From Shimia sp. R10_1 (GTDB lineage: Bacteria > Pseudomonadota > Alphaproteobacteria > Rhodobacterales > Rhodobacteraceae), in contig NZ_JAGHQX010000001.1 in the NCBI RefSeq assembly GCF_017744095.1, forward strand, positions 744,001-808,000: a stretch of DNA of 64,000 nt, written 5' to 3'. The notes beneath the pieces are model-generated. The model did no database searches. It was not told the DNA's origin and saw only the letters and a program-made list of their open reading frames with translations. Position numbers and translations under genes: made by a program. Within the stretch, counting starts at the first letter, position 1. Each line of letters opens with the position of its first letter. Below, piece after piece: positions 1-64,000 of this stretch.

Positions 1-1029
1 CGCCCCGATGCCATCCAGCATCGGCTTTCCGGTCTTCTCCATCCAGGCGTCATAGACCGGCGCGGGCAAGGTCTCCCCCGCACTCACAGCGGCGCGCAGG
101 CTAGAGAGATCCGCGCCTTCTTCCATGGCCGCCAGCATCGCGCGATAAGCCGTGGGCGCTGTGAAACACACGGTCGCCTTATAGGTCTCGATAATCTCGA
201 TCATATTTGGGGGCGTGGCCTGCTCCAACAGCGTCGCCGCCGCCCCAAAACGCAGTGGGAAAATCGCCAGCCCGCCCAGTCCGAAGGTAAAGGCCAGCGG
301 AGGGGAGCCGACAAACACATCGCTTGGCTTTACATCCAGCACTTCACGGGCATAGCCATCCGCAATGATCATCAGATCGCGGTGAAAATGAATCGTCCCT
401 TTGGGCTGTCCGGTGCTGCCCGAAGTAAACCCGATCAGCGCCACATCATCCGCACTGGTGGCAACCGTTTCAAACATCACAGGTTTTTCCAGCGCCAGAC
501 GGTCCAGCTCCGCATCATGATTGGCGGAGCCGTCAAAGCCGATCACCCGCAGCCCGTCACATTGCGCAGCGCAGGCCTCCATCTCTTCCATCAGGCGGGT
601 GTCACAAATCGCATGGCTGATCTCTGCGGTCTGCACATATTTGGTCAGCTCCACCGCGCGCAGCATGGGCATGGTGTTCACCACCACCGCCCCAGCCTTG
701 GTCGCCGCCAGCCAGCAGGCCACCATGGCCGGATTGTTGGCTGAGCGGATCAGCACCCGATTGCCAGGCTTCACGCCCAGATCTTCGACCAGCACATGCG
801 CCAGCCGGTTGGTCCAATCGGTCAGCTCCTTATAGGTCCGCCGCCGTCCATTCCCGATCAGCGCAGTGTGATCGCCAAACCCTTTGGCCACCATCCCATC
901 GGTCAGTTCCCAGCCCGCATTAAGCTGTTCCGGATAGTCAAATCCTGCCAGCAGAAGCTCGGGCCAGAGCGCTTCGTCCGGCAGGTTGTCCCGCGTGAAG
1001 GTGTCCTGATGTGCCGATGGTCCCAACAT
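1..1029 (-). CDS. abmG: 2-aminobenzoate-CoA ligase, partial (3' end outside window)
   Basis: The first 343 codons of an AMP-forming acyl-CoA ligase (ANL superfamily); the remainder lies before base 1. The P-loop TSGSTGQPKG is near residues 198-208 and is followed by the FHF/GSPPLAFTFG region seen in benzoate- and 2-aminobenzoate-CoA ligases. It would activate 2-aminobenzoate with ATP and CoA in the cytoplasm. The ATG at 1029 is 2 nt after the stop of the acyl-CoA dehydrogenase gene, so the two are co-transcribed. The substrate is inferred from the neighbouring 2-aminobenzoyl-CoA monooxygenase/reductase; by sequence alone a benzoate- or salicylate-type ligase is also possible. Confidence 0.85.
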   Translation of the reverse strand, partial: MLGPSAHQDTFTRDNLPDEALWPELLLAGFDYPEQLNAGWELTDGMVAKGFGDHTALIGNGRRRTYKELTDWTNRLAHVLVEDLGVKPGNRVLIRSANNPAMVACWLAATKAGAVVVNTMPMLRAVELTKYVQTAEISHAICDTRLMEEMEACAAQCDGLRVIGFDGSANHDAELDRLALEKPVMFETVATSADDVALIGFTSGSTGQPKGTIHFHRDLMIIADGYAREVLDVKPSDVFVGSPPLAFTFGLGGLAIFPLRFGAAATLLEQATPPNMIEIIETYKATVCFTAPTAYRAMLAAMEEGADLSSLRAAVSAGETLPAPVYDAWMEKTGKPMLDGIGA

Positions 1030-1031
1030 GT

Positions 1032-2192
1032 TCAAACACCTCCTGCCGCATGTGCCGCCAATGTCTGACGCGCGATCACCACGCGCTGCACATCGCTGGC
1101 CCCCTCATAGATCCGAAGCGCGCGGATCTCGCGATAGAGCCGCTCCACCACCTCGCCGGATTTCACCCCGTCCCCACCAAACAGTTGCACCGCCTTGTCG
1201 ACTACCTGCTGCGCCTGATCGGTGGCAAAGAGCTTGGCCATGGCGGCCTCGCGCGTCACGCGCGGGGCGCCGCTGTCTTTGGTCCAGGCCGCGCGGTAAA
1301 TCAGCAGGGCAGCGGCATCCACATCCAGCGCCATATCCGCGATATGGCCCTGCACCATCTGCAATTCACTCAGCGGCGCGCCCTGCACCTTGCGCGCCTG
1401 CACCCGCGCCAAAGCTTCATCCAGCGCCCGCCGCGCAAAGCCCAGCGCTGCGGCGGCAACGGTGGAGCGGAATACATCCAGTACCGACATCGCAATGCGA
1501 AACCCCTGCCCCGGCGCGCCAATTAGGGCCTCCGCCGGGATGCGGCAATTGTCAAAACGCAAAGTGGCCAGCGGATGCGGCGCAATGGTTTCAAGCCGCG
1601 CCACCACCGACAGCCCCGGCGTGTCCGCTGGCACCACAAAGGCGCTCAGCCCCTTGGCGCCCTCGCCTTCACCGGTGCGGGCAAACACAGTGTAGACATC
1701 TGCAATCCCACCGTTGGAAATCCAGGTTTTCTCGCCATTCAGAACAAACCAATCACCATCGCGCGTTGCCGTCATCGTGCTGTTGGCCACATCTGATCCC
1801 GACTGCGGCTCCGTCAGCGCAAAGGCTGCAAGCGCCTCTCCCGCACGGGTCTTTGGCAGCCACGCCGCTTTCTGCGCCTCGGTGCCAAACAGCGAAATCG
1901 CGCCGGTCCCCAGCCCCTGCATGGCAAAGGCAAAATCCGCCAGACCATCATGCCGCGCCAGAATTTCCCGGCTCAGGCAGAGGCTGCGCACATCGAGCGT
2001 GCCATCCATCGACGCCGTGGCGTTCAGCAAACCCGCCTGCCCCATCTGCGCGACCAGATCACGACAGCTCTGATCCACATCGCCATGTTCCACAGCCCCA
2101 AGCGCCTCAGCCGCCCAGGCCTCCACCTCACGCGCCCGCGCGCGATGGGCCTCCTCAAAGAAAGGCCAGTCCAAAAACGTCTGATCCGCCAA
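1032..2192 (-). CDS. acyl-CoA dehydrogenase (2-aminobenzoate operon), TTG start
   Basis: FAD-dependent acyl-CoA dehydrogenase of 386 residues, the usual family length. The C-terminal [10 protein letters not shown] stretch carries the Glu expected to act as catalytic base, and [11 protein letters not shown] is the typical flavin/substrate motif. I start it at a TTG at 2192 because AGGAGG lies 7 nt upstream; the longer frame to 2255 would run through an intergenic hairpin (element A) and adds a non-homologous N-terminus. It sits between the crotonase and the ligase in the same operon and probably carries out an alpha,beta-dehydrogenation in the beta-oxidation-like lower pathway of 2-aminobenzoate. 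The substrate is inferred from context. Confidence 0.88.
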
Positions 2193-2210
2193 ATCAAAGC
2201 CTCCTCTGCT
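2190..2210 (-). promoter_or_regulatory. strong ribosome binding site that fixes a TTG start
   Basis: On the minus strand AGAGGAGG is followed by CTTTGAT and then TTG. The spacing of 7 nt is optimal, and the residues that follow ([13 protein letters not shown]) look like the N-terminus of an acyl-CoA dehydrogenase. No ATG in this region has a comparable site. Confidence 0.7.
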
Positions 2211-2222
2211 TCCTCTTGCCCT

Positions 2223-2253
2223 AAATATTCCGGGGGTTTGGGGGCTGGCCCCC
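2223..2253 (+). repeat. intergenic hairpin element, copy A (short form)
   Basis: AATATTCCGGGGG followed by a GGGGGC/GCCCCC hairpin. It shares the AATATyCCsGGG core and the terminal GC hairpin with copies B, C and D, but lacks the leading TCTCATTC and the variable inner hairpin. It lies between the crotonase stop (2273) and the acyl-CoA dehydrogenase start (2192), inside the operon. It could attenuate transcription or stabilise mRNA. Confidence 0.6.
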
Positions 2254-2272
2254 ACTTAAGCCTGCGCGCAGC

Positions 2273-3073
2273 TCAATCCCCCACAAACACCGGCCGTTCC
2301 TTGGCCACAAAAGCCTCATAGGCCCGCCGGAAATCCTGCCCCTGCATACAGATCGCCTGCGCCTGCGCCTCCGCCTCAATCGCCTGCTCAATCGACATGG
2401 CCCATTCCTGCGCCAGCATGGTCTTGGTCATCATATTGGCAAAACCCGGCCCCGCTGCGATCCGCTGCGCCATGGTCTGTGCTGTGGCGTAGAGCTCTTC
2501 TGCGGCCACCAGCCGATTAAAAAAGCCCCAGCGCTCGCCTTCCTCAGCCGTCATGGCACGGCCCATATACAGCAGCTCTGCCGCGCGGCCCTGCCCGATG
2601 ATCCGCGGCAGGATCGCACAGGCGCCCATGTCACAGCCCGCAAGCCCCACACGGTTGAACAGAAACGCGGTCTTGGCCTCAGGTGTGCCGATGCGCAGAT
2701 CGCTCGCCATGGCGATGATCGCCCCGGCCCCGGCGCACACGCCATCCACCGCCGCGATGATCGGCTTGCCGCAGTTCACCATCGCTTTGACCAGATCCCC
2801 GGTCATCCGGGTGAAGGCCAGCAGCTCTTTCATGTTCATCTCTGTGAGCGGCCCGATGATCTCATGCACATCGCCACCAGAGCTGAAATTGCCGCCATTG
2901 GGGGCAAAGACCACCGCCTTCACCTCATCATCATAGGCCAGATCGCGAAACCAGTCGCGCAGCTCGGCATAGCTGTCAAAGGTCAGCGGGTTTTTCCGCT
3001 CCGGCCGATTCAGCTGCACCGTCGCAATGCCATCCACAACCGTGCAAAGAAAATGCTCTACATCTGTGCGCAT
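2273..3073 (-). CDS. enoyl-CoA hydratase/isomerase (crotonase) family protein
   Basis: Crotonase-fold protein of 266 residues. The oxyanion-hole region ([10 protein letters not shown]) and GVCAGAGA are clear. The two glutamates of classical enoyl-CoA hydratases are not at their usual places: the first position reads GAGAIIA and the second region reads GLAGCDMGA, offering an Asp instead. This suggests hydrolase, ring-cleaving or isomerase chemistry rather than plain hydration. It follows the MarR gene by 3 nt and has GGGAG upstream of its ATG. In the 2-aminobenzoate pathway it would act on an alicyclic CoA ester; the exact step is not determinable here. Confidence 0.85.
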
Positions 3074-3076
3074 CGC

Positions 3077-3526
3077 TCAGATCTCCCTGTCTTCCAAAGT
3101 CTCAATCAGACGCTCAAGCCGCGTGGCCATGCCGTCCACATCCTCCGCGCTAAGCCCGCCCAGCATCTCGTCAATCCAGCTTTCATGAGTGTCCGCATGC
3201 GCAGCAAAGGCCGCGATACCTTTCTCGGTCAGCTTCACCTTTGCCGCCCGCCGATCGCCGGGAACCGCCACCCGCTGCGCCAAACCTTCTTCCGATAGCT
3301 TGTCGACAATGCCCGTGACATTGCCATTAGAAACGCGCAGCAAATCGCTGATCTCACTCATCTTTTTTCCTTCAGGGAAACGCGCAAGAACGCTCATCAC
3401 ATCAAAGCGCGGCAGGGTGCTGTCAAACTCCCGGCGCAGACGGCGGCGCACCTCGTCCTCAATCATGCCCGAGGCCTTCAAAAGCTTCAGCCACAACCGC
3501 AGCCGCGCTTTGCTCAGCTCACTCAT
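3077..3526 (-). CDS. MarR family transcriptional regulator
   Basis: Winged-helix regulator of 149 residues, usual MarR length. FDVMSVLARFPEGKKMSEISDLLRVSNGNVTGIVDKL spans the helix-turn-helix, followed by a DRRAAKVKLTEKG wing. The start is the ATG at 3526, which overlaps the stop of the upstream SDR gene (ATGA); the longer frame to 3592 lies within the SDR gene. Being the third gene of the operon it most likely controls its own operon by sensing an aromatic acid or its CoA ester. The overlapping palindromes at 6645-6663 are the best candidate binding site. Confidence 0.9.
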   Translation of the reverse strand: MSELSKARLRLWLKLLKASGMIEDEVRRRLRREFDSTLPRFDVMSVLARFPEGKKMSEISDLLRVSNGNVTGIVDKLSEEGLAQRVAVPGDRRAAKVKLTEKGIAAFAAHADTHESWIDEMLGGLSAEDVDGMATRLERLIETLEDREI

Positions 3527-4281
3527 ATCTCGCCTCCCGACAGGCTCATCGCCGTCCCGTTGACCGAGCGCGCGGCCTCGCTGCAGAGCCACAGCGCCGC
3601 GCCTGCCACCTCATCGACCTCAATAAACCGCTTCTGCGGATTGCCCCGCATAAGGCTGGCGCGCGCTTTCTCCGCATCCATTCCGGTCTTTTCCATGATA
3701 TTGGCCACCGAGCGGTCCAGCATCGGCGTGTCCACAAATCCCGGGCAGATTGCATTCGCGGTGATCCCGCTCTCCGCCATCTCCAACGCCACCGCGCGGG
3801 TCAGCCCCACAACCCCGTGTTTCGCCGCGCAATAGCCGCTCACATAGGGGTAGCCTTTCAGCCCGGCGGTCGAGGCCACCGCAATCAGCCGCCCCCAGCC
3901 CGCGCTCTGCATATCGCCCAGCGCCGCCTGCCAGCTGTTCATCACACCGAGCAGGTTCACCTCCAGCATGTCCCGCATCTGATCGGGCTGCATTTTGGCA
4001 AAAGGCACGCTTTCTGCCGCTCCCGCATTGGCCACCGCCACCGCGACGGGTCCGGACAACGCGCGCGCCTCTGACAGTGCGCTGCCCAGCGCAGCTGCGT
4101 CGGTCACATCCGCCACTTTCCAGCCAATGAACCGGTGTTTGCCGGCGACTTCGCGAAGCGGCCCTTCGCGTCTGCCCACAACGGTGACCCTAGCACCGGC
4201 GTGCGCCATCGCTTCGGCAATCGCCGCGCCGACGCCGGTGCCACCGCCCGTGACCACCACATGTTTGCCCTCAACACTCAT
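3523..4281 (-). CDS. short-chain dehydrogenase/reductase (likely 3-hydroxyacyl-CoA dehydrogenase role)
   Basis: Classical SDR of 252 residues: a TGGGTGVG cofactor loop at about residues 11-18, an NAG motif near 86, catalytic Ser in VASTAG and YCAAK as the catalytic Tyr/Lys pair. It overlaps the monooxygenase/reductase stop by 4 nt upstream and the MarR start downstream, so translation is coupled. It probably oxidises a hydroxyl group of the ring-hydrogenated CoA intermediate; cofactor and substrate are inferred from family and operon. Confidence 0.88.
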
Positions 4282-6569
4282 ACCCGGATCATCTCCGCTT
4301 CTCGGTCGGCCAGTCGCCAGGCCTGATCGCGCCCGGCCTCATAAGGCAGCGGCCAATTTGCGTGCCGATCCCCAATCCGCGCGGCCTCATGCAGCGTCCA
4401 GTAAGGATCGGCCAGATGCGGGCGTCCAACCGCCACCAGATCAGCGCGCCCCGCCATCAGAATGGAATTGGCGTGATCAGCCTCATAGATATTGCCCACA
4501 GCCATGGTCCCGATAGCGGCCTCATTTCGGATGCGATCCGAAAACGGCGTCTGGAACATGCGCCCATAGACGGGTTTGGCCTCAGTACTGGTCTGCCCCG
4601 CGCTCACATCAATGATGTCAGCCCCTGCCGCTTTGAACGCCTTGGCAATCTCCACCGCCTCCAGCGGTGTTACCCCATCCTCACCGAGCCAGTCATTGGC
4701 CGAAATCCGCACCGACATCGGTTTTGCCGCAGGCCAGACCGCCCGCATCGCCGCAAACACCTCCAGCGGATAGCGCAACCGGTTCTCCAGACTGCCGCCA
4801 TAGTCGTCTTTGCGCTGATTGCTCACCGGAGAGATGAAGCTCGACAGCAGATAGCCATGGGCCGCGTGCAGCTCGATCATGTCAAAGCCCGCGCGCTCTG
4901 CCATCTGCGTAGCCGCCACAAACTGATCCCGGATCATGTCCATGTCGGCCCGCGTGGCTTCGCGAGGCACCGCATTCTGCCCGCTCCATGGGATCGCTGA
5001 GGCAGAGATCAGCTCCCAATTGCCGCTCTCCAAAGGTGCATCCATCTCTTCCCAGCCCACTTGGGTGGAGCCTTTGCGCCCCGAATGGCCTATCTGGCAA
5101 CAGATCTTCGCATACGTCTCCTGATGCACAAAATCCGTGAGCCGCGCCCAGGCCGCCTCATGCTCTGGCGCATAAAGCCCCGGACAACCCGGCGTGATCC
5201 GCCCCTCCGCACTCACGCAAGTCATCTCGGTGAAGACCAGCCCTGCCCCGCCTTTGGCCCGCTCGCCATAGTGGATCAGATGCCAGTCGGTCGGACAGCC
5301 CTCCACCGCTTTATATTGCGCCATAGGCGACACAACGATGCGGTTTTGCAGGTCCATCTCGCGCAGTTTATACGGCGCAAACATAGGCGCCCGCACCGGC
5401 GCCTCATCGGCGCCCGCCTGTGCCTGAAACCAAGCCTCCGCGCTCTCAAGCCAATCTGCATCGCGCAGGCGCAGGTTTTCATGACTGATCCGCTGGCTGC
5501 GCGTCAGCAGCGCATAGTTGAACTGCACCGGATCAAGATCCAGATAACGCTCAACCTCCTCAAACCACTCCAGCGAATTGCGCGCCGCCGATTGCAGCCG
5601 CAACACATCGAGCCGCCGCTCGTCCTGGTAGCGCTCAAACGCCGCCGCCATGGTTGACTCACTGTGCAAAAACTCCGCCAGCGCTATAGCACTGTCAAAG
5701 GCCAACCTTGTGCCGGACCCAATGGAAAAATGCGCCGTGGCTGAGGCATCCCCCAACAGCACCACATTCTCATGATGCCAGGTCTCACAGAGCACACGTG
5801 GGAAGTTCATGAACACCGCCGAGCCCCGCAAATGCGCGGCATTGCTCATCAGTTCATGCCCACCAAGGTGATCGGCAAAGACCACACAGCAAGTCTCCAC
5901 AATCTCTTCTTTGGACATGCCTTCAAACCCGAAGCTGTCCCAGGTCTCCTGCCCGCACTCCACAATGAAGGTCGCTGTGTCCTCATCAAACTGATACACA
6001 TGCGCCCAGATCCAGCCATGCGCGGTTTTCTCAAAGATGAAGGTGAAGGCGTCGTCAAATTTCTGATGCGTGCCCAGCCAGACAAATTTGCAGGCCCGCA
6101 CGTCGATCTCAGGCTTGAAGTGTTCGGCATAGGCCTCCCGCACCCGGCTGTTTAGCCCATCACAGCCCACCACCAGATCATACTCCGCGCGGATCGCCTC
6201 CACATCGTCAAACTCCGCCTCAAAGCGCAGCTCAACCCCCAGCTCCCGCGCACGGTCCTGCAGCAGGATCAGCATCTGCCGCCGGCCAATCCCGGCAAAT
6301 CCATGCCCGCCAGAGACCGTCCGCACCCCGTCATGCACCACTGCAATGTCATCCCAATAGGCAAAGTGATCGCGGATCATCTGCGCGCTTTTGGGATCAT
6401 TTTGGGAGAGGTTCTCCAGCGCGTCATCTGACAGCACCACACCCCAGCCAAAGGTGTCATAGGCGCGGTTGCGCTCAAACACCGTGATCTCATGCGACGG
6501 GTCGCGCAGCTTCATGGAAATGGCAAAGTACAGCCCGGCGGGACCGCCGCCCAAACACGCAATACGCAT
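4278..6569 (-). CDS. abmA: 2-aminobenzoyl-CoA monooxygenase/reductase (or salicylyl-CoA 5-hydroxylase fusion)
   Basis: Fusion protein of 763 residues. Residues 1-370 form a group A flavin monooxygenase ([10 protein letters not shown] near the N-terminus, GCDGLNSR near 158, [12 protein letters not shown] near 278). Residues 395-760 form an old-yellow-enzyme reductase ([34 protein letters not shown]). Such fusions are known as 2-aminobenzoyl-CoA monooxygenase/reductase and as bifunctional salicylyl-CoA 5-hydroxylase. The enzyme hydroxylates the aromatic CoA ester and then reduces the ring with NAD(P)H, giving non-aromatic products without ring-cleaving dioxygenases. It is the first gene of the operon, with GGAGGGG ahead of the ATG. 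A salicylyl-CoA substrate remains possible. Confidence 0.88.
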
Positions 6570-6644
6570 ACACCCCTCCTGATGCGTCTTTCGCGAGGCC
6601 CAAACGCCCCGTCAATAATCAGGCTAGGGTGAGTCGGAATTTAC

Positions 6645-6663
6645 TTCAAGCTTGAAATTTCAA
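6645..6663. promoter_or_regulatory. overlapping perfect palindromes, candidate MarR operator
   Basis: TTCAAGCTTGAA (6645-6656) and TTGAAATTTCAA (6652-6663) are each perfect 12-nt palindromes and share TTGAA. They lie in the intergenic region between the divergent abmA (start 6569) and the MDR gene (start 6774), in an AT-rich patch. MarR proteins usually bind 16-20 bp palindromes, and a MarR gene is in the operon, so this is the likely operator. Binding is inferred. Confidence 0.55.
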
Positions 6664-6773
6664 ACTTAAATATTTCTCTTCAACGGGATTTCTTGGCCCC
6701 CACCGCTGAAAATCCGTTGCACCGCGCCCACGCCCATGGTTCGATCCAAGTCCCAAAACGCAAAGGACACGCC

Positions 6774-7856
6774 ATGACTCTTCCCGCCACAATGTCTGCC
6801 ATGATCCTCACCGGCCACGGAGATATGGACAAATATGAATGGCGCACCGACTGGCCCGTGCCACAGCCGGGGGGCGGCGAAGTGCTTGTGCGCGTGCGGG
6901 CCTGCGGCATGAACAACACCGATGTGAACACCCGCGCGGGTTGGTACTCCAAGGCGGTCACCGGCGCGACATCAGGTGCCACCGAAGAAACACCTGACGG
7001 CGAAGACCCCAGCTGGGGTGGCAAACCGCTCGCCTTCCCCCGCATCCAAGGCGCAGACATCTGCGGCGAAGTGGTGGCCGTAGGCGAAGGTGTCAACGCT
7101 TCGCGCATTGGCGAGCGCATCATCACCGATTGCTGGGTGCGCGACCCGGAAGACCTGACTGACAAAACCAAAACCGGCTATGTAGGTTCCGAGATTGATG
7201 GCGGCTTTGCGGAATACTGCGTCCTGCCCGCCCGCAATGCGCTCAAAGTGGTCTCTGACCTCTCAGATGCCGAGCTCGCCACTTTCTCCTGCTCCTACTC
7301 CACCGCCGAAGGCATGTTGACCCGCGCGCAGGTCACAGCCGCTGACACGGTGCTCGTGCCCGGCGCATCCGGCGGCGTTGGCGGCGCGTTGATCCAACTC
7401 GCCAAACGGCGCGGCGCGCGGGTGATTGCCATGGCCAGCGAAGCCAAACACGCCGCTGTAGCCGAACTCGGACCCGACCGCATCCTGCCCCGCGCGCCAG
7501 AGAACCTGCGCGCCGCACTCGGCGCTGAGAAAATCACCGTGGTCGCAGACGTTGTGGGCGGCCCCTACTGGGCCGAGCTCATCGACATTCTGGATCGCGG
7601 CGGGCGCTACACCTGCTCCGGTGCCATTGCCGGGCCGATGGTGGATCTGGACCTGCGCACGCTTTACTTGCGCGACCTCACCTTCACCGGCTCCACCGTG
7701 ATTGATCTGGAGGTCATGCCCAACCTGATCCGCTACATCGAGGCCGGCGAAATCAAGCCAGCGCTTGCCGCCACCTATCCGCTCTCGGAGCTCAAGGCGG
7801 CGCAATCTGCCTTTATCGCCAAAGAGCACACAGGAAACATCGTGGTCACGCCCTGA
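6774..7856 (+). CDS. MDR-superfamily alcohol dehydrogenase/quinone oxidoreductase-like protein
   Basis: Medium-chain dehydrogenase of 360 residues. The N-terminal GroES-like domain ends in GADICGEVVAVGEGV, and the Rossmann domain has VPGASGGVGGALIQLAK. The usual catalytic-zinc cluster is not evident (RACGMNNTDVN), which points to the quinone-oxidoreductase-like branch. The ATG at 6774 has AAAGGA upstream; the frame to 6693 adds unrelated residues. It is divergent from the 2-aminobenzoate operon and may share its operator, so it could reduce or oxidise a pathway intermediate; no direct evidence for its substrate. Confidence 0.8.
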   Translation: MTLPATMSAMILTGHGDMDKYEWRTDWPVPQPGGGEVLVRVRACGMNNTDVNTRAGWYSKAVTGATSGATEETPDGEDPSWGGKPLAFPRIQGADICGEVVAVGEGVNASRIGERIITDCWVRDPEDLTDKTKTGYVGSEIDGGFAEYCVLPARNALKVVSDLSDAELATFSCSYSTAEGMLTRAQVTAADTVLVPGASGGVGGALIQLAKRRGARVIAMASEAKHAAVAELGPDRILPRAPENLRAALGAEKITVVADVVGGPYWAELIDILDRGGRYTCSGAIAGPMVDLDLRTLYLRDLTFTGSTVIDLEVMPNLIRYIEAGEIKPALAATYPLSELKAAQSAFIAKEHTGNIVVTP

Positions 7857-7858
7857 GC

Positions 7859-8242
7859 ATGTCTGTTGACGCCTATTTCGCCGCGCTCCCCGAAGCCCCA
7901 CGCGCCCAGCTCACTGCGGTGCGTGCGGTGCTGCATGGCGCGGCACAGGCGGAAAACATCCCGCTCAGCGAATGCCTGAAATGGGGGCAGCCCAGCTTCG
8001 CGCCGCCCCGCAAACTGGGCACCCCCGTGCGCCTGTCATGGTCCGAGAAAGCCCCAGACCATTGCGCGTTTCTTGTGCATTGCCAGACGACTTTGGTGGA
8101 AAGGTGGCGCCATATGTTTGGTGATCACTTCAGCTACGAAGGCAACCGCGCCGTGCACCTCCCGCTTGCGTCAAGCTTGCCCGAAGATGCCCTGCACCAG
8201 ATGGCTTCGATGGCCTTCACCTATCACGCGCGCAAAGCCTAG
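7859..8242 (+). CDS. DUF1801 domain protein
   Basis: Small soluble protein of 127 residues with the DUF1801 (YdhG-like) layout: an SVDAYFAALPE opening, LSECLKWGQPSF in the middle and a CAFLVHCQTTLVERW segment. No catalytic motif is known for the family. It starts 2 nt after the MDR gene stop, so it is probably co-transcribed, and its 3' end overlaps the convergent guanine deaminase gene by 4 nt. Confidence 0.8.
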   Translation: MSVDAYFAALPEAPRAQLTAVRAVLHGAAQAENIPLSECLKWGQPSFAPPRKLGTPVRLSWSEKAPDHCAFLVHCQTTLVERWRHMFGDHFSYEGNRAVHLPLASSLPEDALHQMASMAFTYHARKA

Positions 8243-9531
8243 GCCTTCTGCGCCGCCCCTGCCACATAGGTCTGGGCCACCGCACGATCATCGCCCATCA
8301 TCATCAGAACAAACAGCTCCTCAGCCAGCGTCTCGGCGGCCTCCATCCGAAGCGCCATCGCTGAGGTCGCCCGCGCATCAAGCACCACAACATCCGCCGC
8401 GCTGCCCGCATCCAGCGTGCCTATTTCATTGGTCATGCCAAGCGTCTGCGCATTGCCGCGCGTGATCCAGTGAAACGCCTGATAAGGATGCAGCGCCTGC
8501 CCCTGAAGCTGCAACACCTTGTAGCCTTCATTCAGCGTCTGCAGCATCGAATAGCTCGTGCCTGCGCCGATGTCCGTGGCGATCCCGCTCTGAATGCCCC
8601 GCGCCTTCAGCCCTCCCTGATCAAACAGGCCGGAGCCGAGAAACAGATTGGAGGTCGGGCAAAACACCGGATGTGCCCCGGTTTCTGCCAGCGCGTCAAT
8701 CTCACGCGACTCCAGATGGATTGCATGGCCTAAAAACAGCTTTTCGGTCACCAAACCGGCCCGTTGATAGACATCCAGATAGTCCCGCGCGGCCGGATAA
8801 AGCTCCTTGGTGAAGGCGATCTCGGCTTTGTTTTCGCTCAGATGTGTCTGCACAAAACACTCGGGATGCTCCGCAACCAACGCGCCAGACATCTCCAGCT
8901 GTTCCGGGGTGGAGGTGATCGCAAAACGCGGGGTGATGGCATAGCGCGCACGGCCCTGACCATGCCATTTGGCAATGAGCCGCTTGGTCGCGTCATAGCC
9001 CTCCTGCGCGGTGTCCATCAGGCCCTCAGGTGCATTGCGGTCCATCATGGTTTTGCCGCCGATCATGCACATGCCGCGCCGCGCGGCCTCAGCAAAGAAA
9101 GCCTCAGCGGAGGTTTCATGCACGGAACAAAACGCCATCGCGGTTGTGGTGCCATGACCGGTCAGCTGGTCATAAAACGCAGCCGCCATCCGCTCCGCAT
9201 GGTTGGCATCCGCAAAGCCCTGCTCGGCGGGGAATGTGTAGTTGTTGAGCCAATCCAGCAGCTGTGAGCCCCAGCTGGCAATCACCTGCACCTGCGGGAA
9301 ATGCAGATGCATGTCAATGAACCCCGGCATCAGCAGATGCGGACGGTGATCCACCACCTCCGCACTCTGCGCCTTGGCCACCACATCGGCGTGCTCCCCC
9401 ATGGCGATGATCCGGCCACCCTCGATCAGGATCGCGCCATCCTCAAGATATCGAAAGCTTGCCACATCTTCGGGCCCCTGCGGCTCCGCCACAAAGTTCA
9501 ACACGCGTCCGCGCAACAGTTTTTGCACCAT
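8239..9531 (-). CDS. guaD: guanine deaminase
   Basis: Amidohydrolase-superfamily enzyme of 430 residues, the usual length for GuaD. Metal-binding motifs are present in order: MPGFIDMHLHFPQ, QTHLSENKAE, LGHAIHLE and the late ATDIGAGTSYSM Asp. It converts guanine to xanthine and ammonia in the cytoplasm. It is the last gene of an XdhA-XdhB-XdhC-GuaD cluster, so its xanthine feeds the xanthine dehydrogenase encoded upstream. The gap to xdhC is 23 nt. Confidence 0.95.
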   Translation of the reverse strand: MVQKLLRGRVLNFVAEPQGPEDVASFRYLEDGAILIEGGRIIAMGEHADVVAKAQSAEVVDHRPHLLMPGFIDMHLHFPQVQVIASWGSQLLDWLNNYTFPAEQGFADANHAERMAAAFYDQLTGHGTTTAMAFCSVHETSAEAFFAEAARRGMCMIGGKTMMDRNAPEGLMDTAQEGYDATKRLIAKWHGQGRARYAITPRFAITSTPEQLEMSGALVAEHPECFVQTHLSENKAEIAFTKELYPAARDYLDVYQRAGLVTEKLFLGHAIHLESREIDALAETGAHPVFCPTSNLFLGSGLFDQGGLKARGIQSGIATDIGAGTSYSMLQTLNEGYKVLQLQGQALHPYQAFHWITRGNAQTLGMTNEIGTLDAGSAADVVVLDARATSAMALRMEAAETLAEELFVLMMMGDDRAVAQTYVAGAAQKA

Positions 9532-9554
9532 TCTTTGACCTCTCTAAGGCCGCC

Positions 9555-10397
9555 TCACATGGTGGGTGAGACAACCGGTTCTGCGGCAGGTTCAGAGGTC
9601 AATGCCGCGATCACATCTGCCACAACGAGGGCTGCAATCACGGACGGCCGCTTGTCGCGGCTACCGCGCACCCCCGGGACCATCCCGATGGGGCAATTCA
9701 GTGGTTCCGTGCTTTGCCCCTCACAATGCGTGCGGGCAAAACTCTCAAATTTTGCACGTTTGGTGGCGGATCCGATCATGCCCACCCAACATGCGTTTCC
9801 TTTTGCAAGCGCTTCAGATGTCAGCAGAAAATCCAAAGCGTGATCATGCGTCAGAACAATGAACGCACTGCTGTGAGGTGCGCTGCGCACCTCAGATTCC
9901 GGCAATGCGGTCAGGCGCTTTTCAACAGAAGCACCTGCCATGTCAAGTTCCTCTGCGCGGCTGTCCACCAGCATACAGCGCACGGGCAAATGCTGGAACT
10001 GATCCGCCAACGCGCGGCCCACGTGGCCCGCGCCAAAGACATAGACATGGGGCAGTGCCGCCTCAGAGCGCGTGACTTGAGCCACCGCCTCTTCCCGCGC
10101 GACCGCGTCCATCATGGTCAGTGTCAGCTCCACGCGCCCGCCGCAGCACTGGCCGATCTCCGGCCCCAGCGGCACATCCATGTGACCGGCCTCCGCGCCA
10201 AGGCGCAGCAGTTTGCGCGCCTCATCCAGCGCCATATACTCAAGCTGCCCGCCCCCGATGGTGCCGATCATAGCTTGGGGCGCGACAAACATCACAGCGC
10301 CTTCTTCGCGAGGCGAACTGCCCCGCACGCGGGTGATCTCCACCCGCATCACCGCGGGTTCGCGGTCCAGAAATTCTATGAGGTCTGCCGCTTTCAT
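9555..10397 (-). CDS. xdhC: xanthine dehydrogenase accessory protein XdhC
   Basis: XdhC/CoxI family protein of 280 residues. The N-terminal part carries GQCCGGRVELTL with the paired cysteines typical of the family, and the C-terminal half has a Rossmann-like VYVFGAGHVGRALADQF motif. It matures and inserts the sulfurated molybdenum cofactor into XdhB. The ATG at 10397 overlaps the xdhB stop (ATGA), which fixes the start; the frame to 10463 lies inside xdhB. Confidence 0.93.
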   Translation of the reverse strand: MKAADLIEFLDREPAVMRVEITRVRGSSPREEGAVMFVAPQAMIGTIGGGQLEYMALDEARKLLRLGAEAGHMDVPLGPEIGQCCGGRVELTLTMMDAVAREEAVAQVTRSEAALPHVYVFGAGHVGRALADQFQHLPVRCMLVDSRAEELDMAGASVEKRLTALPESEVRSAPHSSAFIVLTHDHALDFLLTSEALAKGNACWVGMIGSATKRAKFESFARTHCEGQSTEPLNCPIGMVPGVRGSRDKRPSVIAALVVADVIAALTSEPAAEPVVSPTM

Positions 10398-12706
10398 CCG
10401 CGCATCCGCTCCACCGCCATCAGCACACGCTCCGGCGTGGCCGGCGCATCCAGACGCGGGCATTTGGCGTAATCCGCAACTGAGGCCACCGCCATGCCCA
10501 AGGCTTCAAACACACAGATCGGCAACATAAACGGCGGCTCGCCCACCGCTTTGGAGCGTTTGATGGTCAGCTCGCGGTTTTCGGACCAATCCGCCAGATT
10601 GACGTTGAATTCGCGCGGAATGTCCCCGGCCAGCGGGATCTTGTAAGTGCTTGGCGCATGGGTCTTCAGCTGGCCTTTCTGGTCCCACCAAAGCTCCTCG
10701 GTGGTGAGCCAGCCCATGCCCTGCACAAAGGCGCCCTCAACCTGCCCTTTGTCCAGAACAGGGTTCAACGACTTGCCCACATCATGCAGCACATCGGCAC
10801 GATCCACCGTGTACTCCCCGGTCAACGTATCCACCGAAACCTCGGCCACTGCCGCACCGTAGGCATAGTAATAGAACGGCCGCCCCTGCCCTTTTTCGCG
10901 ATCCCAATGGATCTTCGGCGTTTTGTAAAACCCCGCCGCCCAAAGCTGCACCCGCGCCATATAGGCCTGTTTGATGAACTCCCCAAAGGTGAACACCTGA
11001 TCGCCCACATGCACCTCATTGGGCGCAAACTTCACAAGCAGAGCATCCACACCGAAGTGATCACAGGCCCAGCGGATCAGCCGCTCCTTGATCTGATCAC
11101 AGGCGTTCAGCGCCGCCATACCGTTCAGATCGGTGCCGGAACTCGCCGCCGTGGCGGAGGTATTGGGCACTTTTTCGGTGGTGGTTTTGGTGATCTTGAT
11201 GTGATCAATATCCACCTGAAACGCCTCGGCCACCACCTGTGCAATCTTGGTGTTCAGCCCTTGCCCCATCTCTGTGCCGCCATGGTTCAGCATGATGGAG
11301 CCGTCATTGTAGATATGCACCAGCGCCCCGGCCTGATTGTACCAGGTGGCGGTAAAGCTGATCCCGAATTTCACCGGCGTCAGCGAGATCCCTTTGCGGA
11401 TGACCCCGCCCTTGGCGTTATGCGCCAGCACCGCTGCACGACGCGCCTGATAGTCTGAACTCTGCTCCAGCTCTTCCACCAGCCGCGGCAGGACATTGTC
11501 CTCCACCGTCTGGTGATAGGGCGTCACATTGCGATCCGTCGTGCCATAGAAATTCGCCTTGCGCACCTCCAGAGGGTCTTTGCCAAGCTTATAGGCGATC
11601 TCCTCGATCATCCGTTCTGCCGCGACAACACCCTGCGGCCCGCCAAAGCCGCGAAAGGCGGTGTTGGAGACCGTGTTGGTCTTCATCGGGCGACTTTGCA
11701 GCTTCACATGCGGATAGAAATAGGCGTTATCGGCGTGAAACAGCGCCCTATCCGTCACCGGGCCAGAGAGGTCAGAGGTCCAGCCACAGCGCGCGGCAAA
11801 GACATTGTCCACCGCCTCGATCCGGCCCGTATCATCAAAGGCCACATCATAGTCGACGACAAAATCATGACGCTTGCCGGTGCTCTCCATGTCCTGATCG
11901 CGGTCAGGGCGGATTTTGACCGCGCGGTTCCACTTCTTCGCGGCCAGCGCCGCCACAGCGGCAAACTGGTTCATCTGGCTTTCCTTGCCGCCAAACCCGC
12001 CGCCCATGCGCCGCACATTCACCACCACAGCATTGTTGGGCACGCCCAGAACATGGGCCACCATATGCTGCGCTTCACTTGGGTGCTGGGTGGAGGAATG
12101 CACAATCACATCGTCATCTTCACCCGGCATGGCAAAGGCAATATGCCCTTCCAGATACATGTGATCCTGCCCGCCAATGCGCATCTGCCCCTGAATGCGA
12201 TGGGCCGCGCCCGCCTGCCCCTCGGCCACATCCCCACGCTGCAGGGTCATCGGATCGGTCACATGCGGATAGCCTTTGGCCACCGCCTCATCCGCTTCAA
12301 TCACATGATCCAGAGGCGCATACTCGATCTGCGCCAGTTCCACCGCGCGGCGGGCAATGTCGCGGCTTTCGGCCACCACGGCAAAGAGCACCTGCCCCCA
12401 GAACTCGACCTTCTCGGTGGCAAAGAGCGGCTCATCATGCCGCCCCGTGGGGCTCACATCATTCACGCCCGGCACATCCTCAGCGGTCAGCACGCCCACC
12501 ACACCGGGGGCCGCGCGCACCGCGCTCAGATCCATCGATACAATCTTCGCATGCGCCACTTTTGCGGTGCCGAAGTAAGCGTGCAGCGTGCCCACAGGCT
12601 CTGCGATGTCATCACAGTAATCCGCTCCACCAGACACATGTTTGATCGCGCTGTCATGAATGAGGTCGGTGTGCGCCGCGCCGCGGATAGAGACATTCTG
12701 TTTCAT
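10394..12706 (-). CDS. xdhB: xanthine dehydrogenase molybdopterin-binding subunit
   Basis: Large subunit of 770 residues. Molybdenum-site motifs are visible: GGGFGGKE, AFRGFGGPQG, GGTEMGQGLNTK and the late KAVGEPPFML with the catalytic Glu. Together with XdhA it oxidises hypoxanthine and xanthine to urate using NAD+. I choose the ATG at 12706 (MKQNVSIRG); the upstream GTG frame lies inside the end of xdhA. It sits between xdhA and xdhC. Confidence 0.95.
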   Translation of the reverse strand: MKQNVSIRGAAHTDLIHDSAIKHVSGGADYCDDIAEPVGTLHAYFGTAKVAHAKIVSMDLSAVRAAPGVVGVLTAEDVPGVNDVSPTGRHDEPLFATEKVEFWGQVLFAVVAESRDIARRAVELAQIEYAPLDHVIEADEAVAKGYPHVTDPMTLQRGDVAEGQAGAAHRIQGQMRIGGQDHMYLEGHIAFAMPGEDDDVIVHSSTQHPSEAQHMVAHVLGVPNNAVVVNVRRMGGGFGGKESQMNQFAAVAALAAKKWNRAVKIRPDRDQDMESTGKRHDFVVDYDVAFDDTGRIEAVDNVFAARCGWTSDLSGPVTDRALFHADNAYFYPHVKLQSRPMKTNTVSNTAFRGFGGPQGVVAAERMIEEIAYKLGKDPLEVRKANFYGTTDRNVTPYHQTVEDNVLPRLVEELEQSSDYQARRAAVLAHNAKGGVIRKGISLTPVKFGISFTATWYNQAGALVHIYNDGSIMLNHGGTEMGQGLNTKIAQVVAEAFQVDIDHIKITKTTTEKVPNTSATAASSGTDLNGMAALNACDQIKERLIRWACDHFGVDALLVKFAPNEVHVGDQVFTFGEFIKQAYMARVQLWAAGFYKTPKIHWDREKGQGRPFYYYAYGAAVAEVSVDTLTGEYTVDRADVLHDVGKSLNPVLDKGQVEGAFVQGMGWLTTEELWWDQKGQLKTHAPSTYKIPLAGDIPREFNVNLADWSENRELTIKRSKAVGEPPFMLPICVFEALGMAVASVADYAKCPRLDAPATPERVLMAVERMRG

Positions 12707-12716
12707 CGTTCTCTCC

Positions 12717-14168
12717 TCACGCGCGCGCCAGACGGGCATCTTCACCCTGCTGCTCCAGCCAGAACCGACGGAACAGGTTCTGCGCCACTTTCATCCGGTA
12801 ATCCGCTGTCGCACGCATATCGCTCAGCGGTTGGAAATCCTCGGGCAGTTTCGCCGCCGCCGCCAAAAGGCTCGCCTCACTCCAGGGCTGGCCAACCAAA
12901 GCCGCCTCTGCCGCCGCCGCCCGTTTGGGCGTGGCTGCCATGCCACCAAAGGTCAGCACCGCTTGAGTGATGATACCATTTTCAACGGTCACATTCATCC
13001 CAACCGCTACGGAGGAGATATCCTCCTCGCGCCGCTTTGAAATCTTATAGGCTGCGTGATGTCCCGCAGAGACGCGCGGAATGGTGATGCTCTCCACAAA
13101 TTCACCGGCGGCGCGGTCCTGCTTGCCATAGGCGATAAAAAACGCTTCCAGCGGCATCACCCGCTGCACATCGCCCTTGCGCAGGGTGATCGACGCGCCA
13201 AGCGCAATCAGCACCGGTGGCGTGTCACCGATCGGGCTGCCGTTGGCGATATTGCCGCCAATCGTGCCCATATTGCGCACCTGCCAACCGGCAATACGAT
13301 CCCAGTAGTCCACCAGATGCGGATAGTGCTGCGCAATCACACCCTGCGCCTCAGTGTAGGTCACCCCGGCGCCCAGCGTCACCGTATCTTCGGTCACGGC
13401 GATTTCCTTAAGTCCATCCAGATGGCCAATGAAAACCGCAGGCGAAATGCGCTTTAGAAACTTCGTTACCCAAAGTCCAACATCCGTGGACCCCGCCACA
13501 ATCGTCGCCTCTGGCTCGGCCTCAAGAACCGCGGCCAGATCATCCACGTTCGCAGGCAGGATCGCGCGGCTGTCGCCTTTGGCCACGTCCACCCGCGCAC
13601 CATCTTTCAGTGCCGTCAGTTTTGCCGCCACCGCCTCACGTTCCGCCGCCAGATGTTCGGCAGAAGCTGTACCGTATTCCGTCACCGCCTGCGCAGCGCG
13701 GATGATCGGCGCATAGCCGGTGCAACGGCACAGATTGCCCTGCAGCGCGGTTTCCACCTGCTTCACGGTTGGGTGCGCATGCGCCATCCACAGCGCATAA
13801 AGTGACATCACAATCCCCGGTGTGCAGAAGCCACATTGGCTGCCATGATGTTCCACCATCGCCTGCTGCACCGGCGACAAACGCCCATTGGGGCCGCCAA
13901 GATATTCGATTGTCACCACATGACAGCCATCCAGCGTCGCCAGAAAGCGAATACAGGCATTCACTGTCTCATAGTGCAGCCCCTGCGCGCTCAGCCGCCC
14001 GACCATCACGGTACAGGCGCCACAATCGCCCTCCGCACAGCCTTCTTTACTGCCCGTAAGGCGCTGATCAATCCGCAAAAAATCCAGAAGCGTGTCATCC
14101 GCTCCCACATCAGAAAGGGCGACCTGACGGCCATTGAGTAAAAAGCGTATTTCGCTGCGGTGCTGCAT
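12717..14168 (-). CDS. xdhA: xanthine dehydrogenase small subunit (2Fe-2S and FAD)
   Basis: Protein of 483 residues. The plant-type ferredoxin domain has CAEGDCGACTV and a further Cys in NACIRF; the helical second cluster domain has QCGFCTPG and GNLCRCTGY. A FAD domain follows with IVAGSTDVG and GGNIANGSPIGDTPP. It passes electrons from the molybdenum centre to NAD+. First gene of the operon, divergent from a LysR gene that is the likely regulator. Confidence 0.95.
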   Translation of the reverse strand: MQHRSEIRFLLNGRQVALSDVGADDTLLDFLRIDQRLTGSKEGCAEGDCGACTVMVGRLSAQGLHYETVNACIRFLATLDGCHVVTIEYLGGPNGRLSPVQQAMVEHHGSQCGFCTPGIVMSLYALWMAHAHPTVKQVETALQGNLCRCTGYAPIIRAAQAVTEYGTASAEHLAAEREAVAAKLTALKDGARVDVAKGDSRAILPANVDDLAAVLEAEPEATIVAGSTDVGLWVTKFLKRISPAVFIGHLDGLKEIAVTEDTVTLGAGVTYTEAQGVIAQHYPHLVDYWDRIAGWQVRNMGTIGGNIANGSPIGDTPPVLIALGASITLRKGDVQRVMPLEAFFIAYGKQDRAAGEFVESITIPRVSAGHHAAYKISKRREEDISSVAVGMNVTVENGIITQAVLTFGGMAATPKRAAAAEAALVGQPWSEASLLAAAAKLPEDFQPLSDMRATADYRMKVAQNLFRRFWLEQQGEDARLARA

Positions 14169-14231
14169 CCTGACCTCTTGCTGGGAGTCGGCACATTTGT
14201 GGCCACAGAATAGTTTAGCCGCCTCCGCGCC

Positions 14232-14279
14232 TTCAATGAAATGGGGGTTTTGGCAAATCTATTTCAATGAATTGTTGAA
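14232..14279. promoter_or_regulatory. repeated TTCAATGAA boxes, candidate LysR-type binding region
   Basis: TTCAATGAA occurs at 14232-14240 and again at 14263-14271, 31 nt apart (about three helical turns). The second copy is part of TTCAA-N7-TTGAA (14263-14279), an interrupted palindrome of the T-N11-A type bound by LysR proteins. It lies in the 160-bp region between xdhA and the divergent LysR gene. Function inferred. Confidence 0.45.
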
Positions 14280-14328
14280 AATCATCGCCAACTCGCCAAT
14301 AAATCACGCAAAATAAAGGGAACACCCT

Positions 14329-15234
14329 ATGCCATATCTGGAAAGCCTGCGCGTTTTTGTTCGCGTGGTGGAACTCGGTTCTATCACCTCCGGCGGGCGG
14401 GACCTGCGCCTCACCCCTGCAGTGGCATCCAATCGCATCAAAGAGCTGGAATCCCGCCTTGGCGTGCGCCTGTTCAATCGGACCACCCGCAATCTCTCTC
14501 CCACAGAAGTTGGGCAAGTGTTTTACGATCACGCGCGAAAAGTCATTGAAACCCTGGACGAGGCGGAGGCTGTGGTCGCCGGTTTCTCTGACACGCCGCG
14601 TGGCACCATTCGCGTCACCGCCCCGCTTGGCGTGGGCCGGCGCATCGTTGCGCCGTTGATCCCTTCTTTCACAGATCAACACCCCAATGTGGACGTCCGC
14701 CTGCGCCTGTCTGATCGCAAGGTCGACATGTTTGAAGACGGGCTCGATGTGGCATTTGTGTTGGGAGAGCTCAAAGACAGCAATCTCAAGCTGCGCAAAA
14801 TTGCGGATTGCGATCGTGTGTTGGTGGCATCCCCCGACTATCTGGCTCGCGCAGGCACGCCGCAAACCCCTCAAGATTTGATCACCGATCACAACTGTCT
14901 GCTGCTGCGGTTTCCCCGGTCTCCAGAGTATTTCTGGACCCTACAAACTCCCACTGGACCGCTGAAAATTGAGGCCAAAGGTCGGTTTGACGCAGACGAT
15001 GGCGATGTGCTGACCCAATGGGCGCTTGAAGGCGCAGGTATCGCCAACAAACCCCGCTTTGATGTGGCCGCCGAATTGGCCAGCGGCGCATTGGTCGAGG
15101 TCTTACCCGAAACACCGCCCCTGCCCGCGGCTTTTGGGTGCCTGTACCCCCACCGCAAACTGCAAGACCCCAAAGTCAGGCTGTTTGTAGACTACATCGC
15201 CACCGAAATCCGGGCCCGCATGTCAGAACTGTAG
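14329..15234 (+). CDS. LysR family transcriptional regulator
   Basis: LysR-type regulator of 301 residues. The N-terminal winged helix (LESLRVFVRVVELGSITSGGRDLRL ... RIKELESRLGVRLFNRTTR) is followed by a periplasmic-binding-protein-like effector domain. AAAGGG lies ahead of the ATG. It is divergent from xdhABC-guaD and probably activates that operon in response to a purine or purine breakdown product; the subgroup resembles the CrgA/DsdC-like short-effector set, so the effector is uncertain. Confidence 0.88.
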   Translation: MPYLESLRVFVRVVELGSITSGGRDLRLTPAVASNRIKELESRLGVRLFNRTTRNLSPTEVGQVFYDHARKVIETLDEAEAVVAGFSDTPRGTIRVTAPLGVGRRIVAPLIPSFTDQHPNVDVRLRLSDRKVDMFEDGLDVAFVLGELKDSNLKLRKIADCDRVLVASPDYLARAGTPQTPQDLITDHNCLLLRFPRSPEYFWTLQTPTGPLKIEAKGRFDADDGDVLTQWALEGAGIANKPRFDVAAELASGALVEVLPETPPLPAAFGCLYPHRKLQDPKVRLFVDYIATEIRARMSEL

Positions 15235-15290
15235 ACAACAAAAGCGCCTTCTGCCTCAACAGAAAAGGCGGATGCGCAATCAAGCCCGCC

Positions 15291-16307
15291 TTAAGAGCCC
15301 ACCGCAAGCGGGCCCTTTTGACGCAGTTCAGGCTTATACAGCGTGAATGTCGACCGCCCGTCGTGTTTGGAGGCATAAAGCGCAAGATCGGCGTCATCCA
15401 TCAATTGCTCAACAGTCGCCTCACCTTCACCTTTGTGAATGGAAATGCCGACACTGGCTGAAACCTGACACATCGTATCTTTGTAAGGCACCGGTGTTTC
15501 CACCTCTTTGATGATGCGCTGACAAATCCGGCCCAGCACCTCTTCGTCGATGGTGCCATTGATCACCAACACAAATTCATCGCCGCCCACACGTGCCACA
15601 ACATCTGCGTCCCGGCTGCTTTCCACCAGCACACGAGCCACGTGCTGCAAAACCACGTCCCCAGCGGCATGGCCTTTGGTGTCATTAACTTCTTTGAAGA
15701 AATCCAAATCGACATGCAAAAGCCCGAAAGGCTTACACTCTTCCACAAGACGCGGCAGGATCACGTCAAGGGCGCGACGGTTTTTCAAGCCGGTCAACGT
15801 GTCGGTGTAGGCCTGTTCTTCTGCTGCGACTTTGGCACCCTGCAGGCGTTGGTTCAGTTTTCGGCTGGCTTCCATGGCCGCAGATTTGGCTTCCACAAGA
15901 TAGAGCATCTCAATGGTCAAATCCGTCGCGGCAAAATCTGCTGCGTTCAAGGAATAATCGCGCACCGCATCCAAGATCGAGATCCCGAAACTCAAATTCA
16001 CAACCGCGCCACCTTGCCCGGCCGGCATCAACACGCCTTTCAGACCCGTTTCTGGCGCACTTCGTTTTTTGAGGCGCAGCTTCTGGCCCGCTGTTGCCAG
16101 CAAACAGTCCATCGACGTCACCGAATGCGGACGCATCAATTCAAACACTTCCAGAAAGCGCCCGCCGACAAGCTCCTGATCCGGAAAAATCTTGGCCAAC
16201 GTTGGCCCGGCATGGGAAATACGCCCCACATTGTCGAGCTGAACATGCATCGGGCACATCACGTCCAAAGCATCTGTCATGTCACAGACTTGATCGATCT
16301 CGCTCAC
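15291..16307 (-). CDS. HNOBA-domain diguanylate cyclase (H-NOX partner)
   Basis: Cytoplasmic protein of 338 residues. Residues about 15-130 match the heme-NO-binding-associated (HNOBA) domain (the GISILDAVRDYSLNAADFAATDLT segment is typical), residues 140-165 form a short coiled coil, and residues 168-330 are a GGDEF domain with an intact GGDEF signature at 241-245 and an RDAD product-inhibition site at 232-235. It should make cyclic di-GMP, with activity modulated by the H-NOX protein encoded just upstream; the genes overlap by 4 nt (ATGA). Both the catalytic and inhibitory sites are intact, so loss of function is unlikely. Confidence 0.9.
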   Translation of the reverse strand: MSEIDQVCDMTDALDVMCPMHVQLDNVGRISHAGPTLAKIFPDQELVGGRFLEVFELMRPHSVTSMDCLLATAGQKLRLKKRSAPETGLKGVLMPAGQGGAVVNLSFGISILDAVRDYSLNAADFAATDLTIEMLYLVEAKSAAMEASRKLNQRLQGAKVAAEEQAYTDTLTGLKNRRALDVILPRLVEECKPFGLLHVDLDFFKEVNDTKGHAAGDVVLQHVARVLVESSRDADVVARVGGDEFVLVINGTIDEEVLGRICQRIIKEVETPVPYKDTMCQVSASVGISIHKGEGEATVEQLMDDADLALYASKHDGRSTFTLYKPELRQKGPLAVGS

Positions 16308-16891
16308 TCGGCCCTCGCTCCCAACTCAAACTCTCGCCCACTTGCAAAGGCGTTCACAACCAAAGTGATGTCGATCACCTCGGTATCCCCATTTGTCCCT
16401 CTGTGTTCCAAAAACACAAGCGCCCCATAATCATCCGCCATGGTACGTAGGATGCCGATCAACACATGTCCAAAACCAGCCTGTGGATGGCGACAGGTCA
16501 GGCTAAAACGGTCAGGCGCATGTTCGCGCACTTCCATGCTCGGCAGGACCAGATCATCCACCGCCAATCTGGCGCGATCGGGCAATTCGTCCAAGGAATG
16601 CAGGAATTCAACAAAGTCCACCCCACCAAATCGCAACAGGCGCCGAAGCGCTTCCACATTTGGATGGGTCACAAGGTAGGTACCGATGTCTTCAAGCACG
16701 GTTTCCCAAGGGGCTCCGATCACGTCGGCAGCGGCTTTGATTAAATTTTCCGTCGCGCTGTCATCATAGTGCAGCATGGCTTCGAAATCGGTGGTTTCCA
16801 CACCGGCAAGACGAGTCACTTCGATCCAGCGCGGCTGCCCATAGCTGTCGCGGACAAAGCATTGAATCGCTCTGTTGATCAACCCGTGCAT
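16304..16891 (-). CDS. H-NOX family protein lacking the expected heme-ligand His
   Basis: Protein of 195 residues starting MHGLINRAIQCFV, the standard H-NOX opening; GGAGAGG precedes the ATG at 16891, and the frame to 17026 overlaps the preceding gene. Classical H-NOX proteins hold heme through a His in a segment like NLDxLH and a Tyr-x-Ser-x-Arg motif. Here the segment reads SLDELP, with Pro104 where His is expected, and the second motif reads SLTCR (130-134). The remaining fold landmarks (HPNVEALRRLLRFGG, GFGHVLIGILR) are present. It may bind heme through another residue such as His98, or act without heme. It overlaps the HNOBA-GGDEF gene and probably regulates it. Confidence 0.85.
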   Translation of the reverse strand: MHGLINRAIQCFVRDSYGQPRWIEVTRLAGVETTDFEAMLHYDDSATENLIKAAADVIGAPWETVLEDIGTYLVTHPNVEALRRLLRFGGVDFVEFLHSLDELPDRARLAVDDLVLPSMEVREHAPDRFSLTCRHPQAGFGHVLIGILRTMADDYGALVFLEHRGTNGDTEVIDITLVVNAFASGREFELGARAE

Positions 16892-16952
16892 GTATTCACC
16901 TCTCCTACCGTGCCCATAAGAGCAGACCGATGTTAAGATTTCCCCAACGCCC

Positions 16953-18704
16953 TCACAGGTCGGGCACAAGTTCCATGGCCCCAATCCAAAGCGAGCGGTG
17001 GCTGCTGGGCGCAACCTCATAGTCACCCGCCAGTATATCCCTCAGTTGCGCAACGGTCACCTGATCCCCATCTGAACCGATGGTTTTTGCACCTATAAAG
17101 AGCATTTCACCAAACTCACGCACGCTAAACACATCAACCTGCCGCGCATTCAAGGGCAAAAAGACAAAACCCATTCTTTCTTTTTGGGACGGAACGAAAT
17201 CGCCGAAAACCAAAACACAACCGGGATCTTGTGCTCGTTCACAAATATCGACCCAATCCTGAAGGCGATACAGTGGCATGTTGCGGAACGCCTGCGCGTC
17301 AATGCCTTCGCCCGCAGGAAGCATCGTCATCAGCTGTGCCAGTCTTTCCGCAGGCTCCAGGCGCGCGCGCCCATGCAATTGTCTTGCGATATCCAGATGT
17401 TCCTCCGGATTTTGCACCGCCGCGATCGCTTCTTGCCATGCGGGGTTATCTGTCGCAAAATCCGCGCTCAACGCGGCCAGCCCGGCACGCCCAGCATGCC
17501 CCCATTCCGTGTGCATTTCCCACAGCGCGGCATCCTCTGGCGCAACAGCACCCGAAAGAATACGCGCAGTCTGCGACTGGGTCGAAATACGCTCCGCCTG
17601 CAGCACCGGAGTCTGCCAAAGCGCCAACAAAATGAGCATGCCAACGGCGATCTTGATATTGGCTTGACGAATGCGCCCCATCCAATCGCCGCGCAGCAAA
17701 ACAGAGGTCGCATAGCAAACCGCATGTGTCCCCACGACCAGCACCATACAGGCCGTCGCCAAGCGCGCAGGCGTCCAGCCATACTGCCCAACCCGCACCC
17801 ACAGCGCAAAGGCCGCCAAACCGGTCAACACAGGCAACAAAAGCGCCAAAGCAGCCGTTGCCGCCCGCATCCAGACATTCTGCACCGCATCCAGATCACT
17901 GCGATCCAACGCAACGCTGATCAAGGTGATCATGCCAACCGCCACCCCCAAGAGCGTGGTCGCCTGGCTCAGATTGCCAAACATTTCCCCCGGAGCCTGC
18001 AAGATCGTAGCACCGACAAAGATCAGCACCACCCCCAATATCACGGGCACCAAAAGCCGCAGCAGGCGCATGATCAGGAAGGGCGAAATGTAGTCGCGCA
18101 GCTCATGTACAACTGAAAGGCCAAGCCCCAAGCCAACGCCCGATACCACAAATGCGGCCCCCTCAACGTCAAGAAGATCCGCAATCAGGGTAAGACCAAC
18201 AATTTGCAACAGCGCATCACTCAGAAACACAACCGCCCAGATCAAAGCCACAAACAGCCACGCTGCCGAGTAGCGCACCAATATGCCCCAACTCACATCA
18301 AAGAGATGGCCATAGTCCCGCAGGCTGTGACGGTCGCGAAGCGTGGCCCCAACAAACGGCGTTCCAATCATCAGAAAAAGCGCCCAAGCCACAATTGGGT
18401 GCTGGGCAGCGGCAAATGCCTCAAGCGTGTCAAACCGCAGACCGCACCATGTCAGCAACGCCGCGGCCACAGCTGACAGCCCAAGCGCCGGCAACGCTGC
18501 ACGCCCGATGCGATGTGGTCCGCTCAATCCAAGCAAAACAGCAAAAAAACCAGAGACAAATCCAGTCAGCACCAAATAGGCCAGCGGATGGCTGACAACC
18601 TCATGCGCTTTTTCGATCAACGCCCAGACGGACACACCGGCCAAACCGCCAACAATCGCCATCTCTGCACGCCCCGCAGCCGCGTAGCTTTCCTGCGTGT
18701 GCAT
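16953..18704 (-). CDS. DUF4153 integral membrane protein
   Basis: Protein of 583 residues with about 11 hydrophobic segments in residues 15-370 and a soluble C-terminal domain of about 200 residues. The layout and the RDYGHLFDVSWG and DLDAVQNVWMR segments match the DUF4153 family, whose function is unknown. GGAGG sits 5 nt ahead of the ATG at 18704. It lies 61 nt upstream of the H-NOX gene on the same strand and may be co-transcribed. No catalytic motif was recognised. Confidence 0.75.
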   Translation of the reverse strand: MHTQESYAAAGRAEMAIVGGLAGVSVWALIEKAHEVVSHPLAYLVLTGFVSGFFAVLLGLSGPHRIGRAALPALGLSAVAAALLTWCGLRFDTLEAFAAAQHPIVAWALFLMIGTPFVGATLRDRHSLRDYGHLFDVSWGILVRYSAAWLFVALIWAVVFLSDALLQIVGLTLIADLLDVEGAAFVVSGVGLGLGLSVVHELRDYISPFLIMRLLRLLVPVILGVVLIFVGATILQAPGEMFGNLSQATTLLGVAVGMITLISVALDRSDLDAVQNVWMRAATAALALLLPVLTGLAAFALWVRVGQYGWTPARLATACMVLVVGTHAVCYATSVLLRGDWMGRIRQANIKIAVGMLILLALWQTPVLQAERISTQSQTARILSGAVAPEDAALWEMHTEWGHAGRAGLAALSADFATDNPAWQEAIAAVQNPEEHLDIARQLHGRARLEPAERLAQLMTMLPAGEGIDAQAFRNMPLYRLQDWVDICERAQDPGCVLVFGDFVPSQKERMGFVFLPLNARQVDVFSVREFGEMLFIGAKTIGSDGDQVTVAQLRDILAGDYEVAPSSHRSLWIGAMELVPDL

Positions 18705-18820
18705 GCTCACCTCCAGTATCACTTATGGTGTTTTCTATAGCCGGTTGGTGATAAAAAACAATGTCTTGAAACCGTGACCTTGAACTGACCGCAAGATGCG
18801 CAAAACTTCGCCCACACTGC

Positions 18821-20383
18821 TCAGAAATCGGTTGGTGCGCCGCCTTCTTCTTTGCGCCGCGCCACAAAGGCCGCCAGCTCTTCGTGGATGGCGGGGTCCA
18901 TCGGCGGCGCCTCATATTGAACAAGGGCCTCTTTGGCAATGTGATGGGCACGCTCAGCAGTCCAGACACCGCCTGCGGCCTCAAAAGCCTCAAAGTTGCG
19001 CCAGTCAGATGCAATGGGCTGATAGAACGCTGTCGTATAGCGATCTTGTGTGTGATCGATCCCAAAAAAGTGTCCGTCCGAGCCCACCGATCGAATGGCA
19101 TCAAGCGCGATTTCGTCATCCCCAGTTGCCCAGACCTCCGGCTCCAAATAGCGCTGGATCATCTGGATCACCTCGCAATCCATGACAAATTTCTCCGGAC
19201 TTGCGATCAGCCCTCCCTCAAGCCAGCCCGCGCCGTGATACACCATATTCGTGCCGGACTGCACAGCACTCCACAAACTGTTGGAGGTCTCCCACATGGC
19301 TTGGCCATCTGGCACATTCGCCGCGCAGACCCCGCTCGCGCGCATCGGCAGCCCATAAAATCGCGCCATTTGCCCCGTCATTTGTGTCGCACGCATATAT
19401 TCCGGTGTCCCAAAGGCAGGGGCTCCAGACTTCATATCAACATTCGAGGTAAACGTGCCAATCGCACAGGCAACACCGGGACGGATATATTGTGCGAGTG
19501 CCACAGCGCTTAGGGCCTCAGCCAACGACTGCGCCACCGCGCCGGCCAGTGTCACCGGGGCCATGGCCCCTGCAAGCGTGAACGGCGTCACCACCAGCGC
19601 CTGATTGCGCCGCGCCAGCCGCATCCAGCCATCAATCATCGGTTCATCATGTTTAAGCGGCGAAGTGGAATTGATATTGGTAAAGATATGCGGTCGCGCG
19701 TCGAAAGCTTCTTCAGACAGCCCCGCCGCGATTCGCACCATTTCCATCGCGTCTTCCACACGCTCTTTACCCAACGAATAGGTGTGCACAACCTTATCTG
19801 TCAGGGTCAGCGTGTCATACAGGACATCCAGATGGCGAATGGAAGCGTGAATGTCCTGCGGCTCAACAGGGTAGCCGCCAATGAAGTGGATACAGTTGAA
19901 AAACTGCGACAGCCGCAGAAGGTCTGCACATTGCGCACGCGTGCCCGGAACCTTCCGCCCCAGTGCCAGATCCCAATAATTTGGCGGGCTGGAAACATTG
20001 CCAAACAGAATATGGCCCTTCCCCATGGTCAACTGGCGGTCCGGGTTGCGCGGGGTCAAGGTCCAGCTTGAAGGCGCTTTGCTGACCATCTCCATGACAA
20101 ACGTGCGATCCATAAAGATGCGATCTTCAACCACACGACAGCCCGCTTCTTTCAAGATCTTGCGCGCCTCGGCGTGAAAGAACTGAATGCCAATCTCTTC
20201 CAGAATGCGCATCGCACCATCATGCAGCCGCGCAACACTCTCCTCGGTCAATGGCTCTGTCGGTCTGTCGGTGTTCACAGGCAACCGCCACGACATCTGC
20301 TCCAGCCCCAATGTGCGCCCTCTGCGGGCTGCGCGGCCTCCACTCCGTTTGGCTCTCCGGGAAGTTTCTGATGACACTGACAT
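18821..20383 (-). CDS. trimethylamine methyltransferase (MttB) family protein, non-pyrrolysine type
   Basis: Protein of 520 residues of the MttB/COG5598 family. Conserved stretches are HDGAMRILEEIGI, GNVSSPPNYWD and the C-terminal EPEVWATGDDEIALDAIRSVG. There is no in-frame amber codon, so it is a non-pyrrolysine member; characterised relatives demethylate glycine betaine or other quaternary amines onto a corrinoid protein. The first 30 residues are Arg-rich and of low complexity. No corrinoid protein or reactivase gene is adjacent, so partners must be elsewhere. The gene stands alone between unrelated genes. Confidence 0.88.
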   Translation of the reverse strand: MSVSSETSRRAKRSGGRAARRGRTLGLEQMSWRLPVNTDRPTEPLTEESVARLHDGAMRILEEIGIQFFHAEARKILKEAGCRVVEDRIFMDRTFVMEMVSKAPSSWTLTPRNPDRQLTMGKGHILFGNVSSPPNYWDLALGRKVPGTRAQCADLLRLSQFFNCIHFIGGYPVEPQDIHASIRHLDVLYDTLTLTDKVVHTYSLGKERVEDAMEMVRIAAGLSEEAFDARPHIFTNINSTSPLKHDEPMIDGWMRLARRNQALVVTPFTLAGAMAPVTLAGAVAQSLAEALSAVALAQYIRPGVACAIGTFTSNVDMKSGAPAFGTPEYMRATQMTGQMARFYGLPMRASGVCAANVPDGQAMWETSNSLWSAVQSGTNMVYHGAGWLEGGLIASPEKFVMDCEVIQMIQRYLEPEVWATGDDEIALDAIRSVGSDGHFFGIDHTQDRYTTAFYQPIASDWRNFEAFEAAGGVWTAERAHHIAKEALVQYEAPPMDPAIHEELAAFVARRKEEGGAPTDF

Positions 20384-20506
20384 GACGCCCCTCCTCGCTG
20401 TCTCACCAGAAAACGCCTCCTTCCAGCATCATACTGCGCATTTTCGACATAATACGTCGCTTTTAGCACGTAACTTCCATGCTCAGGCTGGTTTTAGCGC
20501 ATAAAA

Positions 20507-20537
20507 ATACCCCCGAGCGCAAACGGCACGGGGGTAT
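20507..20537 (-). terminator. Rho-independent terminator of the HAD gene
   Basis: On the minus strand a 9-bp stem ATACCCCCG/CGGGGGTAT encloses a 13-nt loop and runs directly into a T-rich stretch (TTTTTAT). It lies just after the stop of the HAD phosphatase gene (20570) and before mttB. Confidence 0.85.
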
Positions 20538-20569
20538 CAGACGGAGTAATCCGATGGTCCCGGCTGAGA

Positions 20570-21259
20570 TCAGCCGCGCAACCACTCCGGCAAATGACCA
20601 ATATTGGGCAGCACGACATCCGCCAAAGGTGCAAGCTCAGCTTCCCCTGCAACCCCCGTCAAAACCGCGACCGTCTGCATGCCTGCCCGGCGCCCGGCCA
20701 GCAAATCATGGCTGCTGTCTCCCACCATCGCGATACGCGCCGGATCAAGAGAGACATGTTGCGCAAACGCCAAAAGCGGATCCGGATCAGGCTTGGCGCC
20801 AAAGCCACTGTCAAACCCCGCAATGAAGTGAAACCGGTCCACAACCCCGGCCTCTTGCAAATGGGCCCGCGCGCCATATTCCGTGTCGTTCGTCATCACG
20901 CCGATTTTGAGCCCCTGCGCGATAAATCCATCCATCAAAGGCGCCAGAGGCACCGCCGGTGCCAACGAGGCTTCCGCCGCCGCCAGCATCAAGGTGCGTT
21001 CAATCGCATCCACATCGCTCTGCGGCACAACGCTGGCGACGGCCTCAGCCGCCTCGCGATTGGTGCCCGCAATCACAAAGCTCTCTGGTAGAAAAACACC
21101 AGCGCTCAGATCAAACTGCAAGGCCTCCGCAATGCGCGCGGCCAGACCATCGTCTCCTTCGGCAAACCCCGTGATCATTTGCGCAGCCCACCCGTTCCAG
21201 GTTGCGCCAAAATCAAACAGCGTGCCGTCTTTATCAAACAATAGCCCGTCTACCCGCAT
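20570..21259 (-). CDS. HAD family hydrolase (phosphoglycolate phosphatase-like)
   Basis: HAD-superfamily phosphatase of 229 residues. Motif I DKDGTLFDF is at residues 8-16, motif II is MTNDTEYG, and motif III/IV is GAKPDPDPLLAFA followed by MVGDSSHDLLAGRRAGM. A cap domain lies between motifs I and II, as in Gph-type enzymes. The ATG at 21259 is preceded by AAAGG; an ATG one codon upstream is equally possible. It probably dephosphorylates a small phosphomonoester; the substrate cannot be told from sequence. Confidence 0.85.
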   Translation of the reverse strand: MRVDGLLFDKDGTLFDFGATWNGWAAQMITGFAEGDDGLAARIAEALQFDLSAGVFLPESFVIAGTNREAAEAVASVVPQSDVDAIERTLMLAAAEASLAPAVPLAPLMDGFIAQGLKIGVMTNDTEYGARAHLQEAGVVDRFHFIAGFDSGFGAKPDPDPLLAFAQHVSLDPARIAMVGDSSHDLLAGRRAGMQTVAVLTGVAGEAELAPLADVVLPNIGHLPEWLRG

Positions 21260-21349
21260 CATCTCGCCTTTGCTGAAGTCATTGGGGCCCGCCCCATGTC
21301 GCACGCACCCTGCCCCGCCGGCCACAAGCGTGCAAGGAAAACAAAACAC

Positions 21350-21634
21350 CTAGGTCCAATGCGCCCGCGCCTCACCCAAAAGCATATTGGCAGCCATCAG
21401 AGGCACGTCATAGGCGAGCTCATTGGCATCACAAAATGAAACCACCCAAGCGTCATCCATTGTTAAGAACTCCAGCACCGAGCCGAGGAAATCAGAATCA
21501 CCCGCCCGCGCTCTCAGGTCTTCAACAGAGGCACCCGTAGCCCCCATAAAGACGCCAACCACCTCATCTTGGGTCACCAACCAACCCAAAGCCTTAATTG
21601 CAACGGTTTCCGCCACTTCTTGAGAAAGTCTCAT
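21350..21634 (-). CDS. DUF3572 domain protein
   Basis: Small acidic soluble protein of 94 residues; AETVAIKALGWL near the N-terminus and DLRARAGDSDFLGSVLEFLTMDD are the conserved DUF3572 blocks. Function unknown. The ATG at 21634 begins the conserved domain; the longer frame to 21700 adds unrelated residues and would overlap the promoter of the divergent PleD-like gene. In alphaproteobacteria this family is commonly found next to pleD-type genes, as here. Confidence 0.8.
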   Translation of the reverse strand: MRLSQEVAETVAIKALGWLVTQDEVVGVFMGATGASVEDLRARAGDSDFLGSVLEFLTMDDAWVVSFCDANELAYDVPLMAANMLLGEARAHWT

Positions 21635-21717
21635 TTGCCCAGACTTTCGAAAGGGTTTGTTAACCAATGATAAGCCATTATGAACGCGTCCCGTTTCCAC
21701 AGTTTTCAGGTTTTCTT

Positions 21718-23148
21718 ATGGCAGCTCGTGTCTTGATCGTCGACAGTATCTCGGCGAACCGTATCTTGTTGAAAGTCAAACTGACTGGCGCCTTTGCTCA
21801 TGTTGAGCAATCCGCCAGCGCAGGGGAAGCTTTGGATCTGCTTCACGCAGAAACACCAGACCTATTGGTACTGGGCGGAGATCTTGTAGACATGTCTGCG
21901 CTGAAGCTATGCAAGCTGGTGAAAGAAGACCCAGCCTTTGCCCATCTTCCAATCTTGATCGCAAATACAGAAGGCACGCGCACGGATCGCATTGAGGCGC
22001 TCAGAGCCGGGGCGGATGACGCATTTGATATGTCCGTCAGCACGGATGCCCTGCTTGCGCGCATTCGCAGCATCATCCGCGCGCGCAGCTCTTACGAAGA
22101 ATTGCGCCTGCGCGAGCAGACAAGTCAGATTCCCGGGCTGGCGGAGTCCTTTGCTGGTTTTGACGGCCCCGCACAGGTTTTGCTTGCGTCCTGGAACGCT
22201 GCCGAAGGGCTGTTGTGGAGTGCGCAACTGCAACACGAAGTGCCATACGGTGTGCGCCATCAGCCAGTGGCTCAAATCATGCAGAACATGTCACTCTTTG
22301 CGCCTCCGGACGCAATCGTCATCTCATTACGCACCGCCACGCCAGACGAGTCACTGCGCCTGTTGGCAGAAGTGCGGGCGCGGGCCGCAACACGGCAGGC
22401 GGCCGTTTTGGTTGTGCTGGATGCAGAGGACGATGCGGCACGGATCAACGCGCTTGATCTCGGCGCCAATGACGTTCTGATTGATGGTTTTGACGCAGAA
22501 GAGGCCAGCCTGCGCCTGGCCGCAATGATTGCGCGCAAACGTCTGACCGATCGTCTGCGCAAGCGCGTGGAAGACGGGTTGACCGCAGCAGTAACCGACC
22601 CGCTCACCGGCCTGTTCAATCGCCGCTATGCGATGCCGCACCTGAACAAACTCGCTCAGCGTGCGCACACTCAAAGAGGCGATTTTGCGGTGATGCTGGC
22701 CGATCTCGATCACTTCAAGGACGTCAATGACCGGTTTGGTCATGCAGCGGGCGACATCGTGCTGGCTGAAATTGCCCGCCGGATGCGCCGTTGCCTGTCA
22801 CAAGCGGATTTGATTGCGCGCATGGGCGGCGAAGAGTTCATGATCGTTGTCCCTGTAGAGGATGTGGCCGCAGCAGAGCAAATCGCCCAACGTCTGTGTG
22901 ATGTGGTGCGCTCTGAGCCCGTCTACCTGCGCGGCAGAGATATCCAAATTCCGGTCACCGTCAGCATTGGCGTGGCTCTCGGCAGTGATCTGATCAAGGC
23001 CTCCAGTGATGCGGCGCCCACGTCACACCTACGCGTTGCCGCAAATGATGGCATCGCCTCCGCACTGATCGATCGCGCCGATCAGGCCCTCTATGGCGCC
23101 AAAGCTGAAGGACGTGACAAAGTCACTCTCAGCTGCCCCGCAGCTTGA
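21718..23148 (+). CDS. pleD: PleD-like diguanylate cyclase with degenerate receiver domains
   Basis: Protein of 476 residues with the PleD order REC-REC-GGDEF. The first receiver (1-125) aligns closely with Caulobacter PleD but has Ser10 in place of the second acidic residue, Gly53 in place of the phospho-acceptor Asp and Met105 where the conserved Lys lies; the second receiver (about 150-290) also lacks an acceptor. The GGDEF domain (300-470) keeps an intact GGEEF at 370-374, but the inhibitory RxxD site reads SQAD. It should make cyclic di-GMP without control by phosphorylation. The start is the ATG at 21718 (MAARVLIVD). Divergent from DUF3572. Confidence 0.88.
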   Translation: MAARVLIVDSISANRILLKVKLTGAFAHVEQSASAGEALDLLHAETPDLLVLGGDLVDMSALKLCKLVKEDPAFAHLPILIANTEGTRTDRIEALRAGADDAFDMSVSTDALLARIRSIIRARSSYEELRLREQTSQIPGLAESFAGFDGPAQVLLASWNAAEGLLWSAQLQHEVPYGVRHQPVAQIMQNMSLFAPPDAIVISLRTATPDESLRLLAEVRARAATRQAAVLVVLDAEDDAARINALDLGANDVLIDGFDAEEASLRLAAMIARKRLTDRLRKRVEDGLTAAVTDPLTGLFNRRYAMPHLNKLAQRAHTQRGDFAVMLADLDHFKDVNDRFGHAAGDIVLAEIARRMRRCLSQADLIARMGGEEFMIVVPVEDVAAAEQIAQRLCDVVRSEPVYLRGRDIQIPVTVSIGVALGSDLIKASSDAAPTSHLRVAANDGIASALIDRADQALYGAKAEGRDKVTLSCPAA

Positions 23149-23160
23149 CCGCAAACTCTA

Positions 23161-23532
23161 TTATTTTTTGCCTAGAAAACGCCCAATCGCGTCATCCGTA
23201 CCCACCACCGCGCGCCCGAACCGACATATTTTCTTGGTGTTTTTGGGGTCGACACCTCGTTCTGAAAGCGTTGAATCGCCTTGAGCATTTAGCCATGCCG
23301 TCTTGCCATAAAAGAGCGACTTTAGGACCTTTTGCCGCCGCAAACCCTCTTGCGTCTTGGCAATCGTGCCCGCCTCTTGCGCGCTGGAAACGGTAAATTC
23401 GTCGCAATTGGTAACCACATGCGCTGCGGCCATATACTGTCCAACAAACACATCGTATTTGCTTTGTGCCAACGCCGGAGACCCGATGCTGACAACACCA
23501 AGGCCGACAGCAAAAACAAATCGTAATTTCAT
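23161..23532 (-). CDS. small secreted protein, possibly DUF5333
   Basis: Protein of 123 residues. Residues 1-22 are a Sec signal peptide ending SPALAQ, so it is exported. Two cysteines (in TNCDEF and KICRFG) could form a disulfide in the periplasm. The KYDVFVGQYMAAAHVVTNC block resembles the Rhodobacterales family DUF5333, which I recall but cannot check. The ATG at 23532 begins the signal peptide. Convergent with the PleD-like gene. Function unknown. Confidence 0.65.
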   Translation of the reverse strand: MKLRFVFAVGLGVVSIGSPALAQSKYDVFVGQYMAAAHVVTNCDEFTVSSAQEAGTIAKTQEGLRRQKVLKSLFYGKTAWLNAQGDSTLSERGVDPKNTKKICRFGRAVVGTDDAIGRFLGKK

Positions 23533-23628
23533 CACACTGCGCCCGTTCTGCTTAACTTTCACGCAAGCTATCAGGCGCATCAAGCACGTCAAGGCGGGCG
23601 ATTTCCTAGGGCTATACGCCTCTCCTGA

Positions 23629-24180
23629 TCACTCTGACTTGTGCTTTTTCTTTGATTTGCCATCGCGATGTCCACCTTTGTGGCCGCGCTTCAGCTCCTC
23701 TTCCAGCCGATCTGCATAGGCTGCGCGCTCCGCATCACTCATGCTGGAAATACGTTTCAGATAGCTCTCGCGCGCGATCTCGCGGCGATTAATGCCCGTC
23801 TGATCCAGCGTCTCCATCGTCGCCTTCATCGCAGGCGCATTAAACGGGGTCTCGCGCAGCAGATCCAGCACGTCAAGATACAGCACATCATCCGCCCGTC
23901 GATCCACGGAGGCCGACCGAAAACCGCGACGGATCTCACGCCCGACTTCGCGTTTGTCCTCATGGCTCAGCGCCCGCACAAACGGCGCGGTAAATCGGTC
24001 ACCAACCGGCGATGGCCCGTCGTGCTTTTTGAAGCTGAATACAGCACCGACAACCAGACCGACGATCACAACATTCAGTGTGAGAGATCCAATCAACAAA
24101 ACCCGCCCGACAAGGCGTTTTCGGGATTTTGGCGAACCCACGTTCGGGGTTTCAGGTGCACCGGTGTCTTGAGTCATCAT
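23629..24180 (-). CDS. membrane-anchored CpxP/Spy-like periplasmic protein
   Basis: Protein of 183 residues: a short cytoplasmic tail, one membrane helix at about 28-50, then an Arg-rich helical periplasmic domain that resembles heavy-metal-resistance (CpxP/Spy/ZraP-like) proteins, and a very basic His/Lys-rich C-terminus (HKGGHRDGKSKKKHK) that could bind metal. GGAGG lies just ahead of the ATG, which overlaps the stop of the upstream gene. As part of the ECF sigma operon it may be a periplasmic sensor or stress chaperone. The family assignment is tentative. Confidence 0.7.
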   Translation of the reverse strand: MMTQDTGAPETPNVGSPKSRKRLVGRVLLIGSLTLNVVIVGLVVGAVFSFKKHDGPSPVGDRFTAPFVRALSHEDKREVGREIRRGFRSASVDRRADDVLYLDVLDLLRETPFNAPAMKATMETLDQTGINRREIARESYLKRISSMSDAERAAYADRLEEELKRGHKGGHRDGKSKKKHKSE

Positions 24181-24584
24181 TCTTCCTCCACGCCCAGCGA
24201 CAGGGCGTAGCTCACGTCCAAATCAGAGAGGTATGTTTGTGCGTTCTGGCCATAAAGATCGAGCCCCAAAGTGTTCTGCATCAAGGCGGTTCCTGAAGAC
24301 ACGCCAATCCACACGCCCGCCGCGCCGGCAATTGCAACACCACTGACAGACGGCCATCCGCCCAGCGCCTGCAATACAGCACGGAACAAGCCTCCTTCTG
24401 CACGCGGCGCCACATCGGCACTCTGTTGTGTGCCCCGCTGCTCAGCCTGAAGTGTCTCCGCGCTTTCAAGCACACGCGCCAAAAGCTCTGCGGATGGATC
24501 CATGCGCGCATCACTCTTGGCAGAGGCAAACAGATCCTCCAGCGCTGCATCATCAAACATGTCATCGTCAAACTTATCAGCCAT
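24177..24584 (-). CDS. single-pass membrane protein, probable anti-sigma-like partner of the ECF factor
   Basis: Protein of 135 residues with an acidic N-terminal cytoplasmic part (DKFDDDMFDDAALEDLF), one hydrophobic segment at about 78-96 and a short acidic C-terminal tail. It overlaps the sigma factor gene by 8 nt upstream and the CpxP-like gene downstream. Position and single-helix layout fit an anti-sigma factor, but there is no zinc-binding HxxxCxxC motif, and sequence alone does not prove the role. Confidence 0.6.
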   Translation of the reverse strand: MADKFDDDMFDDAALEDLFASAKSDARMDPSAELLARVLESAETLQAEQRGTQQSADVAPRAEGGLFRAVLQALGGWPSVSGVAIAGAAGVWIGVSSGTALMQNTLGLDLYGQNAQTYLSDLDVSYALSLGVEEE

Positions 24585-25161
24585 CGGTATACCCCAGTGC
24601 CTCGCGCTGGCTGGCCAATGCCTTGGCCAGCGTTCGTTTGCCGCGCGAAGTCAGGCTTTCCACTGCCTCCACGCTGATCTCCATGATGTCGGCAATTTCA
24701 GGATTGCCCAACCCTTCTATGTGGCGCAACACCACTGCCATACGTTGACGTTCTGGCAAAGTGTTCAGGGCGCACTGCAGGGCATCGTTGCGCGCCTGAT
24801 CCTGCATCTGCTGTGCCGCCGATTTCGCTTCGTCCTCCGGCTCTGGCACCGCATCGAGCGCCACACCACGTGTCTTGCGCAGCCGATCGGTACACAGGTT
24901 GGCCACAACGCGATAAAGCCACGTCGTGACTTTGGCCTCCCCTTGCCGCCACTCAGGCGCTTGCCTGAAAAGACGGATCATCGCCTCTTGCGCCACATCC
25001 TCGGCCTCAGCTCTGTCACTCAACATGCGAAACGCCTGCGCAAAGGCACGCGGGGTCAGCCGCAGTGTCAAAATGCGCGCAGCTGCCCCATCTCCATTGG
25101 CATAGAGCACCAACAAAGCATCATCGGGCATTTCATCCTGTTGATCGTATGGCATCGTCAT
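24577..25161 (-). CDS. ECF-type RNA polymerase sigma factor
   Basis: Sigma-70 family protein of 194 residues. Region 2 includes AEDVAQEAMIRLF and WLYRVVANLCTDRLRK; region 4 includes LPERQRMAVVLRHIEGLGNPEIADIM. The linker between them is short, as in ECF factors. The start is uncertain: ATG at 25161 is chosen, with 25155 (ATG) and 25188 (TTG) as alternatives, none with a strong ribosome site. It heads an overlapping three-gene set and probably controls it; the EF-hand gene upstream may be a target. Confidence 0.88.
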   Translation of the reverse strand: MTMPYDQQDEMPDDALLVLYANGDGAAARILTLRLTPRAFAQAFRMLSDRAEAEDVAQEAMIRLFRQAPEWRQGEAKVTTWLYRVVANLCTDRLRKTRGVALDAVPEPEDEAKSAAQQMQDQARNDALQCALNTLPERQRMAVVLRHIEGLGNPEIADIMEISVEAVESLTSRGKRTLAKALASQREALGYTDG

Positions 25162-25237
25162 TGTCTCAAGGGCTAACCGCTCCGCCAATGCTGCGCAATT
25201 GCCTGAATGACACCTTGCGCAGCAGGCCGTTACCGGA

Positions 25238-25837
25238 TCAGTTTTCTTCTGTCGCAGGAACGCCTTTCTTCATGCCACCACGCGCCTCTTTGGCCGCATC
25301 CCATTCTGCTTTGCTGATGCTGCCGTCACCATCGGTATCGAGCGCCTTGAACATCTTTGCCTTGCGCTCAGCCTTACGCGCGGCGCGTTTGTCTTTCATC
25401 GCGTCATATTCTGCCTTGCTGATCTGACCATCACCATCGCTGTCCAAACGCTCCAGCATTTTGCCGATACGATCTTCTTTGGGCTTCATTTCTTCGGCAG
25501 ACAGCTGGCCATCGCCATTGGCATCCATGCGATCAAACATCCGGTCCAGCCCCTTGAGCTTGCGATCCTGGCCCGCAGCCTCTGCCTGCGCCCGCAGCTC
25601 ATCGCGCGAGATCAGATCATCATCATTGGCATCCAACCCATCAAAACGCGCCTGTGCCTGAGCTTCCAGCTCTGCGCGCGTGACCACACCGTCGCCGTTG
25701 GTATCCAACTGCTCAAACGCAGGCATATGGTGGCCCCGGTGATGGCGATGTTTGCCACCTTCTTTGGCAGAGGCCCCCACGGCGGTCACGCCCAGGGCTG
25801 CAATCACAACTGCGCTGATCATCAATTTGCTCTTCAT
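25238..25837 (-). CDS. secreted EF-hand calcium-binding protein
   Basis: Protein of 199 residues with a signal peptide (1-24, ending GASAKE), a His-rich stretch (HRHHRGHH) and five EF-hand loops: DTNGDGVVTRAE, DANDDDLISRDE, DANGDGQLSAEE, DSDGDGQISKAE and DTDGDGSISKAE. Four loops have standard ligand spacing; the second (DANDDD) is slightly altered. It should bind calcium outside the cytoplasm. It lies 76 nt upstream of the ECF sigma gene on the same strand, so calcium or metal status may feed into that system. The ATG at 25837 starts the signal peptide. Confidence 0.88.
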   Translation of the reverse strand: MKSKLMISAVVIAALGVTAVGASAKEGGKHRHHRGHHMPAFEQLDTNGDGVVTRAELEAQAQARFDGLDANDDDLISRDELRAQAEAAGQDRKLKGLDRMFDRMDANGDGQLSAEEMKPKEDRIGKMLERLDSDGDGQISKAEYDAMKDKRAARKAERKAKMFKALDTDGDGSISKAEWDAAKEARGGMKKGVPATEEN

Positions 25838-26051
25838 CTTGGTCACTCCTTTTCGGCTCCGTCCAAGCTGGCTCATTGCCTGTTTGGTGCTGATAGAACG
25901 CACCACCCGCAGGTTTCCGTCGCTAGGGTCTCACGTTTTTTTGCGCCCTTGAAACAGCGCGCTTTGCGACATCGCGCCGCAAGGCACTTTGCCCTCTTTA
26001 ATCTGCGCGCAACGCACCTCATTTTGGGCGGATCGAACGCGAGGACATGTG

Positions 26052-26429
26052 ATGAGTGAAACAACAGCGGCACTGGAAGACAGACCCTTAAAGCCAGCTC
26101 TGCTGCGCGGCTTTCGGCGGAAATGCCCAAATTGCGGCGATGGCCCCATTCTGAAAGGCTATCTCAAGGTGCGCGATCATTGCCCGGTGTGCAAACAAGA
26201 GTTCCATCACCATCGCGCCGATGATGGCCCCGCCTATCTTACCATTCTGATTGTGGGCCACTTGATGGCGCCATTGCTGCATGTGGTATTTGTGCATTGG
26301 CGCCCGGAACCTCTGATCCTGTTTACAATTTTTGCGGTTGGCTCGGTGGCGCTGTCCCTCTACCTTCTGCCAAGATTGAAGGGGGCAGTTGTTGCGTTTC
26401 AATGGGCGCGACGCATGCACGGATTCTAA
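26052..26429 (+). CDS. DUF983 membrane protein
   Basis: Protein of 125 residues. An N-terminal zinc-ribbon-like pair (RKCPNCG and CPVCKQEF) is followed by the family signature HHHRADDGPAYLTI and two membrane helices at about 57-78 and 83-102. Function unknown; family members are often linked to cytochrome oxidase loci, but nothing of that kind is here. The ATG at 26052 lies just after GAGGACATGTG and starts the conserved part. Confidence 0.85.
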   Translation: MSETTAALEDRPLKPALLRGFRRKCPNCGDGPILKGYLKVRDHCPVCKQEFHHHRADDGPAYLTILIVGHLMAPLLHVVFVHWRPEPLILFTIFAVGSVALSLYLLPRLKGAVVAFQWARRMHGF

Positions 26430-26473
26430 ACATCCGGCTCAGATCCCTTGATGCATGAGGGGAGCATCCGCCA

Positions 26474-27169
26474 GTGACCGAAGACAAAACCGCCATCCGG
26501 AATGCCGCGACAGTGATTGTGCTGCGTGATCGCGACACAAACCCGCGCATCCTCATGGGACAGCGCGGGGCCAAAGCCGCCTTCATGCCAAATAAAGTGG
26601 TGTTTCCAGGCGGCGCTGTTGATGCTGGCGACGCCGACATCGCATTGGCAACGCCGATCTCAGAATTTTGTGCCACCCGACTGCGCCAGGACAGCGCGCA
26701 GGATTTGACCCACAGCCTATGTGTCGCGGCAATCCGCGAACTCTGGGAAGAAACCGGCCTGATCCTCGGTCAAAAGAATGTCTGGTCCGCCCCCCCGGCA
26801 CCGGATTGGGAAAGCTTCGCCGCCACCGGCCACATCCCCACCGCCCAAGCGCTGCAATTTGTCTTCCGCGCGATCACACCGCCGGGCCGTCCACGCCGAT
26901 TTGATGCGCGCTTCTTTCTGTTGGACGCAGATGAGATTGCCACAGATCTGGATGATTTCTCCGCCGCCTGCGAAGAGCTGTCCCATCTTCAGTGGATTCC
27001 GCTCAGCGAGGTACGCGCGTTTGATCTGCCTTTCATCACCGAAGTGGTGCTCGCCGAAATCGAGGCGCGCGTGACAGATCGCAATCCCCCGACCTCTGTG
27101 CCTTTCTTTAAGAACAACGACGAGGCCAGCCTGTTCATGCAACTGCACGGCCGCGCACAGGATCGCTAA
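26474..27169 (+). CDS. NUDIX hydrolase, GTG start
   Basis: Protein of 231 residues with an NCBI-style NUDT8/NUDT19-like layout: PNKVVFPGGAVDAGD opens the domain and AIRELWEETGLILG is the Nudix helix with the metal-binding glutamates, separated by an insert of about 35 residues compared with the classical box. It hydrolyses a nucleoside or CoA diphosphate derivative; the substrate is unknown. It starts with GTG, preceded by GAGGGGAG. Its stop is 1 nt from the convergent transporter gene. Confidence 0.85.
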   Translation: MTEDKTAIRNAATVIVLRDRDTNPRILMGQRGAKAAFMPNKVVFPGGAVDAGDADIALATPISEFCATRLRQDSAQDLTHSLCVAAIRELWEETGLILGQKNVWSAPPAPDWESFAATGHIPTAQALQFVFRAITPPGRPRRFDARFFLLDADEIATDLDDFSAACEELSHLQWIPLSEVRAFDLPFITEVVLAEIEARVTDRNPPTSVPFFKNNDEASLFMQLHGRAQDR

Positions 27170-27170
27170 A

Positions 27171-28073
27171 TCAGGCGAGCAGAATCAGACCAACAATCGA
27201 AGCCGCCAAAAGCGCCATACCAAAATATTCACGCTTGCTGATGGTTTCGCGGAAAATCAGCACCGTGCCCAGAATGCCAAACACCAGCTCGATCTGCCCC
27301 ACTGTCTTTACATAAGCTGCGTTTTGCAGCGTGAAGGCCGTGAACCAGCAGAACGTGCCAGCCATGCTGGTCAAGCCAATGAACCCGGCAGTCCGCCATG
27401 CACTCAGCACCCTGCGGACTTCGCCCGGCTCACGCAACTTTAGCCACAGCCACATCCCGACCATCTGCATCGTTGTCACCGCTGCCAAGGTCACCAAGGC
27501 GCGTTGCATCGGCGCCTCAAGCGGCACCTCAAGTGACGCCCCACGGTAACAAACAGCCGAAACGCCAAACAAAGCCCCTGCAAGCAGCCCAAGCGCCGCC
27601 GAAGGACTCAGCATCCGTCGCCAGCCTTGCTGATTTGCCTCAATCGGGCCTGACAGCACCAATACCCCCGCGACGCCAATCGAAATCGCCAGCATCCCCA
27701 GAGGTGAAACCGCCTCCCCCAGCACCAGAATGCCGATCAACACGGTCAACAGCACTTCGGTTTTGATAAACGCCATGCCAACGGCAAAGTTGCGTCGCCC
27801 AAACAACATCACGGTGCACACCGTCGCCGTGATCTGCGCCGCTCCGCCAACAATGCCATAGCCCCAGAACGGCAACGCCAGCTTTGGCAGCTGTATTTGG
27901 CCCAAAGCCACCAGCGTTGCCAAAATCGCACCTGCAATCGGCGCCGAATAGACAAACCGCGCAAAAGTCGCTCCAGCCGCGGAAAGTTTCACCTGCGCGA
28001 GGTGTTTCTGCAGCATGAACCGAACGGTCTGAAACGCAGCGGCGGCGAGAGAGGCAATGATCCAAAGTTCCAT
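27171..28073 (-). CDS. EamA/DMT family transporter
   Basis: Inner-membrane protein of 300 residues with ten hydrophobic segments arranged as two five-helix EamA repeats, the usual size and form for drug/metabolite transporters. The FIKTEVLLTVLIGILVLGE and FGILGTVLIFRETISKRE ends of the repeats are recognisable. Substrate unknown. Monocistronic as far as can be seen. Confidence 0.85.
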   Translation of the reverse strand: MELWIIASLAAAAFQTVRFMLQKHLAQVKLSAAGATFARFVYSAPIAGAILATLVALGQIQLPKLALPFWGYGIVGGAAQITATVCTVMLFGRRNFAVGMAFIKTEVLLTVLIGILVLGEAVSPLGMLAISIGVAGVLVLSGPIEANQQGWRRMLSPSAALGLLAGALFGVSAVCYRGASLEVPLEAPMQRALVTLAAVTTMQMVGMWLWLKLREPGEVRRVLSAWRTAGFIGLTSMAGTFCWFTAFTLQNAAYVKTVGQIELVFGILGTVLIFRETISKREYFGMALLAASIVGLILLA

Positions 28074-28142
28074 GCCGCCCTAGATGCACGGCTTAGATGC
28101 GCTTGTCACGCCCAAGCTGTCCCCTAACCGCACCCACTCCCG

Positions 28143-28349
28143 CTACAGGCGCCCCCAGTGGACCCGCGCCCAGACGCGTTCGTAGATGACGTAACAGCAC
28201 AGCCCGACCCCGGTGTTGATCAACGCAAGCTTGCCCCCCAACGCCAATGATCCCGTTGCCAAAAGCCCAACCAATGCCATTGAAGCCAAGCCAATCACGT
28301 TCCAGATCACTGCTTTCACAATTGAGCGTTTCGGGGTTTCTGTTGCCAT
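28143..28349 (-). CDS. DUF2061 membrane protein
   Basis: Small protein of 68 residues: RSIVKAVIWNVIG, a hydrophobic helix, and a second helix ending YVIYERVWARVHWG, the DUF2061 pattern. Function unknown. Divergent from the XRE regulator gene. Confidence 0.8.
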   Translation of the reverse strand: MATETPKRSIVKAVIWNVIGLASMALVGLLATGSLALGGKLALINTGVGLCCYVIYERVWARVHWGRL

Positions 28350-28435
28350 GCCTCATATCCTTCTGGTCGTCCCTCACGCTTTCGTGAGCATAACGGACAC
28401 TTATCCTGAGGCGCTGCGTTTCATAATTCCGAATA

Positions 28436-28470
28436 TGATTAACAAAAATCGTCATTGGTGATATTAATCA
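28436..28470. promoter_or_regulatory. inverted repeat, candidate operator of the XRE gene
   Basis: TGATTAA at 28436-28442 and TTAATCA at 28464-28470 form perfect 7-bp arms around 21 nt, immediately upstream of the XRE regulator start at 28475, in the AT-rich divergent region. Possible autoregulatory site; binding is inferred. Confidence 0.35.
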
Positions 28471-28474
28471 ACTT

Positions 28475-29332
28475 ATGATCGAAAATATCGACAAACGTCT
28501 CCGCGCCAACCGCTTCCGCCAACGGCTTGCCACCGCCATGCAGACCAGCGCGATGTCACAGGCAGCGCTCGCGCGTGCCATCGGCGTGGATCGCTCCACC
28601 ATCAGCCAATTGCTCAATGACGACGGCGCCCGATTGCCAAATGCGCAGGTTGTGGGCGAATGCGCGGCTGCACTCGGAGTGTCGGCTGATTGGCTCCTTT
28701 CGCTCACAGATCGCCCGGAAAACACCGCCGATATTCTGGCAAACGCCCTCACGGTCACCAAAGCGCCCCGTGCCCTTGTGGATGAACAGATTTTTGCATG
28801 GCATCAGGAGGCCGCTGGCTACAAAATTCGCCATGTGCCCGCAGCATTGCCTGACATGCTCAAAACCGACGACATGCTGAGTTGGGAGTACTCCCCGCAT
28901 CTTGGCCGCACCACGGAACAAGCGATCAACGCATCCCGTGACCGGCTGAACCTGATGCGTGCGGCCCAATCAGACTATGAAATCGCGCTTCCGCGGCACG
29001 ACATGGAATCTTTTGCCCGCGGCGAGGGCTACTATCGTGGCCTTCCCACAGAAACACGCGCACGACAACTTGATCACTTCGCGACCCTGTCTGCGCAACT
29101 CTATCCGCGCATGCGCCTCTATCTTTTCGACGCGCGCCGCCTTTACTCCAGCCCGATCACTGTTTTTGGGCCCTTGCTTGCCGTCCTCTATCTCGGGCGC
29201 AACTATCTTGCGTTCCGAGACACCGAGCGCGTGACCTCGTTTACAGAGCATTTTGACAATCTCGTGCGCCAGGCCGATGTGACTGCACGCGAAATTCCGG
29301 CGTACATCGAACAGCTCAGATCCGACTTATAG
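28475..29332 (+). CDS. XRE family transcriptional regulator
   Basis: Protein of 285 residues. An N-terminal lambda-repressor-like helix-turn-helix spans about residues 25-80 (SQAALARAIGVDRSTISQLLND, LGVSADWLLSLTDR). The C-terminal 200 residues are a conserved but unnamed domain with HDMESFARGEGYYRGLP and FGPLLAVLYLGRNYLAF, of a type seen in Rhodobacterales regulators. Effector and targets unknown; the adjacent inverted repeat suggests autoregulation. Confidence 0.85.
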   Translation: MIENIDKRLRANRFRQRLATAMQTSAMSQAALARAIGVDRSTISQLLNDDGARLPNAQVVGECAAALGVSADWLLSLTDRPENTADILANALTVTKAPRALVDEQIFAWHQEAAGYKIRHVPAALPDMLKTDDMLSWEYSPHLGRTTEQAINASRDRLNLMRAAQSDYEIALPRHDMESFARGEGYYRGLPTETRARQLDHFATLSAQLYPRMRLYLFDARRLYSSPITVFGPLLAVLYLGRNYLAFRDTERVTSFTEHFDNLVRQADVTAREIPAYIEQLRSDL

Positions 29333-29377
29333 GGCAAGATACCGCCATTAAGCACGCAACAGACTTGTGTAAAAAGC

Positions 29378-30568
29378 CTATGGCTTCGTCACATCATGAC
29401 TGTAAATCCAATCAAACTGCCCCATCAGTTTTTTGGGCGCAAAGGTGGTCGCCAATCGCATGCCCATATGCGCGGCCGTGCGCACGACTGGATTGGCCAG
29501 GTGATACTTCCAGGCGTTCTTGCTGGCGGCATCTACCACCCGTTTGACACGCTCCTCTCGCCGCGTTTGATAGGCCGCGAGCCCCTCAGAAAGGGTGCCC
29601 GCGCGCTCAAGCGCATCTCTTAGGACCCAGGCATCTTCCATCGCCATAGAAGCCCCCTGCGCCATAAACGGCAAAGTGGGATGCGCCGCATCACCCAGAA
29701 TGGCGCAGTTTCCTTGATGCCAAACCGGCGCGACAGGGTGACGGAACAGCCCCCACCGGCTGACCTCTGTGACTTCACCAAGCAACGCGCGCGCGTCGCC
29801 TCCGAAATCGTTAAAAACACGGCGCAGGTTTTGCGGATCGTCGGTGTGATGCCAGCCCTCTTCGGCCCAGCCTGCCTGCTCCTGCACAGCAACCAAATTG
29901 ACCATCGTGCCACCCCGCAAAGGGTAGCTCACCAAATGCCGATGCGGCCCCATATGGACCTGTACCAAATTGCCATGGCGCATGGTGTTGGGGACAATGG
30001 CCCGCCAGGCGACCTGTCGCGTGAAAAACGGCGCAACCGTGCCATTCAACACCCCCCGCAACCGCGAATGCAGACCATCCCCGCCAATAACAAGATCGGC
30101 GCGCATTTCTGAGCCGTTGGACATCACCACCCGCGCCCGCTCACCGCCGCGACCTGGATGCACTGTCTCCACGTTCTGCAGCAACAGTATTTTGATCCCC
30201 GCCGCCCGCACGGCCTGTGCCAGCAGATCAATCAAATCCGCACGATGCACGAAATGATAAGGCGTTCCCGCTTTGATCAATCCAAGATCAAGATGGGCAA
30301 CCAGCCGTCCAGCGGCATAATCTCGCAACTCAACAGCCTGTGCCTTCACCGAGCGCGCCTCAAGATGGCTCGCCAGACCAAGCCCACGCAAAACCGCCAA
30401 ACCATTGGGGCTGACCTGCAGGCCGGCGCCCACTTCCTTGATTGCCTCTGCCTGCTCCAGCACACAGACCCGTGCGCCCAGCTGCCGCAAAGCCAGCGCA
30501 GCTGTCAGTCCACCGATACCAGCGCCAATGACGCAAACTTTCTGTTCACTCAGATCCATCGTCGCCAT
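29378..30568 (-). CDS. FAD-dependent monooxygenase (group A flavoprotein hydroxylase)
   Basis: Protein of 396 residues. The FAD-binding fold starts with VIGAGIGGLTAALAL, DG-motif IGGDGLHSRLRG near the middle and GDAAHPTLPFMAQGASMAMED near residue 290. This arrangement matches salicylate hydroxylase-like enzymes of the UbiH/PobA superfamily, acting on an aromatic substrate with NAD(P)H and oxygen. No ring-degradation genes are adjacent, so the substrate is open. The ATG at 30568 (or 30559) is chosen; the TTG at 30592 lies in the dksA terminator. Confidence 0.82.
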   Translation of the reverse strand: MATMDLSEQKVCVIGAGIGGLTAALALRQLGARVCVLEQAEAIKEVGAGLQVSPNGLAVLRGLGLASHLEARSVKAQAVELRDYAAGRLVAHLDLGLIKAGTPYHFVHRADLIDLLAQAVRAAGIKILLLQNVETVHPGRGGERARVVMSNGSEMRADLVIGGDGLHSRLRGVLNGTVAPFFTRQVAWRAIVPNTMRHGNLVQVHMGPHRHLVSYPLRGGTMVNLVAVQEQAGWAEEGWHHTDDPQNLRRVFNDFGGDARALLGEVTEVSRWGLFRHPVAPVWHQGNCAILGDAAHPTLPFMAQGASMAMEDAWVLRDALERAGTLSEGLAAYQTRREERVKRVVDAASKNAWKYHLANPVVRTAAHMGMRLATTFAPKKLMGQFDWIYSHDVTKP

Positions 30569-30574
30569 ATCTAC

Positions 30575-30603
30575 AAAAAAACGCCGAGGCAAAAGCCCCG
30601 GCG
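30575..30603 (-). terminator. Rho-independent terminator of dksA
   Basis: On the minus strand CGCCGGGGC and GCCTCGGCG (one G-T pair) form a 9-bp stem with a TTTT loop, followed by seven T. It lies 29 nt after the dksA stop. A T-run is also present on the plus-strand side (30608-30615), so the hairpin could work both ways. Confidence 0.85.
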
Positions 30604-30631
30604 CGATGTTTTTTTGAGCAATTTGAAAAAA

Positions 30632-31054
30632 TCAGTCGTCGCGATGTACTTTTTCGCGGCGTTCATGCCGTTCTTGCGCTTCAAGGCTCATCGTCGCAAT
30701 TGGGCGCGCATCCAGACGGCGCAGCGAAATCGGCTCTCCGGTCACTTCGCAGTAGCCGTATTCACCTTCATCAATGCGGCGCAATGCGCTGTCGATTTTC
30801 AGAACGAGTTTGCGTTGGCGATCCCGGGTGCGCAATTCTAGGGCGCGGTCGGTTTCTTCGCTGGCGCGGTCTGCAACATCAGGAATGTTGCGTGTGCTGT
30901 CTTGTAGGCCTTCAATGGTGTCGCGGCTGCCTGCCAGAAGCTCCTCTTTCCAGTTCAGCAGTTTGCGACGGAAGTACTCAACTTGCCGGTCATTCATGAA
31001 CGGCTCATCCTCTGCAGGACGGTAGTCGTCCGGCAGGAAAGTTTCTGCTTTCAT
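30632..31054 (-). CDS. dksA: RNA polymerase-binding transcription factor DksA, single-Cys type
   Basis: Protein of 140 residues: a coiled coil (about 20-100) with the DRASEETDRALELR tip region, then the C-terminal globular part. The zinc finger keeps only the first of four cysteines (YGYCEVTGEPISLRRLDARP). Rhodobacter sphaeroides DksA is known to work with a single Cys, so this is lineage-typical, not a defect. It acts with ppGpp at RNA polymerase to adjust rRNA and amino-acid gene transcription. The ATG at 31054 follows GGGAGC; the frame to 31105 is longer but unsupported. Confidence 0.93.
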   Translation of the reverse strand: MKAETFLPDDYRPAEDEPFMNDRQVEYFRRKLLNWKEELLAGSRDTIEGLQDSTRNIPDVADRASEETDRALELRTRDRQRKLVLKIDSALRRIDEGEYGYCEVTGEPISLRRLDARPIATMSLEAQERHERREKVHRDD

Positions 31055-31238
31055 TTGTGCTCCCTTACCGTGGTCAACGTCCGTGGTGCTATTCAAGTCA
31101 GACATGCCACCCCCTTCTCTATTGCCAGCAAATACTCTCTTGGAGCGAGAATGTCACTACCTGTTAATGGTACATTGCGGACAAAATATGTTCACGATAG
31201 GCTGCCGCGAAAAATTGATGTACGGGCGGAGAAATTTT

Positions 31239-32078
31239 ATGCAGTTTTCAGGCACCAAAGACTATGTGGCCACAGACGATCTGACAGTGGCTGTAAACGC
31301 CGCGGTGGCGCTTGAACGCCCCTTGTTGGTCAAGGGCGAGCCGGGCACAGGCAAGACCGAACTGGCGCTGCAAGTGGCGCGCGGCCTTGGCCTGAAAATG
31401 ATTGAGTGGAACGTCAAATCCACCACCAAGGCACAGCAGGGTCTCTACGAATATGACGCCGTGTCTCGCCTTCGCGATAGTCAACTAGGAGATGCACGCG
31501 TCCACGATATCTCCAACTACATCAAACGCGGAAAACTCTGGGAAGCCTTTGAGAGTGATGAAAAAGTTGTGCTGTTGATTGATGAGATTGACAAGGCCGA
31601 CATCGAGTTTCCAAACGACCTTCTCCAAGAACTCGACAAGATGGCGTTCCACGTCTACGAGACCGGAGAAACCGTCAGCGCCAAACACCGCCCGATCATC
31701 ATCATCACCTCCAACAACGAAAAAGAACTGCCCGACGCCTTCCTGCGTCGCTGCTTTTTCCATTACATCCGCTTCCCGGATATGGACACACTGAAAAAAA
31801 TCGTCGAAGTGCACCATCCGGGCATCAAAGAGGCGCTTCTAACCACCGCACTCACGCAGTTCTTTGAAATCCGCGACACCGCCGGGCTGAAGAAAAAACC
31901 TTCCACCTCCGAAGTGATTGACTGGCTGAAGCTGCTTTTGGCCGAAGATCTCTCTCCAGAGGACTTGAAGCGAGATGGCGCCAATGCGCTGCCAAAACTG
32001 CACGGGGCGCTTCTGAAAAACGAGCAAGATGTCCATCTTTTTGAACGCCTCGCCTTCATGGCGCGCTCTGGCCGCTGA
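31239..32078 (+). CDS. MoxR family AAA+ ATPase
   Basis: Protein of 279 residues. Walker A GEPGTGKTEL is at about 37-46, Walker B VLLIDEIDKAD near 110, sensor 1 IITSNNEKELP near 155, and the arginine-finger region FLRRCFF follows. The ATG at 31239 has GGCGGAGA upstream. MoxR ATPases work with VWA proteins to mature or remodel other proteins; a CoxE-type VWA protein is encoded 2.2 kb downstream on the same strand, with a GNAT enzyme, a DUF2927 lipoprotein and a tiny membrane protein in between. Confidence 0.92.
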   Translation: MQFSGTKDYVATDDLTVAVNAAVALERPLLVKGEPGTGKTELALQVARGLGLKMIEWNVKSTTKAQQGLYEYDAVSRLRDSQLGDARVHDISNYIKRGKLWEAFESDEKVVLLIDEIDKADIEFPNDLLQELDKMAFHVYETGETVSAKHRPIIIITSNNEKELPDAFLRRCFFHYIRFPDMDTLKKIVEVHHPGIKEALLTTALTQFFEIRDTAGLKKKPSTSEVIDWLKLLLAEDLSPEDLKRDGANALPKLHGALLKNEQDVHLFERLAFMARSGR

Positions 32079-32137
32079 GCAACCGCTGCGCATTTGCCGC
32101 AAAACAGAGGATCGCATGCCATAGGTGGCAAATAAAA

Positions 32138-32166
32138 CGTGGCGCACAACAGTTTTTTGCGCCACG
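32138..32166. repeat. hairpin after the MoxR gene
   Basis: CGTGGCGCA (32138-32146) and TGCGCCACG (32158-32166) are perfect 9-bp arms around an 11-nt loop containing six T. There is no T-run after either arm, so it is not a classical terminator; it could stabilise the moxR 3' end or act with Rho. Confidence 0.45.
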
Positions 32167-32247
32167 CCCCCGTTCTTGGCGTAACCTGAACCATAGGCGT
32201 CAGTCAGCATCCTGCATTCTGCAGCGCATAAGGAGCAAACCAGGCCC

Positions 32248-32709
32248 ATGATCACAGCCCAAGCCACCGACTTGCGCATTCGTCCGCTCGAACGCTCTGA
32301 CCAAGCCGACTGGCGCAGGCTCTGGACAGCCTATCTCGCCTTTTATGAAAGCACGGTCTCAGATGAGGTCTATGCCACCACATTTGAGCGGCTTCTGGGG
32401 GATGACGCTCAGGATTTTTCCTGCCTTGTGGCTGAAAAAGACGGCGCCCTGGTTGGCCTCACCCACTACCTGTTCCATCGCCATGCCTGGCGTGTGGAAA
32501 ATGTCTGCTACCTTCAGGATCTCTACGCCGACCCACAGGTGCGCGGCACAGGGGTTGGGCGCAAACTGATTGAAGCTGTGTATGAAGCGGCAGATGCCCA
32601 AGGGGCTCCAAATGTCTATTGGCTGACGCAAGAGTTCAACACGACGGCGCGGCAACTGTATGATCGTGTTGGCAAACACACCCCATTTGTTAAGTACCAA
32701 AGGCCCTGA
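32248..32709 (+). CDS. GNAT family N-acetyltransferase
   Basis: Protein of 153 residues with the GNAT core: LRIRPLERSD opening strand, YLQDLYADPQVRGTGVGRKLIEAV acetyl-CoA loop and the C-terminal YDRVGKHTPFVKYQ strand. Substrate unknown. Its stop overlaps the start of the DUF2927 gene (TGATG), which suggests co-translation. Confidence 0.88.
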   Translation: MITAQATDLRIRPLERSDQADWRRLWTAYLAFYESTVSDEVYATTFERLLGDDAQDFSCLVAEKDGALVGLTHYLFHRHAWRVENVCYLQDLYADPQVRGTGVGRKLIEAVYEAADAQGAPNVYWLTQEFNTTARQLYDRVGKHTPFVKYQRP

Positions 32710-34085
32710 TGTTTCGTTTTTTTCTTCCTGTCGTTTCGGTTTTGGGCGCGCTCGCTTTGGGGGCCTGCACCCCGCTAAACCAAAGTAACACCTCTACACG
32801 CGCCGCAGTGGCCGACACCACGCTGCCGCCCGTTAAGGGGTTTGCCACACCACGGCCCAAAGCTCCGGCGCGGTCCAACCGCGATATTGCGCGAGATTTC
32901 CTGGACCTCACATTTGAGTTGGAAAGCGGGCGCAAACTGGAGCGCCTGACACGGTTTGAGGGCCCAATCACTGTACGTGTCACAGGCACACCGCCCCCCG
33001 GCATGATGACCGACCTGCGCGCTCTGCTCGCGCGCCTGCGCTCCGAAGCGCGCATCAACATCAGCCTGAACAACACGCCAAACGCAAATATCACCATTCA
33101 GGCCGTATCCCGCAAAGACATCCGCAAGGCGCTGCCACAGGCGGCTTGCTTTGTTGTGCCCAATATTTCGTCCCTCAGCCAATATCGCGGCGCGCGGCGC
33201 AGCGGTGCGGCCAACTGGGCCCTACTGGAAAATCGCGAGAAAATCGCGATCTTCCTGCCCAATGACACCAGCCCACAGGAAACCCGCGACTGCCTGCACG
33301 AAGAATTGGCGCAAGCGCTCGGTCCCCTCAATGACCTTTACCGCCTGCCGGACAGTGTCTTTAACGATGATAACATCCATGCGGTGCTGACCGGTTTTGA
33401 CATGACCATACTGCGTGCATTTTATGATCCGATGCTCGCCAACGGCATGAGTCGCAATCAAGTTGCCAATCGTCTGCCCGCCATCTTGAGCCGGATCAAT
33501 CCGCGCGGGGATCAGCTGTCGTCAAATCCCCTGCCCGCCACACCGCGCAGCTGGATTGACGCGGTGCAAACCGCCCTTGGTCCCGGAACCACACCCGCCG
33601 GTCGCCGTGTCGCGGCACGCCAGGCGCTCTTGATTGCCCAATCTGAGGGCTGGCGCGACCACAGGTTGGGCTTTTCCCACTACGCGCTCGGGCGTCTGTT
33701 GCAGTCCCAAGACATCAGCGCCGCCCTGTCGGAATTCCGCGCAGCCGATCGCGCCTATCGCAGCACCGATGGTCTGGGCCCGCACCGCGCCTTTGTCGCC
33801 ACCCAGCTCTCTGCCTACGCGATCAGCGCAGGCCAAAGCCGCGAGGCCCTCAAAATCATCAGCCCTCAGCTCACCACGGCCGCCGAATTTGAAAACGCGG
33901 CACTGCTGTCTACCCTCATGCTGCTTCAAGCCGAAGCTCTGGACATGGAAGGCCAATTGGAAGATGCGGCCAACCTGCGTCTGGACAGTCTCGGGTGGGC
34001 ACGCTACGGATTTGGGCCGGATTGGGCCGTGCGCGCAAAACTGCGCGAAATTGCAACGCTCAGCCCGATCAAAGGGGGATCATAA
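32709..34085 (+). CDS. DUF2927 lipoprotein
   Basis: Protein of 458 residues with a lipoprotein signal peptide (lipobox LGAC, Cys20), a DUF2927 domain at about 60-250 and a helical repeat-like C-terminal half. The conserved CLHEELAQALG segment in DUF2927 recalls a HExxA-type metalloprotease helix, but catalytic activity is unproven. It would sit at a membrane facing the periplasm. It is located between the MoxR and CoxE genes and overlaps the GNAT stop. Confidence 0.8.
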   Translation: MFRFFLPVVSVLGALALGACTPLNQSNTSTRAAVADTTLPPVKGFATPRPKAPARSNRDIARDFLDLTFELESGRKLERLTRFEGPITVRVTGTPPPGMMTDLRALLARLRSEARINISLNNTPNANITIQAVSRKDIRKALPQAACFVVPNISSLSQYRGARRSGAANWALLENREKIAIFLPNDTSPQETRDCLHEELAQALGPLNDLYRLPDSVFNDDNIHAVLTGFDMTILRAFYDPMLANGMSRNQVANRLPAILSRINPRGDQLSSNPLPATPRSWIDAVQTALGPGTTPAGRRVAARQALLIAQSEGWRDHRLGFSHYALGRLLQSQDISAALSEFRAADRAYRSTDGLGPHRAFVATQLSAYAISAGQSREALKIISPQLTTAAEFENAALLSTLMLLQAEALDMEGQLEDAANLRLDSLGWARYGFGPDWAVRAKLREIATLSPIKGGS

Positions 34086-34091
34086 GACAAG

Positions 34092-34259
34092 ATGTTCGTG
34101 ATTATTGGGGCGCTTTTGGGCGCAGTGCTTGGCGGTGCCATTGCCAAAAAACGTGGCGGCAAACGGCTGGATATTTTGCAATATTGCGCTGTTTACGCGA
34201 TGATTTTTGCTATGCTTGGCCTGTTCGCAACCTTAGCTATCCACCGTATGGCATTGTAA
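34092..34259 (+). CDS. small two-helix membrane protein
   Basis: A 55-codon frame starting ATG at 34092, 6 nt after the DUF2927 stop and 6 nt before the CoxE start. The product opens MFVIIGALLGAVLGGAIAKK, giving a Gly-rich first helix, a basic cytoplasmic turn (KKRGGKR) and a second helix (YAMIFAMLGLFATLAI). The tight spacing within the operon and the clean hydrophobic pattern support it being real. Function unknown. Confidence 0.7.
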   Translation: MFVIIGALLGAVLGGAIAKKRGGKRLDILQYCAVYAMIFAMLGLFATLAIHRMAL

Positions 34260-34265
34260 AAAAAC

Positions 34266-35450
34266 ATGTTTCTTCCCTTCTTCGAAAATCTCCGTACTGC
34301 CCGCGTGCCCGTGTCGCTGCGCGAGTTTTTAGGCTTTCTAGAAGGATTAAAGGCCGGGCTCGCCACCTATGATGTGGAAAGTTTCTACTATCTGGCCCGC
34401 ACGATCATGGTGAAAGACGAGCGCAACATCGACAAATTTGACCGGGCCTTTGCCATGACCTTTGATGGCCTGGCAGAGATCAGCGCAGAGGCCGTTCTGG
34501 AAGCTGTGGACATTCCCGAGGAATGGCTGCGCAAGATGGCCGAAAAACACCTCAGCGCCGAAGAAATGGCCGAGATCGAGGCCATGGGTGGCTTTGACAA
34601 GCTGATGGAGACGCTGCAGGAGCGCCTGAAAGAACAAGAAGGCCGCCATCAGGGGGGCAACAAATGGATCGGCACTGCGGGCACCAGCCCGTTTGGCGCT
34701 TATGGCTACAACCCCGAGGGCGTGCGCATCGGCCAGAAAGAAAGCCGCCACCGCCGCGCGGTGAAGGTCTGGGACAAGCGCGAGTTCCGCAATTTTGACG
34801 ACACGGTCGAGCTCGGCACCCGCAACATCAAGGTGGCGCTCAAACGCCTGCGTCGCTGGGCACGCGAAGGCGCGGCAGACGAGCTTGATCTCAATGGCAC
34901 CATTCGCGCCACCGCAGAGCACGGCTATCTGGATGTCAAAACCCGCCCCGAACGCCATAACGCTGTAAAAGTACTGCTGTTTCTCGATGTCGGCGGCTCG
35001 ATGGATCCGCATATCAAGGTCGTGGAAGAGCTGTTCTCCGCCGCCCGTGCGGAGTTCAAACATCTGGAATATTACTACTTCCACAACTGCCTTTATGAAG
35101 GCGTGTGGCGCAACAACCAGCGCCGCTGGAACGACCAGACGCCCACCCACGAGGTGCTGCGCACCTATGGGCCGGATTACAAATGCATTTTTGTCGGGGA
35201 CGCCTCCATGTCCCCTTATGAAATCGCCTATGCAGGTGGGGCCAATGAACATTGGAACCAAGAGCCCGGCCAGGTCTGGCTGGAACGCGCCCGCGATCAG
35301 TGGCGCGACAATCTCTGGATCAATCCGGTGCCAGAAGCACAGTGGCAATACACCCACTCCATCAGCATGATCCGCGAGATTTTCGAGGACCGCATGGTGC
35401 CAATGACACTGCAGGGGCTAGAGCGGGGCATGCGCGAGCTGACCCGCTGA
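34266..35450 (+). CDS. CoxE-type VWA domain protein (MoxR partner)
   Basis: Protein of 394 residues. The N-terminal helical half is of the CoxE type, and the VWA fold begins at about residue 235 with LLFLDVGGSMD; the metal-site motif is DxGxS rather than DxSxS. A later KCIFVGDASMSPYEI completes the site. CoxE/MoxR pairs act in maturation of metalloenzymes or envelope proteins; the target here is unknown. The gene ends 9 nt before the convergent muramidase gene. Confidence 0.88.
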   Translation: MFLPFFENLRTARVPVSLREFLGFLEGLKAGLATYDVESFYYLARTIMVKDERNIDKFDRAFAMTFDGLAEISAEAVLEAVDIPEEWLRKMAEKHLSAEEMAEIEAMGGFDKLMETLQERLKEQEGRHQGGNKWIGTAGTSPFGAYGYNPEGVRIGQKESRHRRAVKVWDKREFRNFDDTVELGTRNIKVALKRLRRWAREGAADELDLNGTIRATAEHGYLDVKTRPERHNAVKVLLFLDVGGSMDPHIKVVEELFSAARAEFKHLEYYYFHNCLYEGVWRNNQRRWNDQTPTHEVLRTYGPDYKCIFVGDASMSPYEIAYAGGANEHWNQEPGQVWLERARDQWRDNLWINPVPEAQWQYTHSISMIREIFEDRMVPMTLQGLERGMRELTR

Positions 35451-35459
35451 TCCCGGCCC

Positions 35460-36275
35460 TCAGGGCGTTTTTGCCTCCAACGCAGCCCAGGTGGCAGGCC
35501 CAACAACGCCATCCACACCCAACCCATTGTCACGCTGAAAATTCATCACCGCGCGCTTGGTCGCGGGACCAAAATCGCCATCAATCAAAACGCCATGGCC
35601 CGCGCGCCGCAGCAGCAGCTGTAACTCTCGCACCGCTTCCCCCAAGGCACCCGTGCGCAACACCAGTTCATCTGGTTCCGCCACCTCCCCAGACCCGCCG
35701 AACGCCGCATAGGCGCGGGCCATCTTAATGTCATATTTGTTTACCTTGTAGCCCGGCCCATTGTACTGGCGCGCAAACGCCGCCCAGTTGAGCGCCTGCA
35801 GCTCATCCACCAGCCCAGCGCGGCGAATGAAATTGGCCATGACCTGCACCTGCCCCGCCGCACCAGACACCGCATCCGCCACCAGCGCATGTACATCTTG
35901 ATAGCCAATCCACTCGGCATTGGCCCCCATCACCTGCCCCAGCCCCCAAGAGCAACTGCGCAAGGCGGCCACCTCATGCAGCTTCTTGGCCCGCGCCAGC
36001 AGATTGTAGCGCACCTGTTGTGAACTGGAGTTTTTCACGCCGCCCACCACGGTTGAGGCCAGCCCAGCCCGCACCGCTTTCTTACGCAACGCCACAGGCA
36101 GTTCGCGATGAAAGTAATGCCCTTCCCAACGGATCAACGGCATGTCTTTGCCATCCACCGTGGCAAACACCCGCCCGCCACTTTCAACCTGCGCCACAGC
36201 CAACAAGGCCGCAGGCTCCACAGTCAGTTCTTCAGCAATCTTGGAAATTTCTTCAACAACATCGGGCGCAAACAT
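35460..36275 (-). CDS. N-acetylmuramidase with peptidoglycan-binding domain
   Basis: Protein of 271 residues. Residues 1-190 match the N-acetylmuramidase family (VAQVESGGRVFATVDGKD with a candidate catalytic Glu, RSCSWGLGQVMG), and residues 205-268 form a PG_binding_1 domain (LLIDGDFGPATKRAVMNFQ type). There is no signal peptide, as in phage endolysins, which need a holin. No phage structural gene or holin is near, so it is a single domesticated lysin or cell-wall enzyme. AGGAG lies 8 nt ahead of the ATG at 36275. Confidence 0.85.
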   Translation of the reverse strand: MFAPDVVEEISKIAEELTVEPAALLAVAQVESGGRVFATVDGKDMPLIRWEGHYFHRELPVALRKKAVRAGLASTVVGGVKNSSSQQVRYNLLARAKKLHEVAALRSCSWGLGQVMGANAEWIGYQDVHALVADAVSGAAGQVQVMANFIRRAGLVDELQALNWAAFARQYNGPGYKVNKYDIKMARAYAAFGGSGEVAEPDELVLRTGALGEAVRELQLLLRRAGHGVLIDGDFGPATKRAVMNFQRDNGLGVDGVVGPATWAALEAKTP

Positions 36276-36380
36276 CCGCCACACTCCTCACCTGAAACAA
36301 AACTGCGGTTATGACACCCTGTGGCACATGAAGCTGTCAATGCAGTTGCACCTTACCTTTGTGCGCCCCATATCTTGGTC

Positions 36381-37073
36381 ATGATCAAATTCATGCCCAT
36401 ACTTCTCGCCCTGATCATGGGGATCGTGTCTTTCAAATTCTCTGCCTGGCGCACCACCAAGGAGCTGAAAGCCCGCTCAACAGAGCTGGCAGATCCCCGC
36501 CTCATGCCGCTGATCAAAGATATGGCCAAAGCCCTCGATTTGCCGCGCATCCGGGTGCACATCTACGAAATCGAGCCGGTGAATGGCCTCGCCGCACCAG
36601 ATGGCAAAATCTATCTCACCCGCGGCTTTTATGAACGCTACCGTCAGGGCTCGGTCAGCGCCGAAGAAATGGCCAGTGTGATCGCCCATGAACTCGGTCA
36701 TGTGGCCCTCGGCCACTCGCGCCGTCGTATGATCGACTTCTCCGGCCAGAATGCGCTGCGCACGGCGCTGGCCATGGTGCTCAACCGCTTTTTGCCCGGT
36801 CTTGGTGCGGTGATCTCCGGCGCGGCCCTATCGCTGTTGATGGCACGACTGTCGCGCTCTGATGAATTTGAAGCCGATGCCTATGCCGCCGCCCTGCTTG
36901 TAAAATCCGGCATTGGCACAGCGCCGCAGAAATCCCTGTTTGAAAAACTCAGCCACCTCACAGGCGCCCATGGGGCCAGCACACCCGCATGGCTGCTCAG
37001 CCACCCCAAAACAGAAGAGCGTATCAAAGCGATTGAAAAGCTCGAAACCGACTGGGGCCTCACGCAAGCCTGA
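36381..37073 (+). CDS. M48 family metallopeptidase
   Basis: Protein of 230 residues with a membrane-spanning N-terminus (about 5-20), the zinc motif HELGHVALGH near residue 106 and the third ligand in RSDEFEADAYAA. A second hydrophobic stretch lies at 140-160. It resembles HtpX/BepA-type membrane or periplasmic quality-control proteases but is shorter. The ATG at 36381 starts the first helix; 36393 is an alternative. Function inferred from family. Confidence 0.88.
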   Translation: MIKFMPILLALIMGIVSFKFSAWRTTKELKARSTELADPRLMPLIKDMAKALDLPRIRVHIYEIEPVNGLAAPDGKIYLTRGFYERYRQGSVSAEEMASVIAHELGHVALGHSRRRMIDFSGQNALRTALAMVLNRFLPGLGAVISGAALSLLMARLSRSDEFEADAYAAALLVKSGIGTAPQKSLFEKLSHLTGAHGASTPAWLLSHPKTEERIKAIEKLETDWGLTQA

Positions 37074-37080
37074 GCACGCT

Positions 37081-37140
37081 TCTCATTCGTCAAATGTCCC
37101 GGGGGAGTCATATCCCTGATATGACGGGGGCAGTGCCCCC
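37081..37140 (+). repeat. intergenic hairpin element, copy B
   Basis: TCTCATTC, then CAAATGTCCCGGGGG, an inner hairpin GTCATAT/ATATGAC and a final GGGGGC/GCCCCC hairpin. It begins 8 nt after the M48 stop and ends 9 nt before the convergent PIN gene stop, so it probably serves as a bidirectional terminator. Same layout as copies C and D; the inner hairpin differs in sequence but keeps pairing. Confidence 0.75.
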
Positions 37141-37148
37141 ATGGCTGC

Positions 37149-37694
37149 TTAACGGCTCACAGCTTTGGCCAGCTTGGGCAGGCGTGCCTTTTTGAGCAGC
37201 GCACGCATCTCCCAAGGCTCCCCACTCAGCCGTTCTGCCTCACGGCGCACGGCCTCACACGCCTGCGCCACGCCTTCGGGATCTTCTTCCCAGCATTTGC
37301 GCAACAGCTCATCCGGCCCGATGCGCGCCACGCCTTCTTCCGCCAAAATATGGCGCGGGAAATCCTTCACATTCATCGTGACAATGGCGTCAGCCGAGCC
37401 CGCAATCGCTGCCGCCAGAACATGAGTGTCGTTCTCATCCGGCAGGTAGAGACGGTCCTGCAAACCTTGGGGCCAAGTCACCTCTGCCTTGGGCCAGTCG
37501 GCGCGGATCAGCGCAATTTCGCTGCGCGCCTGCGGCTCCCCTGTGGGGCCGATCTTGCGCGCCGCCCGTGCCCATTCTTCCAGAATGCGCGCCGACCATT
37601 GCGGTTGAAACGCTCCGGTCTTGGCGACACCCAAAAGCACTTCCCGCATCACTGTCGGATAGAGCACGCAAGCATCGAGCAAGAGCCGTTTCAA
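37149..37694 (-). CDS. PIN domain protein (RSP_2648 type)
   Basis: Protein of 181 residues with the PIN nuclease layout: an N-terminal LLLDACVLYP (first Asp), a central LPDENDTHVLAAAIAGSADAIVT block with the other acidic residues and a MNVKDFP strand. It resembles the family named after RSP_2648 of Rhodobacter sphaeroides (from memory). It follows the RlmI gene by 10 nt and no antitoxin-like gene is adjacent, so a toxin role is not supported; an RNA-processing role is possible. Confidence 0.8.
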   Translation of the reverse strand: MKRLLLDACVLYPTVMREVLLGVAKTGAFQPQWSARILEEWARAARKIGPTGEPQARSEIALIRADWPKAEVTWPQGLQDRLYLPDENDTHVLAAAIAGSADAIVTMNVKDFPRHILAEEGVARIGPDELLRKCWEEDPEGVAQACEAVRREAERLSGEPWEMRALLKKARLPKLAKAVSR

Positions 37695-37704
37695 AGCGCG
37701 CGCC

Positions 37705-38925
37705 TCACAGGCGGAAAATCAGCGATTTGAGATATCCGCTTTCCGCCAGTTGCGGCATCAGCGGGTGATCTGGCCCGGCAAAACCTGTGTGCAAGAGCTG
37801 CGCCTGACGCCCTGCCCGGCCAATTCCGCGCAGGCTTGCGCCCCGGAATCGCGCCACATCCGCAGCATGGGAGCAGGAACAGAGGCCCAGATACCCACCG
37901 TCTGCCACCAACGGTGCGGCCAGTCGCGCCACACGTTCATAAGCCCGCAGGCCCTTTTCCAGCGCAGGCTTGGACGGCGCAAAAGCTGGCGGATCACAGA
38001 TCACCACATCAAATTGCGCGCCTTCTTCCGCCAAAGCGGTCAGCACGTCAAAGGCATCGCCTTTGCGGGTGGAGAAACGATCTGCCACGCCAGCAGCTGC
38101 GGCGCCAGCTTGCGCCAGTTCCAACGCAGCGGCAGAGCCATCCACCGCCAGGGCTTCAGATGCGCCGCCTGCCAGCGCGGCCAGCGAGAAGCCCCCGACG
38201 TGAGAAAACACATCGAGCACTTTCGCATCTTTGCAGAGCCCGGCCACAAAGCCGTGGTTGGGGCGCTGGTCATAAAACAAACCCGTCTTCTGCCCACCGG
38301 TCAGATCCGCCATATAGGTCGCGCCGTTCATCACCACAGGGACAGGTGCATCCGGGGCTGTGCCCAGCATCACGGCGCTGTGCTCTTCCAGTCCTTCCAG
38401 GCTGCGCGCACGGCCAGAGCCATTCATCAGGATCGTGCTGACCCCGGTAACTTTGGCCAATGCGGCCACCATCATATCAAGGCGCGCATCCGCCCAAGCC
38501 GCATTGGGCTGGATTACCGCAATATCGCCAAAACGGTCCACCACAACGCCGGGCAGCCCGTCCGCTTCGGCGTGGATCAGACGGTAATAGGGCGTTGCGT
38601 AGAGCCGCTCCCGCATCGCCAGAGCATAGGCAAATTTGGCCTCAAACCACGCCTGATCCACAACGGTTGTGACATCGCGCGAGATCATCCGGCAGAAGAT
38701 CTTGCTCTGGCTGTTGGTCGCCACCAACCCGATAGGCGCGCGGTTGTCGTCTTCCAGAATAGCCAATGTGCCCGGTGTCAGCGCTTTGGTGCGCCGGTCG
38801 GTCACAAGCTCATTGCCATAGACCCAGGGAAAGCCATGGCGGATCGCACGAGCATTGGCTTTGGGCTTAAGGCGGACAACCGGCAGATCACCGGCGGCGG
38901 AAACGGAAGAGGACGGCATAGACAT
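37705..38925 (-). CDS. rlmI: class I rRNA methyltransferase, RlmI-like
   Basis: Protein of 406 residues: an N-terminal PUA-like RNA-binding domain (about 15-90), a linker, and a SAM-dependent methyltransferase domain from about 200, with VLDVFSHVGGFSL, CDPPAFAPSK and CSCSH as the catalytic region. The order matches RlmI/RlmK-type 23S rRNA m5C methyltransferases, although the exact target base is inferred. Probably co-transcribed with the PIN gene. Confidence 0.85.
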   Translation of the reverse strand: MSMPSSSVSAAGDLPVVRLKPKANARAIRHGFPWVYGNELVTDRRTKALTPGTLAILEDDNRAPIGLVATNSQSKIFCRMISRDVTTVVDQAWFEAKFAYALAMRERLYATPYYRLIHAEADGLPGVVVDRFGDIAVIQPNAAWADARLDMMVAALAKVTGVSTILMNGSGRARSLEGLEEHSAVMLGTAPDAPVPVVMNGATYMADLTGGQKTGLFYDQRPNHGFVAGLCKDAKVLDVFSHVGGFSLAALAGGASEALAVDGSAAALELAQAGAAAAGVADRFSTRKGDAFDVLTALAEEGAQFDVVICDPPAFAPSKPALEKGLRAYERVARLAAPLVADGGYLGLCSCSHAADVARFRGASLRGIGRAGRQAQLLHTGFAGPDHPLMPQLAESGYLKSLIFRL

Positions 38926-38972
38926 GCCGCCCTCCTACTGTGTTCTTTGGGATGTGAAAAGCCCTCTCAGGC

Positions 38973-39659
38973 TCAGTTCAGCTCTGCCGTGGTCAGAGCG
39001 CTTGCCTCTGTCCCGATTGGCGCAAGCGGCTGAACCGTCTTGCTGGCGCCCCGGCTTGGTCCAACAAACCCTTGTGCTTTGGTCAGCTCTTCACGCACCA
39101 CATAGGCAAGGTGGTGGGTGATGCGGTACTTCTGGGTCAGGCCACGGGCCTCAGCGGCCAGTGCTTTTTGCCCCCCATACCCGGTCAAGCTTGCCTTAAT
39201 TGGCTTGGGCCCACGCAGCACAGCGCCGCTTTGCGCATCCACAATTGTCATCGTGAATTCAATCGCATGCACACCGCCTACGCTGTACCGCGTCTTCTCG
39301 GTCAGCGCATGAAAGCGGCTCACTTCAATCTGCACATGCACCGGGCGCGCACCTACGAGCGGCCCGCCACCAAGGCGCACCCCCTCTTCAAACATCGCTT
39401 TGACTTGTTCATATCGATCGCCATAGGCGTCCCCGCGCCACACGATATCTCCACCCGGGTAGTAGGTGTTGGCCTCAGACACCCGCAGGCTGCGCGGCAC
39501 TGTGACTTCAAATCCAGCCATCTGGTACGACGGCGCCGGAGCTGCAATCTCGGTGGAGGCCACATCAAACGGCGCGTTCCGGCTGGCAGTATCCACAGAG
39601 GCACAGGCACTCACGCCAAGGCCCAAAACCATTGCTGCAACAACACGCATAAGTGACAT
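38973..39659 (-). CDS. lipoprotein, DUF6778-like
   Basis: Protein of 228 residues with a lipoprotein signal (lipobox VSAC, Cys18). The mature part has VTVPRSLRVSEANTYYPGGDIVWRGD, a block I associate with a Rhodobacterales lipoprotein family (DUF6778, recalled, not checked). No catalytic motif. The ATG at 39659 opens the signal peptide; the longer frame to 39716 adds charged residues. Standalone gene upstream of rlmI on the same strand. Confidence 0.65.
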   Translation of the reverse strand: MSLMRVVAAMVLGLGVSACASVDTASRNAPFDVASTEIAAPAPSYQMAGFEVTVPRSLRVSEANTYYPGGDIVWRGDAYGDRYEQVKAMFEEGVRLGGGPLVGARPVHVQIEVSRFHALTEKTRYSVGGVHAIEFTMTIVDAQSGAVLRGPKPIKASLTGYGGQKALAAEARGLTQKYRITHHLAYVVREELTKAQGFVGPSRGASKTVQPLAPIGTEASALTTAELN

Positions 39660-39798
39660 GATCGACTCCTTCGGCGGATTTCGCCTTTTATTTCTGTCGA
39701 TCAAGATGCCCCCCAATTTGGGCGCGATTGCGGCGGGGGTCGGACCTTTTCAGGGGAATTGAGTCAAACCGACAACCCCCTAAAATCAATACGGATTG

Positions 39799-40068
39799 TC
39801 AGTCCCGCGGACGGCTCCGCCACCCGCCCCGACGCCGTGGCGCGGTCATTTGAACCTGGCCGTCCCGCAGCACCTCGCTCATTGGGTGGTCAGGAAACTC
39901 CGCGCCATAATGCGCAAGCAAAGCGTCAATCGCCGCTTGCGTATCACTGTCCTGCGGCAAAGAAAGCGCCCAATCCAGAAAGATCGAGCGACATTCCGGC
40001 AACGCAATGCCGTCAATCTGATAGCTTTCCCGGATCAGCCCCTTGGGGTCAAACTGCGAAAGATCCAT
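39799..40068 (-). CDS. conserved hypothetical protein
   Basis: Protein of 89 residues; soluble, mostly helical, with an Arg-rich C-terminus (APRRRGGWRSRPRD). It begins 1 nt after the glnE stop, so it is translated from the glnE message. No family recognised; the tight linkage suggests a role tied to GlnE or simply a conserved gene order. Confidence 0.65.
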   Translation of the reverse strand: MDLSQFDPKGLIRESYQIDGIALPECRSIFLDWALSLPQDSDTQAAIDALLAHYGAEFPDHPMSEVLRDGQVQMTAPRRRGGWRSRPRD

Positions 40069-40069
40069 G

Positions 40070-42865
40070 TCACGCCTCCCTTTTGGCGATCAGGTTTGTC
40101 TGTGCCAGCGCCGCGTCGATGCTTGTTGCTGCCGCATCACACGCGATGTGCATCTGTGTTTGCAGCGCCTCTATGTCTGCAGCCCCCGTCTCACGCAATA
40201 GAAATGCGCGTCCACCTTCGCCAATTTGTTGCGGATCAATGGTCTGACCCGACAGCAATTTGGACGCAAGCTGCACCTGCCAACAAAGCCGATAAGTGGC
40301 CGCCAGCTCTGTCACATTGTCGGCGTTCAGCCACCCAATTGCGACCCCCGCCTGCAAACCCTGGGTAACGGCACGGCGCGGGCTCCCCGCGAGCAAGGCC
40401 GCCGTCTGACTTAACAGCTCAATGTCCTGCAGTCGTCCAGCGCCGATCTTGGCATCCCAAGCCCCATCCGGCGCCTTCGCAGCGGCGATCCGGGCGCGCA
40501 TCTCCTCCACATCCGCCGCGACCTTGGCTGGTGTCTTGGGCTGCGTCAAAAGCTCCTGCCGGAAAGCTTCCACCTCCGCCATCAACTCTGGCGCTCCGGT
40601 CACAGGCCGCGCCCGGGTGAGCGCCAGATGTTCCCAGGTCCAGGCTTCGGTCTGCTGATAGTTCTTAAAGGACGCCAGCGAGGTCGCCACCGGCCCCTGC
40701 GTGCCTGAAGGCCGCAAGCGCATGTCCACTTCATAGAGCCGCCCCTGCGCCATCGGCGCGCTCAGCGCGGTCACCAAAGCCTGCGTAAAGCGCGCATAAT
40801 AGGGCCGTGTCGCCAAGGGGCGTCGCCCTTCTGATCCCTCAACCCCATCCGCATCATAAATCACGATCAGATCCAGATCGGAGGTCGCATTCAGGCGGCG
40901 CGCGCCAAGAGAGCCCATCCCAAGCACCATAGCCCCCCGCCCCGGCATCGGCCCATGCTTGGCGGCAAATTGGTCGGCAACGGGCTGCCACAGGGCGCCC
41001 AGCACAGCATCGGCCAGATCGGCATATTGCTGCCCCGCCTCCTCGGCCCCCATGAGTCCGCGCAGGTGATGCACCCCAATTCGGAACTGCCATTCTTTGG
41101 CCCAACGCCGAGTGCTGTCCAGCTGCGCCTCATAGTCGCTTTCCTGCGCCAGCCGTTCAGAAAGCTCAGCCGTCAGCGCGGCCTGTCCCGGCCATGGCGC
41201 AAAGAAGCCACCGCCGATCACCGCGTCAAACACCCCGGAATTGCGCGACAGATGCTGCGCCAGCGCAGGAGCCGTACCCACAATATCAATCAGCAGGTCG
41301 ATCAGTTGCGGATTGGCCTCAAACAGGGAAAACAGCTGCACCCCCGCGGGCAACCCGCGCAGGAACCCATCCATTGCCAACACCGCCTCATCCGGGCGCG
41401 GGGTCTGCGCCAGACGGCGCAAAATCTCAGGACGCAGCCGCTTCCAGATTTCAGTGGCCCGCGCGCTGCGCAGGGCGGGATAGGTCTGCCAGCGGCCAAG
41501 AACAGCCGGATCAAACGCATGTTCCACCGCCTCAGAGGCCGCCGCATCTGGCGCAAAGAACCCCTCGGTCATATCATGGACTTCAGTCAGCCGCGCACGC
41601 AGCTCCTGTTGTAGATCATCAATGTCGCGCCCCATCAAACCAGCAATCCGGCCCCAGCCTTCGGCCCCCTGTGGCAACCGGTGAGTCTGCGCATCAGCCA
41701 CCATCTGCACCCGGTGCTCCACCTCGCGGTGAAAGCGATAGTGGTCGCTCAGCGCCTCTGCCACCTCATCAGGCACCCAGCCTTTGGAGGCCAGCTTGCG
41801 CAAGCCCGGCACCGTATGACGGTCACGCAAGTAAGGATCGCGCCCGCCTGCGATCAACTGCCGTGTCTGCGTGAAAAACTCGATCTCCCGGATGCCGCCC
41901 CGGCCCAGCTTCATATCGTGGCCATCCAGTGAAATCTCACCGCCCAGCCCCTTGTGCTCGCGAATGCGCAGGCGCATGTCGTGGGCGTCCTGAATGGCGG
42001 CAAAATCCAGATGCCGACGCCAGACAAAGGGCGTCAGCGTTTTCAGAAACCGCGCCCCGGCCTCCAGATCCCCTGCCGAAGGCCGCGCCTTGATATAGGC
42101 CGCCCGCTCCCAGGTGCGCCCCAGACTTTCATAATAGCGCTCCGCTGTTTCCATCGCGATACACACCGGGGTCACCGCCGGATCGGGCCGCAGCCTCAGA
42201 TCGGTGCGAAACACGTAACCCTCGCCGGTGATGTCATTCAGCATGGCCGCCATCTTGCGCGTCGCCCGAATGAAACTGGCGCGCGCATCGTGATAATCAT
42301 CTGGGTCAAACCGCGTTTCATCAAACAGGCAGATCAGGTCAATATCAGAGCTGTAGTTCAGCTCATGTGCCCCCATTTTCCCCATTGCCAGCGTGACCAT
42401 GCCCCCGGCTGTCGGGATATCATCCTCTGTGGCACCGGGCAGCTTGCCGCGCCGGATCTCTGCCCCGATGGTGGCCTCCAGCGCCAGCTGGCTCGCCAAA
42501 TCGGCAAAATCGGTCAGCGTTCCGGTGACTTTTTCAAGCGACCACGCCCCGGACAGATCCGCCAAAGCGGTCAGCAGTGCGACCTTGCGCTTGGCCGCAC
42601 GCAACACTGTGGCGCGCTGATCGGGCGCGCTCTCTTTCAGCGCCGCAAAAAGCTGCGCCAGCGCGGCGTCTGCATCCAACAGCGCTTCTGGCAACCAATC
42701 TGCCTCTTTGTGGATCAGCCCTTTCAGGTAAGGGCTAGAGCCTGCGGTGCCCGTGATCAGCTTGGCCAGATCGCCGGACAGCCCCGGCACGGCGGCGCAG
42801 GCCTCCGCCCCAAGATCAGCATCATAGGCATGTGGCAAGCGGGTGATTTGGGATGCAAAAGTCAT
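40070..42865 (-). CDS. glnE: bifunctional glutamine synthetase adenylyltransferase/deadenylylase
   Basis: Protein of 931 residues, the usual length. Two nucleotidyltransferase domains are visible: GKMGAHELNYSSDIDLI near residue 190 and GMGSLGARRLNATSDLDLI near 690, each with the Gly-x11-Asp-x-Asp motif. It adds or removes AMP on glutamine synthetase according to nitrogen status, under PII control. The ATG at 42865 (MTFASQI) is chosen over the GTG at 42886. Confidence 0.95.
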   Translation of the reverse strand: MTFASQITRLPHAYDADLGAEACAAVPGLSGDLAKLITGTAGSSPYLKGLIHKEADWLPEALLDADAALAQLFAALKESAPDQRATVLRAAKRKVALLTALADLSGAWSLEKVTGTLTDFADLASQLALEATIGAEIRRGKLPGATEDDIPTAGGMVTLAMGKMGAHELNYSSDIDLICLFDETRFDPDDYHDARASFIRATRKMAAMLNDITGEGYVFRTDLRLRPDPAVTPVCIAMETAERYYESLGRTWERAAYIKARPSAGDLEAGARFLKTLTPFVWRRHLDFAAIQDAHDMRLRIREHKGLGGEISLDGHDMKLGRGGIREIEFFTQTRQLIAGGRDPYLRDRHTVPGLRKLASKGWVPDEVAEALSDHYRFHREVEHRVQMVADAQTHRLPQGAEGWGRIAGLMGRDIDDLQQELRARLTEVHDMTEGFFAPDAAASEAVEHAFDPAVLGRWQTYPALRSARATEIWKRLRPEILRRLAQTPRPDEAVLAMDGFLRGLPAGVQLFSLFEANPQLIDLLIDIVGTAPALAQHLSRNSGVFDAVIGGGFFAPWPGQAALTAELSERLAQESDYEAQLDSTRRWAKEWQFRIGVHHLRGLMGAEEAGQQYADLADAVLGALWQPVADQFAAKHGPMPGRGAMVLGMGSLGARRLNATSDLDLIVIYDADGVEGSEGRRPLATRPYYARFTQALVTALSAPMAQGRLYEVDMRLRPSGTQGPVATSLASFKNYQQTEAWTWEHLALTRARPVTGAPELMAEVEAFRQELLTQPKTPAKVAADVEEMRARIAAAKAPDGAWDAKIGAGRLQDIELLSQTAALLAGSPRRAVTQGLQAGVAIGWLNADNVTELAATYRLCWQVQLASKLLSGQTIDPQQIGEGGRAFLLRETGAADIEALQTQMHIACDAAATSIDAALAQTNLIAKREA

Positions 42866-42916
42866 GGGGGGGACTTTGAAACCCACAAGCCGCGAAGGTC
42901 AATGCGGCGTGATGGC

Positions 42917-42980
42917 AAAAGGGGCGCCCCCCTTGCCACAGCTGCGATGTGGCTCGCCCGGGATACTCGCCGAATGAGAG
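42917..42980 (-). repeat. intergenic hairpin element, copy D
   Basis: Read on the minus strand: TCTCATTCGGCGAGTATCCCGGG, inner hairpin GCCACA/TGTGGC, then a GGGGCGCC-rich terminal hairpin and a T-run. It lies between the stop of the SnoaL-like gene (42985) and the start of glnE (42865), both on the minus strand, and would end the first transcript. Same design as copies B and C. Confidence 0.7.
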
Positions 42981-42984
42981 ACGC

Positions 42985-43374
42985 TTAGGGAACTGGGACA
43001 TCCGTAAGCGGGGTGTCTTGGCTGAAACTGTTGCGCCATGCGCCATCCGTTGCGCGCTGCCAAAGTGAACTGATCAACATGGCCTCCCAGTCGGTGCTGC
43101 CAACCCGAAGGTAATCCGCCCGGTACACCAGCAAGCCTCCATCTGCCGAGACCGCTCGAAACGTCATCTCAGACAGCCGAAAATCCGCAATCGTCGGGCC
43201 CTCAGCCAGCTGTCCCACGTGGTCGGCCTTGCTGCCGAACCCACTGGGGTACACTCCAAGAAAATCCGCCGACAAAAGAGCAGCGTCAGCCGCTGGATCC
43301 CCCTTGACCAATGCGGTCCACACGCGGCCCTCCAGAGCTGCAATCTTGGCTTTCAAATCGTTTTCTATTTTCAT
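42985..43374 (-). CDS. SnoaL/NTF2-like (DUF4440) protein
   Basis: Protein of 129 residues with the cone-fold pattern of DUF4440: ALEGRVWTALVKGDPAADAALLSADFLGVYPSG at the N-terminus and a WQRATDGAWRNSFSQDTPL end. Likely a small-molecule-binding or isomerase-like protein; function unknown. The ATG at 43374 begins the domain. Divergent from the YbaK gene. Confidence 0.78.
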   Translation of the reverse strand: MKIENDLKAKIAALEGRVWTALVKGDPAADAALLSADFLGVYPSGFGSKADHVGQLAEGPTIADFRLSEMTFRAVSADGGLLVYRADYLRVGSTDWEAMLISSLWQRATDGAWRNSFSQDTPLTDVPVP

Positions 43375-43430
43375 GGCCCTTCCGTGCCCTATGCTGCCCC
43401 AGACATCAACCCAAACAGGATTCATGAGAG

Positions 43431-43898
43431 ATGAGCAAAAGCCTCAAACGTGTACGCGCCGCGCTCGAAGCGGCCGGTGCCGCCGTCGATATCCGCGAAA
43501 CCGATGGCGCACGTACCGCAGAAATGGCGGCAAAGGCCGTCAATTGCCATGTGGATCAAATCGCAAAATCCATCATCTTTCAGGCGCAGGACAGCGAGAC
43601 TGTGGTGCTCTTTCTGACGGCCGGTGGCAGGCAGGTTGATCTGGCAGCCGCCTCCGCGCTGGCGGGTCTGGCGTTGCAACGTGCGGATGCGACAGTGGTG
43701 CGCAATCAAACCGGCTTTGCAATTGGCGGGGTCAGCCCGGTGGGCCACCTCTCCCCCATCCGTGTGTTTATGGATGAACACCTGATGGCATTTGAACAGA
43801 TCTGGGCCGCAGCAGGCACACCACATCACGTTTTTTGCATCGAACCAAAAGAGTTGTGCGCCCTGACCCGGGCTGAGATTGGCGCTTTCAGCCTGTAG
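43431..43898 (+). CDS. YbaK/ProX-type aminoacyl-tRNA deacylase
   Basis: Protein of 155 residues of the YbaK/EbsC/ProXp family: ELCAKAVNCHVDQIAKSIIF region with the conserved Lys, FLTAGGRQVDL and the GFAIGGVSPVGH signature. Members trim mischarged tRNAs; this subgroup may be ProXp-ala- or Cys-tRNAPro-specific, which cannot be told here. Confidence 0.88.
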   Translation: MSKSLKRVRAALEAAGAAVDIRETDGARTAEMAAKAVNCHVDQIAKSIIFQAQDSETVVLFLTAGGRQVDLAAASALAGLALQRADATVVRNQTGFAIGGVSPVGHLSPIRVFMDEHLMAFEQIWAAAGTPHHVFCIEPKELCALTRAEIGAFSL

Positions 43899-44072
43899 CT
43901 TTGCTTTTTTAGACAGATAAAAACATTCAAAAACAATATCTTATCACCAAAATGTAAAAACTATTCACATTCTGGCTTGCAATCAAAGCCTGCAGTGCCA
44001 ATCTAGGTAATGTGAAAGGGATTTACATACCCAATCACAGCGTAGCTAGAAACACCAACTTCGGAGACCCCA
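43899..44072. other. AT-rich intergenic region upstream of DUF2852 gene
   Basis: About 170 nt, markedly richer in A+T than its surroundings (43910-43990 especially). It probably holds the promoter for the DUF2852 gene at 44073. No clear palindrome or terminator was identified. Confidence 0.4.
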
Positions 44073-44498
44073 ATGACCCCTGCCGCAACCGCACATACCG
44101 CCGACACCCGCCACCTTGGCTGGTTTGGCAGAAGCGAGGCTTGGCTTGACAGCAAAGGCAAAGGTGCCTGGATCGCCGCCATGGTGCTTGGTTTTGTGTT
44201 CTTCTGGCCCGTCGGTCTGGCCCTTCTGTTTTACATGATCTGGAGCAAGGATATGTTCAAGAAATCTCACCGCAGCCGCAGCTGTTCGCGTCGGATGCAT
44301 GTCATGACCCCAACCGGCAACAGCGCCTTTGACGCCTACCGCGACGAAACCCTGCGCCGTCTGGAAGACGAACAGAAGAGCTTTGAAGAATTCCTGCAGC
44401 GTTTGCGCGATGCCAAGGACAAAGCCGAATTTGACCAATTCATGGACGAACGCGCCACCAAAGCGGCCGACGCGCCCAAAGAAACCGAAGACGCGTAA
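44073..44498 (+). CDS. DUF2852 membrane protein
   Basis: Protein of 141 residues with one membrane helix (about 33-55: AMVLGFVFFWPVGLALLFYMIW), the DUF2852 core, and a charged coiled-coil C-terminus (DAYRDETLRRLEDEQKSFEEFLQRL). Function unknown; widespread in alphaproteobacteria. Confidence 0.85.
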   Translation: MTPAATAHTADTRHLGWFGRSEAWLDSKGKGAWIAAMVLGFVFFWPVGLALLFYMIWSKDMFKKSHRSRSCSRRMHVMTPTGNSAFDAYRDETLRRLEDEQKSFEEFLQRLRDAKDKAEFDQFMDERATKAADAPKETEDA

Positions 44499-44522
44499 GC
44501 CCTCACAACTTGTTAAGATGTG

Positions 44523-44544
44523 GCGCGGAAGCCCCCTTCCGCGC
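44523..44544. repeat. GC hairpin between DUF2852 and RDD genes
   Basis: GCGCGGAAG/CTTCCGCGC, 9-bp perfect stem with a CCCC loop, 25 nt after the DUF2852 stop. No T-run follows at once, so it may be a weak terminator or processing site. Confidence 0.4.
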
Positions 44545-44593
44545 TGCTTCGCTTTGAAAAAACACACATCACACTCACCCCGGAGGGAGGGCC

Positions 44594-45058
44594 ATGAGCC
44601 ACCACGACACGCACCACCGCAGCTACACTTTGCCTGATCCAGACACACAGGCTGAGTTCTATCAGGATGTGACGTTCAAGCGGCTTTTGGCTTGGTTCAT
44701 CGACACCGCCGTGATCTTTGTGATCTGTGTGCTGGTGCTGCCTTTTACGGCCTTCACCGGCATCCTGTTCTTTGGCGCACTGCTGTTTGTGTTTGGCTTT
44801 GCCTATCGCGTGGTGACCATCACCACCGGCTCCGCCACCTGGGGCATGCGCCTGATGTCGCTTCAGATGCGCCAATCAAACGGCGCCCGCTTCGATCTTG
44901 GCGCGGCCTTCCTGCACACATTGGGCTTCACCATCTCTGTGGCCTTCCCGATCCTGCAGATCATCTCGATTGTGCTGATGCTCACCACCGATCGCAAACA
45001 GGGCCTGACCGATCTTGTCATGGGCTCTGTGATGATCAACCGCGCGGCGCGCTACTGA
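44594..45058 (+). CDS. RDD family membrane protein
   Basis: Protein of 154 residues with the RDD pattern: FKRLLAWFIDTAVIFVI (Arg, Asp of the signature), a second helix pair and GLTDLVMGSVMIN at the end. GGAGG precedes the ATG. Function unknown; RDD proteins have been linked to ion exchange in a few cases. Confidence 0.85.
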   Translation: MSHHDTHHRSYTLPDPDTQAEFYQDVTFKRLLAWFIDTAVIFVICVLVLPFTAFTGILFFGALLFVFGFAYRVVTITTGSATWGMRLMSLQMRQSNGARFDLGAAFLHTLGFTISVAFPILQIISIVLMLTTDRKQGLTDLVMGSVMINRAARY

Positions 45059-45082
45059 ACGCCGCACCACGTCACAAACGAA

Positions 45083-45108
45083 AAACGGGGGCCAGATGGC
45101 CCCCGTTT
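45083..45108. terminator. bidirectional terminator
   Basis: AAACGGGGGCC/GGCCCCCGTTT, an 11-bp stem with an AGAT tetraloop, between the RDD gene (ends 45058, plus) and dctM (ends 45130, minus). The A/T ends allow it to work on both strands. Confidence 0.85.
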
Positions 45109-45129
45109 CTGTGTCTTAGATCTCTATAC

Positions 45130-47484
45130 TCAGCCGCCGAGCAGATCCGGCAGGATCGTCACGATGGAGGGGAAGTACCAAAGGATCGCCAGACCAACGA
45201 CCTGGATGAGCACAAAGGGAATAATGCCCTTATAGATGTGCCCGGTCGTGACCTCCTTGGGTGCAACGCCTCTGAGATAGAAGAGCGCAAAGCCAAAGGG
45301 CGGCGTCAGGAACGAGGTCTGCAGGTTCACCGCGATCATGATGGTCACCCACTTGGGATCAAAGGTGCCGCCATAGATGACCGGGCCGACAATTGGGATC
45401 ACGATGTAAATGATCTCCAGGAAGTCGAGCACAAAGCCCATCACAAACAGCACCAGCATCACGATCAGGAAGACTTTGAACTCATTGTCAAAGGACTGCA
45501 GGAACTGCTGGATATAGTGTTCCCCACCAAAGCTGATCACCACCAGATTGAGCAGCTGGGAGCCGATCAGAATGGTAAAGACCATGGAGGTCACCTTGGC
45601 CGTTTCGCGCACGATCGGGGTCAGCACCTTACCGCGGAACAGCACCCAGCAGCCGTAAAGCAGACCGAACATGGCAAAGAGATACGCCCCTTTGGCCGCG
45701 AAGAAGGCGAGGTAGTTCTCGACCTCAACTTCAGCCTGATTCACGCGCAGATCAAAGTTCACACCAACGAGGATCATGATGATCACCGCAAATGTGGCCC
45801 AGATGATGATCGCGCCAGAACGCTCCTGATCCTGCAGCTTGCGATAAGCCGCCAGCATGATCGCACCACCTGCGCCCAGCGCCGCTGCGGGCGTCGGGTT
45901 GGTGATGCCGCCAAGGATCGAGCCCAGCACCGCAATGATCAGCACGAGCGGTGGAAACACCACGCGCAGCAGATCGTTTTTGCCAAGCAGCCCCGCCGCA
46001 TAGCGCACACCATAAAGCGTCATCGCCAATGGGATCGCCATATAGATCAGCGTCCAGCCCGGCGTGGTGACCGGCGAGATCAGGACAATATCCACCAGCA
46101 ACGCCAGCGCCACACCTGCACCGCCAACAATCAGCGGTGTGCGGTCCGCACTTGGCGAAACCCCACGCGCAGTGGTGATCACCAGTGCCAGCAGCAGGAA
46201 GCCAATCGCAATGCCAGAGCCGATAGGCGCTGCCGCCGCGATCTTCGCGGCACGTGCATCAGCGCGTTCCTCGTCGGTCAGCGCGCGGGCTTCTGCCACA
46301 CCGCCGGCCTCATCAATCGCCGCCTGCTCAGCCACGGCGGTATCCCACGCCAGCTGCCCATGCAGATCAATCATAGAGGCACGACACTCTTCGCTCACAT
46401 TGGTGCGCAAGCTTGCGGTTTTGCCCGCATCAGAGAAGCTGTCGACCGTCACATTCTGGCTACCGATGAAGTTCACCTGACCCAGCAGGATCACACCTGC
46501 AATCAGACCCGCAGGCACCGCAAGGAACCATGTCAGGCTTTCACCACGGGTGACAGCTTCCCCACCAGAGGCACCAAGCTCAACAGCTGGGGCTTCTTTC
46601 GGGTTAAACAGCGCATATCCAAAGGCATAAAGACCATAAAGCACCGCTAGCATGATGCCGGGGATCAGCGCCGCCTGGAACAATGTGCCCACAGAAACAA
46701 CCGCCGGTTCGCCAAGGAAGGTCAACGCATCAGAACAGCCTGCCACCTGCGCACGGTTTTCCTGTGCCGCAGAGTAGAGGTCGCCTGCAAGCGTGCCGAG
46801 CAGAACGATCACGATGGATGGTGGAATGATCTGACCCAGCGTCCCAGACGCCGCAATCACACCTGTTGCCAGCTTCGGATTATAGCCGTGCTTCAGCATG
46901 GTTGGCAGCGACAGAAGGCCCATGGTCACAACCGTTGCGCCCACAATACCGGTAGACGCTGCAAGGAAAGCGCCCACAACCACAACCGACACCGCCAGAC
47001 CGCCGGGCAGCGGGCCAAAGACGCGCGCCATGGTGGTCAGCAGATCGTTTGCGATCTTGGAGCGTTCCAGCGTGATGCCCATCAGAACAAACATCACAAC
47101 CGCCAGCAGCGTTTCAATCGACTGACCGGCAAGCACACGCTCGTTCATCCGGTTCACGATAAAGCTGATGTTGCGGTCCATCGCTTGCTCCCAACCGCCC
47201 GCAAACACCGGCTCTGCATAGCGTGGCAGATCCGGGTATCGGAAGATTGAGATTGTATCCGCTTTGACCCCCTGTGCGATCAAATCGGCATACATCGCCG
47301 AACTGGTGTCAATCGCTTGGTGAATAAGGATCCCGGCACTGTCGAGCGCCGCAATGATCCCGAAAGAAATCACCCCTGCCCCACCAATAGCAAAAGCCAC
47401 CGGAAAGCCGGAGAGAATGCCCCCAAAGAGGCAGAGGAAGACGATAATCAGGCCGACTTCGACCCCATCAAGTCCAAATAGCAT
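45130..47484 (-). CDS. dctM: TRAP transporter large permease (DctM), long form
   Basis: Integral membrane protein of 784 residues; typical DctM proteins have about 430. The N-terminal VGLIIVFLCLFGGILSGFPVAFAIG and the TLGQIIPPSIVIVLLG and C-terminal NLQTSFLTPPFGFALFYLRG blocks are the DctM core. The extra length is an insert at about 45-110 and a large one at about 300-560 with added hydrophobic helices and a soluble Asp/Ala-rich loop (ALTDEERADARAAKIA). It drives sodium-coupled import with DctQ and DctP. AAGGGG precedes the ATG, 17 nt after the dctQ stop. Confidence 0.92.
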   Translation of the reverse strand: MLFGLDGVEVGLIIVFLCLFGGILSGFPVAFAIGGAGVISFGIIAALDSAGILIHQAIDTSSAMYADLIAQGVKADTISIFRYPDLPRYAEPVFAGGWEQAMDRNISFIVNRMNERVLAGQSIETLLAVVMFVLMGITLERSKIANDLLTTMARVFGPLPGGLAVSVVVVGAFLAASTGIVGATVVTMGLLSLPTMLKHGYNPKLATGVIAASGTLGQIIPPSIVIVLLGTLAGDLYSAAQENRAQVAGCSDALTFLGEPAVVSVGTLFQAALIPGIMLAVLYGLYAFGYALFNPKEAPAVELGASGGEAVTRGESLTWFLAVPAGLIAGVILLGQVNFIGSQNVTVDSFSDAGKTASLRTNVSEECRASMIDLHGQLAWDTAVAEQAAIDEAGGVAEARALTDEERADARAAKIAAAAPIGSGIAIGFLLLALVITTARGVSPSADRTPLIVGGAGVALALLVDIVLISPVTTPGWTLIYMAIPLAMTLYGVRYAAGLLGKNDLLRVVFPPLVLIIAVLGSILGGITNPTPAAALGAGGAIMLAAYRKLQDQERSGAIIIWATFAVIIMILVGVNFDLRVNQAEVEVENYLAFFAAKGAYLFAMFGLLYGCWVLFRGKVLTPIVRETAKVTSMVFTILIGSQLLNLVVISFGGEHYIQQFLQSFDNEFKVFLIVMLVLFVMGFVLDFLEIIYIVIPIVGPVIYGGTFDPKWVTIMIAVNLQTSFLTPPFGFALFYLRGVAPKEVTTGHIYKGIIPFVLIQVVGLAILWYFPSIVTILPDLLGG

Positions 47485-47501
47485 AAGTTCTGCCCCTTAG
47501 A

Positions 47502-48416
47502 TCAGTGTGTGCCTTCATAGGCTTCTTCACCTTCACCCAGCGTATCGCGGTCAAGGTATTTGCCTGCACTTGCTGCGCCTTCTTTGAATTCAAGGAAGGA
47601 GCGATAGAAGAAGGCGATGGCTTGCAAAAAGACCATGCCAGCGAAAAGCACCAGCAGCACTTTGAACAGGAAGTAGGCGTTAAACCCGTTTGGCGAGAAG
47701 CCGATGGTTTCCACGTTCCACTTCAAAATGCGCGCTTTTTTCTCCAGCAGAGACAGCTTGTCAGAGGCCGAAACCTTCGGTGTCACAAGGTGACGCCACA
47801 TGAAGTACCAGCCGTACATCCACGTCAGCACAGCCGCTGGCATCATAAAGATCAGCGACCCCAGCATATCGACCACGCGCTTCGCACGGTGGCTGATGGT
47901 GGAGTAGATCAAGTCAACCCGAACATGGCCGCCCTGCACAAAGGTGTAGGTCGCACACAGGCAGACGATCATCGCATTATATAGCTTCAGCTCTTCGGCC
48001 CACCAGCTCACATCCGCCGTCAGCCAGTCCACTTTCCAGATCAGCGAAATCTCTGCCACGGTGAAAATCCGCTGCATGAAAACGATGACGATCTGCTGAA
48101 GCACCATCAACAGGCCCGCCCACGCAAAGAAACGGCCCACCGTGTTGGCAAAGCCCTCCAGAACGCGCACGCAGCCCCACATGAAAGAGTTGCGCCAGAT
48201 CCCGATCGCCGTTGCGATCAGAAACAGCGTAAACACCACAAAGAAAAACTCGACCGAGCCACCATAGTAAACAAACCGCATCAACGCTTGTTTGTCCTCG
48301 GTGGTCTCAAGGCCGCCTATCCAGCTCAGCCAGCTGTTTGGATGTGTCACCGCATAAGCGGCATTCACAAAAGCTTGGCCAATGTTGGAAAACAACCAGA
48401 CCAGACCGTCCAGCAT
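47502..48416 (-). CDS. dctQ: TRAP transporter small permease (DctQ), long form
   Basis: Membrane protein of 304 residues, longer than the usual 160-190. Helices of the DctQ core are visible from about residue 50 onward, with NTVGRFFAWAGLLMVLQQIVIVFMQR and TYTFVQGGHVRVDLIYS as the conserved part; the additional length is in N- and C-terminal extensions. It pairs with DctM and is in the same operon downstream of dctP. Confidence 0.88.
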   Translation of the reverse strand: MLDGLVWLFSNIGQAFVNAAYAVTHPNSWLSWIGGLETTEDKQALMRFVYYGGSVEFFFVVFTLFLIATAIGIWRNSFMWGCVRVLEGFANTVGRFFAWAGLLMVLQQIVIVFMQRIFTVAEISLIWKVDWLTADVSWWAEELKLYNAMIVCLCATYTFVQGGHVRVDLIYSTISHRAKRVVDMLGSLIFMMPAAVLTWMYGWYFMWRHLVTPKVSASDKLSLLEKKARILKWNVETIGFSPNGFNAYFLFKVLLVLFAGMVFLQAIAFFYRSFLEFKEGAASAGKYLDRDTLGEGEEAYEGTH

Positions 48417-48480
48417 GTCCCCTCATCCCCTTTTTGTTCGTACAGACGGCACCGCCAGACCGTCGGGCATTTTTAGCAAA

Positions 48481-48510
48481 AGACCCCTCGGAAAGCTTCC
48501 CGAGGGGTCT
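48481..48510 (-). terminator. hairpin terminator/attenuator between dctP and dctQ
   Basis: On the minus strand AGACCCCTCGG/CCGAGGGGTCT, an 11-bp perfect stem, is followed by a short T-run. Located between the dctP stop (48533) and dctQ start (48416). It probably lowers membrane-subunit expression relative to the binding protein. Confidence 0.8.
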
Positions 48511-48532
48511 ATGGCTTTAGCGATCGGTGCGC

Positions 48533-49615
48533 TTAGCCCAAGATGCGGTCACGCTGGGCGCGGTACACACCTTCAGATTTCACAAGCCAGCCGGAAGAGG
48601 CACGCATGCTGTCTTCAACCGAGTTGCGGATCTTGGCGAACAGCTCATCATCCATGTAGCTGTCCAGAGTCTCTTTAGACGCTGCACCCATCGCATCCCA
48701 AACAGTGTCAGGGAACTCAAGGGTTTTCACGCCGCCCGCCTGCAGACGCTGAAGTGCGGCACCGTTGTTGTTGAGGAACTGAGCAAGGTTCCACTGGTGC
48801 GCTGCGGCTGCTGCGGTTTCGATGATCTTCTGGTGCGCAGGAGACAGGCTGTCAAAGACTTCGCGGTTGGTCGCCAGCGACAGACCCGCACCTGGCTCGT
48901 GGAAGCCTGCGGTGTAGTAGAATTTGGTGATTTCCTGGAAACCAGCTTTTTCATCTGCCCATGGGCCGATCCACTCGGTGCCGTCGATCGCACCGGATGC
49001 CAGCGCTTGATACACCTCGGAACCTGGAAGGTTCTGAACGGAAGCACCCATTTTGCCCAGCGCCTGGCCACCCAGACCTGGCATGCGGAACTTGAGGCCC
49101 TGGAAGTCTTCTGGGCCGTTGATCTCTTTGGAGAACCAGCCACCTGCCTGCGCGCCGGTGTTGCCCGCGAGGAAGGATTTCAGACCAAAGATTTCGCCCA
49201 GCTCATCGTGCAGCGCGTGGCCTTCACCGTGGTAGTACCAGTTCACCAGTTCCTGTGCGGTCATGCCGAACGGAACAGCGGTGTAATAGGCGTAACCTGG
49301 GTGCTGGCTTACGAAGTAGTAGTCCGCCGCGTGGTACATGTCGGCCTGACCCGCGGTCACGGCGTCAAACACTTCAAACGCGCCAACCAGTTCGCCAGCC
49401 GCTTTGATTTCCACGGTCAGGTCACCGCCAGACATCGCAGTGATGGTGTCTGCTGCGTATTGTGCCGCATCAAACACGCCTGCCAGACCACGACCCCAAG
49501 AGGTCACCATGGTCAGAGTACGCTTGCCTTGTGCATATGCAGGTGCGGCCAGAGTGGTTGCCGCGGCTGCAGTGCCGCCCAGAGCAGAAGTTTTCAGAAA
49601 AGAACGACGATCCAT
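48533..49615 (-). CDS. dctP: TRAP transporter substrate-binding protein (TakP-like DctP)
   Basis: Protein of 360 residues with a Tat signal peptide (MDRRSFLKTSALGG ... AYAQG). The mature part has FRMPGLGGQALGKMG and GAIDGTEWIGPWADEK, the Arg and Trp/Glu positions of the TakP/lactate-type DctP family that binds 2-oxo or 2-hydroxy acids. It works in the periplasm and hands the solute to DctQM. Two palindromic CTAC-GTAG boxes lie about 95-125 nt upstream of the start. Substrate inferred from family. Confidence 0.92.
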   Translation of the reverse strand: MDRRSFLKTSALGGTAAAATTLAAPAYAQGKRTLTMVTSWGRGLAGVFDAAQYAADTITAMSGGDLTVEIKAAGELVGAFEVFDAVTAGQADMYHAADYYFVSQHPGYAYYTAVPFGMTAQELVNWYYHGEGHALHDELGEIFGLKSFLAGNTGAQAGGWFSKEINGPEDFQGLKFRMPGLGGQALGKMGASVQNLPGSEVYQALASGAIDGTEWIGPWADEKAGFQEITKFYYTAGFHEPGAGLSLATNREVFDSLSPAHQKIIETAAAAAHQWNLAQFLNNNGAALQRLQAGGVKTLEFPDTVWDAMGAASKETLDSYMDDELFAKIRNSVEDSMRASSGWLVKSEGVYRAQRDRILG

Positions 49616-49706
49616 GTAGGTTTTCCTCCCAGAAATTTGTTCGGCCCGGGCCTCCCTTCAGAGAGTCCGGGCGGATCGTTGAAGTAGGGCGAGCCTAGCG
49701 TTGCCC

Positions 49707-49737
49707 CTACGTAGAAGAAATACCCACTACCGCGTAG
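49707..49737. promoter_or_regulatory. paired CTAC/GTAG palindromes upstream of dctP
   Basis: CTACGTAG (49707-49714) and CTACCGCGTAG (49727-49737), each followed by AA, with centres about 21-22 nt apart (two helical turns). Located in the divergent region between dctP and the histidine kinase gene. They fit a dimeric NarL/LuxR-type response regulator, which is encoded next door; binding is inferred. Confidence 0.5.
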
Positions 49738-49864
49738 AAAGCGGGCAAATGGCAAAAAAACCCGACCAATTCAGGTATTAAGCCTCTGCTGCGCTTGTGA
49801 TGGGAGCGCCTGTGCCACGAATCTTCTCTTTGATTCGCCATGAAATTTCCGTAACGAATCAGAT

Positions 49865-51292
49865 ATGCAAAACCTCTTCTCCATCCTGCGCCTGTCTTAC
49901 GGACAGAAGCTCTTCCTGCTCGCCACCCTCCCTTTGATCTTGGCGGTGGCCGCAATCTCAATGCTGGTGGCCAATCAATCCCGCCAACTGGCAGAGCGGG
50001 AAATCCGCGCCTTGGAGGCACAGCTGATCGAAGCAAAGAAAGCGGAACTGAAAAACTACATTTCGATTGCCCGCACAGCTTTCATCAATATCTACGGCCG
50101 CGCCGCGCCGGATGATGAGGCCGCAAAACTCGCTGTCACCCAAATTCTGTCCTCCATGCTCTATGGCCCGGATGGCTACTTCTTTGTGTTTGATTATGAG
50201 GGCAACAACCTCGTCAGCCCACGTCAGACCTATCTGATTGGCAAAAACTGGCGCGGCATGACCGATCTCAACGGCACAGAAATCACCGACCCGCTGATCC
50301 AGATCGCGCGCTCTGGCGGTGGCTATCACAGCTTTGACTGGACAAAACCCAGCACCAATGAAACCGCGCGCATGGTCACCTACTCCGTCGGCTTGCAGGA
50401 TTGGCAATGGGTCGTCGGCACCGGCATCTTTATCGACGATGTGCTCGAAAGCGTCGCCGCCGCCCGCGCCGATGTGGAGGAGCGTGTGCAACGCACCTCC
50501 GTCTATATCCTTGGCATCACCTTCGCCGCGCTGCTTCTGGTGTTTGCCTCAGGCTTTGTCATCACCGTACGTGAACGACGCCTCGCAGACACAAAACTCA
50601 AAGCGCTGACACAGCGGGTGTTTGACGCCCAAGAAGAAGAGCGCGGACGCGTGGCCCGCGAGCTGCATGACGGCATCTCCCAATTGCTTGTGGGCGTGCG
50701 CTATGCGCTCGATAGCGCCCGCAGGCGGGTCAACGCCGGAGACGAACGCGGCCTGCAATCGCTCGACAAAGGCATCGACCACCTGTCGAGCGCCATTCAA
50801 GAGGTGCGCCGCATTTCCCGCGATCTGCGCCCCGGTGTGCTGGATGATCTGGGGCTCGGCCCGGCGCTCAAGGTGCTGACCGATGAATATGCGGCGCGCA
50901 CCGGCATTCACGTCGCCTTCAAGACCGTTGTGTTCCGCAACCGGCTCGATCAGGAATCCAAAATCGCGCTTTATCGCATCGCACAGGAAGCGCTCACCAA
51001 TATCGAACGCCACTCCGGCGCCACCGAAGTCACGATGGACTTGCGCGGCCACAAGCGCGGCGCGACGCTGCGCATCGCCGACAACGGCCATGGCCTGCCA
51101 CAAGACAATGCACCAGCTGAACGCGTCGGTCTTGGATTGCGCAACATGCAAGAACGGGTCGAGCAGCTCGATGGCACCCTGCGCATATTCTCATCTCGCT
51201 CTGGCACGGTGATTGTGGCAGAAGTCCCGCTGAGCCACATTCTGACCCCGGAAACCGAAGGATCGGACAAAAGTAGAAAGGCGCGCGCATGA
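49865..51292 (+). CDS. cache-domain sensor histidine kinase (NarX/HisKA_3 type)
   Basis: Protein of 475 residues: membrane helix at about 17-37, a periplasmic single-cache domain (45-190; YGPDGYFFVFDYEGNNLVSP), second helix at 207-230, then a HisKA_3 domain with phospho-acceptor His in EERGRVARELHDGIS and an ATPase domain (IADNGHGLPQ, GLGLRNMQERV). It senses a small molecule outside the cell, probably the TRAP substrate. It overlaps the response regulator by 4 nt and is divergent from dctPQM. Confidence 0.92.
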   Translation: MQNLFSILRLSYGQKLFLLATLPLILAVAAISMLVANQSRQLAEREIRALEAQLIEAKKAELKNYISIARTAFINIYGRAAPDDEAAKLAVTQILSSMLYGPDGYFFVFDYEGNNLVSPRQTYLIGKNWRGMTDLNGTEITDPLIQIARSGGGYHSFDWTKPSTNETARMVTYSVGLQDWQWVVGTGIFIDDVLESVAAARADVEERVQRTSVYILGITFAALLLVFASGFVITVRERRLADTKLKALTQRVFDAQEEERGRVARELHDGISQLLVGVRYALDSARRRVNAGDERGLQSLDKGIDHLSSAIQEVRRISRDLRPGVLDDLGLGPALKVLTDEYAARTGIHVAFKTVVFRNRLDQESKIALYRIAQEALTNIERHSGATEVTMDLRGHKRGATLRIADNGHGLPQDNAPAERVGLGLRNMQERVEQLDGTLRIFSSRSGTVIVAEVPLSHILTPETEGSDKSRKARA

Positions 51293-51948
51293 CAGCCCCA
51301 GCGGACACCCCCACCATCAAAGTCATGATTGTGGACGATCATCCGATGGTCGCCGAAGGCATCGAAAGCATTCTGGAAAGCTATGATGACATCACGGTCG
51401 TTGGCACATTGTCCAACGGGCGCGAGGCGGTGGACCAAATGACAGCGCTTGCGCCCGACGTTGTGCTAATGGATCTCAATATGCCTGAGATTGGCGGGCT
51501 GACAGCCACCGAAATGCTGCTCGAGATGAACCCAGAGCTCCGCGTGCTGATCCTCTCGATGCACGACAGCCCAGAGTATATCTCCACGGCCCTCAGCCAT
51601 GGCGCCATGGGCTATGTGCTCAAAGACGTGCCCACCGAAGAAATCAAAACCGCCATCGACGCGGTGATGCAGGGGGAGCGGTATCTCTGCACCGGGGCCG
51701 CAGGATCACTCTCTCCTGGCGATCAAAACGACCGCGAGCCGCTGACCAGCCGCGAGCAGACCGTGCTGCTGCAACTTGCGCAGGGCAAGTCCAACAAACA
51801 GGTCGCCATTGATCTCGATATTTCTGTGCGCACCGTGGAAACCCACCGCAAAAACATCAAACGCAAGCTTGGCATTTCCTCCACCGCCGGCCTGACCCGC
51901 TACGCGATGGAACACGGTGTTCTGCAAGGCACTGGCGTGCGCCTCTGA
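51289..51948 (+). CDS. LuxR/NarL-type response regulator
   Basis: Protein of 219 residues: receiver domain with acidic pair DDHP, phospho-acceptor Asp in VVLMDLNMPEIGG and Lys in YVLKDVPTEE; C-terminal LuxR helix-turn-helix (TSREQTVLLQLAQGKSNKQVAIDLDISVRTVETHRKNI). Partner of the upstream kinase; likely regulates dctPQM through the CTAC-GTAG boxes. Confidence 0.93.
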   Translation: MTAPADTPTIKVMIVDDHPMVAEGIESILESYDDITVVGTLSNGREAVDQMTALAPDVVLMDLNMPEIGGLTATEMLLEMNPELRVLILSMHDSPEYISTALSHGAMGYVLKDVPTEEIKTAIDAVMQGERYLCTGAAGSLSPGDQNDREPLTSREQTVLLQLAQGKSNKQVAIDLDISVRTVETHRKNIKRKLGISSTAGLTRYAMEHGVLQGTGVRL

Positions 51949-51988
51949 CGACAGCCGACCGGCCAAAACGCAGCCGTTCAGGCACCGA

Positions 51989-52366
51989 TCAGCCCGCTAT
52001 CGTCTCACCAAAAAACACCAGCGTGCAGTCCTCGTCTTTCACATGAAATTCGCGCTGACCGTAGTCTTGATCAAAAGGCGCCCGCACGCGGGCTGCAGGC
52101 AAGCGATCCAGCTGAGGCCGCAAATGCGCATACAGCGCGTCGATCCCCGACACATCAATATAGAAAGATGTCTCGCAACCTGACAGGTCCGCACCAGCGT
52201 CCACTTCGATCAGCCGAATGGCCACCTCCCCTGCCTTCATGAAAGCATAATTGTCAGCCTGAAAGCCCAGTTCAAAGCCCAGCACGTCCCGGTAGAAGCC
52301 GATTTGAGACGCCAAGTCGCGACAAGGGACGAAGGGCGTGATCTGTTTCAATTGGAATTCACCCAT
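51989..52366 (-). CDS. VOC family protein (glyoxalase/bleomycin resistance-like)
   Basis: Protein of 125 residues with two beta-alpha-beta-beta-beta modules (TPFVPCRDLASQIGFYRDVLGFEL; FYIDVSGIDALYAHL ... FHVKDEDCTLVFFGE). Candidate metal ligands are Glu in the second module. GAGGA precedes the ATG. Substrate unknown. Confidence 0.85.
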   Translation of the reverse strand: MGEFQLKQITPFVPCRDLASQIGFYRDVLGFELGFQADNYAFMKAGEVAIRLIEVDAGADLSGCETSFYIDVSGIDALYAHLRPQLDRLPAARVRAPFDQDYGQREFHVKDEDCTLVFFGETIAG

Positions 52367-52528
52367 GATTTTTCCTCAAATTTCACAAAGACCCACAATC
52401 CGCGCAACAAATGCAAAGATTTTCATCCAAAAATGTGCTTTCCACATCTCATTCCCTGTTGACGCCGCTGTGCAGCACACATAAGGTCCGGTTCGAACAC
52501 AATGGAACCCAACTTGAGGACGGACGCA

Positions 52529-52576
52529 ATGCAACAGCTAGTCGTCATTCTAAGAAATTGGCGCATGGGCCGGTAA
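52529..52576 (+). CDS. ilvL: ilvB operon leader peptide
   Basis: A 15-codon frame reading MQQLVVILRNWRMGR then TAA. It has GAGGACG upstream and six of its first eight residues after Met-Gln-Gln are Leu, Val or Ile. It lies 95 nt ahead of ilvB and its end overlaps the first arm of the attenuator hairpins, the layout of ribosome-mediated attenuation by branched-chain amino acids. Confidence 0.8.
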   Translation: MQQLVVILRNWRMGR

Positions 52577-52628
52577 CGGACACCATAATGGTACCCCATG
52601 CGCCCTCGCCAAAAGCGAGGGTTTTTTT
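52560..52628 (+). terminator. ilvBN attenuator
   Basis: GGCGCATGGG (52560-52569) pairs with CCCATGCGCC (52595-52604), a perfect 10-bp arm, and the terminator CCCTCGC/GCGAGGG (52603-52609, 52615-52621) with a T7 tail follows. The first structure shares two bases with the terminator stem, so the two compete. Ribosome stalling in the leader peptide would decide which forms. Mechanism inferred from layout. Confidence 0.8.
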
Positions 52629-52670
52629 GTGCGCAACGAATGTGAAATGACGTCGGTAACGGAGAGAGTG

Positions 52671-54425
52671 ATGACACGTCAGATGACCGGAGCAAAAATG
52701 GTTGTTCAAGCCCTGAAGGATCAGGGTGTGGACACAGTCTTTGGCTATCCGGGGGGAGCCGTCCTACCGATCTACGATGAGATTTTTCAGCAAAATGACA
52801 TCCGCCACATCCTCGTGCGTCACGAGCAGGGCGCGGTGCATGCGGCAGAGGGCTATGCCCGCTCCACCGGCAAGGTCGGCGTGGCGCTGGTGACATCCGG
52901 CCCCGGCGCAACCAATGCCGTCACCGGCCTCACCGATGCTTTGCTGGATTCCATTCCAATCGTTGTGCTCACCGGACAGGTGCCAACCTTCATGATCGGC
53001 TCTGACGCCTTTCAGGAAGCAGATACCGTGGGCATCACCCGCCCCTGCACCAAACACAACTGGCTCGCGAAAGAGACTGAAACCCTGAGCGAAACCCTGC
53101 ATCAGGCTTTCCACGTGGCGCGCTCTGGCCGCCCCGGCCCTGTGCTGATCGACATCCCCAAAGACGTGCAGTTCGCTTCTGGCACCTACACCGCACCGGA
53201 GAAGTCGGACACCACAATTTATGAGCCACAGACCAAAGGTGACATCACCGCGATCAACGAATTGGTTGAGGCGATGGAAAAGGCTGAACGCCCGGTGTTT
53301 TACACCGGCGGCGGCGTGATCAACTCGGGCCCCAAGGCCTCGCAGCTGCTGCGCGAACTGGTGGATGCCACCGGCATTCCGATCACCTCCACCCTGATGG
53401 GTCTGGGTGCCTATCCGGCGTCCGGTGAGAACTGGCTCGGCATGCTGGGCATGCACGGACTTTATGAAGCCAACATGGCGATGCATGACTGCGATCTGAT
53501 GATCAACATCGGCGCGCGTTTTGACGACCGTATCACCGGCCTGATTTCGGCCTTCTCGCCGAACTCCATCAAGGCGCACATCGACATTGACCCCTCCTCG
53601 ATCAACAAGGTGATCAAGGCGGACATCCCGATTGTCGGCGATGTGGAAAGCGTGCTGACCGACATTCTGAAAGTCTGGAAAGCGCGCGGCCGCAATTTGA
53701 ACCGCGAGGCGATTGCCAACTGGCAGAGCAAGATCAGCGAATGGCGCAAGGTTGAGTGCCTGAAATACACGCAGGAAGGCAAGGTCATCAAACCTCAATA
53801 CGCGCTGGAGCGTCTTGAGGCCCTGACCAAAGACCACGACCGCTACATCACCACAGAGGTGGGCCAGCACCAGATGTGGGCCGCGCAATACCTCGGCTTT
53901 GAAGATCCCAACCGCTGGATGACCTCCGGTGGCCTCGGCACCATGGGCTATGGCACCCCCGCCTCCATCGGCGTGCAGGTGGCGCATCCCGAAAGCCTCG
54001 TGATCAACGTGGCTGGCGAAGCCAGCTGGCTGATGAACATGCAGGAAATGGGCACCGCGGTCCAATTCCGCCTGCCGGTGAAACAGTTCATCCTCAACAA
54101 CGAGCGCCTCGGCATGGTGCGCCAGTGGCAGGAGCTGCTGCACGGCGAACGCTACAGCCACAGCTGGTCTGAGGCGCTGCCTGATTTTGTGAAGCTCGCC
54201 GAAGCCTTTGGCGCCAAAGGCATCATCTGCTCCGATCCAGACGATCTGGACGAGGCGATCATGGAAATGATCAACTACGATGGCCCGGTGATCTTCGACT
54301 GTCTGGTGGAAAAACACGAGAACTGCTTCCCGATGATCCCATCAGGCAAGCCGCACAATGAAATGCTTCTGGGAGAAGCCAGCACGCAGGGCGCAATCGA
54401 AGCCGGCGGCGCGGTACTGGTGTGA
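52671..54425 (+). CDS. ilvB: acetolactate synthase large subunit
   Basis: Protein of 584 residues. ThDP-enzyme features: YPGGAVLPIYDEIF, the catalytic Glu in RHEQGAVHAAEGYAR, PGATNAVTGL, and GDGEAS-type VAGEASWLMNMQE for cofactor binding. It makes acetolactate or acetohydroxybutyrate, the first step of branched-chain amino acid synthesis, with the IlvN regulatory subunit. The ATG at 52671 follows GGAGAGAG; the TTG at 52629 is not used. Regulated by the attenuator just upstream. Confidence 0.96.
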   Translation: MTRQMTGAKMVVQALKDQGVDTVFGYPGGAVLPIYDEIFQQNDIRHILVRHEQGAVHAAEGYARSTGKVGVALVTSGPGATNAVTGLTDALLDSIPIVVLTGQVPTFMIGSDAFQEADTVGITRPCTKHNWLAKETETLSETLHQAFHVARSGRPGPVLIDIPKDVQFASGTYTAPEKSDTTIYEPQTKGDITAINELVEAMEKAERPVFYTGGGVINSGPKASQLLRELVDATGIPITSTLMGLGAYPASGENWLGMLGMHGLYEANMAMHDCDLMINIGARFDDRITGLISAFSPNSIKAHIDIDPSSINKVIKADIPIVGDVESVLTDILKVWKARGRNLNREAIANWQSKISEWRKVECLKYTQEGKVIKPQYALERLEALTKDHDRYITTEVGQHQMWAAQYLGFEDPNRWMTSGGLGTMGYGTPASIGVQVAHPESLVINVAGEASWLMNMQEMGTAVQFRLPVKQFILNNERLGMVRQWQELLHGERYSHSWSEALPDFVKLAEAFGAKGIICSDPDDLDEAIMEMINYDGPVIFDCLVEKHENCFPMIPSGKPHNEMLLGEASTQGAIEAGGAVLV

Positions 54426-55039
54426 TGCGAATTATACCTAGGTCCGCGCTCGTAACCTTAGTGGCCGCACTATCATTAAGCGCATGCAGCTCCTCACTGA
54501 CAGGAAGCACATCAGCTACAGAGCTGGAAATTCAAAGCTCTGTAGGCGTTTCAGGGAAAGCGGTTGGTGCGTTTGACGAGTTCAAACAGCGCAATCGTGC
54601 GTATGGTGCATTCTATGTTACCCGTTCAGGTAAAGGCGGATGGGGAAGCAGTGACAACGCCTACACAGTGGAAGACGCCAAAGCTGTAGGGGAGGCTTTT
54701 TGCAAGGCGCATAACGAAGGCCGCCCTTGCCGGCTTTATGCGACACTTTCCCCAAAGAACCCAGAAGCCACACGCGGCATGTCCCCGACGATGTATAAGC
54801 GCGTTACTGAAGTAGAGCGCGAAACAACCAATGGCAATTGGGGCGCAATTTTTGCGACTCCTAACAAGCAATCAGGTTGGAGTACCAACTACCAAAGCAA
54901 AAAAGACGCCGAGGATAGTGCTCGCCGCGAGTGTGAAGAAGTCGCAAGCGAAGCGTTTAAAGAGGCCACACCAGTTCAGAAGCGCGTCCATGAGATGGTC
55001 GGTCTGTATGACTGCAAGCTCATCGGCTTTTATCGGTAA
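54425..55039 (+). CDS. lipoprotein with two DUF4189-like repeats, inserted in the ilv operon
   Basis: Protein of 204 residues with a lipoprotein signal (lipobox LSAC, Cys18). Two similar modules follow, each with a G-A-F/I-x-x-x-P/R start, a Gly-Trp pair and a conserved Cys: GAFYVTRSGKGGWG...CRLYATL at about 60-105 and GAIFATPNKQSGW...DCKLIGFY at about 135-203. The pattern recalls DUF4189. The start overlaps the ilvB stop by one base (TGATG). Codons such as TTA, CTA, ATA and AGG and lower G+C set it apart from ilvB and ilvN, suggesting later insertion. Function unknown. Confidence 0.75.
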   Translation: MRIIPRSALVTLVAALSLSACSSSLTGSTSATELEIQSSVGVSGKAVGAFDEFKQRNRAYGAFYVTRSGKGGWGSSDNAYTVEDAKAVGEAFCKAHNEGRPCRLYATLSPKNPEATRGMSPTMYKRVTEVERETTNGNWGAIFATPNKQSGWSTNYQSKKDAEDSARRECEEVASEAFKEATPVQKRVHEMVGLYDCKLIGFYR

Positions 55040-55061
55040 TGTAATTGAGGAACAGATCATC

Positions 55062-55625
55062 ATGGCTGCTCTAAAAATCAAGAAAGGCTCCACGAGCCAC
55101 TCTGCTTACAACCTACGTCCCAATTTCTCGGACACGCAAGAAGCCCACACGCTGGCGGTTCTGGTCGACAACGAGCCGGGCGTATTGGCGCGTGTGATTG
55201 GCCTGTTTTCCGGCCGTGGCTACAACATCGAAAGCCTCACCGTGGCGGAAGTGGATCACACCGGCAAGCTGTCGCGCATCACCGTTGTGACCACCGGCAC
55301 ACCGCAGGTTATCGAACAGATCAAAGCACAGCTGGGCCGCATTGTGCCGGTGCATGACGTACATGACCTGACTGTCGAAGGCCCCTCTGTTGAGCGCGAA
55401 CTTGCTCTCTTCAAAGTGGCAGGCACGGGCGACAAACGTGTGGAGGCCCTGCGTCTGGCAGATATCTTCCGCGCCAATGCCGTGGACAGCACGCTGGAAA
55501 GCTTTGTCTTTGAACTGACCGGCGCGCCTGAGAAAATCGACGCCTTTGCCGATCTCATGCGCCCGCTCGGCCTGATCGAGGTAGCGCGCACCGGCGTGGC
55601 GGCCCTCTCTCGCGGCTCCGAATAA
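55062..55625 (+). CDS. ilvN: acetolactate synthase small (regulatory) subunit
   Basis: Protein of 187 residues with an ACT domain at about 25-105 (HTLAVLVDNEPGVLARVIGLFSGRGYNIESLTV) and an IlvN C-terminal domain. It gives feedback inhibition by valine and stabilises IlvB. GAGGAA precedes the ATG at 55062. The gene is separated from ilvB only by the lipoprotein gene. Confidence 0.95.
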   Translation: MAALKIKKGSTSHSAYNLRPNFSDTQEAHTLAVLVDNEPGVLARVIGLFSGRGYNIESLTVAEVDHTGKLSRITVVTTGTPQVIEQIKAQLGRIVPVHDVHDLTVEGPSVERELALFKVAGTGDKRVEALRLADIFRANAVDSTLESFVFELTGAPEKIDAFADLMRPLGLIEVARTGVAALSRGSE

Positions 55626-55643
55626 ACAGCTCATGAAACAATG

Positions 55644-55670
55644 AAAAGGGAGGCCACAGGCCTCCCTTTT
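55644..55670 (+). terminator. terminator of the ilv operon
   Basis: AAAAGGGAGGCC/GGCCTCCCTTTT, a 12-bp perfect stem with an ACA loop, running into further T. It lies 18 nt after the ilvN stop. Confidence 0.9.
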
Positions 55671-55791
55671 TTGGTTTAAGACAGGCCACAGCGGGCCACA
55701 TCTTTTCTGTTTAGGGTCTTCCCCTCAACACTGCCCCGTGCTGAGGGCTTAGAAACCAGACCACGTCTGACACGACCAACGCGCAGCCGTG

Positions 55792-56193
55792 CTATCCGTG
55801 CTCCAAGCTCTCCAAGTCAGTTGCCGAAGCTTTTGCGCACCGTTCTGACGGAAAGCGTATAACATTGTCACTCTCCGTCTTCATCACAGGCTGAAAGGGC
55901 AGAGATTCGCCTCCAAGGGCCAACCGACTCGCCGTCTTCAGCATGTCGATCAAATCATCCGCATCCCTATGCGCGAACAGACGAATGTTGGTTGCACGCC
56001 GCAGCTGCTCGCTGTGACAAATATCAAACACCAACAGATCGCCCACACGTGGTACAATTGGCGTGTCCCGTCCACCAATTGTTGTGTTTTCGCTGTCCTG
56101 CGTCCCGTCAAAAAATGCGAGATCTTTCTGATCTTCGCACCAAATCAGGGCCTTACGGCGCTTTGGATCACTCCAAAGTACCAAACCGAGCAT
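55792..56193 (-). CDS. conserved hypothetical protein
   Basis: Protein of 133 residues. The first half (GLVLWSDPKRRKALIWCEDQKDLAFFDG) looks like a small beta-barrel of the cold-shock/PilZ size, and the second half is low in complexity. No family recognised. It is monocistronic and convergent with the ilv operon. Confidence 0.6.
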   Translation of the reverse strand: MLGLVLWSDPKRRKALIWCEDQKDLAFFDGTQDSENTTIGGRDTPIVPRVGDLLVFDICHSEQLRRATNIRLFAHRDADDLIDMLKTASRLALGGESLPFQPVMKTESDNVIRFPSERCAKASATDLESLEHG

Positions 56194-56454
56194 TCCATAC
56201 TCCCCAAAAGTCTACCTTACCCGTGCAATACAACACCTTTCTTTCGCCCTGGCGGGGGCTTGCGCAAACGCGGCCCCCCTTTAAAACTGCCTACTGGCGG
56301 ACAGGGTCTTTGTTTCGCACCGTTCTGGCGCTCCTGACGCTAAAGAGCATCATCGCTCTATAGTTAGCGCCTGTCGTTGGGTAAAATCCAGCGAAAATTG
56401 AATATGTGTGGTTCTCGTATATGTATGATTTCTTCAACGATCAAAGAGCGCGCA

Positions 56455-57270
56455 GTGAAAACTTCAGAGTCTCAAAACAACCTGGAACTTTCCCCGAAGG
56501 AGCTGCGTGAAACCTTCAGTCGAAATCTGCGCGAACTGACAAAGCCTTATCGGTCGATTTCCAGCCTATGCCGCGATCTTGGCATCAACCGAACCCAGTT
56601 TAATCGCTACTTGGCCGGAGAAAGCTTTCCGCGCCCGGAAATCATCGCCCAGATCTGCAGCTTCTTTGAAGTAGACGCCCGCATCTTGCTTGGCCCACTC
56701 GCCGCAAGCGCCGACAGCGGTCCCGGTCACACGCACCCCTTTCTTGATGGGTTTGTCGGCCCCAAACCCGGCTGCATCAGCGAAGAACGTTTCCCCCCCG
56801 GCTTCTATCGGTTTTCTCGACAAAGCTTTTTGCACACGGACTTGGTTATTCACGGGCTGGTTTATGTGTTCCGCAGTGACGGGTTCACGCTACTACGCGG
56901 TTACGCCAGCCGCAGCGCCATGCGCGAAGTGTCCTTGCCAACCGACAGCGCCCTGCGCGAATTTCGCGCCGTGATCACCCCGCAAGAAGACGACCTCTAC
57001 TTTATGCAATCGCACCGCAACAACATTGCCAGCGTGTTCAACTACCTCACCCGCGTCAGCGACTCCCCGACCCAGCTCTGGGTTGGATTTGCGGCCCGCC
57101 CGGACCGTGAGGACGCCACAAAACGGCGCATCACGCGGCTTGTTTTTGAGCGTTTGACCGGCGGGCTCTCAGACGCCCGCGCTGTGGCCGCCATGACAGG
57201 CTATCTGCCTCTCAGCGACCTGCCCCAAAGCCATCAGGACCATCTGCGCGTCGACCAACCTTTCGCGTGA
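56455..57270 (+). CDS. XRE-like transcriptional regulator, GTG start
   Basis: Protein of 271 residues. An N-terminal helix-turn-helix spans about 15-65 (SISSLCRDLGINRTQFNRYLAGESFPRPEIIAQICSFF). The rest is a domain with SEERFPPGFYRFSRQSF and VDVFRSDGFTLLRGYASR-type strands, resembling regulators of Rhodobacterales but not named. I choose the GTG at 56455 (AAAGAG 7 nt upstream); ATG at 56425 or 56404 are possible. Targets unknown. Confidence 0.7.
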   Translation: MKTSESQNNLELSPKELRETFSRNLRELTKPYRSISSLCRDLGINRTQFNRYLAGESFPRPEIIAQICSFFEVDARILLGPLAASADSGPGHTHPFLDGFVGPKPGCISEERFPPGFYRFSRQSFLHTDLVIHGLVYVFRSDGFTLLRGYASRSAMREVSLPTDSALREFRAVITPQEDDLYFMQSHRNNIASVFNYLTRVSDSPTQLWVGFAARPDREDATKRRITRLVFERLTGGLSDARAVAAMTGYLPLSDLPQSHQDHLRVDQPFA

Positions 57271-57344
57271 CGCCCCGAAAGGTGGCTTAGGGTGCAGTGG
57301 GGCACAGACGCTAAGCGCCCGACCCAAACACCACCTGACACGAG

Positions 57345-58265
57345 TTAAAGCGCCGCGCGCGCCTCCTCTTCTACCCCGGCAGCTTTGATCTGCGCATAGA
57401 GATGCCAACTCGCGTGGCCCAGCACGGGAAAGATCACAAACAGGCCCAGAAACCCCGGCACCATCGCTGCAAAGGTCAGCCCGGAAACCGTGGCCGCCCA
57501 AATCAGCATCACCCCAAGGTGTGCCTGCACATATTGAAAGCTCGCAATCATCGCCGTGACAAAATCCAGCTCGCGGTCCAGCAGCAAAGGCAGGGCAAGC
57601 ACCGTGATCATGTACAGCAGCATCGCAAACAGAAAACCGACCACAGAGCCAACCCCGAGCATCATTAGCCCGTTTGCGGTGGTATAGACCTCCAGAGAAC
57701 TGGAAATATTCGTCATCACCGACAGCCCCAGAAACAGGGCAAAAATCATGTGCCCCAGAAAAAACCAGAACAAGAACACGATGATGACAACCGCACAGAT
57801 CGACGGCAACTGCCGCTTGCTCTGGCGCAGCACCACACCTGCAATCAAGGGCCAGTCCATGCGCCAGCCCCGCTCAAGCCGCAAAGACACCTCATAGAGC
57901 CCCACAGCTGCAAAAGGCCCCAATAGTGGAAATCCAATCGCCGCAAACGTCAGCCAATAACTCTGCCCGCTCGCCAAGGTGAGCCAGACCATGGCCCAGC
58001 CTCCAAGTACATAAAACATTGCGAATCCAAGTCCATAGACGGGCTTCTTCATGAAGTCTCGCAGCCCAAGCCGCAGGGCCTGTGCCAGCATATCCACCCG
58101 CACGTGACCCAGCGTGGGCACCCCATGTGCCCGCGCACCATCTGCCGCTCGCGCCGCTGAAAACCGGGTGTGAGCCTGCGCATCTGCCTCGGCGACACGC
58201 GATGCCCCCTCTGTCTTCTCCGGAATGCGCCCTGCTACATTACCTTGTATGCTCTCCTCAGACAT
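57345..58265 (-). CDS. DUF2189 membrane protein
   Basis: Protein of 306 residues. After a polar N-terminus (1-60) there are six to seven membrane helices with GLRDFMKKPVYGLGFAMFYVLGGW and the DUF2189 core (WMDWPLIAGVVLRQSKRQLP-like region). Function unknown; often near oxidase genes in alphaproteobacteria, but none here. Confidence 0.8.
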   Translation of the reverse strand: MSEESIQGNVAGRIPEKTEGASRVAEADAQAHTRFSAARAADGARAHGVPTLGHVRVDMLAQALRLGLRDFMKKPVYGLGFAMFYVLGGWAMVWLTLASGQSYWLTFAAIGFPLLGPFAAVGLYEVSLRLERGWRMDWPLIAGVVLRQSKRQLPSICAVVIIVFLFWFFLGHMIFALFLGLSVMTNISSSLEVYTTANGLMMLGVGSVVGFLFAMLLYMITVLALPLLLDRELDFVTAMIASFQYVQAHLGVMLIWAATVSGLTFAAMVPGFLGLFVIFPVLGHASWHLYAQIKAAGVEEEARAAL

Positions 58266-58322
58266 GCGCCCTCCCCGCGCCTGTTCCTCCAGAGACCATG
58301 AAAGCGGCTTTGGCGCGTCAAA

Positions 58323-59750
58323 TCAACCGATGGACAGCTTTGGCGCATGCGCCTGCGGCCAATGGGTGGCACTATGGTAGGCCTGCGCGATCTCCAAAAT
58401 CTTTCGATCCGCCCCTTTGGCACCGATAATCTGCATCCCCATCGGCAGACCACGGGCATCAAACCCGACAGGCACACTGATCGCAGGCAATCCCAACAGA
58501 CTTGCAGGCACCATCACCTGCATCCAACGGTGGTAGCTATCCATCGCTTGCCCCGCGATGTCCTTGGGCCAGTCCCATTCCGCCGGGAACGGGAAACACT
58601 GCGCCACAGGCAAGACCACCGCGTCAAACTGCGCAAACATCTCAGCTGCAGCCACATACCAGGCCGAGCGCACCCGACTTGCCTGGTGCAACCCCATGGC
58701 ATCCATCTCAATGCCCCGGCGCACTTCCCACTGCACCTCCGGCTTCAGCCGCTCCCGTGTCTGCACATCCTGATACAGCGGCGCAAGCTCCCCCGCCAAG
58801 GCAAAGGCACGCAGCCTGCTCCAGCTCTGAAACATCGCCTCTGCATCAAACGGAGGCTCCAGCGCCACAACCTCGGCTCCAAGATCCGCAAGCACCGTCA
58901 ACCCCGCCTCACAGAGTGGCAGAATGCCCTCCTCCATCGGCATTGCGCCGCCCCAGTCACCCAGCCAGCCGATGCGCAACCCCTCTGCATTGCAGTGCTC
59001 CGGCACGTCCCAGTCCTGCGTTGGCATGTTAAACGGCACGCCCGCCTCCGCCTGCGCCATCACCCGCAGCAGCAAGGCGCAGTCTCTTGGGCTGCGCGCC
59101 ATGGGTCCAATCGTGGACAGCTGCTGCCAGAAACTCTCTGCGCCCACCTCCCGCGGCACCACCCCCCAACTGGGGCGAAAGCCGTACACATTGTTCCATC
59201 CGGCCGGATTGCGCAGTGACCCCATCATGTCGCTGCCATCCGCCAACGTCACCAGCCCCAGCGCCAGTGCAGCCCCAGCGCCCCCAGAGCTGCCCCCAGC
59301 TGTACGTGCGGCGTCAAACGGGTTGCGTGTGACCCCATGCACCGGGTTGTAGCTGTGGCTGCCCAGCCCGAACTCCGGCACATTGGTTTTGCCAATGAAT
59401 ATCGCTCCCGCTGCACGCATCCGCGCGACAAAGGCGCTGTCAGCCTCTGAAATCCGGTCGGCAAACAAGGGGCTGCCTTCAGTGTTGCGCGTGTCTTTGA
59501 CATGCGCAAGCGCTTTGATCGCCATGGGCATGCCGTGCAACGCGCCCCGCGCCTCATAGGGCACCGCATCCGCCGCGCGTGCCTCTGCCAGCAAGACCTC
59601 TGCCGCCCGCAGATCCACAATCGCATTCACCGCCCCGTTGCGCGCTGCTATCCGCGCCAATGTGGCTGTCATGACAGCCTCCGCCGTCAGCCGCCCCTCG
59701 CGCAACGCCGCAATCAGAACCCCTGCATCCCAGTCCAGAAAATCGCTCAT
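58323..59750 (-). CDS. amidase signature family protein
   Basis: Protein of 475 residues. The Ser-cisSer-Lys triad is present: Lys in MPMAIKALAHV (about residue 80), cis-Ser and Ser in TAGGSSGGAGAALA and GSDMMGSLRNPA. It hydrolyses an amide or related bond; GatA-like glutaminase function is unlikely because no GatBC genes are adjacent. Substrate unknown. Confidence 0.88.
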   Translation of the reverse strand: MSDFLDWDAGVLIAALREGRLTAEAVMTATLARIAARNGAVNAIVDLRAAEVLLAEARAADAVPYEARGALHGMPMAIKALAHVKDTRNTEGSPLFADRISEADSAFVARMRAAGAIFIGKTNVPEFGLGSHSYNPVHGVTRNPFDAARTAGGSSGGAGAALALGLVTLADGSDMMGSLRNPAGWNNVYGFRPSWGVVPREVGAESFWQQLSTIGPMARSPRDCALLLRVMAQAEAGVPFNMPTQDWDVPEHCNAEGLRIGWLGDWGGAMPMEEGILPLCEAGLTVLADLGAEVVALEPPFDAEAMFQSWSRLRAFALAGELAPLYQDVQTRERLKPEVQWEVRRGIEMDAMGLHQASRVRSAWYVAAAEMFAQFDAVVLPVAQCFPFPAEWDWPKDIAGQAMDSYHRWMQVMVPASLLGLPAISVPVGFDARGLPMGMQIIGAKGADRKILEIAQAYHSATHWPQAHAPKLSIG

Positions 59751-59844
59751 CTGCTGTCACCCTCCACGGCAATCGCAGCACGATCCGCCCACAACCGCAA
59801 GCCTCAATAGCGCAAATGGCGCGCCCTCAAAGGACACGCCGTCT

Positions 59845-59903
59845 TCTCATTCACAAAATATCCTGGGGTAGACACCGCTTGCGGTGGCAGGGGCAACGCC
59901 CCT
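59845..59903 (+). repeat. intergenic hairpin element, copy C
   Basis: TCTCATTCACAAAATATCCTGGGG, inner hairpin CACCGC/GCGGTG, and a final AGGGGC/GCCCCT hairpin. It lies between the amidase start (59750) and the prfB stop (59943), downstream of prfB on the minus strand. Same design as copies B and D with different inner stems. Confidence 0.7.
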
Positions 59904-59942
59904 CCCTTCCTTCTCAGCGCAGCAGCGCCCGAAAGGTCAGGA

Positions 59943-61070
59943 TCAGTCGTCCGCCTGCGCGTCCGCGCGGCTCATGCCCGCCACATCCATCGCCAGCGTC
60001 GCCGCCATAAACCCGTCCAGATCGCCATCGAGCACCCCTTTGGTGTCGCTGGTTTCATGGCTTGTGCGCAGATCTTTCACCATCTGATAGGGCTGCAGCA
60101 CGTAAGAGCGGATCTGGTTGCCCCAGCCTGCATCGCCTTTGGCCTCATGCGCCGCGTTGATATCTGCGTTCCGGCGGTCCAGCTCCATCTGATAGAGCCG
60201 CGATTTCAACGCCTTCATGGCGATATCGCGGTTCTGGTGCTGCGATTTCTCCGAGCTGGTCACAACAATGCCTGTCGGCATGTGGGTGATCCGCACCGCA
60301 GAGTCGGTGGTGTTGACGTGCTGACCACCCGCCCCTGAGGAGCGGTAGGTGTCCACGCGAATGTCTGCCGGGTTCACCTCAATCTCGATGTTGTCATCCA
60401 CCACCGGATAGACCCAGACCGAACTGAAGGAGGTATGGCGCTTGGCAGCACTGTCATAAGGCGAAATCCGCACCAGACGGTGCACACCGCTTTCCGACTT
60501 CAGCCAGCCATAGGCATTGTGCCCGGAAATTTTATACGCTGCGGATTTGATGCCTGCCTCTTCGCCCGGTGTCTCGGACTGCAGCTCAACCTTGTAGCCC
60601 TTCTTCTCCGCCCAGCGCACATACATCCGCGCCAGCATAGACGCCCAGTCACAGCTTTCCGTGCCACCCGCACCAGAGTTGATCTCAAGGAAGGTGTCAT
60701 TGCCGTCCGCTTCGCCGTCGAGAAGCGCTTCAAGTTCTTTCTCCGCCGCCTTCTCCGCCAGCGTTTTCAACGCGGCCTCAGCTTCGGAAACAACCTCTTC
60801 GTCCTCTTCCATCTCGCCCAGCTCAATCAGCTCGACGTTATCAGACAGCTCGGTCTCGATGGATTTCACGGTGTCCATCGCATCCACAAGCAACTGACGC
60901 TCCCGCATCAGTTTCTGTGCGCCTTCGGCATCGTTCCACAGGTCCGGATCTTCTACGCGGGCGTTGAATTCTTCAAGACGATAGGCTGCCGTTTCCCAAT
61001 CCATACGCTGGCGCAATAGGGTCAGGGATTTCTCGATCTCTGTAACAGTATTCTGAGCGTCCGCGCGCAT
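59943..61070 (-). CDS. prfB: peptide chain release factor 2
   Basis: Protein of 375 residues. GGQ motif in [16 protein letters not shown]; the stop-codon recognition tripeptide reads SPY ([15 protein letters not shown]) where E. coli RF2 has SPF. The N-terminus runs through without the +1 frameshift of E. coli prfB: no in-frame TGA at codon 26. It frees peptides at UAA and UGA codons. The ATG at 61070 (MRADAQNTV) is chosen over the longer frame to 61169. Confidence 0.93.
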
Positions 61071-61282
61071 GATCTTAGCCTCATTCCGGTTCAGATCAGG
61101 GTGATAGCGCAGAGCCGCAAAGGGGGCAAGGCACGAGGCGCGCCTCACAGCCAAACCAGAGACCATCAATGAAGATACATGACATGTTTTCGGAAAATTG
61201 TCGGTTGAAAGGCGCTCTGAATTTTACCGAAGGCTTAAGACTTTGTGGCAACAGGAGTGTAGATTTTTTCAGGATGCACCTT

Positions 61283-63088
61283 ATGCGAAAGTTCGCCAAA
61301 CTCTCCCTCTCCATCTTATTTTGCTTTTCTGGCGCTGCGGCAGCGATGTTTGGGGTACATCAGGTATCCGTTCCAATTGTGGAAACCCTGATGGAAGCGG
61401 ATCTGCGCAAACACTCCGAACTCTGGCAACGCCGGGTGATCCTGCATCTTGATGACCCCGCGGGGACCTTCCTCAATGGTGAGCTGACCAGCAATAACAT
61501 AAGCTACTTTGAGCTGCTGCCAGAAGCCTCCGATGTCTATCGCTTCAAACTCTATGACACCGAGGGGCTGGTGATCTGGTCCACACGCTCCGGCGACAAA
61601 GGGCTGTCGGATGCCGACACCTTCCCTGCGCAGGAGATCTTGCAAGGCAAGACCTCCTACCGCCGCACCCAGAAACCCGCCGCTGAAATCGATGGGCTGG
61701 CGCTCCACGCTCTCTCACAGGATGTGGCCACGCATGAGGTCGCAGAAATTTATGAACCCGTCATTTCTGATGGCCGCGTGATTGGCGCGCTTGAGTTTTA
61801 CACGGACATCACCGACACCCGCGCCCGGTTCCTCATGCGGGTTCGCGTGCTTTTGGCAGGCCTCACCGCTCTGGCAATTGCAACGGTGACTGCCGTGGCC
61901 TTTGTGCTTTTCCGTGCAAACAGGCGCCAATATCAGGCCCTCACCCGTCGTACCACCAAAGAAAAGAAACTGCTCAGCGAGCAGCTCAAACTTGCCCGCG
62001 ACGTCAAAATTCTGGGTGAGCTGAACGAATGGCTGCAATCCAGCCGCTCTCTGGATGAACTCTTTGACATGGTCAAACGCTTCATGACCCATGTGCTTCC
62101 GGATGCCGAAGGCAGCGTGTACGTCTACTCCAACTCCCGCGATGTGCTGGATGGCTGGGCCAGCTGGAACGGTGGCAACCACAAAGACCACATTCGCCCG
62201 GACGAATGCTGGGGCCTGCGCCGTGGTCGCACCTATGAATATGGCGATAGCGAGATCAATTTCACATGCTCGCATGCTGAGCCACACAACGATCACCCCT
62301 ATTTCTGCTTCCCAATTCTGGCGCATGGCGAAACCGTCGGCCTGCTGCACCTACGTGCCAAAAGCAACGATTCAGAGATGTTTCACGCCAATCGGGATCT
62401 GGCGCAGATGTGCTCTGAGCAGATTTCGATGGCCATCGCCAATGTGCGCATGCGCGACGAGCTGCATGACCAATCCGTGCGCGACCCGCTCACAGGTCTG
62501 TTCAACCGCCGTCACATGAACGAAACCCTGCGCAAAACCATCGGTGACAGCCAGCGCAGCACAGAACCCTTTGCGGTGATCGCGATTGACGTGGACCACT
62601 TCAAAAAGTTCAACGACACCCACGGCCATGATGCCGGGGATATGGTGCTGCGCGCCGTAGGCTCGGTGCTGCAACAGGATTGCGACCGCGACGATGTGGC
62701 CTGCCGCCCGGGCGGCGAAGAGTTCACGCTTATTCTCCCGGGCACCGGGCTCGATCAGGCTCAGGAACGCGCAGAGAACCTGCGGCGCGCTGTGGAAAAC
62801 ATCAAAGTGCGCTATAGCGAGAAGACTTTGCCCCGCATCACCATCTCTGTTGGTCTGTCCATGTATCCAGAACACGGCACCCTGCCCCAGATGCTGCTGC
62901 GCAGCGCAGATGATGCCCTCTATCAGGCCAAGGCACTGGGACGAAACAAGGTGGTTGTGGCCGATAGTCTCGAGACCGGGGAACATGAGGGGGAGCCGTG
63001 GGAAAAAACAACCCCGACGGCCTTACCATCCGCGGCCACTGAAGCGCCTGAAGACACAGACGACGCACCCCAAAAGAAGGCAGGCTAA
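61283..63088 (+). CDS. membrane GAF-GGDEF diguanylate cyclase
   Basis: Protein of 601 residues: membrane helix at about 5-25, a periplasmic sensor part (30-185), second helix at 193-213, a coiled coil, a GAF-like domain (about 255-400; ECWGLRRGR ... SHAEPHNDHPYFCFPI with Cys and His residues that could bind a cofactor) and a GGDEF domain with GGEEF at 477-481. The inhibitory RxxD reads DRDD, so product inhibition may be weak. The start is ATG 61283, with AGGA upstream; the longer frame to 61169 lies over the prfB promoter. Confidence 0.9.
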   Translation: MRKFAKLSLSILFCFSGAAAAMFGVHQVSVPIVETLMEADLRKHSELWQRRVILHLDDPAGTFLNGELTSNNISYFELLPEASDVYRFKLYDTEGLVIWSTRSGDKGLSDADTFPAQEILQGKTSYRRTQKPAAEIDGLALHALSQDVATHEVAEIYEPVISDGRVIGALEFYTDITDTRARFLMRVRVLLAGLTALAIATVTAVAFVLFRANRRQYQALTRRTTKEKKLLSEQLKLARDVKILGELNEWLQSSRSLDELFDMVKRFMTHVLPDAEGSVYVYSNSRDVLDGWASWNGGNHKDHIRPDECWGLRRGRTYEYGDSEINFTCSHAEPHNDHPYFCFPILAHGETVGLLHLRAKSNDSEMFHANRDLAQMCSEQISMAIANVRMRDELHDQSVRDPLTGLFNRRHMNETLRKTIGDSQRSTEPFAVIAIDVDHFKKFNDTHGHDAGDMVLRAVGSVLQQDCDRDDVACRPGGEEFTLILPGTGLDQAQERAENLRRAVENIKVRYSEKTLPRITISVGLSMYPEHGTLPQMLLRSADDALYQAKALGRNKVVVADSLETGEHEGEPWEKTTPTALPSAATEAPEDTDDAPQKKAG

Positions 63089-63105
63089 GGCTAAAAAACA
63101 CCAAG

Positions 63106-63130
63106 CCCCACCAAATCTGGTGGGGTTTTT
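63106..63130 (+). terminator. terminator of the GGDEF gene
   Basis: CCCCACCA/TGGTGGGG, an 8-bp stem with an AATC loop and a T5 tail, 17 nt after the cyclase stop. Confidence 0.88.
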
Positions 63131-63381
63131 CTATTTTACAGAGGGAAATTCCCCCGCCCCTCCCTCTGCACAGGGCAGAACGCTTGCACCCAAGCCGCCA
63201 CAAATCTTGACGAAAAATTAAACGTCATGGTGTACACTACAAATCTTCTAAATTTTGCCTAATTCTCTTAATACCCCTGCGGAAACCGTGGGGTCACTTC
63301 GGTTATAGTACATTTGGTTTGCGATCCGCTGTGGCTCACCACAGAAGAGATCGCCTAACGCGCACAGAGAAAGAATTTCAC
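63131..63381. other. intergenic region before the Hint-domain gene
   Basis: About 250 nt after the terminator. It is more AT-rich than the genes (63220-63320) and probably carries the promoter of the next gene. An alternative in-frame GTG start lies at 63331. No repeat or RNA gene was recognised. Confidence 0.4.
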
Positions 63382-64000
63382 GTGCCCAGTTTCAGCATCA
63401 GTGGTGGCAATTCCACCACCTACACCGATCCAACACCGGGCAATGGTTTTGTCATCGACTTTGATCGTCTCGACAACAGCATCAATGTCCAAATCAACGG
63501 TGTGGATCTGTTTGTTGGCGGCCCTGCGGGCGCCCCGAACGAACTGCAGTTTCAAACAGCGGCCACAGCGGGGCAAACCGTGCGTTTCGCCGATGGCGAC
63601 CGCTACGGCACCAACACGCCAGAGATCTGGCAGCTGCGCAATTCCGGGGTCGATCCCGACCCAGTGTTTCGACTTGAGATCAATCCCGACGGCACCATCG
63701 CTCTCTATGGCATGAAATTTAACAACGGCCCCCTCGAAGAGCTGGAGCTGTTCAATGGTCTCACCGTCAACTCAGCCGCCATCGCAAGCGCCTGGAACGA
63801 CGATGGGCCCAACACCGTTGTCGTGGATCAGTCGGTCACCGGCCCCACCAACGCAAGTGGCGATTTTGAGGACGTGCCCTGTTTTGTCGCAGGCACCCAA
63901 ATTGAAACGCTGCTTGGCTCCAAACCGGTTGAGGCGCTGCATGCTGGCGATCTTGTGCTGACCTATGACGGCACCTACGAACCCATTCGCTGGATCGGGT
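63382..64000 (+). CDS. Hint-domain (Hedgehog/intein-like) protein, partial
   Basis: The first 206 codons of a protein that continues past the window. Residues 1-165 are Gly/Asn/Asp-rich and look like a repeat or beta-solenoid surface domain (GGNSTTYTDPTPGNGF, NGVDLFVGGPAG). At about residue 175 a Hint_2 domain begins with CFVAGTQIETLLGSKPVEALHAGD, with the auto-processing Cys first. Such Roseobacter proteins are thought to be exported by type I secretion and to cleave themselves. A GTG at 63382 is chosen; 63331 is an alternative. Confidence 0.8.
   Translation, partial: MPSFSISGGNSTTYTDPTPGNGFVIDFDRLDNSINVQINGVDLFVGGPAGAPNELQFQTAATAGQTVRFADGDRYGTNTPEIWQLRNSGVDPDPVFRLEINPDGTIALYGMKFNNGPLEELELFNGLTVNSAAIASAWNDDGPNTVVVDQSVTGPTNASGDFEDVPCFVAGTQIETLLGSKPVEALHAGDLVLTYDGTYEPIRWIG

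Follow-up and report, generated by a model that had tools for sequence, protein, structure and literature searches.

What does an H-NOX protein regulate, and in response to what, when the residue that should hold its heme iron is a proline? The question is raised by a gene on the minus strand at 16304..16891 of the window, by which we mean the whole 64,000-nucleotide stretch of Shimia sp. R10_1 analyzed here, taken from an assembly of 4.37 Mb. The initial annotation had the coordinates and frame of this gene right. The encoded protein of 195 amino acids matches the Pfam profile HNOB (PF07700) over residues 2-157 with 88.4 bits, well above the curated cut-off of 25.5, and is accordingly an H-NOX family member by its sequence profile; a search of NCBIfam returned no family for it. 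The AF2 model (pLDDT 88.2, pTM 0.83) has the Nostoc H-NOX structure 2o09 as its top Foldseek match (E 2.2e-14, TM 0.81), so that the predicted structure adopts the H-NOX fold. The closest named relatives are from Shimia, with 85-86% identity across the H-NOX, and comparison with close relatives gave dN/dS values of 0.047-0.118, obtained from the 10 of 11 pairs that could be used and only rough, as dS was close to saturation.

The alphaF region aligns without gaps to that of Nostoc H-NOX Alr2278 (EFLHSLDELPDRARL in the window protein, EFMENLDNLHARVGL in Alr2278), which puts Pro104, read from the codon CCC at 16580..16582 (minus strand), exactly at the proximal ligand His105 of the Nostoc protein. 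The proline that had been proposed at the heme-ligand position is thus borne out, and helix 93-110 runs continuously through it in the AF2 model.

To place this substitution in a lineage, we collected H-NOX sequences across the family Rhodobacteraceae, where 296 of 394 genomes contain an HNOB match, and from a class-wide draw of 385 genomes, where 18 do, 13 of them outside the family. Proteins were obtained from 202 of 204 loci (the exceptions being L118, of only 20 bases, and L203, a Pfam match that our own profile missed), and removal of duplicates left 194 unique sequences. A clade of 148, including the window protein, comprises sequences at least 40% identical to it (SH-aLRT 99); none of the other 46 exceeds 31% identity. 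Aligned at the proximal position, the clade has Pro in 121 members, His in 10 and another residue in 17 (Lys 3, Ala 3, Asn 2, Arg 2, Gly 2, Gln 2, Ser 1, Tyr 1, Glu 1), compared with 45 His and a single Gln among the 46 others. The proportions vary with sampling: the 79 clade loci chosen as nearest relatives have Pro in 71, His in 1 and other residues in 7, and the 68 loci chosen nearly all as one per genus have Pro in 49, His in 9 and other residues in 10, the latter set being the fairer estimate, although drawn from the matches listed, with high and low scorers picked by hand. Because 29 of the 30 loci from a set of 60 lower-scoring matching genomes also belong to the Pro-rich clade, it probably represents the kind of H-NOX met most often in the Rhodobacteraceae, a major marine family. 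A register shift that would bring a histidine back to the proximal site was considered and rejected, given the ungapped alignment to Alr2278 and the finding that only one of the 121 Pro104 sequences has a further His anywhere in columns 99-103 or 105-111.

The lineage-wide variant suggested in the initial annotation is therefore real, and it has been published as H-NOX group 5 in a 2022 review (PMC8738867), according to which fewer than 10% of members have the His, most have Pro at the ligand position as in the window clade, and the signal is an open question. The proline substitution and the rarity of histidine are thus already in print, as is the loss of the His in PMC5588039, where the axial His is recorded as missing from the H-NOX of Paracoccus denitrificans and R. 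sphaeroides. Group 5 was built from P. denitrificans H-NOX Pden_3719, encoded beside DgcA (PMC8738867). By sequence, the window protein belongs with it, having 37.9% identity over 97% to P. denitrificans H-NOX, Pro at the ligand site and an adjacent GGDEF gene, the last feature being modeled on P. denitrificans, since the available text of PMC8738867 ties no neighbor to group 5 by name. This assignment is one of identity and residue match, made outside our tree and the published network. The P. denitrificans sequence that we used, from strain HAMBI_2443 and not the strain used for genetics, reads FVESLRELPGR, that is, Pro104 and Glu98, and its gene overlaps a GGDEF gene, an overlap also described in PMC5588039. 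Group 5 is described as having no conserved Cys (PMC8738867), whereas Cys133 is common in the window clade, if not fixed (92/148).

Loss of the heme-binding features extends beyond the proximal residue. The YxSxR motif is missing from the window protein, as had been claimed, but the string SLTCR initially named as its equivalent is out of register by three residues; by alignment and column counts, the true counterpart lies downstream, at C133-R-H135-P-Q137 (16481..16495, minus strand, counted from the start codon). None of the 148 clade members has a Tyr at the position of the motif's Tyr, in contrast to the other 46 H-NOX, which have the Tyr in 46, the Ser in 45 and the Arg in 44. In Nostoc and human H-NOX, the residues named as contacting the propionates are Y2, R116 and the Y-S-R residues (PMC6225106); the window protein has H2, V115, C133, H135 and Q137 at these places, so that all five are changed. 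Other parts of the architecture are retained. The hinge glycines G70 and G146 and Pro117 are invariant in all 148 clade members and in the 46 others, and the clade conserves hydrophobic residues at L100 and L103 (96-97%) and F96 (99%). By sequence, the window protein thus keeps the hinge glycines and proximal Pro of a canonical heme H-NOX and lacks its proximal His and YxSxR.

The clade also shares a basic stretch at residues 83-87 (R83 R84 L85 L86 R87 in the window protein), with R83 and R87 present in 148/148 and R84 in 147/148; of the 46 H-NOX outside the clade, 83% have a gap at positions 83-85 and 74% a Phe at position 87. This stretch is a possible partner-binding surface.

Could another residue have taken over as ligand? 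The initial annotation pointed to His98, six residues before Pro104 (16598..16600, minus strand, counted from the start codon), and this candidate is rejected, as its presence does not track the loss of His104: it occurs in 8 of the 10 His104 members, in 90 of the 121 with Pro104 and in 6 of the 17 others, and P. denitrificans, with Pro104, has Glu98. Column counts comparing Pro and His members revealed no His, Cys, Met or Tyr common in the clade (at least 30%) that replaces His104. His2 (111 of the 121 Pro members, 9/10 His members, 16/17 others), Cys133 (77/121, 6/10 and 9/17), His76, His98, Met151 and Tyr155 all occur at similar frequencies whether position 104 is Pro or His; the largest difference is at Met144 (58/121 Pro, 2/10 His), which is Leu in the window protein. 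Trp135, at the position of the YxSxR Ser, occurs in 6 of the 10 His104 members and 5 of the 121 with Pro104. Of 830 tests that paired a column with a residue, this association came out best (uncorrected p 1.3e-5), and shared ancestry may account for it, as an independent-pairs test found only 2 supported pairs.

Immediately downstream, on the same strand, lies a diguanylate cyclase gene (15291..16307), the GTG start of which overlaps the H-NOX stop by 4 nt. The initial annotation described this partner as an intact HNOBA-diguanylate cyclase fused by overlap to the H-NOX; the overlap and the intact GGDEF domain (RVGGDEF; 140.8 bits) were confirmed, and the HNOBA match proved partial, covering only profile positions 6-59 of 216 with 35.2 bits. 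The AF2 model of the cyclase (pLDDT 92.1, pTM 0.64) contains PAS-like strands, so called from our reading of their order in the model, a single 40-residue signaling helix (127-166) and the GGDEF domain. The predicted order of domains, H-NOX, PAS, coil and cyclase, would be that of soluble guanylate cyclase (sGC), divided between two genes. A GGDEF gene lies directly downstream of the H-NOX in all 147 clade loci with readable DNA (in 145 within the ORF chosen by our script and in L147 and L166 in another frame, with L111 ending at the contig end), and the 4-nt overlap recurs in 102 of the 147. The partnership is therefore unaltered by whether position 104 is His or Pro.

The surrounding genes also have recognizable counterparts. 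On the other side of the H-NOX gene is a co-located gene for a DUF4153 membrane protein (16953..18722, minus strand; 32.2 bits against a cut-off of 27), and the Dinoroseobacter shibae ORF in the same place scores 25.2 bits, just below that cut-off. The order of cyclase, H-NOX, DUF4153-like protein, MTTB-like methyltransferase and HAD hydrolase, spanning 15291-21349 in the window, recurs in D. shibae, and a Phaeobacter plasmid has the same cyclase, H-NOX, MTTB-like and HAD order with no annotated gene in the DUF4153 place. A further cyclase gene, with receiver and GGDEF domains, is found at 21667-23148 (plus strand), about 5 kb from the H-NOX gene. Two cyclases have been reported in D. shibae (PMC6473078), to which the two in the window possibly correspond.

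The same genome carries a second H-NOX of a different kind (locus L001:1435-2097, minus strand, on contig C1), identified by an HNOB match at C1:12304-12780 with 130.8 bits. Its sequence reads DEVHVEV and YDSER, and it therefore retains both the proximal His and YxSxR. The last 4 nt of its gene are shared with the start of an ORF for a hybrid histidine kinase with HisKA, HATPase and receiver domains, and an ORF for an FMN-dependent dehydrogenase is divergent at this locus. The organism thus also possesses a canonical candidate for NO sensing. Most of the matching genomes in the family have a single HNOB match, as two or more were found in only 35 of the 296 (in one of these, G036, a single gene seems to have been split in two).

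Several characterized proteins bear on what the window protein might do. One is the D. shibae pair of H-NOX (Dshi_2815) and Dgc1, which belongs to the same clade, has the same gene order, with a neighbor matching GGDEF and HNOBA, and also lacks YxSxR. Its H-NOX reads GLDDLHDRARL, giving His104 and Asp98 in contrast to Pro104 and His98 in the window protein; the genome read was taken as that of D. shibae because the first 3,000 bases of one of its contigs are identical to plasmid NC_009955 of strain DFL 12. A review lists this H-NOX as an NO sensor that contains heme and inhibits Dgc1 (PMC8846402), and PMC7232146 gives its locus tag and the NO-dependent inhibition of the cyclase. Loss of YxSxR alone therefore does not abolish heme binding in this clade. 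In P. denitrificans, hnoX mutants underproduce biofilm and a mutant lacking both cyclases overproduces it (PMC5588039). A His-less H-NOX is thus active in vivo, in an organism where NO can act without H-NOX; the authors of that work still model the P. denitrificans protein as NO-responsive, with an H-NOX-dependent NO branch.

Nostoc Alr2278 and the sGC beta1 H-NOX share the fold and are the best PDB matches by sequence and structure, but unlike the window protein, both have His105 and YxSxR. A heme-free parallel is the pseudo-H-NOX domain of sGC alpha, which sits beside a PAS-coil-cyclase arrangement (PMC8196705) like that of the window pair. In sGC alpha, an N-terminal extension fills the pocket (PMC8196705), whereas the window clade mostly has no room for one, with at most 15 open codons before the MxG start in 96 of 147 relatives and at most 30 in 124 of 147. 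The window frame has 45 such codons, from a GTG at 17026 that might be used. On this reading of the frames, the window protein does not appear to have a pocket-occluding extension of the sGC alpha type.

Taken together, we consider it somewhat better than an even bet that the window protein is a group-5 H-NOX that has no alphaF-ligated NO-sensing heme and acts as the regulatory subunit dedicated to the PAS-GGDEF diguanylate cyclase whose gene overlaps its own. What our own analysis contributes to this reading is the sequence, the clade, the operon, purifying selection and the predicted fold. Canonical H-NOX proteins respond to NO with cleavage of the Fe-His bond, a shift of alphaF and rotation of the two subdomains around the glycine hinges (PMC7108781, PMC8196705). 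The window protein keeps the predicted fold, the hinges, the proximal Pro and the hydrophobic core and has lost the alphaF His and the residues at the five propionate contacts; with these gone, NO sensing through a broken iron-His bond is most likely absent. Since canonical activation consists in loss of that bond, a Pro-type protein would by default be in or near the 'His-off' output state, in which it would restrain its cyclase. The sGC beta variant H105C without heme likewise resembles activated sGC (PMC8196705). The inhibitory direction and the interaction with the partner are borrowed from papers on relatives, one of which has the His. A protein simply locked on would not explain why the sensor fold has been kept, so its strong conservation makes some regulated input likely. 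The switch could lie in a ligand other than heme bound in the cavity that has been kept, in a heme held only loosely or in the amount of H-NOX itself, and a signal other than NO is a real possibility.

One specific form of this reading, in which a different small molecule or cofactor occupies the cavity of the Pro-type protein and its presence is relayed to the cyclase, strikes us as plausible yet short of an even chance, its odds overlapping with those of the broader explanation of which it is the narrower case. It draws on the contrast between a fold, hinges and hydrophobic core held under purifying selection and the loss of the heme anchors, and on the mostly polar residues that occupy position 104 when Pro is absent (H10 K3 N2 R2 Q2 E1 S1 Y1, against A3 G2), although neither a candidate ligand nor a newly conserved motif for binding one was identified. 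Rather less probable, in our judgment, is that the window protein is still a heme-based sensor of NO or another gas, with heme in the conserved cavity held by a different axial ligand or by water only, and NO altering the cyclase as in D. shibae. The conserved core residues, the heme-binding listing of the D. shibae protein despite its lack of YxSxR (PMC8846402) and the presence in 136 of the 148 clade members of His2, at a position that touches a propionate in Nostoc and human H-NOX (PMC6225106), would all suit such a sensor. They have to be set against the changes at all five named propionate contacts, the Glu at position 98 of P. denitrificans and the failure of any common His, Cys, Met or Tyr to replace His104, Met144, with the widest gap, being Leu in the window protein itself.

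The two remaining alternatives are much weaker. Thiol-based redox sensing has a precedent in the heme-free H-NOX of V. cholerae, which responds to oxidants in vitro (PMC7108781), and Cys133 is widespread in the clade. The window protein, however, contains only two cysteines, C11 and C133, the former found in 66 of the 148 members, and so lacks the three-Cys zinc motif of the zinc/redox H-NOX (groups 2-4); we regard this mechanism as quite improbable. A decaying, pseudogene-like H-NOX or an artifact of sequencing or annotation might be suspected from the loss of both textbook heme motifs, but is refuted by the comparative data, namely the open frame, Pro in 121 of 148 members, the low dN/dS and the operon kept across the clade, and we give it almost no credence.

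How the two states of position 104 arose was addressed with trees built after removal of that column (the cyclase being left blank for L147, L166 and L111 in the combined tree). The His members are scattered: the H-NOX tree requires no fewer than 8 switches between His and any other residue, and the tree of H-NOX plus cyclase requires 6. Forcing the ten His sequences into one clade costs 46 lnL with H-NOX alone, where a single clade is not rejected (p-AU 0.153), and 145 lnL with H-NOX plus cyclase, where it is marginally rejected (p-AU 0.034). On the combined tree rooted on L161, the -lnL is 59.8 for a Pro root with free rates, 71.5 for a His root with free rates and 81.9 for a His root without regain, and an equal-rates model on the H-NOX tree places Pro at the clade root with 0.98, each of these models using one tree and one root, from one short gene and its partner, with weak backbone support. 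Histidine is also over-represented: it accounts for 10 of the 27 residues other than Pro, against the 6.5% expected if the Pro codons present had mutated by single steps. The excess has a binomial probability of 4e-6 counted by sequences, which are related and not independent, and of 3e-4 counted by parsimony changes (6 of 16), under a codon null that takes no account of what else the site can tolerate. Such over-representation fits selection for His once Pro is left. Scattered as well as over-represented, the His members fit repeated re-acquisition of His without proving it, and repeated loss of an ancestral His is a formal possibility. We tentatively entertain, at less than even odds, a history in which the clade ancestor exchanged His for Pro, lost YxSxR and kept the H-NOX cavity for another signal, with His and heme-based NO sensing regained on several occasions, one of them in the lineage leading to D. 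shibae H-NOX. Within the mostly open-access literature searched, we found no mention of the scatter of the His minority, of the place of D. shibae in it or of the biochemistry of a Pro member.

Papers on the relatives treat these H-NOX as NO sensors, and the c-di-GMP branch concerned has been linked to biofilm in P. denitrificans (PMC5588039) and, in R. capsulatus, to motility and gene transfer agents (PMC7232146). Should Pro-type proteins do without the usual heme binding, the view of NO as the input to this branch would be open to question for most of them. D. shibae, with His, and P. denitrificans and the window organism, with Pro, offer a matched comparison with the same partner. Should the proposed history of loss and regain be true, the family would amount to a natural series of cyclase regulators, each set to respond to NO or to another input by a single residue.
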